Shown here one piece after another: positions 1-43,555 of a DNA stretch of 43,555 bases. The stretch covers positions 1 through 43,555 of the forward strand of contig LFWW01000003.1 in the NCBI GenBank assembly GCA_001273385.1, given 5' to 3'. The position numbers and the translations under genes were made by a program. The notes below the pieces were generated by a model that searched no databases, was not told where the DNA came from, and worked only from the letters and a program-made list of their open reading frames with translations. Every line of letters begins with the position of its first letter. The stretch's first letter is position 1. Origin of the DNA: a miscellaneous Crenarchaeota group-6 archaeon AD8-1 (GTDB taxonomy: Archaea > Thermoproteota > Bathyarchaeia > Bathyarchaeales > Bathycorpusculaceae).

Positions 1-387
1 TTATTGAGAAACCGTTGCAGATATCCCGTTCTTAACAAAACAAGACGGCCCAAAACCCCTAGAACCCTCACTGCTAATCTTGCGAACAATCAAATTCAAA
101 CTATTCTCAGTAAAAGACAACATCTTCTCACCCTCAACAGTCAAACTATAAACCTTACGGGGACGCTCACTGCTCATGTTCCAAACACTACTAACCTGCC
201 CTTTCTTTTCCAAAGAGGCTAACAGCGGATAAATGGTGCTTGGCCCAAAATACACTCCAAAGCTTTTTCTTATTTTTGTTATAACCTGGTATCCGTGCAT
301 GGATTGGTTTTTTAGGAATTGAAGGATGATTAGGTCTAGCAGTCCTTTTGCTAGTTTGGTTTGTACTTGTTTTTGGAGGTTTGCCAT
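1..387 (-). CDS. PadR-family transcriptional regulator
   Basis: Winged-helix DNA-binding protein of the PadR family, which usually represses a neighbouring gene or its own promoter. The family signature is visible: a helix with LLDLIILQFL, the MHGYQV segment, then GPSTIYPLLASLEKKG and a wing ending in RKVYSLTVEGEKML. I prefer the ATG at 385-387 (MANLQKQ, about 128 residues). An in-frame ATG at 450 would add 21 low-complexity residues and run close to palindromic sites. The stop codon is the first three bases of the window, so the gene is complete. The target is unknown because the downstream neighbour lies outside the window. Confidence 0.85.
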   Translation of the reverse strand: MANLQKQVQTKLAKGLLDLIILQFLKNQSMHGYQVITKIRKSFGVYFGPSTIYPLLASLEKKGQVSSVWNMSSERPRKVYSLTVEGEKMLSFTENSLNLIVRKISSEGSRGFGPSCFVKNGISATVSQ

Positions 388-446
388 TTTTTTTGTCTCT
401 TTTTGTGTTGTTTTGTTGTACACGTCTACAATATGTCTTTTCTCGT

Positions 447-475
447 ACATATTATGTCGTGTATGTCAATATACG
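447..475. promoter_or_regulatory. Palindromic sites upstream of the PadR gene
   Basis: A perfect 11-base palindrome, ACATA-T-TATGT (447-457), is followed directly by an imperfect inverted repeat running from CGTGTAT to ATATACG (458-475). PadR proteins commonly bind ATGT/ACAT-type dyads, so this may be an autoregulatory operator. It lies 60-90 bases upstream of the preferred start. The function is inferred. Confidence 0.35.
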
Positions 476-629
476 TGAAACAGCCTTATAAGGGCTTTTG
501 CATACTGGAAGCATAATTTTTTTGTGTTTTAGGCTTGTTTTAGGCTTATTTTACCCAATATTTTTTGTCAAAAACAACCTGTAGAACAGAAAAGCAGAAA
601 AACTAGAAATAATACAAATTAACCAATCT

Positions 630-1028
630 ATGAGAGTTCTATTTGTATGCTACGGAAATGCATACCGTAGTCCTTTAGCTGAAGCACTTCTAAAAAAGAT
701 TCGCCCAGACATACAAATTGAATCGGCAGGCTTAATGGTTTCTATTCCTATTTCCAAATCTATAAGAAAATTTCTTAAAAAACATGATGCTGTACAATTT
801 CTGAAAAAAACACCCCAAAGCCTAGATCAAAAAAACCTAAAAACCTTTAACATAATAATTACAATGCAACAAACTCAAACCACAGCAGTTCTAAAAAAGT
901 ACCCTAATTGCAAAAAGCAAATAATTGAATGGAATATAAAAGATCCATACTTGCTTGAAAATGTTAAAGCTGAAGAAATATACAAAGAAATTTACAATAA
1001 AGTAATAGAGCTTGCAGAGTCATTATGA
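630..1028 (+). CDS. Low-molecular-weight protein tyrosine phosphatase / arsenate reductase-like protein
   Basis: Small cytoplasmic phosphatase of the LMW-PTP/ArsC fold. The P-loop is at the extreme N terminus (VLFVCYGNAYRSP), giving C7-x5-R13, and the general acid is D105 in the KDPY motif. At 132 residues it is near the usual 130-160 length for the family. These proteins dephosphorylate phosphotyrosine or reduce arsenate. The redox cysteine pair expected of an arsenate reductase is not evident (the only other cysteine is C94), so phosphatase activity is the better guess. It stands alone, divergent from the PadR gene; no operon partner is seen. The substrate is unknown. Confidence 0.85.
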   Translation: MRVLFVCYGNAYRSPLAEALLKKIRPDIQIESAGLMVSIPISKSIRKFLKKHDAVQFLKKTPQSLDQKNLKTFNIIITMQQTQTTAVLKKYPNCKKQIIEWNIKDPYLLENVKAEEIYKEIYNKVIELAESL

Positions 1029-1086
1029 TTTCTATTTTGGATATTAAAATCCAAAAGATATGAAATAAAAACCCAAAAAAAGTAAA

Positions 1087-1380
1087 CTAAGGTAAACTCC
1101 TTAATCTTGATTCTATTTCAGCTTTAATTTCCGTATCGTCTTCAGTTTCTAGAGCATCTTTTAGCAATTTTCTAGCCACTTCTATCTTTTTATCACCAAA
1201 TTTTTTAGAGAAATTGCTTGGTTGACGTTCATTGAACTTAATACTTTTTGGCAAATTGCACACAAAATTAATAGGATAATCGGGAGATCTATCTAAATCA
1301 ATTATTGCAAACCTTATATGTTTAGGTTTAATATAGCTATCTGAACTGTAATGTTTAGTTATTCTTAATTTTAGATCCAT
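1087..1380 (-). CDS. Hypothetical protein, 97 residues
   Basis: I do not recognise this family. The protein is charged and soluble: an N-terminal half with beta-like segments (LKLRITKHY, RFAIIDLD, INFVCNLP) and a helical C-terminal half rich in Lys and Glu (KKIEVARKLLKDALE, EIKAEIESRLRSL). It has no membrane segment or cysteine motif. A ribosome binding site (GGAG) lies about 10 bases before the ATG, which supports a real gene. It is convergent with the phosphatase gene and has a long empty stretch upstream. Confidence 0.6.
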   Translation of the reverse strand: MDLKLRITKHYSSDSYIKPKHIRFAIIDLDRSPDYPINFVCNLPKSIKFNERQPSNFSKKFGDKKIEVARKLLKDALETEDDTEIKAEIESRLRSLP

Positions 1381-2079
1381 AACATTTCAACTCCTAACCG
1401 AGATTTCTTGATTAAATCATTACTCAATTAATAATATTTGCCCTTCCGTTCAATAATCTTTGGTCACTTAAAATTGTTTACTTTTTAAGTTGAAAATATT
1501 TTTAAAAAAATTTATTGCTCAAACATATCCTAAATCCTTTTAAAAAAAGATGTTGTTGAATCTAAAAATTCCTCAAAAATAAATAACTTATTTAAATAGA
1601 GCATTAATACAAAATTATGCTATGAATTCAATAATTTATAATTTATTTTAATTTTTATTGAAAAAGAAGATCTCGACATCTAGATAAAATTAGCAACCTA
1701 CTCTAATCGGTACTTTTCTTTTCTCCAATCCTCTCCTCCTCTTAAAGAGATGTATAACAAATATACATATAAGCTTTTTTGTTGAACACATATACATATA
1801 GAATTCTGAAAAACTGGAAAAAAATGATTTAAATCCAAGATTAAAACTCAAATTTAAGTGGAAATATTCTGAAATCAAATAACCCTAATACAAATAATAA
1901 TAAAAATTCCTTAAAAATAAAATATTTAAGCGCGTGAGCCAGCAGGTCAAAAGAATGCTTATTTAAAGTTAGGATCAAAAACATGGCATAGTCTGATTTA
2001 AGATATATTTCGAGACACGTAATTCAACACATAAACGAGAACTCCCAAATAAGCATTTGATACTGAGGAGTTAAAGACT
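1381..2079. other. AT-rich intergenic stretch
   Basis: About 700 bases with no convincing gene. A 62-codon reading frame on the minus strand (1690-1878) has biased hydrophobic composition and no family resemblance, so I do not call it. Two copies of ATATACATATA occur near 1760-1800. A TATA-like ATATTTAAG near 1922 and a distant inverted repeat (listed separately) precede the membrane protein gene. Confidence 0.5.
1954..2057 (+). repeat. Inverted repeat in the leader of the DUF5658 gene
   Basis: AATGCTTATTT (1954-1964) and AAATAAGCATT (2047-2057) are perfect 11-base complements separated by 82 bases. They end 22 bases before the ATG and just upstream of the GAGGAG ribosome binding site. In a transcript starting near 1950 (a TATA-like element lies near 1922), they could close a structured leader. 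Function is not shown. Confidence 0.35.
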
Positions 2080-2430
2080 ATGTTTAATTTTAGACCTATG
2101 CCTTGTCTTTCAATTATAACAGTAGGATCATTAGATTGGTTAACAACAGTTATTGGAATCACATATTTTGGCGCAGTAGAAGGGAATCCCCTTATGGCAC
2201 AATTAATCTCAAACAATCTTTTTCTCTATTCCATAATAAAACTTCTTACAACTTTAATAATAGGATTCATTTTCTATAAAGCAGAAAAATTGCTTTCTAA
2301 CATACAAGATAAAAACAACAGATTTTTTAAATTAACTCGTGCAGGAGTAAGGATTACATATACATTTGCAACTATTATATTAGTTGTCGCTATTCTAAAC
2401 AACATTTTTATTGTCATTCAAAAAATCTAA
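2080..2430 (+). CDS. DUF5658-like small membrane protein
   Basis: A protein of 116 residues with three or four predicted membrane helices (about 10-28, 48-66, 92-114). The conserved loop of the DUF5658 group is visible: LDWLTTVIGITYFGAVEGNP, with an Asp in the first helix and a Glu-Gly-Asn-Pro turn. The biochemical role of the family is unknown to me. A strong GAGGAG ribosome binding site precedes the ATG at the expected distance. The gene lies between an empty AT-rich region and tRNA-Ser and is probably transcribed alone. Confidence 0.7.
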   Translation: MFNFRPMPCLSIITVGSLDWLTTVIGITYFGAVEGNPLMAQLISNNLFLYSIIKLLTTLIIGFIFYKAEKLLSNIQDKNNRFFKLTRAGVRITYTFATIILVVAILNNIFIVIQKI

Positions 2431-2563
2431 AAAAATAAAACAATTTCAGTAAATTACAGTAATTTTCTATTTTACTATAACTTGAAAAAACTAAAATTCT
2501 TCAAAAAAATCTGAAGGAAATAGAAAACAGAAATAAACAAGAAGATTTAATTAAAATAAAAGA

Positions 2564-2651
2564 GCCGGGATGGCAGAGTGGATAACGCGCAGGCCTTGAG
2601 AGTCTGTGGACCTTTAGGTCCGCATGGGTTCGAATCCCATTCCCGGCGCCA
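2564..2651 (+). tRNA. tRNA-Ser(UGA), CCA encoded
   Basis: Class II tRNA with a long variable arm. The acceptor stem GCCGGGA pairs perfectly with TCCCGGC, the anticodon stem is CAGGC/GTCTG, and the seven-base loop CTTGAGA gives anticodon TGA (Ser). The T-loop is GTTCGAATC. G73 is followed by an encoded CCA (2649-2651). An AT-rich TATA-like sequence (TTTAATTAAAATA) lies about 10-20 bases upstream. Confidence 0.95.
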
Positions 2652-2740
2652 TCATCGAATTTACTTATCACAGCTAATCTTTTTAGATCAAATAATCATT
2701 ATACTTAGTCAATAAAAAGAACCGAAATAAGGCTAAACTT

Positions 2741-3067
2741 ATGGTATTTATGAAGATTGCGATCATAGCAGATGAGGATACAGTAAATTGTTTTAAATTA
2801 GCTGGATTGAAGCACGCGTATTCAGTGAAAAACGCATCAGAGGCTGAAGAACTTATTCGTGAAGTCTCAACCAAATCTGACTTTGCAATGATAGTTACAA
2901 CCGATACAATAGCCAACCGAATAAAGGCAACTATTAACGAGATAACTGAGAAAGTTAAGTTCCCAATTATTATCTCAATTCAAAAACTTGGAGAAAAACC
3001 ACAGCCACAATTTGATCCCATTACTGAAATTATTAAACGAAAAACTGGAATCGAACTTAAATTGTAA
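2741..3067 (+). CDS. atpF: A-type ATP synthase subunit F
   Basis: Small central-stalk subunit of the archaeal A1Ao ATP synthase, contacting subunit D and the A3B3 hexamer. The 108-residue length and Rossmann-like pattern fit the family: IAIIADEDTVNCFKLAGL at the N terminus and FPIIISIQKLGE near residues 77-88. Two nearby ATG codons (residues 1 and 4) are possible starts; the second, MKIAIIAD, resembles the family start better. It is the first gene of the F-A-B-D-C run, 29 bases before atpA and shortly after tRNA-Ser. Confidence 0.93.
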   Translation: MVFMKIAIIADEDTVNCFKLAGLKHAYSVKNASEAEELIREVSTKSDFAMIVTTDTIANRIKATINEITEKVKFPIIISIQKLGEKPQPQFDPITEIIKRKTGIELKL

Positions 3068-3096
3068 AATTTAGAAAAAGTAGAAAGTGATTAGAT

Positions 3097-4884
3097 TTGT
3101 CAAAAAAAATTATAGGCAGAGTGTCTCGTGTCGCTGGTTCATTTGTAACTGCAAAATGTATGAGAGGATCTCAGATGTTTGAACTTGTAAAAGTGGGTGA
3201 TGCAGGAGTAATCGGTGAAATTATCCGACTTGAAGGAAATGTTGCAGTTATACAAGCCTACGAAGAGACAGAAGGAATAAAACTAGGAGAGAATGTTTTA
3301 GCAACAGGTAAACCATTATCTGTTGAACTTGGTCCAGGTTTAATTGGACAAATATTTGATGGTGTGCAAAGACCTTTAACTGTTATTTCAAATATGTTTG
3401 GTCCCTTCATTAAAAGAGGAGTAGAAACCTTAGCTCTTGATCCTAAGAAGGAATGGAAGTTTAACCCTATTCTAAAAAAAGGAGTTAAAGTTATTGGTGG
3501 AGATATTATTGGAACAGTCCAAGAAACATCATTATTAAATCAAGGAATTATGGTTCCTCCAAATATCTCAGGAATAATAGAGAATATTTACTCAGAAGGA
3601 AAATACACCATAATTGATCCAATTGCAAAAATTAAAACATCAAAAGGATTAGAGAATATTTTCCTGATGCATACTTGGCCAGTGAGAAAACCTCGACCAT
3701 ATAAAACTATGCTTCCTCCGACTGAACCTTTGTTAAGTGGACAGCGCATTATCGATTCTTTCTTCCCTATAGCAAAAGGTGGAATAACGGCTACAACAGG
3801 AGGTTTTGGAACAGGAAAAACTGTGGTTTTGCAGACTTTGGCTATGTGGGTCGATGCTGACGTTGTAGTTTACATTGGTTGCGGAGAAAGAGGCAATGAG
3901 ATGGCAGATGTTCTAAATAGATTTTCAAAATTAAAATTGGGCAGTTCTGATCATCCATTAATGGACAGGACTATTTTTGTTGCAAATGTTTCAAACATGC
4001 CCATTGTTGCTAGAGAAGCAAGTATATACACAGGAATAACTTTAGCAGAATATTACCGTGATATGGGTTATAATGTAGCTCTTATGGCAGATTCAACTTC
4101 TAGATGGGCAGAGGCTCTCCGAGAAATTTCAGGTCGCCTAGAAGAAATGCCAGGAGAAGAGGGATACCCTGCATATTTAGCTTCTAGATTAGCAGAATTT
4201 TATGCTAGGGCAGGACAAGTTAAGACTATGGGAACAAAAGACAGAGTCGGATCCATTACAGTCTTGGCTGCAATTTCTCCCCCTGGAGGCGACTTTTCAG
4301 AACCTGTTACAACTAATACCTTAAGAATTGCTAAAGTATTTTGGGCACTTGATTTTGCATTAGCTCACAGAAGACATTTTCCTGCAATAAATTGGTTCAT
4401 GAGCTATTCTGAATACATTCCTATGCTTGAGCCTTGGTTTGCAAAAGTTGAAAGAGATTGGCAAAAACTTTGCGGGGAGGCAAGAACTCTTCTCAAAGAG
4501 GAAGAGGAATTAAGAGAAATAGTTGCTTTAATAGGTGCAGAAATCTTAGGAGACAAACAGAGATCAGTTTTTGAAACGGCAAAAATGCTAAAAGAATATT
4601 TTCTACTTCAAAATGCTTTTCATCCTGTGGATGCGTATTGTCCAATTGCTAAGACTTATAAAATGCTACGTATCTTTTTGAAATTTTATGATAAAACTAA
4701 AACAGCTATAGAATCAGGGGTTCCTCTAACTAGAATTCTTGGTTTGCCCATTCGCGAAAAATTGAGTCGTCTAAAGATAACACCAACTAATGAATTCGAC
4801 CAAGTTTATAATGAAATTGATAAAGAAATGAATGAACAATTTGAGAAATTAGAGTTAAAAGATCTTGAGGAGGATAAGATATGA
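3097..4884 (+). CDS. atpA: A-type ATP synthase catalytic subunit A
   Basis: Catalytic, nucleotide-binding subunit of the A1 head (595 residues, typical length). The N-terminal beta barrel (about 1-75) is followed by the A-specific non-homologous insert (about 110-200), the P-loop GGFGTGKT (235-242), the [21 protein letters not shown] segment characteristic of A/V-type A subunits, and a helical C-terminal domain. The start is TTG, preceded by GTGATT as ribosome binding site, and reads [14 protein letters not shown] as expected. Its stop overlaps the atpB start by four bases (ATGA), indicating translational coupling. Confidence 0.98.
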
Positions 4885-6281
4885 GAAATAAATCTCATAT
4901 TGGAGTAAAATATTATACTATAAAAGAAATTACAGGACCATTGATTTTTTGTGAATCTGTTTCTGGTGTTGGTTTTGGTGAGATTGTAAAAGTATTAACT
5001 CCATCTGAAGGAGAAAAAATTGGCCAAGTTATTGACATTAGTGATGAGATTACTGTTATTCAAGTTTTTGAAGGAACATCCGGATTAAGTATAGAAACTA
5101 CAGCTGTTCGTTTCACTGGAGAAACGCTAAAGTTACCTGTTTCAACGGATATGTTTGGGCGTATGTTTACAGGAACTGGAGAACCTACAGATGGTGGTCC
5201 AAATATTATCCCAGAAAAATTTCTTGATATTCATGCACCTACAATAAATCCTTGTTCGAGAGAACATCCAACAAAGTTTATCCAAACAGGTATTTCAGTT
5301 ATAGATGGACTAAACACCTTGCTGCTTGGACAAAAACTTCCTTTATTATCAGGAACAGGATTACCACACAAACTATTAGCTTCACAAATTGTAAAACAAG
5401 CCAAAGTTGTAGGAGAAGAAGAAGGATTCACAATAATATTTGCGGCTATGGGAATAACCTCTGATGAAGTAAAATTCTTCAGAGATGATTTTCTGAGAAT
5501 GGGTGCTATGGGTAAGGTGATTATGTTTGTAAATCGTGCAGAAGAGCCTGCAATTGAGAGAATATTGACGCCTAGAATGGCTCTAACTGCGGCGGAATAT
5601 TTTGCATTTGAACACGATTTACATGTACTAGTAATACTCGTAGACATGACAAATTATTGTGAAGCCCTTCGTGAGATTTCGGCTTCTCGATTAGAAATAC
5701 CAGGAAGACGTGGATATCCAGGATACATGTATACCGATTTAGCAACGATATATGAGAGAGCGGGAATAATAAAAGGAAAAAAAGGATCCGTTACTCAAAT
5801 GCCAATTCTAACAATGCCTGACGATGACATAACACATCCTATATCAGATTTAACTAGTTACATCACTGAAGGCCAGATTATTCTTGATAGAGAAATGTTT
5901 AAAAAAGGAATTTATCCGCCTATCGATCCTTTACCTTGCTTATCCCGCTTAATGGATAAGGGTATTGGATCGAATAAAACAAGAGAAGACCACAAACAAC
6001 TTTCAGACCAACTTTATTATGCTTATGCTGAAGGTAAAATTGTGCAAGGTACCGCTTTAGTTTCAGGAGAAAAAGCATTAACTACTATTGATAAGCTGTA
6101 TCTTAAATTCATGGAGAGATTTGAAGAAGAATTTATCAGTCAAAACTATAATGAAAATCGAGACATAGAAGATACTCTAAATATTGGATGGAGACTCTTG
6201 TCAATACTTCCCAAACCAGAGCTAACAAGAATTGAACCAGAAATAATTAAAAAATATCATCCTAACCATGGAAAAAATTAG
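4881..6281 (+). CDS. atpB: A-type ATP synthase non-catalytic subunit B
   Basis: Non-catalytic partner of subunit A in the A3B3 head (466 residues). It lacks a canonical P-loop, having [14 protein letters not shown] at that position as B subunits do. It shows the conserved [36 protein letters not shown] stretch (in several parts) and [27 protein letters not shown] ribosome binding site (GAGGAT) lies inside the end of atpA. The start at 4881 adds about ten residues before [13 protein letters not shown] later start is not evident, so I keep it. Confidence 0.98.
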
Positions 6282-6300
6282 CATCTTAAAGTGAATTGAA

Positions 6301-6960
6301 ATGTCATCAGATAAAATGGAAGTTCATCCAACTAGACAGGAGTTATTGAAACTAAAAAAAAGAAAATCCTTAGCCGAAGGAATAGCAGATATATTACAAA
6401 AAGATCTAGAGACACTAATAATAAGCTTAATAGAATTTAGAAAGAAAGCGCATGTAGCCCGAGACCGATTATATGAAAAAATGGATTATGCCTATTCAAG
6501 TTTTTTTAAAGCAGAGATGAAGACTGGTTCCATTACAATCAAAGAAATATCCTTATCTTCACCAACTGTTGAATTTGGTATTGAAACAAATATAACAAAA
6601 GGAGTCTTAGGATTACCCTTCTCGATTTTCAATCTTATCAAGGAAGATAACTTAGAATCAAGATCTCGATTTGATATTTCAGAAACACCAGTTCAATTAG
6701 AAGAAGCATCTTCAACAATCCGAGAAGCAATAAATTTTATTGTTAAACTAGCAGAATTAACAGCCATAATAAGAGAGATTCTCGAACTGATATCAATAAA
6801 AAGAAGACAAATCAACAGGATCAGATTTAAAATCATACCTCAACTTGATGCTACAATCAAGTATGTAGAATTAATTCTTGAAGAAATTGAACGGCAGGAT
6901 GCCATCAGAGTAAGAGTTCTACAACGTAAACGTAAACAAAGATCAGCAAAAACAGTTTAG
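6301..6960 (+). CDS. atpD: A-type ATP synthase subunit D
   Basis: Central rotor shaft subunit, a long antiparallel coiled coil, 219 residues. The N terminus has the conserved VHPTRQELLKLKKRKSLAEG segment and the C terminus has the matching RRQINRIRFKIIPQLDATIKYVE helix with EEIERQDAIRVRVLQRKRK. The middle globular part (about 70-110) links the helices. It lies 19 bases after atpB and just before atpC in the same unit. Confidence 0.97.
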   Translation: MSSDKMEVHPTRQELLKLKKRKSLAEGIADILQKDLETLIISLIEFRKKAHVARDRLYEKMDYAYSSFFKAEMKTGSITIKEISLSSPTVEFGIETNITKGVLGLPFSIFNLIKEDNLESRSRFDISETPVQLEEASSTIREAINFIVKLAELTAIIREILELISIKRRQINRIRFKIIPQLDATIKYVELILEEIERQDAIRVRVLQRKRKQRSAKTV

Positions 6961-6972
6961 AGATATTTGATT

Positions 6973-8055
6973 ATGAAAACTTTGAAGTACAACGAAATCA
7001 TGCCTAGAGTTGCCATTGAAAAACTAAAGCTAATTGAAGAAGAAGATCTGGTTGATTTAGTTGGTAGAAACCTTGAAGCTATTCGTTGTGCATTAATAGA
7101 AACCTCATATAGAGATGAAATACTAAAATTATTACCCCAAGAAACTAATTCAAATTCTTTAGAAGAAGCTATACTCGAAAATTATGCACAGACAATGAAA
7201 AAATTAATAAATTTTTCATCAGGGAATCTAAAAAAATTACTCCTAGCATTTATTAGAAAAATTGAAACATCAAATATCAAATCTTTGTTAAGAGCGAAAA
7301 AAGCTAATATAAATTTAGATGAAGCAATCAACAATATGATCCCAATTGGATTCCTTACCAAGGATCGTTGTCGAGAGATATTATCTAAATCGAAAACTAT
7401 TGAGGATGTAATGGAACATCTTTTTGATACAGAATATGGAGATATTATTCAAAATAATATGACCGAAATAAAAACTGCCAATAGCTTATTACCACTAGAA
7501 CTTGCTTTAGATCAAGTAAGTTATACTGGAATTTCTAAAGTGATCGAAAAATTCAAAGGATTAGATAAAAAAATAGCAAAGAATGTTATAGGAATTGAGA
7601 TAGATTCTATAAATATTAAAATTATTTTAAGGGGAAAAGCCAAACGTATCCCAAAAGAGATAATAAAGAAATATTTGTTACCTTCTTTTTTTATTAGAAA
7701 AAATACATTTTTGAAAGGATTAGAAACATCGGATATGAATGATTTAATAGTCAGTCTAATGTCAAATAACAAGTTTGCCAACAATCCATTTTATAGAAAT
7801 ATTTTTAGTCAAATATTGGAAAAAAATTATTTATCAATGGGCCAAATTGAGCATGAGCTTGAAAAAGCTTCACTAAGAGTAAGTTTGAGTATGCAAAAAA
7901 AATATTTGAAGTATTATAACTTGAGTTCTGTTTTGGTACTACTTAACTTAAAAAGAATAGAAATCAAGAATTTAAGATGTATAATTGTTGGCTCAAAAAG
8001 AGAAGTTAATTCTTCTGAAGTTAAACGTTTTTTAATTCTAAAAAACAATAATTAA
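6973..8055 (+). CDS. atpC: A-type ATP synthase subunit C
   Basis: Funnel-shaped socket subunit (V-type d homologue) that joins the central stalk to the membrane ring, about 360 residues. Recognised by position, length and the all-helical, Leu/Lys-rich threefold pattern with motifs such as LRAKKANINLDEA, LRGKAKRIPKEI and the C-terminal LKRIEIKNLRCIIVG, which is diagnostic of the V/A-type C/d family. A TTG at 6967 would add two residues; I prefer the ATG at 6973. This is the last gene of the plus-strand unit and converges on atpK with only 48 bases between the stop codons. Confidence 0.93.
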   Translation: MKTLKYNEIMPRVAIEKLKLIEEEDLVDLVGRNLEAIRCALIETSYRDEILKLLPQETNSNSLEEAILENYAQTMKKLINFSSGNLKKLLLAFIRKIETSNIKSLLRAKKANINLDEAINNMIPIGFLTKDRCREILSKSKTIEDVMEHLFDTEYGDIIQNNMTEIKTANSLLPLELALDQVSYTGISKVIEKFKGLDKKIAKNVIGIEIDSINIKIILRGKAKRIPKEIIKKYLLPSFFIRKNTFLKGLETSDMNDLIVSLMSNNKFANNPFYRNIFSQILEKNYLSMGQIEHELEKASLRVSLSMQKKYLKYYNLSSVLVLLNLKRIEIKNLRCIIVGSKREVNSSEVKRFLILKNNN

Positions 8056-8103
8056 ATAGCATGTACATTAAAAACATAAACGCTTATTGATTGAGTTAAA
8101 TAT

Positions 8104-8550
8104 TTAGGGAACTAACATGAAAGCGATTAGCAGACCATAAATGGCTAATGCTTCAGACAACACCACACCTAAGATATTTGTGGCATAACTCTCAGGTTTC
8201 TCAACTGCAGCAGTCATTAAAGCTGGACCACAATATGATATTCCCAAACTTGCAGCTGCTGCAGCACCTCCCATAGCTACTCCTGCAAAAAGAGCCTGCA
8301 TCCCTGCAACTGTTGTACTGATGTCAGGCAGTTTAGATACTATCATAAAGGCAATTAATAGACCATAAATTGCAAGAGCTTCTCCTAATACAATAGTTAT
8401 TAGCAATCTGCTACCATACTCAGGTTTTTCAGAGGTTACTGAAGCCAAAGCTGGTGCACAATTGATTATTGCAAAAGCTGCACTCACACCAGAACCTATT
8501 GTAGCAACTGCAATTCCTATAATAGCATATGTGCTAGGATCCATATTCAT
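8104..8550 (-). CDS. atpK: A-type ATP synthase membrane ring subunit K (two-hairpin form)
   Basis: Proteolipid subunit of the Ao rotor ring. At 148 residues it is twice the basic c-subunit size. Four membrane helices form two hairpins that repeat each other: GEALAIYGLLIAFM near residues 56-69 and SEALAIYGLLIAFM at the C terminus. Both hairpins keep the ion-carrying Glu, so each protein should provide two binding sites. The AIGIGVATIGSG-type first helix is also typical. Its start lies 17 bases inside the end of atpI, so the I-K pair is translationally coupled. Whether it carries H+ or Na+ cannot be decided by eye. Confidence 0.97.
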   Translation of the reverse strand: MNMDPSTYAIIGIAVATIGSGVSAAFAIINCAPALASVTSEKPEYGSRLLITIVLGEALAIYGLLIAFMIVSKLPDISTTVAGMQALFAGVAMGGAAAAASLGISYCGPALMTAAVEKPESYATNILGVVLSEALAIYGLLIAFMLVP

Positions 8551-10579
8551 AATACTCCATAGATTTATTATTGAACTTTATTGGTTTAAAAGGAATTCCT
8601 TTTCCACTATAGAAACCTGGAAGCCATTCTACCCAATGAAGCCTTAAAGTGTGAACAAAGATGATAAGAGCTTCAATGGTTAATGCTAGTATTGTCCCGA
8701 CTGTTATCATAAGAATAGTGACCCATGTAAAAGAATGAGGTGCTCCACCTAATATAAGAAACATGTAATTTAGAGCTCCATGAGTAAGTGCTAAAGCTGC
8801 AAGACGGCCAAAAGATATTGTATGATCCAAAGACTCTATTAGAGTTGATATACTAAATTGTATTCCTTCCATTACACCTTTAATTAATGAAGATGCAATA
8901 GTCATTATCATTAATGGTAAAATAACTAATGCAAGAAACATGAAAAGTCCTTCTCCAAACCATTTCGCTAAATTTGAGATGCCCCCCCAATAAACCCACA
9001 TTGCAAATCCTCCTAATAACAGCCATAACCAACATACTGACACCAAAGTTTGAATTGATTGGTTATTTCGAATTTTATTTATTATTCTTAAAATTAAACT
9101 TAAACTTAAAACACCTACACCAATAAAAATTGATAATCTTAACATTTTTACTGGATCAAATATTGGATCAAATCCACCAATCTCAAAAGGTCCAATTGTA
9201 GCCAGAGACGTGGGATGAAGTATACCTGTTGGACCAAAAAAATTTCCGAAAAAAAATCCAAAGATCATCGATGAAATACCACAGAGAATAATTAATCCTG
9301 AGCCCATTAGCAAATAGCGGATAATATCTCCAACTTCTTCTGTATTAGTTATTCTCCGAAAATAAGATAAAACTAGGCCTGCAACAAATAGAAGCAACCC
9401 CTGTCCCACATCAGCAAACATAATTCCAAAAAGAAATGGAAATGTTAAAGCCACAATAAACACAGGATTAATTTCATCGGATTTTGGATAACCAAAAGAG
9501 AAAGTTAGGCTTTTAAAAGCTTCAAATAATCTTGGAACTGGCTTTATTATTGTTGGAACCGTATCTTCTGGTTCAGGAAGTTCATCTTTTATAATACAAT
9601 TTCCTTTTGTTAACTCTTTGATTCCATCCATAACTTTCTTGAGATCTTTATTTGGAACCCAAGCTTCCAGATAAACGGCAGAGGCTATACTTCCTAAATG
9701 ACTTTCTATTTTTTTAATTTCTTCTACCTCTTCAAGAAGATTTTGAAGGGATAAAAGTTTGGATTGAATTAGAACATATTCAGGTGACTTTTTTATTGAT
9801 TGACTTTCCAATTCAGCAAATTTTCTTAATTTTAATATTTGCTTTACAAGATTTTTTCTTTCTTGTGGAATTTTCTCAAGTATTTTCTCAACTGTAAGCT
9901 TTATTTTAATTAATTGCTTAGAATTATAGAATTTTGACAGTTTTGATTGTGATTTTTCCTCAAAATTTTTTAACGTTAATTCAATAAAATCTAAAAATTT
10001 TTCATCAATTGAATATTTAATTCCATTTGTTGGAAAATCGCTTGATTTTATTTTAAGTTTTTTAACTAATTTATTAATTTCGATCAGTATTTTTGGTGCT
10101 CGAAGAGATACAACTTCAATCTCTTTCATGCGAAATTCAATTTCAGAAAGTCTTTTCTCCGCAGAATTCAAAATATCCTCAGGAGATTCTTTTAGATAAT
10201 TTTCGCCATTAACTGCAAATTTTTTCCGATTGATCTTCCAAGAAGTTAATAACAGGTCAATTTTACGGATAATCTTAGAATAAGTAGCAAGGGGTTCAAT
10301 AAAAGAAGTAGTTTTAGCTTCTATTAAAGAAAGTTCTGTTTCAACCTTATCTAAGGTTTCATCAATTGTGTTTTCATGATGATAACCCTTTTTCTCAGTA
10401 TGTTTTTTTGGTTCAATTTCAAGAAGCCGAAGGTTCTTTTCAATTATTGTAAGTAAATTTTGAGGTCGGTTAACTAACTCACAGGATGTTGCATATTGAT
10501 CTAAAAGACCGCCATAAGATTCCAACTTCTCGTCAATATTTATACAATGTACAATACCCAAGTCGCCTAAGAAAAACAA
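8534..10579 (-). CDS. atpI: A-type ATP synthase subunit I (stator, a-subunit homologue)
   Basis: Membrane stator subunit that carries the ion half-channels. The N-terminal half (about 1-340) is soluble, with long coiled coils rich in Lys, Glu and Leu. The C-terminal half has about eight membrane helices, and the essential Arg lies in ISFGRLAALALTHGALN. The first ordinary start in frame is TTG at 10577-10579, giving 681 residues. However, homologous coding continues upstream in frame to 10642 (KDAQELRKIKAVFLDKYVDP, matching the family N terminus) without an ATG, GTG or TTG, and a TGA closes the frame at 10649-10651. A TTG at 10650-10652 in another frame would supply the missing start if one base were removed (see findings). 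Confidence 0.95.
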   Translation of the reverse strand: MFFLGDLGIVHCINIDEKLESYGGLLDQYATSCELVNRPQNLLTIIEKNLRLLEIEPKKHTEKKGYHHENTIDETLDKVETELSLIEAKTTSFIEPLATYSKIIRKIDLLLTSWKINRKKFAVNGENYLKESPEDILNSAEKRLSEIEFRMKEIEVVSLRAPKILIEINKLVKKLKIKSSDFPTNGIKYSIDEKFLDFIELTLKNFEEKSQSKLSKFYNSKQLIKIKLTVEKILEKIPQERKNLVKQILKLRKFAELESQSIKKSPEYVLIQSKLLSLQNLLEEVEEIKKIESHLGSIASAVYLEAWVPNKDLKKVMDGIKELTKGNCIIKDELPEPEDTVPTIIKPVPRLFEAFKSLTFSFGYPKSDEINPVFIVALTFPFLFGIMFADVGQGLLLFVAGLVLSYFRRITNTEEVGDIIRYLLMGSGLIILCGISSMIFGFFFGNFFGPTGILHPTSLATIGPFEIGGFDPIFDPVKMLRLSIFIGVGVLSLSLILRIINKIRNNQSIQTLVSVCWLWLLLGGFAMWVYWGGISNLAKWFGEGLFMFLALVILPLMIMTIASSLIKGVMEGIQFSISTLIESLDHTISFGRLAALALTHGALNYMFLILGGAPHSFTWVTILMITVGTILALTIEALIIFVHTLRLHWVEWLPGFYSGKGIPFKPIKFNNKSMEYYEYGS

Positions 10580-10803
10580 AACTGGATCTACGTATTTATC
10601 AAGGAATACGGCTTTAATTTTCCTTAATTCTTGCGCGTCTTTACACCTTCAATGAAGATAATAATAAAATTATTTTTAATAGATGGTTACTCTTAATCGT
10701 TTTGGTTTGTAATAATAAATTTTTGCTGTAATAATAAAAACCAAGAATAGAACTTTCTGTTAGAAAAGCTATTTAGATGATTTTACTATTCTAATAAGAA
10801 TAA

Positions 10804-11139
10804 GTGTTACAGATGCTAAGAGTCTTCAAAGATATAAAAGAGGCAAACCTTGAAGCTAAAAAAATATTAGAAGAAGCTAGAATTCAAGCTCAAAAAATAT
10901 ATCAGGATTCGGAAAAAAAATCTTCTGAAATTTATGAATTAACTTATAAAAAGATCTTGATGAAAGCTGAGAAAGAAGCTAAAGAATTAAAAATTAAAAA
11001 AGAGAAAGAGACAGAAAAAGAGCTGGAAAAAATCAAGATAGCAGCTGAAAAAACTGCTAAAGCTATTGAAATAAAATCACAAAAAAACTTCGAGAAAGCA
11101 GTCAAATATGGTATTAATACAATTCGTGGAGGTATCTAA
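10804..11139 (+). CDS. atpH: A-type ATP synthase subunit H (peripheral stalk)
   Basis: Peripheral-stalk coiled coil of 111 residues, pairing with subunit E. Nearly the whole protein is Lys/Glu/Ala heptad sequence, and it ends in the family signature AVKYGINTIRGGI. A GTG at 10804 or an ATG at 10813 (MLRVFKDIKEAN) could be the start; the ATG gives the more typical N terminus. The stop codon directly abuts the ATG of atpE. The gene is divergent from atpI across about 150 bases. Confidence 0.9.
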   Translation: MLQMLRVFKDIKEANLEAKKILEEARIQAQKIYQDSEKKSSEIYELTYKKILMKAEKEAKELKIKKEKETEKELEKIKIAAEKTAKAIEIKSQKNFEKAVKYGINTIRGGI

Positions 11140-11760
11140 ATGGAGCTTCATAGTATTACTAGTACAATAGTCAATGAAGCAAAAGACACGGCTCAAGTTA
11201 TTATCGAAGATGCCCAAAATTTAGCAAAAAAAAAGATTAGAGAACAAGAACATTTGGCCACAAAAGAAGCAGATGGCAAAACATTAGCATTATTGAAAAA
11301 AGCAACAAATGAAGCAGCATTAGAGCGATCGAATAAAATTGCAAATTCAAAAATAACTTCAAACTGGATCGTTTTATCCAGAAAACAAGAGATAATTGAG
11401 TCAGTCTTTGAAGAAGTTAAAAAAAGATTATACAAATTGACACAAACAAAGGAATATATTGGAATTTTAGAAGAACTTATTGTTCAAGCAGGAACTATTT
11501 TGGGAGGAAAAACATTAGATGTTTTCCTTAATGAGAAAGATTCAAAATTACTTTTAGATCTGAACAATTTATCTGAAGTAATTAGTTCAAAAACAAAAAC
11601 TCATGCAAAATTAAATTTATCTAAGGATAAATTATCTGTCATAGGGGGAGCTATGCTCAAAACTAATGATAGTAAATTTATTATGGATAATACATTTGAT
11701 GATAGATTAAGACAAAAAGAAAATATACTAAAATTCAGAATCGCGGAAATATTATTTTAA
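11140..11760 (+). CDS. atpE: A-type ATP synthase subunit E (peripheral stalk)
   Basis: Second peripheral-stalk subunit, 206 residues. The N-terminal half is a coiled coil (NEAKDTAQVIIEDAQNLAKK) and the C-terminal half (about 110-206) is the globular alpha/beta domain that binds the top of A3B3, ending in DNTFDDRLRQKENILKFRIAEILF, which is typical of subunit E. It has no gap from atpH, and the GGAGGT in the end of atpH serves as the ribosome binding site. It completes the nine-gene set. Confidence 0.95.
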   Translation: MELHSITSTIVNEAKDTAQVIIEDAQNLAKKKIREQEHLATKEADGKTLALLKKATNEAALERSNKIANSKITSNWIVLSRKQEIIESVFEEVKKRLYKLTQTKEYIGILEELIVQAGTILGGKTLDVFLNEKDSKLLLDLNNLSEVISSKTKTHAKLNLSKDKLSVIGGAMLKTNDSKFIMDNTFDDRLRQKENILKFRIAEILF

Positions 11761-11842
11761 TAGATATTTAAAACAAATCATTTTTTCAGTCTTAAAGATT
11801 GATTATTATTGACAAGGTAACAAGTCTAAAACTATCACAAAA

Positions 11843-12129
11843 TTAGATAGAATCAAAAGAATATCATCAGTGTTATCTAAGAGCAAAAAATAATCCTCTG
11901 AGAAGAAGGATTCTTCGAGTATTAACAAAAGGAAATGGCACATTTGAAGAATTAACTATTAGACAAATAGATAAGTTTGGTTCGAAGTAGCATCTAAGCA
12001 TCCTTTGAATGGATTTTGTCTAAAAAGAATAAAGGAAAAATAGTCTTTAAGCTTACCCAACAAGGAAAATTTGGAGAGTGTATAAATCAATTGCTGCGTA
12101 GATTGAAAATTTTTTTTAAATTCGATTAA
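11843..12129 (+). pseudogene. Decayed winged-helix (ArsR-like) regulator
   Basis: Three reading-frame fragments join into a plausible winged-helix protein. The first is LDRIKRISSVLSKSK (from 11843). The second follows a one-base slip at an A-run near 11886: NNPLRRRILRVLTKGNGTF and on to KFGSK, then TAG. The third follows another slip: EWILSKKNKGKIVFKLTQQG, then KFGECINQLLRRLK, ending at TAA 12127-12129. The last part has the wing pattern GKIVFKLT-GK of ArsR/MarR-type proteins. There is one nonsense codon, two frameshifts and no start codon, so I read it as a pseudogene between atpE and the LSm gene. Confidence 0.55.
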
Positions 12130-12234
12130 TCGCTAAATAATAACTGCATTCTCTAAAGTTATTAGATTTTAGATATTTTGCAACTTTAAAAAGGGAAAAT
12201 TATACTCAGATAGATTCATCATTTTCAAAGAATA

Positions 12235-12243
12235 GATTTAAAT
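12235..12243 (+). promoter_or_regulatory. TATA box for the LSm-rpl37e operon
   Basis: GATTTAAAT (12235-12243) in an AT-rich context lies about 41-49 bases before the LSm ATG, which places the transcription start near 12265 and a leader of roughly 20 bases. Judged by sequence and spacing only. Confidence 0.4.
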
Positions 12244-12283
12244 GGGAAAATGTAAAGTATAGTTGACATAAAAGGGAAATGAG

Positions 12284-12520
12284 ATGCGACAAATGAGTGA
12301 AATGACGATTGAAATCCTAGAACAGAATCTTGGCAAAGTTGTACTTGTCCACCTTAGAGGTAGAAAGAGTCTCCGAGGAAGACTAAAAGGTTTTGATCAG
12401 CATCTAAATCTAGTTTTAGAAGAGACAGATGATACAACTGATATTGAAAATCCTAAAAAACTAGGACTTATAATCGTTCGCGGTGACAATGTTGTTTTAA
12501 TTTCACCCCCACCAAGGTGA
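12284..12520 (+). CDS. Archaeal Sm-like (LSm) RNA-binding protein
   Basis: Sm-fold protein that forms rings and binds U-rich RNA. It has 78 residues with both Sm motifs: Sm1 (KVVLVHLRGRKSLRGRLKGF, then DQHLNLVLEE) and Sm2 (LGLIIVRGDNVVLISPP). Several Met codons at the N terminus make the exact start uncertain; ATG 12284 has the GGGAAATGAG purine run just before it. It is followed, with stop and GTG overlapping, by rpl37e, an arrangement conserved in archaea. Confidence 0.95.
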   Translation: MRQMSEMTIEILEQNLGKVVLVHLRGRKSLRGRLKGFDQHLNLVLEETDDTTDIENPKKLGLIIVRGDNVVLISPPPR

Positions 12521-12525
12521 CAAAT

Positions 12526-12729
12526 TTGGGAAGCGGAACACCATCTTTTGGTAAAAGATCAGGAAAAGTTGTTCACATACGTTGTAGACGTTGCGGAAGA
12601 CGTTCATATCATGTACGCAAGAAGAGATGCGCAGCTTGTGGATATGGAAAAACTTCTACCATTAGAAAATACAATTGGCAAACCAAAACTGTTCAAAGAC
12701 AAAGAATAGAAAAAAGCATAGCAAAGTAA
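12526..12729 (+). CDS. rpl37e: 50S ribosomal protein L37e
   Basis: Small zinc-binding large-subunit protein. Family features are GTPSFGKRSGKVVHIRCRRC with a second CAAC pair (C-x2-C ... C-x2-C zinc finger), followed by a basic tail. The reading frame opens with GTG at 12517, but that GTG is probably part of the GGTGA ribosome binding site. TTG at 12526 gives MGSGTPSFGKR, five bases after GGTGA, and agrees better with the family N terminus. It is coupled to the LSm gene. Confidence 0.93.
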   Translation: MGSGTPSFGKRSGKVVHIRCRRCGRRSYHVRKKRCAACGYGKTSTIRKYNWQTKTVQRQRIEKSIAK

Positions 12730-12772
12730 AAATTTTTTTAAATTGTGTTCAAATTATAAAAAAGAGATATTG

Positions 12773-13384
12773 CTATCTTTTTGAGCTATAATATCCTTTA
12801 TCTATTTTGACAAATATTAAAGGGCCTCTACTTTGAGCCATATCTCTGGCTTTTCTAAGAGTAGCATTTACAGCCGCAAATAGACCTTCTTTATCTTCCT
12901 TAGATTTAAGCTTTTTTTCACTAATTGCAATTTTTAAAAGGTTCTCGGAAAGTATCTCAGTACCACATATTTCCCCATTTTTTATTAGAGTGGCAACCAC
13001 AATTTCTTGCATTTCTTTTTTACTATCAATTTTTTTCCATATAGGATTAACATCATGCATATTCTGTGAAGCTCTATTCCATCTACATGAATTTTGAGAT
13101 CCTATCATTAATTTGACGCGTTGTTTCCACTTTTTAAGCCAAATTCCAACCCATATATTCAAAAACTCATCAAGTTCAGTAGAATTTTCTTTATAGAGTT
13201 TCTCCAGCTTCTCCACTAAATCACACTCGTTTGATTCTCGACCAATTAAGTCCCAGTGAAATTTAAGAAAATTCGTGAAATCTTGACAAGCAACTTGCAA
13301 TACTTTTCGATCTGAGCCTCTGATTTCCAAAGCTGAATCTTGGTTTCTAAGTTTTTCTCCTAACATTACCTCTAGGAAATTCAT
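12773..13384 (-). CDS. Hypothetical protein with a possible C-terminal winged helix
   Basis: A protein of 203 residues that I do not recognise. The N-terminal two thirds are helical, with several Trp residues (KFHWDLIGRESNECDLVEKL, IWVGIWLKKWKQRVKLMIG). The last 75 residues look like a winged helix: an EIVVATLIKNGEICGTEIL helix pair, a Lys-rich loop, LFAAVNATLRKARDMAQSRG, then a hairpin LIFVKIDKGYY. This resembles HARE-type helix-turn-helix domains, but the match is by eye. A GAGGACC ribosome binding site precedes the ATG. It converges with rpl37e. Confidence 0.65.
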   Translation of the reverse strand: MNFLEVMLGEKLRNQDSALEIRGSDRKVLQVACQDFTNFLKFHWDLIGRESNECDLVEKLEKLYKENSTELDEFLNIWVGIWLKKWKQRVKLMIGSQNSCRWNRASQNMHDVNPIWKKIDSKKEMQEIVVATLIKNGEICGTEILSENLLKIAISEKKLKSKEDKEGLFAAVNATLRKARDMAQSRGPLIFVKIDKGYYSSKR

Positions 13385-13519
13385 AGAAGGTCCTCTCCCA
13401 AAGCCCTCTCCACATTCATTTAGTAAAGAGGTTTTAATAAGTCTTATTTAATCTCCACATATAACTGCTTTAGGAAATTTTTAGCAATATTTCAATCTCA
13501 GATATATTTAGAGAAGGTA

Positions 13520-14167
13520 TCATTCAATAAAATCAGGAAGATAATTGATATTTTGTAAAATTAAATTTGGATTTTCCTTTAATAATTCTTGAAAAGAGAA
13601 AATTCCAGATAAAACAGCTACTGTCCTAATTCCTGCAACTTTACCAGCTCTAACATCATTAATCGAATCACCAACAATAATGCAATCAGCTTTATCAAGA
13701 CTGAGCATATCAACACACCTAAGTAAAGCTTCAGGTGAAGGTTTAGGTTTTTTAGTGTCCAAAGCTGTTATAACTGCATCAAAGTAACTATCGATTTTAA
13801 ACCTTCTTAATTGTTTTATTATATTTTTTTTAGGTGTTGAACGCATAGTTACTATGGCAAGCTTCATTGTATTCGAGAGAACATTAAGAGTTTTTGAAAC
13901 ATCAGAAATTAGTTTTGTTTTAAATTCTGAAATAGAATAGTAAGAGTTTAAGTAAAACTTCAAAGGAAACTTTTTACCTTCGAAATATAAGGGTAAATTA
14001 TTTTCCAATCGTCTTGGAATCTCAAAAGCATATTTATCTGCTAATGGACCTAGGCTATACCTATCAAATGCAAGACGTGCGGCTTCTTCATAAGCAGGTC
14101 TCGAATCAACTAATGTACCATCTAGATCAAATAAAACTCCTTTTGCTTTCAATTTATTATTATTCAT
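13520..14167 (-). CDS. HAD-superfamily hydrolase (phosphoglycolate phosphatase-like)
   Basis: Haloacid dehalogenase-type phosphatase of 215 residues. All four motifs are present: VLFDLDGTLVDS (nucleophile D14, general acid D16), IVTMRST (motif II), the Lys of TKKPKPSPEALL (motif III) and VGDSINDVRAGKVAG (motif IV). A helical cap lies at about 20-80. The best general comparison is the Gph/pyrophosphatase group; the substrate cannot be told from sequence. The gene appears monocistronic. Confidence 0.88.
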   Translation of the reverse strand: MNNNKLKAKGVLFDLDGTLVDSRPAYEEAARLAFDRYSLGPLADKYAFEIPRRLENNLPLYFEGKKFPLKFYLNSYYSISEFKTKLISDVSKTLNVLSNTMKLAIVTMRSTPKKNIIKQLRRFKIDSYFDAVITALDTKKPKPSPEALLRCVDMLSLDKADCIIVGDSINDVRAGKVAGIRTVAVLSGIFSFQELLKENPNLILQNINYLPDFIE

Positions 14168-14295
14168 CTATAGTCTCTTTTTGCAGGGTTGATAACTTTT
14201 TTACAGTTTTGTAATAGAATATAATCTATATCATATATTATAGAAAGTAGAAAAAATAAAAAATTATTTAATAATAAAAGTTTATGGTGAGAAGA

Positions 14296-14586
14296 TTACT
14301 CTACTGAAAGAGTTCCATATTTTCCAACGTTGAGTTGGATTTCGCCTCTAAAACTAGTTACATAGCCGTTATCAATTTTAACTGTGTTGTTTACTTCCAC
14401 TTGATCTATCTGTTCATTCCATAATGTTAGTTTTATACTTCCTGTATTATCTGCAATTATAAAATCAGCTACAGTATAAGTCTCATCTTTATACTTGGAA
14501 TTAACCTGTCGCGACTCATTTTTTTCAACAACCTTAGCTACTACATTAACTCTTTTCATTCCATCTCTCAAATCACTAATATCCAA
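14296..14586 (-). CDS. Single-stranded DNA-binding protein, single OB fold
   Basis: A 96-residue OB-fold protein resembling the crenarchaeal-type SSB/RPA domain. The pattern NVVAKVVEKNESRQV, then ETYTVADFIIADNTGSIKLTLW, DQVEVNNTVKIDNGYVTSF and GEIQLNVGKYGTLSV covers the barrel strands. It ends right after the fold, without the acidic tail of Sulfolobus SSB. The start is TTG, with a clear GGTGATC ribosome binding site five bases upstream. A role in replication and repair is inferred from the family. Confidence 0.88.
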   Translation of the reverse strand: MDISDLRDGMKRVNVVAKVVEKNESRQVNSKYKDETYTVADFIIADNTGSIKLTLWNEQIDQVEVNNTVKIDNGYVTSFRGEIQLNVGKYGTLSVE

Positions 14587-14786
14587 TTTTTGATCACCTA
14601 ATCAAATCCCTCAATTCAAAGCAAAAATATTGCCTTGAAAGATCGGATTTATACTTGCAGAAGTGCCCCACTGTCATATAAATCTTGCTAGATATTTTGA
14701 ATTCAAATAAAATAATTTTTACTAAAACAGTTCATTATTTTAAATGTCGTTAAATGATCGAAAATAATAATTATTATTTTTAAAAT

Positions 14787-15959
14787 TTAAATTTGAAGTA
14801 AACCCATAACAATTACTGTTAATAGCAAACTTCCACCTGATACCAAGAGGCTTTTCATCCAATCTAATTTTGTCAAAGCCTTAACGATAAATATACCCAA
14901 AGCAACTATCCAAACATATACAATTATTTGAATTACACCCCCAATATTTGAGACAAAAGATATTTCATCAAGAATCAGCTGATTTGCAACTTCAAACTCT
15001 CCAGGAATTCCAGCTCGAATTTCAAAGGGATATGAGATATCAGGCAAAAAGGCATAAATAAATATGAGTATTACAGCTTGTATGACAATTATAATTAACG
15101 AAAAACCTACTGCAATAAGCAGAGGCTTCCAGATCACTTCACTCTTTAAAATCTTAAGTAGAATGTACATAAAAGCAGTTAGCAAAAACCATTCAATAAT
15201 AAATGGCGTAATTGAATTAATTAGGGAAACAGCAAAATAAGAACTTGCATTTAATTCAATAGGGCCCTTAAAAATACCTCTAAAGAATAAACCATCAACA
15301 AGCATATTTACAGAAGAATTCTCAGACCAACTAAAGTCCAGTTTCAAACCCGTTATGTTTTCCCAAACAGCGTTATTTCCAATACTTTCCCAATTTTTTG
15401 AATTGACAACTAAAGTTAAATTAGTCCATATATTCACATTATTTGAAAATTCATTAGTTATATCAGTAATGAAATATGAATCATCCAAAGATAAAAGAGT
15501 TAATTTTACTGAATCAGGAGCATAATCAGGAGAAATTAACTTCACTCTTAAAGATACATTCCTAAAACCTTCTGCACCACAGTTTACTGAAGGGGTAAAT
15601 CTTAGTGATTCTAAGTTGATTAGATCCAAATTAGAAGCGAAAAATTCTATGCTAGTATTATCAAGAAACTGGGTAGTGCTAGGTATAAAATCAATTGTAT
15701 TATTACTAATTTTGACTCCTTGATTTGAATTCCAATCCAAAGCATTAGCGGTCCATTCATCTGCCCTATCACCCAAAGGCATAGTTTGTTCAATTACTGT
15801 TTTTGAGGCCACTACATATGAGGAACCTAATTGTGCTAACACAAAAATAATTAAAAGTATCATAGGTCCTAAGTAGCTTGGATTTTTAATTATTTCTTTG
15901 AACACTTTATGAGGAGCATATATTACTCTTAGCAAATCCCTAGCTACCAATATAAACAA
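14787..15959 (-). CDS. YIP1-like membrane protein with a large extracytoplasmic domain
   Basis: A membrane protein of 390 residues. An N-terminal RDLLRVIYAPHKVFKEIIKN segment and helix 1 (about 29-49) resemble YIP1/DUF1282-type proteins. A soluble region of roughly 190 residues follows (about 50-240), rich in beta-type sequence and carrying seven N-x-S/T sequons. Four or five helices then form the C-terminal part (about 245-390). The sequons imply that the insert faces outside, where archaea N-glycosylate. The start is TTG. The function is unknown; the gene lies just downstream of the thiolase/HMG-CoA synthase pair with a 45-base gap. Confidence 0.7.
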   Translation of the reverse strand: MFILVARDLLRVIYAPHKVFKEIIKNPSYLGPMILLIIFVLAQLGSSYVVASKTVIEQTMPLGDRADEWTANALDWNSNQGVKISNNTIDFIPSTTQFLDNTSIEFFASNLDLINLESLRFTPSVNCGAEGFRNVSLRVKLISPDYAPDSVKLTLLSLDDSYFITDITNEFSNNVNIWTNLTLVVNSKNWESIGNNAVWENITGLKLDFSWSENSSVNMLVDGLFFRGIFKGPIELNASSYFAVSLINSITPFIIEWFLLTAFMYILLKILKSEVIWKPLLIAVGFSLIIIVIQAVILIFIYAFLPDISYPFEIRAGIPGEFEVANQLILDEISFVSNIGGVIQIIVYVWIVALGIFIVKALTKLDWMKSLLVSGGSLLLTVIVMGLLQI

Positions 15960-16004
15960 CCTAGTTTATTTCATTCAAATTTGGGTACATATTAAACGTT
16001 TTTG

Positions 16005-17513
16005 CTACATACCTAGCTTTAATCTACGATAAGTTGTGTAATCAACGAATTTGATAAATTGATTTTCTGTTTGGGATTTGATATTAATTTTTTGTCTCTC
16101 TCTTTTTTCTCTTATTTGGCTTGTTGTTCTAAGCAGATATGAATCGCTACCTGCTCCTGAACCATAACTTGTTACAATGATTAGGTCTTCTGGTTTTGCA
16201 ATGTCCAAAACAGCAGCTAAGCCTATAGGTGAACATCCAGAGTAAGTGTTCCCAAATTTGTTTACTTGAAGGGAGATAGAATACTGATCTTCTTTAAAAC
16301 CCAATTGTGCAGCAACCTTAACTGGAAATCTTGGATTAGGTTGGTGAGTGATAAAATAGTCTATATCGATTGGCTTAAGATTACATTTTTCCATAAGTTT
16401 TTCGGTTGCCTTTTTTACATGCTTAAAGTATGCTGGATCACCAGTAAAGCGACCCCCATGTAGCGGAAAAGGTTGACCATCTCTTCTCCAAAAATCAGGG
16501 GTATCAGAAGTAATAGAGTACCATCCTTCAATTTTGGCAATAAGATCAGTTTTCCCAAAAATGTAAGCCGATCCACCAAACCCAACAAAATCATCAAGTT
16601 CTCCTCCCGGACAACCTTTTGGAGCTGCTTGGGAGTTATCAGAACCAATAACCATAGCATACTTGATTTCAGAATCATAATAGTTTACTAAAGAAGCAGC
16701 ATCTTTAAACATACTCGAAGCTGCTTTGCATGCAAATTCTGTATCAATGGCATCAACAGCCTGCATATCTTCTTCTTCTTTACCTAGCCTTAAAACTTGA
16801 GCGACTTTTGACGCAATAGGCTTGACAGCATATGGATTCGATTCCGAACCAACATATACCTTGCCCACAAGTGAACTATCGATTGCTGAATGTATCAAAG
16901 CCATTTTTCCTGCTTCTACAGCTGCTGTTACTGAGTCTTCATCGATAAAAGGAACGGCTCTTTCGATTCTATTCTCTTTTATTCTAAACCTTGAGGTATA
17001 TACACCATAACCTACAATTCCTGGAGTATCATATTCTTTGCTAGAGGGAACAATTTTGTATTCTTGGTGTGGATAATATTCATCAGCTAAAGTAAAAGCT
17101 AACGAGATTGTAGGAATTACTTCAGTGGCACTAACAGAATATCTTCTTCTAAAACGCGGTATAACTTCTCTTCCTTCAAGATCTGAAAAATCAACAAGTT
17201 CATCTTCTTTTATTATTTGATCAGTTAATCTGCCTGGAACTCGAATTTTACCATCATGAAAAGATATGATACCGTAAATGTAACTTCCAAGCTTTCTAAA
17301 CTTATTTGTTGGTTCATTTACAAGAGTACAAAATTCAAGTTTTCCTTTATCATAAAATAGATTGATATTTTGCATTTTGCCAAAGCTTTTCCTTCCGCAA
17401 TTTCCACAATAATCTCTTGCGTCAAAATATTCCTGTCCACAAATGCTGCATCGACAAGCTCTTAAAGTATCACCAATATAAGAAACCCGTCTTTCTATTG
17501 GTTCACTGCTCAA
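16005..17513 (-). CDS. DUF35-HMG-CoA synthase fusion protein
   Basis: A two-part protein of 502 residues. Residues about 15-130 are a DUF35 module: a zinc ribbon (C22-x2-C25, C36-x2-C39) followed by an OB-like segment (KLEFCTLVNEPTNKF, YGIISFHDGKIRVPGRL). Residues about 163-460 are an archaeal HMG-CoA synthase with the catalytic triad intact: E224 (GSESNPYAV), C262 (EFACKAASSMF) and H390 (HQPNPRFP). The family condenses acetyl-CoA with acetoacetyl-CoA, the committed step towards mevalonate and archaeal lipids. In characterised archaea DUF35 is a separate scaffold protein bridging thiolase and synthase. The TTG start overlaps the thiolase-like gene by 11 bases, with GGAGGAGA as ribosome binding site. 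Confidence 0.93.
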   Translation of the reverse strand: MSSEPIERRVSYIGDTLRACRCSICGQEYFDARDYCGNCGRKSFGKMQNINLFYDKGKLEFCTLVNEPTNKFRKLGSYIYGIISFHDGKIRVPGRLTDQIIKEDELVDFSDLEGREVIPRFRRRYSVSATEVIPTISLAFTLADEYYPHQEYKIVPSSKEYDTPGIVGYGVYTSRFRIKENRIERAVPFIDEDSVTAAVEAGKMALIHSAIDSSLVGKVYVGSESNPYAVKPIASKVAQVLRLGKEEEDMQAVDAIDTEFACKAASSMFKDAASLVNYYDSEIKYAMVIGSDNSQAAPKGCPGGELDDFVGFGGSAYIFGKTDLIAKIEGWYSITSDTPDFWRRDGQPFPLHGGRFTGDPAYFKHVKKATEKLMEKCNLKPIDIDYFITHQPNPRFPVKVAAQLGFKEDQYSISLQVNKFGNTYSGCSPIGLAAVLDIAKPEDLIIVTSYGSGAGSDSYLLRTTSQIREKRERQKINIKSQTENQFIKFVDYTTYRRLKLGM

Positions 17514-18714
17514 TTATTTCTCCTCCTAGTATAGTAATGTAGGCTTTGGTACCAAAACCTTCAAGCTCTTGAACGCACCCAAATTTAGGAATATTATTAT
17601 CTATCATAACTTGTCGATCACCAGCTTGATTTTTCAACTGTTTAACTACCTCAAAGATTTGAGCACCCCCAGTTGCTCCTATAGGATTTCCATCCGCTTT
17701 TAGACCGCCATTTGTATTAACAAATAATTTCGTACCATTCACTTCATAATATCCTTCATAATTATCACAAGTACCTCGAATATTTCTCCATGCTGTTCCT
17801 GCTTCACAAAATCCCAAATCTTCAATAGAAATAAGTTCCATAACAGTTGATTGATCATAAACTTCAGCTATTCCAATATCAATTAAGGGGATTTCAGCCA
17901 TTTTCAAAGCTTTTTTCATAGCTATTCTAGTTGCAGAAAAACCAGTGAGATCTCTTCTTGAAGGAAAAGTTATAAAATCTGTTGCAGAAGATTCACCTAA
18001 AACATAAATTGGCTGATCAGTAAATCTATTTGCAAGACTTGCATTAGTAAGGATTAAAGCCGAAGCACCATCTGATATAGGAGCAAAATCATAAAGACCC
18101 AATAATTTTCTCGCATTTTTTCTAGCACTTAAAACATGTTCAATTGTTATTCTTCGGTGAAATTGGGCAAATTTATTTTTTAGAGCTTGAGCATGGTTTT
18201 TAACTGAGATTTTTGCTAAAGCAAGATTAAGTTTATCCAAATCATCTCCAGATACATTATGCTTCTTTATATAAGCTCTTAACATAAGTTCATGATTAGC
18301 TTCTGGAGTACCTCCAGCATAATAACTCCAAGGATCTTCCAAAAGCATAAGATCATCCCGGATTTTATCCCAACGATCAGTCATTTTCTCTATTCCACCA
18401 ACCAAAACTGTATTATAAACTCCAGCTTTGATTGCATTACATGCAGCCAGAAGAGCAGCACTAACAGAACTAGTGACCTCCATTGGGACATGAAGTTGAG
18501 TAAGCTCAGAAAGAAAACCCTCTTCTAGACCCAGTTTATTGGTTATTGGCAAAAAACAATCTGAGAGATAACAAGCCTCTAGATTCTTACGTTCAAGGCT
18601 GCACTCATTTGAAGCTGTGAGCCATGCCTCTTCAATAAGTTGTTCTGGCTTCTTTCCATAATGCTCTCCAAATTTTGTTCGACCAACTGCCACTATAGCT
18701 GGATTATTTTGCAT
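17503..18714 (-). CDS. Thiolase-like protein lacking canonical catalytic residues
   Basis: Thiolase-fold protein of 403 residues (SCP-x/archaeal acetoacetyl-CoA thiolase type). Family landmarks are AIVAVGRTKFGEHYG, NTVLVGGIEKM, APISDGASALIL, EDLGFCEAGTAWRNI and NTNGGLKADGNPIGATGGAQ. The nucleophile position, normally a CAS(G) cysteine, reads EVTSSVSAALLA (T81-S82-S83, no Cys). The catalytic GHP histidine is N343 (GNP), the EVHD histidine is Y286 (EVYD), and the C-terminal HN pair is QE. It is the first gene of an overlapping pair with the DUF35-HMG-CoA synthase. It could be a pseudoenzyme scaffold or an enzyme with other chemistry, such as the Cys-less Ltp2-type aldolases that work with DUF35 partners. 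Confidence 0.88.
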   Translation of the reverse strand: MQNNPAIVAVGRTKFGEHYGKKPEQLIEEAWLTASNECSLERKNLEACYLSDCFLPITNKLGLEEGFLSELTQLHVPMEVTSSVSAALLAACNAIKAGVYNTVLVGGIEKMTDRWDKIRDDLMLLEDPWSYYAGGTPEANHELMLRAYIKKHNVSGDDLDKLNLALAKISVKNHAQALKNKFAQFHRRITIEHVLSARKNARKLLGLYDFAPISDGASALILTNASLANRFTDQPIYVLGESSATDFITFPSRRDLTGFSATRIAMKKALKMAEIPLIDIGIAEVYDQSTVMELISIEDLGFCEAGTAWRNIRGTCDNYEGYYEVNGTKLFVNTNGGLKADGNPIGATGGAQIFEVVKQLKNQAGDRQVMIDNNIPKFGCVQELEGFGTKAYITILGGEIIEQ

Positions 18715-18989
18715 TATTCAATCCCCAATTTTGATAGCAAATATCCTTTAATTGGTAGATTATTAAGTGTTTGCCATATCAATTTTTTAATAAAATATCA
18801 TAATTTAGCAAAATATTTTCAATAAAAAGGAGAATCTAAATTAAAAATTTTGTTTATCAGATTTTATAATCATTGCTGCAAGACTTTTATGGATTTTTAA
18901 TATCAAAAATAAATCCGATAGATATTTTCAACATTTTTATTTTATTTATTCTTCAAGTATTATTATAAAATTTATTATCATGAATTATT

Positions 18990-20363
18990 CTACTCATTTT
19001 TAAGTTTACGAGTTAGCCTTCTAATCATATCAAGTAGATTTTGACTTAGTTTAACTGGATATTCAGGAGAAGATTCCAGCGCTTTATATTTAGCAGGAAG
19101 ACATCGCAGATTTTCTTTTGCACGATTACGTATTGATTCAAGTGAGGGCAAATTATAAATTAATTTGCCTTCGTCTATTACTTTCTCTAGTAGAGGATCA
19201 CCTAATAGACATTCATTATCCAATCCTATTAGGTCATGATCAAAATATCCTTTCTTGTTTTTATAGCGGTATATTTGTTTTCTTCCCGGCAATGTAGACT
19301 TACCTTCACTAAGCTTCATTATGGCTGAAAAACCTCCTTTTTCATCCCGAATCTCACATAGTTTGTAGATTACATCCAAATAGGGCCTATCTGAGCTAGT
19401 TCCCAATTTTGTTCCAACACCAAAAACATCAATCTTTGCTGAATTATTTAATAAATTATTAATCCTATATTCATCCAAATCACCACTTGCAAATATCTTA
19501 ACATAATTAAGACCATTATCATCTAATATTTTCCTAATTTGTTGACTAATTTCTGTCAAATTGCCACTATCTATTCTAACTCCTCCTAGATTATATCCAG
19601 AGTTTTCAAGTTCTTTCCCAATAACAACAGCATTATTCACTCCAGCAATATTATCATAGGTATCAATTAGAAGGGTGGTCTTATTAGGAAAGGTTTTAGT
19701 AAAAGCTCTAAAAGCATCAAGTTCATCTCTATAAGACATAATAAAAGAGTGGGCCATGGTTCCAAAAACTGGAATATCATAACATTTCCCAGCCAGAACA
19801 TTCGATGTGCCTTTACATCCTCCAATATAACTACACCGAGCAACTTTCATACCAGCATCTAATCCATGTTCTCTTCTTAAACCAAATTCGATAACAGGTT
19901 TGCCTTTTGCCTCATTTACAACTCTAGAAGCTTTAGTAGCAAGCATTGTCTGTAAATTAATAGTATTAAGGAGGAAAGTTTCAATTAATTGAGCTTCTAT
20001 TATTGGCGCTGTAATTCGTATTAAGGGTTCATTCTGAAAGACAATACTACCCTCAGGAACAGCCCAAACATCTCCAGTAAATTCAAAATTTTTTAAATAA
20101 TTTAAGAAGTCTGTGTGAAAGTTGTGTTTTTTAAGATATATTAATTGTTTATCAGTGAATTTGATGTTTTTTAAGAATAATAGTACCTGCTCAAGACCTG
20201 CAAATAGAAAATAGGATCGGTTTTTAGGCATATTTCTAATAAAGAGATCAAAAGTAGCTGGTTCATTTTTATTGTTATCATAGTAACTAGCGCACATTGC
20301 TAATTCATAAAAGTCAGTAAAAAGATTCAAATCTGATTCCTTATAATCAAGAAAACTTTTCAT
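18990..20363 (-). CDS. pncB: Nicotinate phosphoribosyltransferase
   Basis: NAD salvage enzyme joining nicotinate and PRPP to nicotinate mononucleotide. At 457 residues it is in the family range. Diagnostic segments are LFTDFYELAMCASYYDN near the N terminus, the EFGLRREHGLDAGMKVAR core, FGTMAHSFIMSY, LLIDTYDN, GVRIDSGNL and FASGDLDEYRI, followed by GVGTKLGTSSDRPYL. It is a single gene, divergent from the aIF1 gene. Confidence 0.95.
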   Translation of the reverse strand: MKSFLDYKESDLNLFTDFYELAMCASYYDNNKNEPATFDLFIRNMPKNRSYFLFAGLEQVLLFLKNIKFTDKQLIYLKKHNFHTDFLNYLKNFEFTGDVWAVPEGSIVFQNEPLIRITAPIIEAQLIETFLLNTINLQTMLATKASRVVNEAKGKPVIEFGLRREHGLDAGMKVARCSYIGGCKGTSNVLAGKCYDIPVFGTMAHSFIMSYRDELDAFRAFTKTFPNKTTLLIDTYDNIAGVNNAVVIGKELENSGYNLGGVRIDSGNLTEISQQIRKILDDNGLNYVKIFASGDLDEYRINNLLNNSAKIDVFGVGTKLGTSSDRPYLDVIYKLCEIRDEKGGFSAIMKLSEGKSTLPGRKQIYRYKNKKGYFDHDLIGLDNECLLGDPLLEKVIDEGKLIYNLPSLESIRNRAKENLRCLPAKYKALESSPEYPVKLSQNLLDMIRRLTRKLKNE

Positions 20364-20467
20364 AAACTATAGGTAAGTTCAAATTAATTTAATTGTTCTG
20401 GATTAATCAAAAATACTCTGATTTAGACAATTAATATAGATGATAACATTAATTCTAGATTTGAAAC

Positions 20468-20477
20468 TTTTATATAT
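20468..20477 (+). promoter_or_regulatory. TATA box of the aIF1 gene
   Basis: TTTTATATAT lies about 30-38 bases before the ATG at 20506. Transcription would then begin only a few bases before that ATG, consistent with a short leader or leaderless message. This argues against the upstream in-frame ATG codons as starts. Confidence 0.45.
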
Positions 20478-20505
20478 GTCAATGACAATGGTAGCTCTGA
20501 GCGTC

Positions 20506-20817
20506 ATGGCTGAAGTTTGTTCTACATGTGGACTTCCAAACGATTTATGCGTTTGTGGTGAAATAGAAAAAGAGCAGCAGAGAATTCGTATCAGACTAGA
20601 AACAAGAAAGTTTGGTAGATCAAACACTGTTGTTGATGGAATGGAAGATAAGAACAAAAAATTATCTGAAATTGCTCAAAAATTGAAGAATTATTGTGCC
20701 TGCGGCGGAACTTCAAAGAATGGACAAATTATGTTACAGGGAGATCACCGGGACAAAGTTCGTGAATTTCTAATAGAGAAGATGGGATATCCTGAAGAAA
20801 ACATAGAACTTCAATAA
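20506..20817 (+). CDS. Translation initiation factor aIF1 (SUI1 family)
   Basis: Initiation factor that guards start-codon selection on the small ribosomal subunit. From ATG 20506 it reads MAEVCSTCGLPNDLCVCGEI, the typical archaeal N terminus with a Cys zinc knuckle, followed by the SUI1 domain: NTVVDGMED, LKNYCACGGTSKNGQIMLQG and REFLIEKMGY. Length is 103 residues. The reading frame stays open upstream to 20440, but those 22 residues are untypical and overlap the TATA box. It is followed after 35 bases by a small zinc ribbon gene. Confidence 0.95.
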   Translation: MAEVCSTCGLPNDLCVCGEIEKEQQRIRIRLETRKFGRSNTVVDGMEDKNKKLSEIAQKLKNYCACGGTSKNGQIMLQGDHRDKVREFLIEKMGYPEENIELQ

Positions 20818-20852
20818 CTTCAATAATTTGCTTATCAACGTTGGAATTCTAA

Positions 20853-21059
20853 ATGAAATTTTTCCAAAATCTTAACCAGATGCTTGGAAACCTAAGACAT
20901 AAAAAACCATCAATGATTTACTGCCCCAAGTGTGGTAATCCAGATATTAAGAAATCCAGTAGTCTTGACAGTTGGCTAATTCCTGCTAAGTATATGTGTG
21001 ATAAATGCGGATATTTTGGTTCTATGATTATGGAACTAGAAAAAAAAGAGGATGAATAA
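20853..21059 (+). CDS. Small zinc ribbon protein
   Basis: A 68-residue protein with one zinc ribbon: C-PKC-GNPDIKK and a second pair C-DKC-GYFGSM, about 25 residues apart. The spacing and the downstream hydrophobic GYFGSMIMEL resemble transcription-factor-type ribbons, but no specific family is recognised. It lies just after the aIF1 gene, probably cotranscribed, and converges with TFB with only seven bases between them. Confidence 0.75.
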   Translation: MKFFQNLNQMLGNLRHKKPSMIYCPKCGNPDIKKSSSLDSWLIPAKYMCDKCGYFGSMIMELEKKEDE

Positions 21060-21066
21060 AAAAGAA

Positions 21067-22005
21067 TTAATCGGGTGTTACTATTTTTAGCTGTTTCTTG
21101 AGAGTTTTGTATCTATTCCTTACAGTGACTTCTGTTACTCCGGCTGCTTCTGCGATATCTTTTTGAGTTTTCTTTTCACTGTTTTTCAAGCAGGCTATAT
21201 ATAGAGCAGCAGCAGCTAATCCCATAGGATCTTTGCCTGCAGCAGCACGTTTTTTTCTAGCATCGCGAAGTATTTGTATGGCCAAACCTTGAGTTTTTCC
21301 AGATATCCCTGTACGTTCAGCAATTTTGGATACATAAGTAAGTGGATCAGCAATAGGCATATTTACTTCCAATTCTCTTAGTAACAGCCTGTAGCATCTT
21401 GCAACATCTTTTTTATCCACTAAGCTTGCTTCTGATATTTCACGAAGAGTTCTGGGTGTTCCACTACCCCGACAAGCAGCATATAGAGCAGCAGCAGCTA
21501 TTGCAGCTATTGATCTTCCACGAACTAATCCTTTGTCTAGGGCTTTTCTATATATTACTGCAGCTTTTTCTTTGATTTGAGAGGGGATAAAAACTTTATC
21601 AGATAAACGATCTAATTCAGCCATTGCTTGAGCGAGATTTCTATCAATAGATGAGTGTACTCTTGATCGAATTTGCCACTTTCTCAATCGCCACATTTGC
21701 AATCTTGTTGAGAGAGGTAATTTTCTACCAAAAGCGTCACGGTCAACTTGGCTTATTGCTGTTGATAAACCTTTATCGTGAACAGAATAAGAAGTAGGTA
21801 CACCAACACGACTTCTAGAAGTTTTTTCTTCTTGTGTGAATGCTCGCCATTCTGGTCCTTTATCCATCATTTGTTCATATAAAACTAGACCGCATCCACC
21901 ACATACTGTTTCACCTGTATCATAATCATGAACTCTATTAGGACTGCCGCATTCCTGACATGTATCAACTTGGCGGCTAAACGAGCTCTTTTGTTTTTTA
22001 CTCAT
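21067..22005 (-). CDS. tfb: Transcription initiation factor B (TFB, TFIIB homologue)
   Basis: General transcription factor that bridges TATA-bound TBP and RNA polymerase. The N-terminal zinc ribbon (C16-x2-C19, C35-x2-C38) is followed by the B-reader/linker (PEWRAFTQEEKTSRSRVGVP) and two cyclin repeats (about 110-200 and 210-305). The repeats contain the paired AAAALYAACR and AAAALYIAC helices, and the C-terminal helix-turn-helix DIAEAAGVTEVTVRNRYK contacts the BRE. The length of 312 residues is typical. Confidence 0.98.
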   Translation of the reverse strand: MSKKQKSSFSRQVDTCQECGSPNRVHDYDTGETVCGGCGLVLYEQMMDKGPEWRAFTQEEKTSRSRVGVPTSYSVHDKGLSTAISQVDRDAFGRKLPLSTRLQMWRLRKWQIRSRVHSSIDRNLAQAMAELDRLSDKVFIPSQIKEKAAVIYRKALDKGLVRGRSIAAIAAAALYAACRGSGTPRTLREISEASLVDKKDVARCYRLLLRELEVNMPIADPLTYVSKIAERTGISGKTQGLAIQILRDARKKRAAAGKDPMGLAAAALYIACLKNSEKKTQKDIAEAAGVTEVTVRNRYKTLKKQLKIVTPD

Positions 22006-22106
22006 TTTTTTAACTCCATTGATAATGCGTGCCTACTATCCCATATCCCTTAATCTTTGAAAGAAAAAGCCTATGGAACCACGCAAACTAAGCTGATGCA
22101 GGTATC

Positions 22107-22116
22107 TAATATATAA
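22107..22116 (-). promoter_or_regulatory. TATA box of the TFB gene
   Basis: On the minus strand the sequence CTTATATATTAG lies about 100 bases before the TFB ATG. If used, it implies a leader of about 70-75 bases. Sequence match only. Confidence 0.4.
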
Positions 22117-22343
22117 GCTTTACTATTTCAGCAATGATATTTTATATATTGTTCAAGAATATGTGTATCAATTTTTTCGCTGATATAAAAATGAAACGAT
22201 ATTCATATTATCAATTAATTCAGATGATTTTAAGTTAAACTGAATAGCAAAGTTAAAGGATGTTAAATATTGAGAATATTTATTAGAATGTGAACATTTT
22301 AACGAAGAAAGAGTATACAGATTAGTCAAATATTGCAAAATGA

Positions 22344-22416
22344 AGCCCGGTGGTGTAGCGGCCAAGCATAAGGGCCTTTGGAGCCCTAGACGAGAGTTCG
22401 ATTCTCTCCCGGGCTA
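22344..22416 (+). tRNA. tRNA-Gln(UUG)
   Basis: Cloverleaf with acceptor AGCCCGG/CCGGGCT, anticodon stem AGGGC/GCCCT and loop CTTTGGA, giving anticodon TTG (Gln). The T arm is GAGAG-TTCGATT-CTCTC and the discriminator base is A416. No CCA is encoded (TTAA follows), unlike tRNA-Ser in this window. Confidence 0.95.
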
Positions 22417-23364
22417 TTAACATATTCATTTAAAATATTTCACTTCAGGTTTCTAGTTAATAAAATAATTACTAGACTAAACATATCTGCAAATAAATAG
22501 TTGGTTAATTCTACATTATTAATTAAAAAACAGATATTTTTTAGATAATAACGCTATAATATTAACACAATTAAATCAAATTCTCAAAAAAATATAGATA
22601 ACTACTTCGAAGATCGAAGTAGTAACAAAGAGAAGAATTATTAAAAGAGATTCAAATAAAAAATCAAGTTGAGAAATAAATTGTCGCGTGAAGACCAGAA
22701 CATTATTCAAGAATCTGATCAAAATCTACTAAAACAAATCTCTAAAATTCTAGAACGTTTTCCAGATTTAGAAAGCTAGTTCACATATCATAAAATTATA
22801 TTCTCTATCTTTTATAACTAAAGATTAATCTTGAACTAAGTTTTTATAAAACCTAGAATTGTGTTTTCAATCATTCAATATCTCTAATTTGAATTTAAAA
22901 ATTATACAAAAATTCAAAAAAACTAAAAAATGGAGATTAGAAATGAAACCAATAATTAGAAAACCGCAAAAAAGTAGATAATAGCATTATAACCATGATA
23001 AATTTAGATAAAAAGAAAAATCTGAATTTTCTCAGGAATATAACCATTAAATAAATATGCTTGAGTGTTTAATGAAAAGCAATTATTAAAACTAAACAAC
23101 AGCAATTTGAATTTTGAGAGTATGATATTGTTGAATTTTCTGAAGGCCTTTATTTTATTTGGAAAATTAACAAAAGAATCAAAAAAACCATAATTTTGGC
23201 TAAGATAAATAAACCCAAATTATTCTAGAACAATTTGGTTCAATTAATGTTTGAAAACAAGTTAAGCAAAATATAATATCACTCTTTATATTTTGATATA
23301 ACATTTTCTTAATATCTATAAATATCGAAAACCCAAAAAATAAATAAGAGGTCTAAATTGAAAG
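22417..23364. other. Gene-poor AT-rich stretch with possible decayed coding remnants
   Basis: About 950 bases with no convincing gene. A 32-codon frame starting at TTG 22681 and ending at TAG 22777-22779 reads MSREDQNIIQESDQNLLKQI and on to FPDLES; it is hydrophilic and coding-like but too short to call. A frame at 23118-23228, right after an in-frame TGA, reads EYDIVEFSEGLYFIWKINK and may be the tail of a lost gene. A perfect hairpin (22601-22623) and a 12-base palindrome AAGATTAATCTT (22821-22832) also lie here. Confidence 0.45.
22601..22623. repeat. Perfect 10-bp inverted repeat with three-base loop
   Basis: ACTACTTCGA (22601-22610), loop AGA, TCGAAGTAGT (22614-22623). The arms are fully complementary. 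It stands alone in the gene-poor stretch, about 185 bases downstream of tRNA-Gln. No U-run follows, so a terminator is not indicated. Confidence 0.5.
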
Positions 23365-24969
23365 TTGAAGCTGAAATGGTTTTCAGCACTTGAAGACAAA
23401 ATCACAAAATGGAATATAGCTTTCTTTATTTTCATTTTAGTATTCATTCTATTAGTAACCATACAACTGGATTATATGGGAATCCAATGGGATGAAATAA
23501 CACATCTCAATGGAGGGTCCCTTATTCTAAGAGGAGAATATCAAGAATATTTCGGATCCTATGCTTTTTATCCTCCTATTTTTGATTTGACCACAGCAAC
23601 TCTATTTGGAATAATTGGTACAAACGTATTCACTGCTAGATTCGTATCCGTAATATTTGCAATTTTTTCACTAATTATTTTATTTAAATTGGCCAACAAA
23701 ATGTACGGAAAAAAAACTGCTCTAATTTCAGCCTTACTATTTGGGATTATGCCTGGCTTTGTGTGGCTATCCCGAGTAGCAATGATAGAAACTATGTTAG
23801 TTTTTTTCTTTACAACTACGATGTACTTCTTTTTTAATTGGATGCGTTTTCATAAAAACAAGGATTTAATATTAAGCGGATTTATGCTAGGTGTTGGAAT
23901 CCTAGTTAAATATCAGATGATAATTGCAGTGGTAATAATGTTTGCAAGCCTATTTGTCTTGTGTCGAGATTACCTCAAAACAAAACTCTCTAGAATACCC
24001 TTATTATTATTGGCTGTAGTTCTAGTAATAATTCCTTGGATTTTTGTATCCTATCAAGTTTACACATCAGGTATGCTTGATCAGTGGATATATGCGATAG
24101 GAATAGGAAATCCTGAAAAATCTCTATACAGCAATCGTTTGCCAATACCAATATTTTATCTCATAGAGATGACATGGCCTTATGAAAATGTTCATCCAAT
24201 CTCACTATTCCTTTACTTGGTGGGACTTGGAGGGTTAGGCTTATATGTTTTAAGAAGAAAATTTGAAGATAAATTTTTATTAATATGGTTTGGAGTAGTT
24301 TTTATTTTCTTTACTTTAATTGCAAACAAACATTGGCGATATGTAATTCCACTTTTTCCAGTACTTGCAATATCAGCATCCAGCCTAATTTTGTATGTTT
24401 ATTCAAGAATTCAAAATAGTTTACTTTCAAAAAATATTGATTTAAAGAAAAAACAAGGGATAAAAATTATAGCTATTGTTTTGGTTTCATTAATATCAAT
24501 TTCAGTTTATTTGAGTATTTCAGATGCATATTCATGGGTTAAAAAAGATCAAATTCGAGTTGAAATTGGTGAAGCGACAAACTATGCCGCAGAAATTTTA
24601 GATTTTAATGAATCCATAGCTATACTAGCTCCATTTAATCTTTTCAGTCAAGATATGGTGAAATTCTTTTTAGAAGCAAGAAATATGAAAAACAATACTG
24701 TATGGCAATACCCAGAATTGCCAGTTGACACTTATACTCCAAATTTCAATATCACTGAATTTATCTATTTATGTGAAAAAAGAAATACCAAATTTGTATT
24801 TTTTTATGAACATGGGGAAGGTATTCCTTTTTTTAATACAGATTTGACCTTATTGGATATTAAAAAGCAAATCGCTGAATCGGAGAGGTTTACTCTTTTA
24901 GAAGGATCACTTTATTTTGGAACACCACCAAACACAGTTTATGTGTCTAGATTTCTTAATCCAGATTAA
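23365..24969 (+). CDS. GT39/PMT-like membrane glycosyltransferase
   Basis: An integral membrane protein of 534 residues with about ten helices in the first 400 residues and an extracytoplasmic C-terminal part. It resembles the dolichyl-phosphate-mannose protein mannosyltransferase/ArnT group (GT39/GT83). After helix 1 comes the loop LDYMGIQWDEITHLNGG with D43-E44 at the position of the catalytic acidic pair. LVKYQMIIAV, WRYVIPLFPVLAI (conserved R-Y/H-x-x-P-x-x-P type motif) and NAKH-like NKHWRY are also visible. It should transfer sugar from a polyprenyl-phosphate donor on the outer face. The TTG start is weak. The acceptor is unknown. Confidence 0.85.
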   Translation: MKLKWFSALEDKITKWNIAFFIFILVFILLVTIQLDYMGIQWDEITHLNGGSLILRGEYQEYFGSYAFYPPIFDLTTATLFGIIGTNVFTARFVSVIFAIFSLIILFKLANKMYGKKTALISALLFGIMPGFVWLSRVAMIETMLVFFFTTTMYFFFNWMRFHKNKDLILSGFMLGVGILVKYQMIIAVVIMFASLFVLCRDYLKTKLSRIPLLLLAVVLVIIPWIFVSYQVYTSGMLDQWIYAIGIGNPEKSLYSNRLPIPIFYLIEMTWPYENVHPISLFLYLVGLGGLGLYVLRRKFEDKFLLIWFGVVFIFFTLIANKHWRYVIPLFPVLAISASSLILYVYSRIQNSLLSKNIDLKKKQGIKIIAIVLVSLISISVYLSISDAYSWVKKDQIRVEIGEATNYAAEILDFNESIAILAPFNLFSQDMVKFFLEARNMKNNTVWQYPELPVDTYTPNFNITEFIYLCEKRNTKFVFFYEHGEGIPFFNTDLTLLDIKKQIAESERFTLLEGSLYFGTPPNTVYVSRFLNPD

Positions 24970-24997
24970 AACTGAAGTTTTGATTATTATTGAAATC

Positions 24998-25498
24998 CTA
25001 TTTCTTAATTTCCAAGAATTCAAATCCTGTTTCTCTATGCTTTAATCTTGAAATTTTAGTTTTAACCAATTCGAAAAGTACAACCTCCCCGATTTTCCAA
25101 ACATCCACACCTAATCTTATACATCCAGTAATAGTGTGTTGTTGTCTCCCAAAACTAGTATGCATATGAAGTGTAGGTTTTCCTTTTTCATTCGTAGCAA
25201 TCGTGCCTATCCCTTGAGCTTCATGCACCCCTTTCAGCAAGGTTATAATTGGTATTGGGGGTATGGAATCCCCGTCTTTAGGACCGACTACAATTTTGCT
25301 ATTTTCTTTAGCTCCTCCCAAAAAGAAACATAAAGCAGCAAAGATTTTTTTTCTAATAGCAAAAAACTCAATCACCTCATGGATTCGATCACTATCATGT
25401 AATCTTAAAATAAAAATTCTACCGAGTTTTGCTGTAGTATAATCTATTTTTGCCAATTTTAAGTCCAACCTTTTATGGATATAACTGTTTTTTATCAA
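24998..25498 (-). CDS. PPC/DUF296-domain protein
   Basis: A protein of 166 residues covering one PPC (plants and prokaryotes conserved) domain. The conserved centre is present: FILRLHDSDRIHEVIEFFA, the FFLGGAKENSKIVVGP strand region, GIGTIATNEKGKPTLHMHTSFGR with the metal-binding His residues, and HTITGCIRLGVDVWKIGEVVL. In archaea these are small trimeric proteins of unknown function, unlike the plant AT-hook versions. The first 16 residues may be dispensable, but no better start is evident. It converges with the glycosyltransferase gene. Confidence 0.85.
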   Translation of the reverse strand: MIKNSYIHKRLDLKLAKIDYTTAKLGRIFILRLHDSDRIHEVIEFFAIRKKIFAALCFFLGGAKENSKIVVGPKDGDSIPPIPIITLLKGVHEAQGIGTIATNEKGKPTLHMHTSFGRQQHTITGCIRLGVDVWKIGEVVLFELVKTKISRLKHRETGFEFLEIKK

Positions 25499-25781
25499 AA
25501 AATATAGCCTTTTTATATGTATATTTTACTACTATTTTTCCGAAAAACTGTAGAATTCAAACCTTATTTTATATTACATTATTTCTGTTTTTCCAATAAA
25601 ATTGATATTTAGAAAGATTTTGAAAGTGTCTATTAGTATCTTCTAGTTGTTTTTTTAATTACAAAAACATATGTTACAAAAAAATTTAATGATTAATAAT
25701 TACTTCTTTCAAAATTGAAAAATTGATTATTCTCCAATTTAAAACAATTTATTCGAAGAATAGTTCAAGCGATCGGTTGTT

Positions 25782-25967
25782 TTAGATTCTTTTTATAAAG
25801 AGAGGTTTCCTAGCTTCTTGTTTTCTTTCATCTAAAGAGATTTCAATTAATGGAGTATCCAGTTTTTTTTCAATTCTATTGTTTGGGCAATTGGAGGAAC
25901 TGACTTCTGTTGCTTCTGGTGGATTAATTAAAAAAGTGATAACTTTTTCTTCCTTAGTATGACTCAT
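25782..25967 (-). CDS. Possible small protein, 61 residues
   Basis: A short hydrophilic frame starting MSHTKEEKVITFLINPPEA and ending in basic residues (ARKPLFIKRI). A purine-rich GAGGACTGTGA lies just before the ATG and could serve as ribosome binding site. Codon usage looks like the neighbours. No family is recognised and there is no supporting operon context, so it may be spurious. Confidence 0.3.
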   Translation of the reverse strand: MSHTKEEKVITFLINPPEATEVSSSNCPNNRIEKKLDTPLIEISLDERKQEARKPLFIKRI

Positions 25968-26084
25968 TTTTTCACAGTCCTCTTGAAAAGAACATATAAT
26001 ATAAATCTTAAGACTTAATAAACGTTTTTAATTAAAATGTTAATAAATAAATGATCTAAGAAAATCAAATATTTCAAAAAACCT

Positions 26085-27185
26085 CTAAAAATAAATGTGA
26101 AGCTGTTTTTGATTTTCTTTATTCGAAGTAAATTTAGATATCTTGATACCTATACGTCTTATTTCTTTTTTGGATTCATTCAGAAACAATTCGATTAGTT
26201 TTTTAACAGTTTTTTTAAGCAGGTTTATATCATTGGTGGAATTATTCAAAGTTTTTGATTTGGATCGAAAACTTAAATCTGTCATAACTGCAATTATTTC
26301 AACTCTTTTGAATTTCAATTTTTTATCCATCAAATCTTTATGAACTTGAGATATTAGTTGATCAGTTTTCTTAATTAGAAGAGTCAAATTACGGGTATTT
26401 TCTTTAAGAGTAGAAATTCTACTAATTGAATTTTTTTCAATTGTTTCATGAACAAGATCTTTGCTTACACCACTTGCAACATTATGAAAATATATTCCAA
26501 GGGTCCTTCCGAAAAAAGCAACCAATTTTTGTATATCATATTTTGCTAGTTGTTCAATCGTATTTATGCCTAAAGAGTTCAGTTTTTTAGCAGTCTTTTT
26601 TCCCACTCCAGGAATACGAATAACAGGTAAAGATTTAAGAAAATTCTTCACATTATCAGGTTTAACAACTGTTATTCCATTAGGTTTATTATAATCAGCA
26701 GCCATTTTTGCTATGAGTTTATTGGGTCCTATGCCTGCCGAAAAACTAAGTCCTAGTTTATTTTTAATTTCATTTTTTATATTATTAGTATACATAAATC
26801 CTTCATCAAAGCTTCCCTGAACTTTTCTAGAAATATCTAGATAAGCTTCATCGATTCCTACTTGTTCAAAAATATCAGAGCATGACCTAAGAAATAACAT
26901 AACATCATCAGAAATTTTTTTATAATATTCATAATCAACAGGAAGAAATATCGCATCAAGATTTTCAAGTCTTTTTTTAGCTAAATATAGTGAAAGCCCG
27001 GAATTAACACCAAATTTTCTAGCAATATAATTTGCAGTGCTAACAGCTCCACTATCTTCTGTTCTACCAGAATAAACTCCTATAACAACTGGTTTCTTTT
27101 TAAGATCTGGATTTCTAATTTCTTCACATTGAGCAAAAAAGTAATCTAAATCTACTAAGATTATTATTCTTGATCTTGTCGAAAT
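26085..27185 (-). CDS. dinB: Y-family DNA polymerase (Dpo4/DinB type)
   Basis: Translesion DNA polymerase IV. The open frame gives about 366 residues, near Sulfolobus Dpo4 (352). Catalytic acids are in RIIILVDLDYFFAQCEEIRN near the N terminus and in GIDEAYLDIS. GRTEDSGAVSTANYIARKFGV matches the fingers, KNFLKSLPVIRIPGVGKKTA gives the helix-hairpin-helix, and a little-finger domain follows. The C terminus QKQLHIYF is a good PIP box (Q-x-x-L-x-x-Y-F) for binding the PCNA clamp. The first ATG in frame (26898-26900) would delete the first catalytic Asp. Homologous coding runs back to 27185 without ATG/GTG/TTG. I take ATT 27183-27185, just after an AGGTGA, as provisional start. Confidence 0.88.
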   Translation of the reverse strand: MSTRSRIIILVDLDYFFAQCEEIRNPDLKKKPVVIGVYSGRTEDSGAVSTANYIARKFGVNSGLSLYLAKKRLENLDAIFLPVDYEYYKKISDDVMLFLRSCSDIFEQVGIDEAYLDISRKVQGSFDEGFMYTNNIKNEIKNKLGLSFSAGIGPNKLIAKMAADYNKPNGITVVKPDNVKNFLKSLPVIRIPGVGKKTAKKLNSLGINTIEQLAKYDIQKLVAFFGRTLGIYFHNVASGVSKDLVHETIEKNSISRISTLKENTRNLTLLIKKTDQLISQVHKDLMDKKLKFKRVEIIAVMTDLSFRSKSKTLNNSTNDINLLKKTVKKLIELFLNESKKEIRRIGIKISKFTSNKENQKQLHIYF

Positions 27186-27271
27186 ATTTCACCTAATTTT
27201 GAAGTATGCCAAAAGGTAAAGAAAAACGTTAGTGTTATTTAGCAAGAAGACTAGAAAATCTAGGAATTTGC

Positions 27272-27901
27272 ATGAATAAAAATAAAAAAACAAATATTGT
27301 TTACTGGATTGAAAACAAATTATATTTAAACATAACAAACAGATGCTCAAATTGCTGCAAATTTTGCATAAAGAATTTCAGGGAAGGATTAACAGGATTC
27401 AAACTTAAATTATCTAAGGATCCATCAATCACTAAAATAATAGAAGAAATAAAAGATGTTTTAAATAAAAAAAATTGGAATGAAATTATTTTTTGTGGTT
27501 TTGGAGAGCCAACCGAGAGATTGGATGTAGTTTTAGAAGTTACAAAATGGATAAAGAGATATTATGGTAAACCAATCTTATTTCGAATTAACACAAACGG
27601 CCAAGCGTACTTAATTAATCCAGGTATAGAAGTTGTTAAAGAAATTAAAAAAGCGGGCATAGATAAAGTGAGTGTGAGCCTTAACGCGAGTGAAGAAACC
27701 ACTTATTTGAAGATTTGCCAGCCAAAATCTGATAAAGCTTATGGTGCTGTCCTTGATTTTATTAAAAAAGCTAAAGAAGAATTAGATGTTGAAGTTACTG
27801 CAGTAGCTATAGAAGAAGTTAATTTAAATAAAATAAAATTACTTGCAGATAAATTGGGTGTAAAATTTAGAAAAAGAGAATATGTATCGTGTATTTTCTA
27901 G
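27272..27901 (+). CDS. Radical SAM protein, TatD-associated type
   Basis: A short radical SAM protein of 209 residues. The [4Fe-4S] motif is C25-x3-C29-x2-C32 (TNRCSNCCKFCIK), followed by FCGFGEPTERLDVV (GxGEPT, SAM-binding GGE-like motif), FRINTNGQA and VSVSLNASEE. Length and layout match the small TatD-linked radical SAM group (TIGR04038 type), of unknown substrate. It lacks an additional C-terminal cluster domain. It is divergent from the polymerase gene, and no TatD gene is next to it in this window. Confidence 0.85.
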   Translation: MNKNKKTNIVYWIENKLYLNITNRCSNCCKFCIKNFREGLTGFKLKLSKDPSITKIIEEIKDVLNKKNWNEIIFCGFGEPTERLDVVLEVTKWIKRYYGKPILFRINTNGQAYLINPGIEVVKEIKKAGIDKVSVSLNASEETTYLKICQPKSDKAYGAVLDFIKKAKEELDVEVTAVAIEEVNLNKIKLLADKLGVKFRKREYVSCIF

Positions 27902-27965
27902 TTCAACATATAACATAAGATTATCTAATAGTTCCAATCAATAATAAAATTGATTTGGATAATGA

Positions 27966-28220
27966 TTAACGATCCATGCTTTTTAATACCTCTAGGCTAT
28001 CGATTGTGGAATTTATCCATCTTAAATAAGTGTTTAAGGTAGATCTCAAAGCAGTTGTATCTTTTGATTCAACTCTAACAACAATCTTTAATCCCTCTCT
28101 ATTTAAATCAACTTTGGAGCGATGACTGGATTTTTTGATTTCTGGTCTTAAAGCCTCAAGAAGGGATACTAGTTGCTGATTAGAATGCACCTTTATTTTT
28201 ACAGTAGCTTGAGTTTTCAT
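27966..28220 (-). CDS. KEOPS complex subunit Pcc1
   Basis: Small dimerisation subunit of the KEOPS complex, which makes the t6A modification of tRNA. From ATG 28218-28220 it reads MKTQATVKIKV; the upstream ATG at 28241 would add seven residues. The body (LVSLLEALRPEIKK, then HRSKVDLNREGLKIVVRVES) and helical end (ALRSTLNTYLRWINSTIDSL) fit Pcc1. It is the last gene of the exosome operon, next to rpl37ae, a position conserved in many archaea. Confidence 0.88.
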   Translation of the reverse strand: MKTQATVKIKVHSNQQLVSLLEALRPEIKKSSHRSKVDLNREGLKIVVRVESKDTTALRSTLNTYLRWINSTIDSLEVLKSMDR

Positions 28221-28322
28221 TACATTTTCTTTAATTACCATTGATAAAAATAAATCTTTTAGACTTGTGATTGAAATTGGGAAAAAATAGAGCCTAACAA
28301 AACCAATTTATCTATTAATAGT

Positions 28323-28610
28323 CTATGCATTGCTTGCTGTAATAGCGCTTTTAGAGGCCCTTTTAGCAATAACACCTAATTTAGTAACAGGCGTGTAAGC
28401 ACCTCCCGCAAAAGTGTAATTACATTTTTTACATTTCCATAGACCTACACTTTTACGTCTAACTCGCAGAAAACCACAATTAGGACATTTATGAGTTTTT
28501 TTAAGTTCTGTTACTACTTTAATATACCGTTTTCTTACACTGGATCCGTAACGGGCACCTAGACCCCGGGTTGATCCTACTTTTTTTGTTTTTCCCAAAT
28601 TATTCACCAC
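28323..28610 (-). CDS. rpl37ae: 50S ribosomal protein L37Ae
   Basis: Zinc-binding ribosomal protein of 95 residues: KTKKVGSTRGLGARYG at the N terminus, zinc pairs CPNC and CKKC separated by the RRKSVGLWK segment, and the TFAGGAYTPVT tail typical of L37Ae. Its start overlaps the end of rrp42 by seven bases, so translation is likely coupled. Confidence 0.96.
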   Translation of the reverse strand: MVNNLGKTKKVGSTRGLGARYGSSVRKRYIKVVTELKKTHKCPNCGFLRVRRKSVGLWKCKKCNYTFAGGAYTPVTKLGVIAKRASKSAITASNA

Positions 28611-29395
28611 TTCAATTTCTTTCTTTGAGACTCAGCTGTTGATTGTGCAAGGCTCATCGCTTCTTTTAATTGTTCAGCTGTGAAATAACCAGACCCACCT
28701 TTTTGCATAGCACAAATTTCACCTTTACCAGTAAATGCTATTGAAAGTCTCGAATCCATAACTTCCTCTTCTTCTAGACCAGGATCAATAAATAGTTTAT
28801 CAACAATTTTTCCTAATGTAACTGTTATTGGAAAATCATTCATTGGAAGAGGGGTATAACCTTGCTTTATTATTACTTCTTCATCTACAATTTCGTAATT
28901 ATGCATCTTCGTATTCATTAATGCTGAGACAGCGGCCATTGCGGAAGCATCAATCAAGTTTCCATCATGATTAAGCACATAAATATCAACAAAAACAACA
29001 AAGACTTTTTTTCCAGGAATTATACAAAGTTTTTCGGTATCAATGGCTTCCGACTCTCTAATGCCTCTATCAACTATTCTTGATAATTCGATAGCTTCAT
29101 CTCCGGGTGGACCAGGTTCAAAAGTTGATGAAGCCAGAGGAACCAATTCTGCGTTTACTGTCATCACCCCATTATTAGGTGTATCAGCATATGGAGTGCC
29201 GACCTCGACTTTAATTCCTACTAATACTTCAGTTTTTCCTAATTTTACTCTCGCAGAACCCTCAGCTTTTTCAATAGCTCCTTGTTCGATACTAAAAGCT
29301 CTATATTCATTTAAATTTCTTTGATCTAAACGCTTTCCTTCTTCAATTGCTTTCTTTATTTGCTGTAGTTTCACTCGAGTTAATAATGAAGACAT
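28604..29395 (-). CDS. rrp42: Exosome subunit Rrp42
   Basis: Non-catalytic RNase PH-like subunit of the archaeal exosome ring, 263 residues. N-terminal KRLDQRNLNEYR, then EGSARVKLGKTEVLVGIKVE, VPLASSTFEPGPPGDEAIEL and SRIVDRGIRES are family signatures. It pairs with Rrp41 to form the hexameric barrel that degrades or tails RNA. The gap from rrp41 is two bases. Confidence 0.97.
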   Translation of the reverse strand: MSSLLTRVKLQQIKKAIEEGKRLDQRNLNEYRAFSIEQGAIEKAEGSARVKLGKTEVLVGIKVEVGTPYADTPNNGVMTVNAELVPLASSTFEPGPPGDEAIELSRIVDRGIRESEAIDTEKLCIIPGKKVFVVFVDIYVLNHDGNLIDASAMAAVSALMNTKMHNYEIVDEEVIIKQGYTPLPMNDFPITVTLGKIVDKLFIDPGLEEEEVMDSRLSIAFTGKGEICAMQKGGSGYFTAEQLKEAMSLAQSTAESQRKKLKW

Positions 29396-29397
29396 GA

Positions 29398-30138
29398 CTA
29401 TTCCACTTCCTCCTCTTGTTCGATGATTTCATACTTCTTTTTGAGTGCTTCCTTTTGTATTTCATATATTTGTTTACAGCCACCTGTAGCTATCTCAACC
29501 GCATTTTCAAATTCTTTTAGAGAGAGTTTACCATCCATTTGAAGCAACGTTATAGCATTTAGATTGGGCATATAAGCTACAGGAACATCAGCTGTGCCAA
29601 TCTTATCCTCAATATCCATGAGGTCTAAAGCTATCTTATTATCAACCTTGCCCGCTGCACACGCAACGACAAGGTCACGCATCGGTATCCCAGCATCAGC
29701 TAACGCCAAAGACGCGGCAGTAATACTCGCACATCTAGTTCCTCCATCTGCTTGAAGAACCTCTATAAAAACATCTACACCGGTTCGGGGATAATTTTCA
29801 ATAAATACTGCAGGCAAGAGTGCGTCTCTGATTACTTTTGATAATTCATTTTCTCTTCTTGAAGGTGCTGGTGATTTTCGTTCAGGTACTGAAAAAGGTG
29901 CCATATGATAGCGGCATCTTAAAACCATCCTATCAGCTTGTTGCAAATGTTTAGGATGCATTTCTCTAGGCCCAAAAGCACCCGCAAGAATTTTATTTTT
30001 TCCATGTTCAATATACGCTGAACCATCAGCATTTGGTAAGATTCCTACGTCTATTTTCACAGACCTTAATTCATTTGGTTTTCTACCATCTAATCTTAGA
30101 CCTTTTGTATTTATTAATTTTTTAGGTTTTTCATTCAT
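29398..30138 (-). CDS. rrp41: Exosome subunit Rrp41 (catalytic RNase PH domain)
   Basis: Phosphorolytic 3'-5' exoribonuclease subunit of the exosome, 246 residues. RLDGRKPNELRSVKIDVG opens the fold. The RCRYHMAPFSVPERK segment binds RNA and phosphate, GGTRCASITAASLALADA follows, and the catalytic Asp residues are in ALDLMDIEDKIGTADVPVAY. The acidic C-terminal tail (EQEEEVE) is common. It lies between rrp4 and rrp42 in the conserved order. Confidence 0.97.
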   Translation of the reverse strand: MNEKPKKLINTKGLRLDGRKPNELRSVKIDVGILPNADGSAYIEHGKNKILAGAFGPREMHPKHLQQADRMVLRCRYHMAPFSVPERKSPAPSRRENELSKVIRDALLPAVFIENYPRTGVDVFIEVLQADGGTRCASITAASLALADAGIPMRDLVVACAAGKVDNKIALDLMDIEDKIGTADVPVAYMPNLNAITLLQMDGKLSLKEFENAVEIATGGCKQIYEIQKEALKKKYEIIEQEEEVE

Positions 30139-30150
30139 CGTTATTTTCTC

Positions 30151-30840
30151 CTATTTTTGCTTTTCATCATTAAGAAATTGTGTTATTCGATCTGTAAGAC
30201 CGCTAGTATGAGATTCTTTTTCAATTTTATTTATCGCTGCTATTGCGATTTCTTCATCTTTGGGATCTTTACCTGTAACTAGTATCACCCCATTTTTTCC
30301 TAAAATTATTTGACAATTTGTTGCTTTCTTGATGTTATTTATCATTGATCCTTGTCTGCCAATCACTCTTGGAATTTTAGTTGGTGTAATGTTAAGTATC
30401 TGACCTCTAGTAATCTTTCCTAATCCGGGTTCTCCAACAGTGAGCTGGGGATCATGATACCTATCAAATGAAGCTATCTTAGCGACTATCAGATCACCTG
30501 CTGTTAGAACCTGGGACAATTCATCATTTTGTGGCTTGAAAGATCTATTAAGAACATCTGATGCTCTCAACAGAGCAATATAGGGTGAATTTATATTCAC
30601 AGTCCACCCGCTAAATCCAACTTCTTTCACAGTACCGATTATTATATCGGCTACTTTAGGAAAATAAAATGCCTTTAAAGCAACAATGCTCACTTTCTTA
30701 TGAGTACAATTTGCTAGTCCTATTCTTGAAGCATAGATTCTGTTATCTTCCTTATACGTGTTATCACCAGCGATATATTCACCTTCAGCGAGCAAATCTC
30801 CCGGTATCACTAACTGTTTTTTTTCAAAAAAAGTTGGCAT
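30151..30840 (-). CDS. rrp4: Exosome cap subunit Rrp4
   Basis: RNA-binding cap subunit, 229 residues. It has an N-terminal strand region (VIPGDLLAEGEYIAGDNTY), an S1 domain (VGDIIIGTVKEV-like sequence DIIIGTVKEVGFSGWTVNI at about 65-140) and a KH domain (IPRVIGRQGSMINNIKKATN with the GxxG loop). It sits 12 bases before rrp41. Confidence 0.96.
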   Translation of the reverse strand: MPTFFEKKQLVIPGDLLAEGEYIAGDNTYKEDNRIYASRIGLANCTHKKVSIVALKAFYFPKVADIIIGTVKEVGFSGWTVNINSPYIALLRASDVLNRSFKPQNDELSQVLTAGDLIVAKIASFDRYHDPQLTVGEPGLGKITRGQILNITPTKIPRVIGRQGSMINNIKKATNCQIILGKNGVILVTGKDPKDEEIAIAAINKIEKESHTSGLTDRITQFLNDEKQK

Positions 30841-30869
30841 AAAAATTACTTACCTCAATTTATTTTTAT

Positions 30870-31562
30870 TTAATTAATTATTTTTGTTTCTCCAGTTCCT
30901 TTGGTAATATTCCCAAGTTTATTTAGAAATGAGATATAAACCCCGGCTGGCATTTCAATTATACCAAACCAAGATCCATCTCCACGCCATTCTTCTTTTT
31001 TTATTACACCAAAATTCTTGATAGATCCATAAGCTTTTGCAGCATATTGAACTGGAATGGTAACTTGAACAGATATTTGTTCAATTTTTAAGGGTAATAT
31101 TGGCCTCAGCAACTTTATCACCTCTCTAGCTTGCTCTTCTACAGATTTGTAGGGATCTATTGAGTATCGAATTTGTTCCATGGCGTTTTCTATTCGTAAA
31201 GGAGGATGAGGAAGCTTAGTTTTAGGATCAACAGCTTGTCTAGAGATGAAATCAATTATTTGTTTTCTTTTGTCGTCGATCATCTTCCGTCTTTGCTCGG
31301 TGGTCAGTTGAAGAGTTCCATTTTTAAGGATTAAATCTGCAATTATTAATGAATCTGTAGTTTCAAAAACAGTCCTCATTTGTTCTTCGGAAGCTTTCGT
31401 ACCTTTATTTGCATCAGTAAAAATTGTATCAGTTGCTAGAACTTGACTTATTCCTGAAAGTTTTTCATTTCGATAATCTAATGCTTTATTTGGTTTTACC
31501 AAAATTTCAAAATGCATTTTATCTTTTGTAAAACGCGCTACTGTATACTTTTCACTCATCAA
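30870..31562 (-). CDS. Ribosome maturation protein SBDS
   Basis: Archaeal homologue of the Shwachman-Bodian-Diamond protein, involved in large-subunit maturation (release of aIF6 in the eukaryotic case). It has 230 residues in three domains: the FYSH domain with YTVARFTKDKMHFEILVKPN, a helical middle (TTEQRRKMIDDKRKQIIDFI) and a ferredoxin-like C-terminal domain (IPVQYAAKAYGSIKNFG). It lies four bases after psmA in the superoperon. Confidence 0.96.
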   Translation of the reverse strand: MMSEKYTVARFTKDKMHFEILVKPNKALDYRNEKLSGISQVLATDTIFTDANKGTKASEEQMRTVFETTDSLIIADLILKNGTLQLTTEQRRKMIDDKRKQIIDFISRQAVDPKTKLPHPPLRIENAMEQIRYSIDPYKSVEEQAREVIKLLRPILPLKIEQISVQVTIPVQYAAKAYGSIKNFGVIKKEEWRGDGSWFGIIEMPAGVYISFLNKLGNITKGTGETKIIN

Positions 31563-31566
31563 ATTG

Positions 31567-32298
31567 TCACTTGCTCAAACCCAGCTCTTTCAGGTGATCC
31601 TCCACTTTAATATCAGATAGCATTTCCATTTTTCTAGTTTTTTTTGGAATTACAGCTATCTTTATTCTGGGTGACAATTGTCTTTCCTCTAAAGCTTTTC
31701 CTAAACATTTTATAGCTAATTTTGTTGTCTCCTCTAAAGTCAGATCCTCTTTGTATTCCTCTTTAAGTATCGGCAAAGCAGTTTCTCTTCCAGCTCCTAG
31801 AGCTGTCGCTTTGTAATTTCTATAAGTTCCACTCGGATGGGTTCCAAAAATACGTGTTCCAGTTTTATCAACTCCGCCAAATATTATTGAAACCCCAAAA
31901 GGTCTAACACCTGCATGCTGTGTATACATTTGCATTATATCACAAATTTTTTTTGTGACAATTTCTATATCAATAGGTTCATCATAAGTAAGTTTGTTAC
32001 TTTGAGCGTTTATTCGTGCTTGATCGATAAGCACTCTAGCATCTGAACTCAAACCAACAATAGCAGCTCCAACATGCTCATCGACCATAAAGATTTTCCA
32101 TGAAGATTCAGCTTCTTCAAGAGGTTCCACATTTTCCTCTGAACCTAAAATTACACCATCATTGCATTGAATTCCAATAATTGTAGCACCACGGTTAACT
32201 AATTCCATGGCATATTCAACTTGAAATAGTCGCCCATCTGGGGAGAAAACAGTTATAGCACGGTCATAAGCTCCAGGTGCTGCAAATACAGACATCAT
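31567..32298 (-). CDS. psmA: Proteasome alpha subunit
   Basis: Outer-ring subunit of the 20S proteasome, 243 residues. The N-terminal gate and H0 helix are visible (YDRAITVFSPDGRLFQVEYA), as are the RPFGVSIIFGG and GTYRNYKATALGAG segments. There is no propeptide or catalytic Thr, as expected for alpha subunits. A GAGGTTGAC ribosome binding site precedes the ATG. It is the first gene of the minus-strand exosome operon. Confidence 0.97.
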   Translation of the reverse strand: MMSVFAAPGAYDRAITVFSPDGRLFQVEYAMELVNRGATIIGIQCNDGVILGSEENVEPLEEAESSWKIFMVDEHVGAAIVGLSSDARVLIDQARINAQSNKLTYDEPIDIEIVTKKICDIMQMYTQHAGVRPFGVSIIFGGVDKTGTRIFGTHPSGTYRNYKATALGAGRETALPILKEEYKEDLTLEETTKLAIKCLGKALEERQLSPRIKIAVIPKKTRKMEMLSDIKVEDHLKELGLSK

Positions 32299-32530
32299 GT
32301 CAACCTCAAATTACTCTTTACACTTTTGCAGTCTCTCATGTGATAACCTAACTAAAAACCTTTCCCATTCTTTCAATGTTTTATTTATGTTAATAATATA
32401 GTCTAAAGTAAATTTTAAAAAAAGACTAAAACGATCTATAGATTTAATTTGTTGATCAAATAATTTTATAGGAAAATGATTAATGGAAATTTCAATTTTT
32501 AAAATGCTCTTTGAATAAGAGGAACTAAGC

Positions 32531-32566
32531 GATTATAATCATGATTCTGATTATAATCATGATTCT
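32531..32566. repeat. Two perfect tandem copies of an 18-bp palindromic unit
   Basis: GATTATAATCATGATTCT occurs at 32531-32548 and again at 32549-32566 with no spacer. Each unit contains two overlapping perfect palindromes, GATTATAATC and AATCATGATT. The block lies 45 bases upstream of the rps13 TATA box and is a candidate operator for one or both divergent operons. Confidence 0.6.
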
Positions 32567-32610
32567 TATTTGCAATCGAATGATTATGAAAGATATTTTT
32601 AAAAGGAAGG

Positions 32611-32618
32611 TTTAAATA
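32611..32618 (+). promoter_or_regulatory. TATA box of the rps13-rpoN operon
   Basis: TTTAAATA preceded by the purine-rich GGAAGG (possible BRE), about 38-45 bases before the rps13 ATG. Transcription would start near 32640. Confidence 0.5.
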
Positions 32619-32655
32619 AATTATTTTTCCCTTTCGTAGTTAGCTTCAAGCTTGA

Positions 32656-33135
32656 ATGGATGAAAATTTAATGTCACAAGAATATCGCTATATTCTCCGA
32701 ATAATGGGTACAGACGTACCTGGAACCTTAAAGACAGTTTATGGTATAGCAAGAATAAAAGGAATCAGTCTAAATCTTGCAAATGCTATTCTCAAAAAAG
32801 CTGGAATAAATCCGAATTTAAGAGTTGGATTTCTTTCAGAAACTGAAATTTCAAAAATTGAGGAAATAATAGAAGAACCAACGAAATTTGGTTTACCCGG
32901 TTGGCTGCTTAACAAAAGAAAAGATATTGAAACAGGAAAAGATATGCATTTGATAAGTTCAGATCTAATTTTCAGAACAAAAAAAGATATTGATTTAACT
33001 AAAGAAATTAAATCTTGGCGTGGATACCGTCATGCATATAGTTTGAAAGTCAGAGGACAAAGAACAAAAACAACTGGAAGAGCAGGCAAATCTTTGGGAG
33101 TAAAGAAAAAATCTCTACGATCTGGAGGAAAATAA
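32656..33135 (+). CDS. rps13: 30S ribosomal protein S13
   Basis: Small-subunit head protein, 159 residues. Family segments are YRYILRIMGTDVPGTLK, GIARIKGISLNLANAILKKA and the C-terminal WRGYRHAYSLKVRGQRTKTT with its basic tail. A second ATG (32671, MSQEYRYI) could be the true start, since archaeal S13 usually begins just there. It is the first gene of the S13-S4-S11-RpoD-L18e-L13-S9-RpoN operon. Confidence 0.97.
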   Translation: MDENLMSQEYRYILRIMGTDVPGTLKTVYGIARIKGISLNLANAILKKAGINPNLRVGFLSETEISKIEEIIEEPTKFGLPGWLLNKRKDIETGKDMHLISSDLIFRTKKDIDLTKEIKSWRGYRHAYSLKVRGQRTKTTGRAGKSLGVKKKSLRSGGK

Positions 33136-33151
33136 ATAGAGTAGATAAAAA

Positions 33152-33733
33152 ATGGGAGACCCGAAAAAACAGAGAAAAAAATACGATACTCCGCGCAGTC
33201 AATGGAGCCAAGATAGATTAGAAGAAGAGCTAAAGCTTCTCGGACAATATGGTTTAAGAAATAAACATGAATTATGGCGCCAAAAAACTGAATTGTCAAA
33301 ATTTAGGGGAATAGCACGTTCATTAATAAGTAAAACTCCAACTGAAAGGGCAAAAATGGAAAATGAATTATTATTACGGTTAAAAAAAATGGGAGTGCTT
33401 GATCAAACAGCTGTTTTAGATAATGTTTTGGATTTATCGATAGAAGATTTACTTGAGCGACGACTTCAAACAATAGTTTTTCGAAAAGGATTAGCAAGAA
33501 CAATTTTTCAATCACGTCAATTAATAACGCATGGTCACATTACAATTGCAAATAGAAGAGTTACTGTTCCTGGTTATATTGTACCAAAGCAAAAGGAGGA
33601 ACAAATTACATATAACCCTCTAAGTTCTATCGCATCAGGGGAGCATCCACTTAGACAATCTTTATCCGTTGTTGCAAAAGAAATAGAATTAAGACCAGCT
33701 CCAAGAGGAAGGAGGGGTAAAAGAAGAAGATGA
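33152..33733 (+). CDS. rps4: 30S ribosomal protein S4
   Basis: Primary 16S rRNA-binding protein, 193 residues. It starts [17 protein letters not shown] as archaeal S4 does and has the S4 RNA-binding domain ([20 protein letters not shown], then [20 protein letters not shown]). The stop overlaps the rps11 start by four bases. Confidence 0.97.
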
Positions 33734-34128
33734 GTAGCAAAAAAAATGAGAAATGGGGTATAGTACACATTTACAGCTCTTATAATAATACTATTATTCA
33801 TATAACAGACATCTCGGGCGCTGAAACAATAGCTAGAACAAGCGGTGGAATGTTCGTAAAAGCAGATAGAATGGAATCTTCTCCTTACGCTGCAATGAGA
33901 GCAGCTTCAGCTGCTGCAGGAATAGCTCAAGATAAAGGAATAACGGCTATACATATTAAAGTACGTGCCCCTGGTGGATCAGGGCCTAGAACACCAGGTC
34001 CTGGAGCTCAAGCAGCTATCAGAGCATTCGCTAGATTTGGATTTCGAATAGAAAGAATAGAAGAAGTTACACCTGTTCCCCATGATGGAACTAGAAGACC
34101 TGGGGGCAGAAGAGGGAGAAGAGTTTAA
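33730..34128 (+). CDS. rps11: 30S ribosomal protein S11
   Basis: Platform protein of the small subunit, 132 residues. It contains [20 protein letters not shown], the [20 protein letters not shown] region and the basic C terminus [17 protein letters not shown], all diagnostic. Coupled to rps4 by an ATGA overlap. Confidence 0.98.
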
Positions 34129-34285
34129 TATTTTTTAATCCTAAAGATCTTAACTCTTCCACAATAAAAGAAATAAAATAAAGATGTTTATTAAATTCCA
34201 AATAGAAAAATTGAAATAATCCACCAATACTTCTATTGATCCGCACAATCTTATTATTGACAGATAGTTGGGAGTGTAATATCAA

Positions 34286-35101
34286 GTGAAAATTGAAGTT
34301 CAAGAAAAAGATGAAAAAATTATTCGATTAATTGTCAAAGATGTTGATGTTTCATTGATGAACAGCTTACGAAGAATAATAGTTTCAGAAGTCCCAAGCA
34401 TGTCAATTGATGAAGTAGTTGTGATCGAAAACTCCTCGATTTTGCAGGATGAAATTATTTCACATAGGTTAGGACTTATACCTTTAACTACAGATTTAGA
34501 AGGTTACAATCTTCCTGAAAATTGTTCATGCGCAAGCGAATTTGGATGCAATCTTTGTCGAGTAACATTAACAATGAACTCAGAAGCTAGGGATCAAACG
34601 CAAACTGTATATTCTGGAGAATTAGTCTCAGAAAATCCAGCTGTGATCCCAGTCTCTGACAAAATTCCTATAGTAAAACTATCAAAAGGACAAAAATTAA
34701 AGTTTGAAGCATATGCAAGATTGGGAAAAGGGAAAAAACATGCAAAGTGGCAACCGGTCTCAATGTGCACCTATAAGTACTATCCTAAAATTGAGGTACC
34801 GAGTAAAGAGTGTAAAGATTGTTCAAAATGTGTAGATATATGTCCAAAAAGAGTACTTGGAATGAAGGGGAAAAGGGTTGAAATAAAGAACCTTCTTGCT
34901 TGCAATTTATGCATGGATTGTGTTGATGAATGCCCAAAAAATGTGCCACCAATAAAAATTACTTGGGAAAAAAATGCTTATATTTTGAGTATAGAGTCGA
35001 CAGGAGTGCTACCTCCAGAGAAAATAATCCAACAAACAACTAAAATATTAGAAGAACAACTTACTGAATTAAAGAGAGAAATCGAGGCAATAAAGAAGTG
35101 A
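34286..35101 (+). CDS. rpoD: RNA polymerase subunit D (Rpo3) with a double [4Fe-4S] domain
   Basis: Assembly-platform subunit (Rpb3/alpha homologue), 271 residues. Dimerisation domain: VDVSLMNSLRRIIVSEVPSM, then HRLGLIPL. The inserted ferredoxin-like domain has two complete sets, C176-x2-C179-x2-C182-x3-C186-P and C206-x2-C209-x2-C212-x3-C216-P, so two [4Fe-4S] clusters are predicted. A further four Cys lie at 80, 82, 88 and 91. The GTG start follows a 157-base spacer after rps11, which may hold an internal promoter. It overlaps rpl18e by four bases (GTGA). Confidence 0.97.
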   Translation: MKIEVQEKDEKIIRLIVKDVDVSLMNSLRRIIVSEVPSMSIDEVVVIENSSILQDEIISHRLGLIPLTTDLEGYNLPENCSCASEFGCNLCRVTLTMNSEARDQTQTVYSGELVSENPAVIPVSDKIPIVKLSKGQKLKFEAYARLGKGKKHAKWQPVSMCTYKYYPKIEVPSKECKDCSKCVDICPKRVLGMKGKRVEIKNLLACNLCMDCVDECPKNVPPIKITWEKNAYILSIESTGVLPPEKIIQQTTKILEEQLTELKREIEAIKK

Positions 35102-35460
35102 ATCAAACTAAATCAACGAATCCTGAACGTATTAAACTTATACGTCTACTCAAAAAACAAAGTCGTGAAAATAAAACAAGTATTTGGTTAAATATAGCTA
35201 AATATTTAACAAAATCTCAGCCGCAGAGAACAGCGGTTAATCTAAGTAAAATAAACAGATACACAGAAAAAAATGAAGTTGTAATTGTACCTGGAAAAGT
35301 TCTTGGAACGGGCAAGTTGGATCATCCAGTAGAATTAGCTGCGTTTAGCTTATCTAGAAAAGCAAAAGAAAAAATTAAAGCAGCAGAATCAAAATATTTA
35401 ACCATTCAAGAACTCATGGAAAAAAACCCAAAAGGAAAAAGAATCAAGCTAATTAAGTGA
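35098..35460 (+). CDS. rpl18e: 50S ribosomal protein L18e
   Basis: Large-subunit protein of the L15/L18e fold, 120 residues. It has TNPERIKLIRLLKKQSREN and the conserved VVIVPGKVLGTGKLDHPVEL segment. The GTG start sits in the GTGA overlap with rpoD; no other start lies near the family N terminus. Confidence 0.95.
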   Translation: MNQTKSTNPERIKLIRLLKKQSRENKTSIWLNIAKYLTKSQPQRTAVNLSKINRYTEKNEVVIVPGKVLGTGKLDHPVELAAFSLSRKAKEKIKAAESKYLTIQELMEKNPKGKRIKLIK

Positions 35461-35465
35461 AAGAG

Positions 35466-35909
35466 ATGCAAATCATAACAAACACAACTAATATTGTAGA
35501 TGCTGATGGTCTAATATTAGGAAGAATGGCTAGTATTGTTGCTAAAAGTCTTTTAAATGGAAATAGAGTGATAATACTTAATGCTGAAAAAGCTATAATT
35601 TCTGGAAAGAAAAAAAGTAAAGTAGTTGAAACCAAAGAATTTCTTAAAGTAGGTTCTCCTAGAAAAGGACCTTTCCACTATAGGAGACCAGATAGAATAT
35701 TAAGGAAGACAGTAAAAGGAATGCTTCCTCATAGACAACCAAAAGGAAAAAATGCCTATAAGAGATTGAAAGTTTTTTTGGGAATTCCTCATGAATTTGA
35801 GAGCACCCAAATGATAACAATAAAAGAGGCGAAAGCATCAAAGTTAAGAGGGCCTTACCTAACTCTTGGAGATTTAGCAAAAGAAATTGGATGGAACGAG
35901 GTTAAATAA
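35466..35909 (+). CDS. rpl13: 50S ribosomal protein L13
   Basis: Large-subunit protein, about 147 residues. It has [20 protein letters not shown] near the N terminus and [20 protein letters not shown] with [20 protein letters not shown]. The frame opens with GTG at 35457, but ATG 35466 lies five bases after GTGA, a better-placed start; the GTGA then acts as ribosome binding site. Confidence 0.95.
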
Positions 35910-35911
35910 TT

Positions 35912-36322
35912 ATGCCAAGCAAAAAGATTATTGTTGTAAGTGGAAAACGAAAGACCGCTCTTGCAAGGGCTATTGTTAGATCAGGCAGCGGTAAAATACG
36001 AATTAATAAGATACCAGTTGAAATTGTAGAACCTGAAATTGCCAGAGAAAAGATTATGGAACCACTGATGCAAGCTGGTAAAGATTTTTGGAAAGAAGTA
36101 GACATAGATGTAAAGACTTCCGGTGGTGGATATATGGGACAAGCGGAAGCTGCTCGTATGGCAGTTGCAAATGGATTATTAAAATGGACAAAAAGCAGTC
36201 ATTTGCGTACTGTTTTTTCAGAATATGACAGAACTATGATAGCTGGTGATTCAAGAAGAAAAGAAACGAAGAAGTTTGGAGGACCTGGTGCTAGGGCTAA
36301 AGGTCAAAAGAGCTACAGATAG
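35912..36322 (+). CDS. rps9: 30S ribosomal protein S9
   Basis: Small-subunit head protein, 136 residues. It has [40 protein letters not shown] and the C-terminal tail [17 protein letters not shown] that reaches the P-site tRNA. It follows rpl13 by two bases and precedes rpoN after a GGGAGGAG ribosome binding site. Confidence 0.97.
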
Positions 36323-36336
36323 GGAGGAGTATAATA

Positions 36337-36567
36337 ATGATTATTCCTGTTAGATGTTTTACCTGCGGAAAACTTGTTGGAGATAAATGGGAAGAGTTTG
36401 CTAGGAGAATAAAAACTGGTGAAAATGCTAGCGATGTATTAGATAGTTTAGATCTTAGCAGATACTGTTGCAGGAGAATGCTGTTATCAAATGTGGAAAT
36501 AATTGATCAAGTACTTCGATTTAATGAAGAAACAGAGAAAAGAAAAGAAGCTCATAATTTTTATTAA
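36337..36567 (+). CDS. rpoN: RNA polymerase subunit N (Rpo10)
   Basis: Small zinc-bundle subunit (Rpb10 homologue), 76 residues. Zinc ligands are C7-x2-C10 ([14 protein letters not shown]) and the adjacent C44-C45 (RYCCRRMLL), the hallmark of the family. It is the last gene of the operon within the window; the usual following genes (rpoK, S2) are absent, and the glutamate synthase operon converges here instead. Confidence 0.98.
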
Positions 36568-36585
36568 TTTTTCCATAAAGATGAT

Positions 36586-37389
36586 CTAATGAGAATAAAG
36601 TTGTCCATAAGGTCTTTTTGAAATTGGTACAATCTTGTAAAATTTTGAGTTCATAATTTTCTTTGAATCTACATTAAAATTATTGCAATATTCTTGAACT
36701 AAGCTCTCAATTAATATTTTGTCACGCTTGCCAATATTCATTAATCGCGTTCCTTTTGCACATTTAAGGATTTTATCTCGTTCGTAAATAACTCCTCCAT
36801 GCATACCCGTGCCAACAAATCTTGCTTTACAGCAGTCTCCTTTTTTTAAATTTAACCCCAGAACTAGGATTATTCCACCTGCCATATATTCACCAAGAAA
36901 ATCTTGCGCAGATCCACCTATCACGATAGTAGGTTTTTTCTTTTTATATTCTTTCATATGTATGCCTACACGATAACCAACATCATCTCGAACAAAGATT
37001 TTTCCTCCCCGCATTGAATGCCCAGTTAGATCCCCAGTCCTACCATAAATAATTAGTTCTCCTTCATTCATTGTATTACCACAACCATCTTGAGCATTCC
37101 CATTTACAATAATTTTTGGGCCATTCATAAAAGCTCCTAAATCATTTCCAGGCGTTCCAAAAATCGTTAATTTTACATCATTTCCTAAATCTGTACCTAT
37201 GTATCTCTGACCAAATACATGCTGAAGTTCAATTTCTTTTGCTCCCTGACCCACAATATTTCTTAATGCATCATTAAGATCTTTATAATATACTCCAGCA
37301 GCATCAACTTTCCAAGCAGCATCTTCTTTTTTAATATATGAAAATGAATTAGAATCTATTTTGGACACCATTTTTTCTACTTTGATCAT
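36586..37389 (-). CDS. Glutamate synthase GXGXG (alpha subunit C-terminal) domain protein
   Basis: Stand-alone version of the C-terminal beta-helix domain of glutamate synthase large subunits, 267 residues. It has repeated Gly-rich turns: GNDVKLTIFGTPGNDLGAFM, NAQDGCGNTMNEGELIIYG, GRTGDLTGHSMRGGKIFV and GGSAQDFLGEYMAGGIILVL. In full-length enzymes this domain is structural and holds the ammonia tunnel. The same fold occurs in FwdC/FmdC of formylmethanofuran dehydrogenase, but the flanking genes identify glutamate synthase. Last gene of the five-gene operon. Confidence 0.92.
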   Translation of the reverse strand: MIKVEKMVSKIDSNSFSYIKKEDAAWKVDAAGVYYKDLNDALRNIVGQGAKEIELQHVFGQRYIGTDLGNDVKLTIFGTPGNDLGAFMNGPKIIVNGNAQDGCGNTMNEGELIIYGRTGDLTGHSMRGGKIFVRDDVGYRVGIHMKEYKKKKPTIVIGGSAQDFLGEYMAGGIILVLGLNLKKGDCCKARFVGTGMHGGVIYERDKILKCAKGTRLMNIGKRDKILIESLVQEYCNNFNVDSKKIMNSKFYKIVPISKRPYGQLYSH

Positions 37390-37395
37390 ATTAAT

Positions 37396-38907
37396 TTAAT
37401 CACCAGCCATTTTTACTCCTAATATTTTTAATTCTGTATCAGTTAAACCTACACCACGAAGAGCCAACCTATTTCCACGTAAGCTTTCAATAGCATTTAT
37501 TCCCATGCCACCCATAATATCTTTAATTTCTAAACTCCAACTTGTTAGAAGATTCACAAGTCTTTCTGTAGCTATATCGGGATTAATTCTTTTAGAGATC
37601 CAAGAATCACTAGTTGCAATACCCCAAGGACATTTTCCGGTATAACATCTTTGACAAATTGTACAGCCAACTGCTACTAATGCAGCAGTACCTATGTATG
37701 CAGCATCAGCTCCCAAAGCAATAGCTTTGATTACATCAGCACTGCTTTTTATACCTCCTGCTGCAACTATGGAAGCCTGATTTCGAATTTTTTCATCTCT
37801 TAACCGCTGATCAACTTTAGCTATAGCTAATTCAATTGGAATACCCACATTATCCCGGATTACTTTAGGCGCTGCTCCAGTTGATCCTCTAACTCCATCT
37901 AATGCAATAATATCTGCCCCAGCACGAACCATTCCACTTGCAATCGCAGGTGAATTATGAACAGCAGCAATCTTGACAGAAATTGGTTTTTTATAATTTG
38001 TAGCTTCTTTCAATGCAAAAATTAATTGCCTTAGATCTTCGATGGAGTAAATATCATGTTGAGGTGCCGGAGAGAGAGCATCTGTTCCAATTGGAATCAT
38101 TCTAGTTTTGGCAACATGTTTAGTGACCTTTTCTCCAGGTAAATGTCCACCAATACCTGGTTTTGCACCTTGGCCAATCTTTATTTCTATTGCTGCGCCA
38201 GAACTTAGATATTCAGAATGAACGCCAAAACGACCGGATGCAACTTGGACAATAGCGTTTTTACCATACTTGTACAATCTTTTATCTAATCCACCTTCGC
38301 CAGTGTTAAAATAAGTTCCACATTCCACTGCAGCACGTGCAAGAGCTTCATGTACATTTAAACTAATTGCACCATAAGACATAGCAGAAAACATAATAGG
38401 CGTTTCAAGAAGAAGCTGGGGAGATAACTTTGTTTTTAGATTAAATTTATTATCTTTTAAGTCTATTTCTAGCCTATCTTGTTTTGAACCTAAATATGTT
38501 CGTATTTCCATTGGTTCTCTTAAAGGGTCAATAGAAGGATTCGTTACTTGACTCGCATTGAGCAAAAGCCTATCCCAATAAGTCAAATGAGGTTTATCGC
38601 AGCCCATACCAGTAAGAACCACAACCCCTGATTCAGCTTGCTTTTTTAAATCCCCTATTGCCTCTTGAGTCCAGTTAACATTACTTCGAGATTTATTAGG
38701 ATTCTTTATAATAGTAATTGCATTTGTTGGGCAGAAAGTAACACAACGTTGACAATTTACACAGTTTTCTTCACTAGAACGAATTAAATCGTCTTCTTCA
38801 TCATAATAGTGAGTATCATAGGTACATTGATTAACACAAACCTTGCAACGTATACATCGATCTTGATCTCGATCAATTACATACTCAGGCAATGAATAAG
38901 TTTTCAT
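37396..38907 (-). CDS. gltB: Glutamate synthase FMN/synthase domain protein with N-terminal ferredoxin domain
   Basis: Archaeal-type glutamate synthase core, 503 residues. Two [4Fe-4S] motifs open the protein (C18-IRC-KVC-VNQC and CVNC-QRC-VTFC). The FMN barrel follows: PIMFSAMSYGAISLNVHEAL, FNTGEGGLDKRLYKYGKNAI, KPGIGGHLPGEKVTKHVAKT, AALVAVGCTICQRCYTGKCP with Cys residues for the 3Fe-4S cluster, and VAAGGIKSSADVIKAIALGA. It makes glutamate from 2-oxoglutarate and ammonia delivered by the glutaminase subunit. It is spaced by two bases from the glutaminase gene. Confidence 0.95.
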   Translation of the reverse strand: MKTYSLPEYVIDRDQDRCIRCKVCVNQCTYDTHYYDEEDDLIRSSEENCVNCQRCVTFCPTNAITIIKNPNKSRSNVNWTQEAIGDLKKQAESGVVVLTGMGCDKPHLTYWDRLLLNASQVTNPSIDPLREPMEIRTYLGSKQDRLEIDLKDNKFNLKTKLSPQLLLETPIMFSAMSYGAISLNVHEALARAAVECGTYFNTGEGGLDKRLYKYGKNAIVQVASGRFGVHSEYLSSGAAIEIKIGQGAKPGIGGHLPGEKVTKHVAKTRMIPIGTDALSPAPQHDIYSIEDLRQLIFALKEATNYKKPISVKIAAVHNSPAIASGMVRAGADIIALDGVRGSTGAAPKVIRDNVGIPIELAIAKVDQRLRDEKIRNQASIVAAGGIKSSADVIKAIALGADAAYIGTAALVAVGCTICQRCYTGKCPWGIATSDSWISKRINPDIATERLVNLLTSWSLEIKDIMGGMGINAIESLRGNRLALRGVGLTDTELKILGVKMAGD

Positions 38908-38909
38908 TA

Positions 38910-40043
38910 TTATTTGCTCTCCATTGGATTCATCGTCTCGAGCAACTTTTGATTTTTCAATTTACCAATGACCGGTTCTCCGCCTCTCGGATACCAGAAG
39001 GTATCCAAATTGGGAGAAACTAAGCGCATAGCCGCTTCTTCCGATGAAATAAACAAAACATCATCCTTAAGACCAGCCACTAATGGACGAAGCTTGATTC
39101 TATCAGTTAACCCAATCATTTCACCATGATGAGCAACAATAATACTAAACGGTCCATTCATTAACAAACTTCCATAGGTTTGTCTTAAAGCGCTAAACAG
39201 AAGTCTTTCTTCTGCTTTCATAGAATCGATTTCATTCCATAAAGGAGCTGCCAATATCTTAGAAACTAATTCAAATGGCAAGCGCTGCTTTCTCATAAGC
39301 AAATCAACCGCATATGCTAAAACTTCAGTATCTGTTTGCATTGTACATTCATATCCATACATTTCCAAAAAACGACTGTTAATACCATATGAAGAAAGCT
39401 CGCCATTATGAACTATAGTCCAATCTAGAATGTTGAAAGGATGTGCACCACCCCACCAACCTGGAGTATTCGTAGGAAAACGGCCATGACAAGTCCAAAG
39501 ATAGCCTTGATAGTCCTCTAGACAAAAGAATTCAGCTACATCTTCAGGAAATCCTACTCCCTTAAAAACACCCATATTTTTGCCACTAGAAAACACATAA
39601 GCATTCTCTATTTCAGCATTAATTTGCATTACCGCTTTAACTACATAATCTTCAATTTGCTCATCTTTTGGTTTAATTTTTCTTGGTTCAACAAAATATC
39701 TCCAAACCAATGGAGGTTCGGTTACGTTTGCTGGTTTTGTTTGCATTTCTTCATCGTAAATAATATTGAATTTGGAGGCTAACTTTCTGTCAACTTTTTC
39801 TTTCGCAGTCTTAGATAAATACATTATATGAAAAGCATAATATTTCTCGAAAGTTGGATAAATTCCATAGATTGCAAAACCTCCGCCAAGACCATTACCC
39901 CTATCATGCATATTCGCAATTGCTCTAACAGGACCCTCAGATGAAAACCTATTACCATTTAGATCCATCATACCAAATATTGAACAACCAGAGAAATCTT
40001 TGTCATCAGAATAAGGATTATTAATTTTAGTTAAATTTTGCAA
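38910..40043 (-). CDS. Glutamate synthase glutaminase (class II GATase) domain protein
   Basis: Stand-alone amidotransferase domain, 377 residues, releasing ammonia from glutamine for the synthase. The catalytic Cys is expected at C20 (DFSGCSIFGMMD), so a 19-residue propeptide must be removed, as in other GltB proteins. Other GATase II landmarks are NMHDRGNGLGGGFAIYG, TCHGRFPTNTPGWWGGAHPF, DWTIVHNGELSSYG (Asn and Gly of the oxyanion hole) and MQTDTEVLAYAVDLL. Directly adjacent to the oxidoreductase gene upstream. Confidence 0.94.
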   Translation of the reverse strand: MQNLTKINNPYSDDKDFSGCSIFGMMDLNGNRFSSEGPVRAIANMHDRGNGLGGGFAIYGIYPTFEKYYAFHIMYLSKTAKEKVDRKLASKFNIIYDEEMQTKPANVTEPPLVWRYFVEPRKIKPKDEQIEDYVVKAVMQINAEIENAYVFSSGKNMGVFKGVGFPEDVAEFFCLEDYQGYLWTCHGRFPTNTPGWWGGAHPFNILDWTIVHNGELSSYGINSRFLEMYGYECTMQTDTEVLAYAVDLLMRKQRLPFELVSKILAAPLWNEIDSMKAEERLLFSALRQTYGSLLMNGPFSIIVAHHGEMIGLTDRIKLRPLVAGLKDDVLFISSEEAAMRLVSPNLDTFWYPRGGEPVIGKLKNQKLLETMNPMESK

Positions 40044-41318
40044 TTAGTCCACCTCAAAAATTTTTTTCCTTAGAGATTTAGGAAGAGATGCTATTCCAAA
40101 TTCATCTGAAATAAGAGTCCGCTTAAATTTCTTAATATTAATCCCTTGTTTTAAGAGTTGGAAAAATATTCCAGCTTTCTCTATCTCATTAATAAAAGTC
40201 AAGCCAACAATTTTATTGTTTTTAAGCAGTATTTTTTTGTAAATTTTCTTTTTAGGAATAAATTTTGTTAATATTTCAAAATCTTTTATTTCTTTAGGAT
40301 TTGTGATACCAAAAGTGATTATTGGCATATTAAAATATTTCAGTGAACTCATGGCAGTGCCACCGCTGTAAATCACATCTTTCCCAGCCATATTATATCC
40401 TGCTACTTTTCCTTCTTGGTATGCAAGAGGCCAAAGAGGAAGGAGACGATTTTCTTCCAAAAGGAAATCATAGGCTTCAGCTACATCTCCTGCAGAATAA
40501 ACATCAGCAATATTTGTTTCCATTCTTCGATTTACTAGAATCCCGCGATTGGTCTTTAGATTTGTTTTTTTAGTGATATCTATGCGTGGAATAACACCTA
40601 TCGCAATGATTATCAAGTCACAATCAATTTTATTTCCATCTGTAAGTATTGCACCAGCTACTAATTTCTCGTTATTTGGTTTACCAATAATTTCTTTAAT
40701 TGTCTTACCTGTTAGAATGGTAACGCCTGCTTCTTCAATTGCTTTCTGAATCATTTCTGAAGATTTTTCATCCAAAATTAAACTTAAAATATGGTCTTTT
40801 AATTCTACCATAGTGACTTTTAATCCTCTGTTAACTAAGGCCTCAGTTACACTTACTCCAATAAGTCCTCCACCTACAACAACAACATTTTTTGATTTTT
40901 CAATTTTTGATTCTAAAAGTGTTGCATCTGAAATCGTAGTAAAGGAGTAGACACCTTTTTTGTTACCGCCTTTAATTTTAGGTATAAAAGGGGTTCCTCC
41001 TGTAGCAATAAGTAGTTTTTCATATTTTATTAATTCATTATTATCCAAAGTGATTTTTTTTTCTGAAAGATTTAGATTTACTGCTTTTTGACCAACAATA
41101 GCTAAAACGTTATTCTTTTTCCAAAAATTATCTTCTCTGCATTTCATTTTATTAAAATCAGCTTTTCCACTAACTAAATCGGATATCATTGGTCTAGAAT
41201 AATAGGGACAAACTTCCTCAGAAATTAGAGTAATACAGCCCAAAAGATCTACTTCTCTTATTGCTTCAATAGCACCCATTCCAGTAGCAGAACCACCCAC
41301 AATAACATACTTTGACAC
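40044..41318 (-). CDS. FAD-dependent pyridine nucleotide oxidoreductase
   Basis: Flavoprotein of 424 residues of the NADH oxidase/rubredoxin reductase/NirB type. The N-terminal FAD site is YVIVGGSATGMGAIEAI, the NAD(P) site is VVVVGGGLIGVSVTEALVNR, and the second FAD motif is VYSAGDVAEAYDF. PYYSRPMISDLVSGK is typical of this group. There is no redox-active Cys as in NADH oxidases. Its position in the glutamate synthase operon suggests it passes electrons from NAD(P)H, via the polyferredoxin encoded just upstream (one-base overlap), to the synthase. It would replace the usual GltD; this is inferred. Confidence 0.88.
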   Translation of the reverse strand: MSKYVIVGGSATGMGAIEAIREVDLLGCITLISEEVCPYYSRPMISDLVSGKADFNKMKCREDNFWKKNNVLAIVGQKAVNLNLSEKKITLDNNELIKYEKLLIATGGTPFIPKIKGGNKKGVYSFTTISDATLLESKIEKSKNVVVVGGGLIGVSVTEALVNRGLKVTMVELKDHILSLILDEKSSEMIQKAIEEAGVTILTGKTIKEIIGKPNNEKLVAGAILTDGNKIDCDLIIIAIGVIPRIDITKKTNLKTNRGILVNRRMETNIADVYSAGDVAEAYDFLLEENRLLPLWPLAYQEGKVAGYNMAGKDVIYSGGTAMSSLKYFNMPIITFGITNPKEIKDFEILTKFIPKKKIYKKILLKNNKIVGLTFINEIEKAGIFFQLLKQGINIKKFKRTLISDEFGIASLPKSLRKKIFEVD

Positions 41319-41761
41319 TACAGCTTCACCTCTTTATACACAAGTGCTCGATTTGGACAGTGAGTCACACAAGCTGGTTCTCCAAATTCAGAACAAAGAT
41401 CACATTTTGAAACAGCTTTTCCAGTATTATCTCTCATTATTGCACCATAAGGACAAATCATAATACAGGTCCAACAACCAATGCATTTTTCATAATCATG
41501 AGTAACTATTCCTGATTCGCTATCCTTTTTCATAGCTCCTGTTAAGCAAGCGTCAACACATGGTGCATCTTCACAATGTCTACATTGAAGTGCAAATGAC
41601 ACAGGTTTTTGAACTTCCAAATTAATTCTGCTAACTGGACGAGGATTTTCTCTATTGTAAGCTTTTATTATATCCTTTGATTTTGAATGAGACACTGTAC
41701 AATAAACTTCACAAAGTCCACAACCCATACAATATTGTTGTTTTGAAATGATTTTCTTCAA
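41318..41761 (-). CDS. Four-cluster ferredoxin (HycB/CooF-like)
   Basis: Electron-transfer protein of 147 residues with 16 Cys in four sets: C11-MGC-GLC-EVYC; CRHC-x4-C-x3-C (QCRHCEDAPCVDACLTGAM); CIGC-WTC-IMIC-PYGAI; and CDLC-x5-C-x3-C (SKCDLCSEFGEPACVTHCP). The arrangement matches DMSO reductase/hydrogenase-type iron-sulfur subunits. It is the first gene of the minus-strand glutamate synthase operon and probably feeds electrons to or from the flavoprotein. No membrane anchor or molybdoenzyme partner is in the window. Confidence 0.9.
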   Translation of the reverse strand: MKKIISKQQYCMGCGLCEVYCTVSHSKSKDIIKAYNRENPRPVSRINLEVQKPVSFALQCRHCEDAPCVDACLTGAMKKDSESGIVTHDYEKCIGCWTCIMICPYGAIMRDNTGKAVSKCDLCSEFGEPACVTHCPNRALVYKEVKL

Positions 41762-41825
41762 TTTCTTTCCTTCTTTATTCTGTAAATAATTTTATTCAAT
41801 AACCATAACTCAGATACTATGAATT

Positions 41826-43088
41826 TTGAATTATCCTATCATCTGTGCTATTTTATTCAATACACTATATCGAAACCAGCCTATTCAAGGAAATACATTA
41901 TATATAATCTTGTTGAAAATCATTTATATTCAAGGTTATGATCTATACATAATATATGAAACATATTGGGCGGGATATATAATCGCAGAAAAAGATTTAG
42001 GATATAGAAGAGTGCAAAGCACAGGACGTGGTTCCTATATAATATCACTTCCAAAAGAATGGATAAAAAATCTTAACTTGGAAAAAGGAAGTGAAATTGC
42101 ATTTAACTTACATTCTGATTCAACTATAACATTAATACCTAGAAAAATCAAAGAAAAAACGGGAGATATTACAGAAGCTAAACTCAAAGAATACTTTATC
42201 AACATTGATGCAACAAAAGAAGATTTATACGCAATACTAAGAATGATAAGAGCTCTTTATGTGATAAGCGCAGATATAATTAGAATTCACTTCAAAAGTG
42301 CAGAGGATGCAACAAAAACCAAGAATAAAATAAAACAATTTGCTAGAAACACTTTGCTAGGCGCAGAAATAATTGATGAAACACAAGATGAAATTGTGCT
42401 ACAGACACTCATAAAACACTCTGAATTTCCTATTGAAAAAGCAGTTAGAAGAATGGCAATAATAGCACTCTCAGCAAATAGAGACACAATATTAGCTCTA
42501 AAAGATCAAAAGAAGGAACTTTTTGAAAGTGTAATCAATGCACGCAACGACGCAAATAGACTTGGATTGTATATTGTTCGTCAATTAAAATTCGGAATTT
42601 CAAGAAACATGTTTAGAGAACTTGGTTTTAAAACACCTAAAGAATTTTTATTATATAGAATTATTGTAAATGATATTAAGAATATCACGGAAAATGCACT
42701 TAATATAATAAATAATTTGGCAAACTTAAAAAAGCAAGTTGATAATGAAGAAATTTTCATAAAAGAACCTCTAGATGAAGAGGTTTATCTCCAAATACTA
42801 AATTTTAACTCCGAAGCACATAAATTATTTGAAGAAACTATGAAAGCAATGTTTAAAAGATCATATACCGATTCTGAAAAAATTATTGCAAAACGAGGAA
42901 GTTTTATTCAGAATGAAAATGATTTACTCAGATTATTATCTATTAAGAAATTAGATCCAAATAATGCGGCTATTTATAGACTGGTGATGGATAGTTCTAG
43001 ACGAATACTTGATTATAGTCAAGATATAGCTGAACTAACTCTAAACAGAACAGTTGAAGAAATATGCACATCATTTGAAATCAAATAA
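41826..43088 (+). CDS. AbrB-PhoU domain regulator
   Basis: Archaeal phosphate-regulator-type protein. An AbrB/MazE-like DNA-binding segment (YRRVQSTGRGSYIISLPKEW, then NLNLEKGSEIAFNLH) is followed by a long helical region with PhoU-like repeats (about residues 190-410). These proteins are thought to regulate phosphate uptake. The frame opens with TTG at 41826, giving 420 residues, but the first 55 residues are AT-biased and unlike the family, which starts a few residues before RRVQ. The only in-frame candidates nearer are TTG 41910/41913 and GTG 42012 (within RRVQ). The real protein is therefore probably near 360 residues; the start is unresolved. Confidence 0.8.
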   Translation: MNYPIICAILFNTLYRNQPIQGNTLYIILLKIIYIQGYDLYIIYETYWAGYIIAEKDLGYRRVQSTGRGSYIISLPKEWIKNLNLEKGSEIAFNLHSDSTITLIPRKIKEKTGDITEAKLKEYFINIDATKEDLYAILRMIRALYVISADIIRIHFKSAEDATKTKNKIKQFARNTLLGAEIIDETQDEIVLQTLIKHSEFPIEKAVRRMAIIALSANRDTILALKDQKKELFESVINARNDANRLGLYIVRQLKFGISRNMFRELGFKTPKEFLLYRIIVNDIKNITENALNIINNLANLKKQVDNEEIFIKEPLDEEVYLQILNFNSEAHKLFEETMKAMFKRSYTDSEKIIAKRGSFIQNENDLLRLLSIKKLDPNNAAIYRLVMDSSRRILDYSQDIAELTLNRTVEEICTSFEIK

Positions 43089-43224
43089 GCCAAGGTTAAT
43101 AATCATTAAGAATTTCCTTTTAATCTATGAAAAATTTAGAAATTTTATGTTTAAACCCTTAATTTTTCATTTAATTTTAAATATACTAAGAAATTTCAGT
43201 TTTTGTTAGAAATTTTAATCATGC
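43089..43224. other. AT-rich spacer before the 23S rRNA 3' end
   Basis: About 135 bases, very AT-rich, between the stop of the AbrB-PhoU gene and the convergent 23S rRNA. A minus-strand T-run (AAAAATTTAG region near 43130) could act in rRNA termination. Nothing else is seen. Confidence 0.3.
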
Positions 43225-43555
43225 ATAGGCCTTAGATTTGCACCCTTTTTTGGTTTCACCAAATATCGCTCAGACACTACCTAGTCTGACACCTTAGGCG
43301 GTTGGGGACTGCGGGCTGAACTGGTCGATCGAAATCTTCCAGCTTACACCCCAGTTCCATTAAACCCATCTTTTATGGGTGCCTTTGTCCCGTAAAAACG
43401 GGAATGGCTGCCTCTTTTCGGGAGAAGCTTCGAGCTTAGATGCTTTCAGCTCTTATCTTCAGCGGCGTGGCTGCCCGGCGACTGCCTTGTCAGACAACCG
43501 GTTAACTAGAGGCCACAGCGTCCCGTTCCTCTCGTACTGGGGACCCTTTCCCCTC
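43225..43555 (-). rRNA. 23S ribosomal RNA, 3' part (cut by window end)
   Basis: The minus strand carries the end of domain VI of large-subunit rRNA. The sarcin-ricin loop AGTACGAGAGGAAC lies at 43525-43538 (reverse complement), and GCTGAAAGCATCTAAG is near 43434-43450. The terminal helices lead to the CCGCCTAAGGTGTC region. The 3' boundary is set by eye at about 43225 and may be off by some tens of bases. The 5' part lies beyond the right edge. GC content rises sharply here, as usual for rRNA. Confidence 0.93.

Follow-up and report, generated by a model that had tools for sequence, protein, structure and literature searches.

The window, by which we mean the whole stretch of 43,555 nucleotides analysed, belongs to a Bathyarchaeia metagenome-assembled genome (MAG; 1.58 Mb, 93% complete) and carries on its minus strand two overlapping genes, one for a 403-aa thiolase-like protein and one for a 502-aa fusion of DUF35 and HMG-CoA synthase (HMGCS) domains. 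The Pfam domains Thiolase_N and Thiolase_C_1 were recognised in the 403-aa protein, whose nearest relatives are found in Candidatus Bathyarchaeota MAGs, and the overlap with a DUF35-HMGCS gene that had been pointed out in a first-pass annotation was borne out. The features of the pair are as follows.

17503..18714, minus strand: predicted pseudo-thiolase gene coding for 403 aa, from its ATG to the stop codon; thiolase/SCP2-thiolase fold lacking the catalytic Cys and His
18469..18474, minus strand: pseudo-thiolase codons 81-82 (T-S), the junction at which the 4-residue nucleophile turn (inside EAACAS of intact relatives) is absent
17851..17859, minus strand: pseudo-thiolase codons 286-288 (Y-D-Q), in place of H-D-C of EVHDCF
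17686..17688, minus strand: pseudo-thiolase codon 343 (N), in place of the catalytic His of GHP
17566..17571, minus strand: pseudo-thiolase codons 382-383 (Q-E), in place of HN in the last active-site loop
17503..17513, minus strand: overlap of the pseudo-thiolase and DUF35::HMGCS reading frames, 11 bp
16005..17513, minus strand: DUF35::HMGCS fusion gene, 502 aa; N-terminal zinc ribbon and OB, then archaeal HMGCS
17397..17450, minus strand: DUF35 zinc-ribbon region, C22-x2-C25 ... C36-x2-C39, its four Cys unchanged throughout 79 sequences
16842..16844, minus strand: HMGCS catalytic Glu224 (SESNPY), equivalent to Glu82 in 6ESQ; invariant
16728..16730, minus strand: HMGCS catalytic Cys262 (EFACKA), equivalent to Cys114 in 6ESQ; invariant
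16344..16346, minus strand: HMGCS His390 (HQPN); invariant

The 502-aa protein was identified as an archaeal HMGCS (NCBIfam NF003274, 357 bits against a cut-off of 244), with an N-terminus matching the DUF35 chain of 6ESQ. By profile and protein searches, on which all genome-wide statements here are based, this fusion was the only HMGCS in the genome above the family cut-off, and an HMG-CoA reductase was also found, the simplest reading being that the mevalonate pathway runs via the DUF35::HMGCS synthase. The earlier doubt whether HMG-CoA is simply what the pair makes finds no support in these data, as the Cys, His and Glu of the sole HMGCS are invariant and the reductase is present. The HMGCS gene adjoined the pseudo-thiolase gene in 78/78 loci where the contig was long enough. 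In the same taxonomic class, the HMGCS frames at three further loci (L137, L138 and L139) are 508-527 aa long and carry some 165 additional C-terminal residues; they are possibly fusions in the reverse order.

Residues 79-90 of the 403-aa protein read EVTSSVSAALLA, and the residues named in the first-pass annotation, with no Cys at the nucleophile, Y286 (in AEVYD), N343 (in GNP) and Q382-E383 at the expected place of HN, were all present as described. Conservation was followed in an orthologue set of 80 proteins from GTDB genomes (63-85% identity; 81 sequences with the window protein) and in a wider set of 96 sequences, consisting of these 81 and 15 more distant members. The nucleophile Cys was absent in 80/80 GTDB orthologues and in 96/96 sequences of the wider set, and the idea of a rare oddity of one genome was rejected on this count. 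Position 343 was Asn in 96/96, and position 286 was Tyr in 66, Asn in 14 and Cys in 1 of the 81. Within the Cys-less clade D287, Q288 and S289 were invariant and Glu at position 383 was nearly so, HN having become xE.

When the window protein was compared with intact relatives, by sequence and by AlphaFold2 modelling, the turn that bears the Cys was found to be missing. In the alignment to the nearest intact relatives (PMTQTEAACASSSSAL versus PMEVT----SSVSAAL) a gap of 4 residues, held in place by anchored alignment on either flank, deletes the nucleophile turn in 96/96 sequences. The model of the window protein (pLDDT 85) passes from strand MEVT into helix 84-96, and that of an intact relative (pLDDT 88) from strand MTQT into helix 88-104, which bears C89 at its beginning. 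As the models of both proteins agree with the alignment, it is more accurate to say that the Cys was lost by excision of its turn; the earlier description of Thr/Ser at the nucleophile position was thus right as to the absent Cys but not as to a simple replacement. Residues T81, S82 and S83 do lie near the nucleophile elbow, S83 being invariant, as might be expected were the protein an acetoacetyl-CoA thiolase still active through a Thr or Ser nucleophile. We hold this to be very improbable, given that the turn is deleted, that position 81 is T in 68/81 and otherwise V, M, A or S, that position 82 is Arg in 78/81 (Ser in the window protein), that both catalytic His are gone and that a second, intact thiolase is almost always present. 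On the evidence of sequence and models, loss of the Cys turn and both His would make a Cys-based Claisen reaction impossible.

The claim that the fold is otherwise conserved was upheld. The first Foldseek matches of the window protein were 6et9_C and 6esq_A (TM 0.87/0.90) and the best phmmer match was 6esq, the top match in both sequence and fold being the thiolase subunit of the M. thermolithotrophicus complex. Foldseek matches also included 6ok1 and 9myr, and the steroid aldolases Ltp2-ChsH2(DUF35) and Sal-Shy(DUF35) (6OK1, 9MYR) resemble the window pair in having a thiolase fold without thiolase chemistry and a DUF35 partner. A retro-aldolase of this Ltp2/Sal type, acting with DUF35, would also accord with the Tyr-Asp at the EVHD place. 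The motif is however [Y/N]DQS in 80/81 sequences, as opposed to YDHF or YDCY in the aldolases (PMC12329534), whose second catalytic residue is Tyr344 in TcLtp2 and Cys304 in CtSal; the place of CtSal Cys304 is taken by Gln288 in the window protein. The essential Tyr is Asn in 14/81, the partner is HMG-CoA synthase and not a steroid hydratase, and both tree and fold group the protein with HMGCS thiolases, so that a retro-aldolase seems a far-fetched reading and the parallel with Ltp2 drawn in the first-pass annotation fails on its motif and on its catalytic Tyr. Another archaeal thiolase-like protein, ST0096 of Sulfolobus tokodaii (4YZO), similarly has no Cys in its nucleophile segment NTSGSGGSA but, unlike the window protein, retains HD and GHP and has no 4-aa excision.

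The pseudo-thiolase gene is under strong purifying selection, with dN/dS of 0.08-0.11 (0.11 and 0.09 against two close relatives), in the range of the intact second thiolase (0.11-0.12), while the HMGCS fusion gave 0.05; all these values are rough, as dS was near saturation. The loss of every catalytic motif is what a decaying pseudogene or an assembly artefact might also produce, but full-length frames at 80 loci and a dN/dS of about 0.1 leave this almost no probability, and pseudogene and assembly error were both rejected by conservation and dN/dS.

The genome was searched for a second, intact thiolase and one further thiolase was found, on contig C28, with all catalytic motifs kept (EAACASS, EVHDCF, GHP and HNVGGSG) and its gene followed by a stand-alone DUF35 gene. 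The same pairing of intact thiolase and DUF35 was present in 20/20 other genomes of the family sampled, these having been selected for a second match; among near-complete genomes of the family taken without such selection, 50/53 had at least two thiolase matches. Of the remaining three, one (G074) is without the usual second thiolase and instead encodes an acetyl-CoA acetyltransferase of bacterial type in which every catalytic residue is intact (L140:1255-2553), about 20 kb from its pseudo-thiolase locus, and no second thiolase was found in the other two (G006 and G083), nor in a further MAG (G123); incompleteness of these three MAGs is perhaps the reason for its absence.

The order of events could be read from a sister lineage that forms another family within the phylum (f19; genomes G096, G120 and G128) and in which a thiolase gene is followed by a DUF35::HMGCS fusion in the same architecture. 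Its thiolase is fully intact (EAACASSS, EVHDCF, GHP and HN), no other thiolases were found in the three genomes, and in the tree its position as sister of the Cys-less clade is fully supported. An intact thiolase beside the same fusion indicates that the fusion came first and the catalytic loss second.

Cys-less partners were not confined to this clade. Across 60 HMGCS neighbourhoods from Thermoproteota (L160-L219), the adjacent thiolase had no Cys in many families and kept it in others, with Asp, Glu, Gly, Gln, Ala or Ser at the Cys place and variants reading EAGEASG, ENADGSG, EAGDASG, EAAQASG and DAGGASG. The Cys to Gln change in EAAQASG is like that of decarboxylating KSQ domains. A tree of 84 sequences required at least four changes of Cys state on well-supported branches, at least three of them in the HMGCS-adjacent gene and one other in an HMGCS-unlinked second paralogue (in family f29). 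Where the HMGCS partner was Cys-less, another Cys thiolase was present in 31/35 Thermoproteota genomes (a set that includes fusion-type genomes picked for having a second match), and where the partner bore the Cys no other thiolase was present in 24/26 genomes and another in 2/26 (Fisher p = 1.2e-10, uncorrected for phylogeny). As the genomes are related, this p-value overstates their independence, and more weight belongs to how many times the Cys was lost separately. Judged by these motifs and the tree, catalytic loss goes along with a separate thiolase, and Cys loss beside HMGCS evolved separately elsewhere in the phylum, outside the Bathyarchaeia-type clade. In the small, near-complete genomes of f29 (G139, G208 and G290) none of the thiolase loci detected had the Cys: their HMGCS-adjacent thiolases are without Cys (HMGCS loci L178, L179 and L217), and the other thiolase (L234, L236 and L237) reads ENTSGSGG, with Ser for Cys and with HD and GHP kept. 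In f29, either Ser would serve as nucleophile or acetoacetyl-CoA would come from another source.

The archaeal thiolase/HMG-CoA synthase complex passes acetoacetyl-CoA from site to site, which aids an unfavourable condensation. The window pair is like the 6ESQ complex in the fold of its thiolase subunit, its gene neighbourhood, an archaeal HMGCS with Cys, Glu and His, and a DUF35 zinc ribbon, and differs from it in that the thiolase subunit has lost the Cys and both His through changes that include the 4-aa excision and in that DUF35 is fused to the HMGCS N-terminus. PMC12329534 describes, for 6ESQ, a CoA site common to thiolase and synthase at their interface. We consider it probable that the 403-aa protein is a pseudo-thiolase, kept as a structural or CoA-site subunit of HMGCS, with acetoacetyl-CoA made elsewhere. 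Its ancestor would have been the acetoacetyl-CoA thiolase subunit of an archaeal thiolase/DUF35/HMG-CoA synthase complex, in which DUF35 became fused to HMGCS before the thiolase subunit lost its Cys turn and both catalytic His. By analogy with the 6ESQ complex, HMGCS would still need the pseudo-thiolase as a structural partner, which would still bind the DUF35 part and help to complete the shared CoA site at the thiolase/DUF35/synthase interface. Acetoacetyl-CoA would be supplied by the separate intact thiolase, here that of the C28 thiolase-DUF35 pair, and may reach the synthase through diffusion or transient docking. The pseudoenzyme scaffold proposed in the first-pass annotation is well supported in this respect, by the loss of the Cys turn and both His, the purifying selection, the adjacency to HMGCS and the intact thiolase elsewhere. 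As the first enzyme of the relay looks dead and the gene pairing is yet kept, channelling would not be the reason for retention.

Compared with f19, the Cys-less clade has 30 newly fixed positions, more than a pure scaffold would obviously need. They include polar residues where the active-site motifs used to be (Q288, S289, N343, E383 and K390) as well as H141, R119 and E138, all of them fixed in at least 94/96 sequences and absent in f19. Fixation of new polar residues in the old pocket leaves room for a new ligand site or chemistry, and these clade-specific invariant residues, missing in the intact sister, are what would be expected of a neofunctionalised subunit, its rebuilt pocket binding a new ligand (as in allosteric feedback on HMGCS) or catalysing another acyl-CoA reaction. 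We think this unlikely, though worth keeping in view, since the invariance may stem from packing once the Cys turn had been excised, the place of the former EVHD His varies (Y or N), and the residues in other Thermoproteota that lost the Cys are quite different, which suggests that loss of chemistry is the common factor. Similarly speculative is a combined picture, in which the thiolase reaction was lost recurrently in Thermoproteota and the dead subunit of the Bathyarchaeia type gained a new metabolite-sensing pocket gating HMGCS; if true, such a metabolite-sensing pseudo-thiolase would act in archaea as a control point for the synthesis of isoprenoid lipids.

That one partner of a thiolase/DUF35/HMGCS-like assembly can be dead is an idea already known. 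The Friedel-Crafts acylase PhlABC / PpATase (5M3K) is, like the assembly predicted here, a three-part thiolase-like/DUF35/HMGCS-like set with one dead partner; in that enzyme the dead member is the HMGCS-like PhlA and the active one the thiolase-like PhlC (PMC6392133), whereas in the window pair the roles are reversed, with the thiolase predicted to be dead and HMGCS intact. What appears to be new is a putatively dead thiolase beside a live HMGCS, fixed across a clade including Bathyarchaeia. We found no earlier description of a Cys-less HMGCS-bound thiolase in the open literature, a scope that does not take in the PNAS 2018 paper on 6ESQ. The thiolase from which membrane-lipid synthesis normally receives its starting molecule is without its catalytic loop in Bathyarchaeia and certain related archaea, and a separate thiolase appears to substitute for it. 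The annotation 'acetoacetyl-CoA thiolase' for the HMGCS-adjacent gene is probably wrong in many archaea, and the Cys-less thiolases offer ready natural mutants for separating the structural and catalytic roles of the complex.

Elsewhere in the window, A-type ATP synthase genes lie at 3097-10579, with A, B, D and C/AC39 on the plus strand and a large V_ATPase_I subunit on the minus strand within the same region. An RNA polymerase Rpo3 (Rpb3/RpoA) gene with a ferredoxin-like 4Fe-4S domain lies at 34286-35101 on the plus strand. At 26085-26900 on the minus strand, a DinB/Y-family polymerase-like ORF matches the IMS domain only at its later part (profile 83-148), and its N-terminal palm seems to be missing or out of frame.
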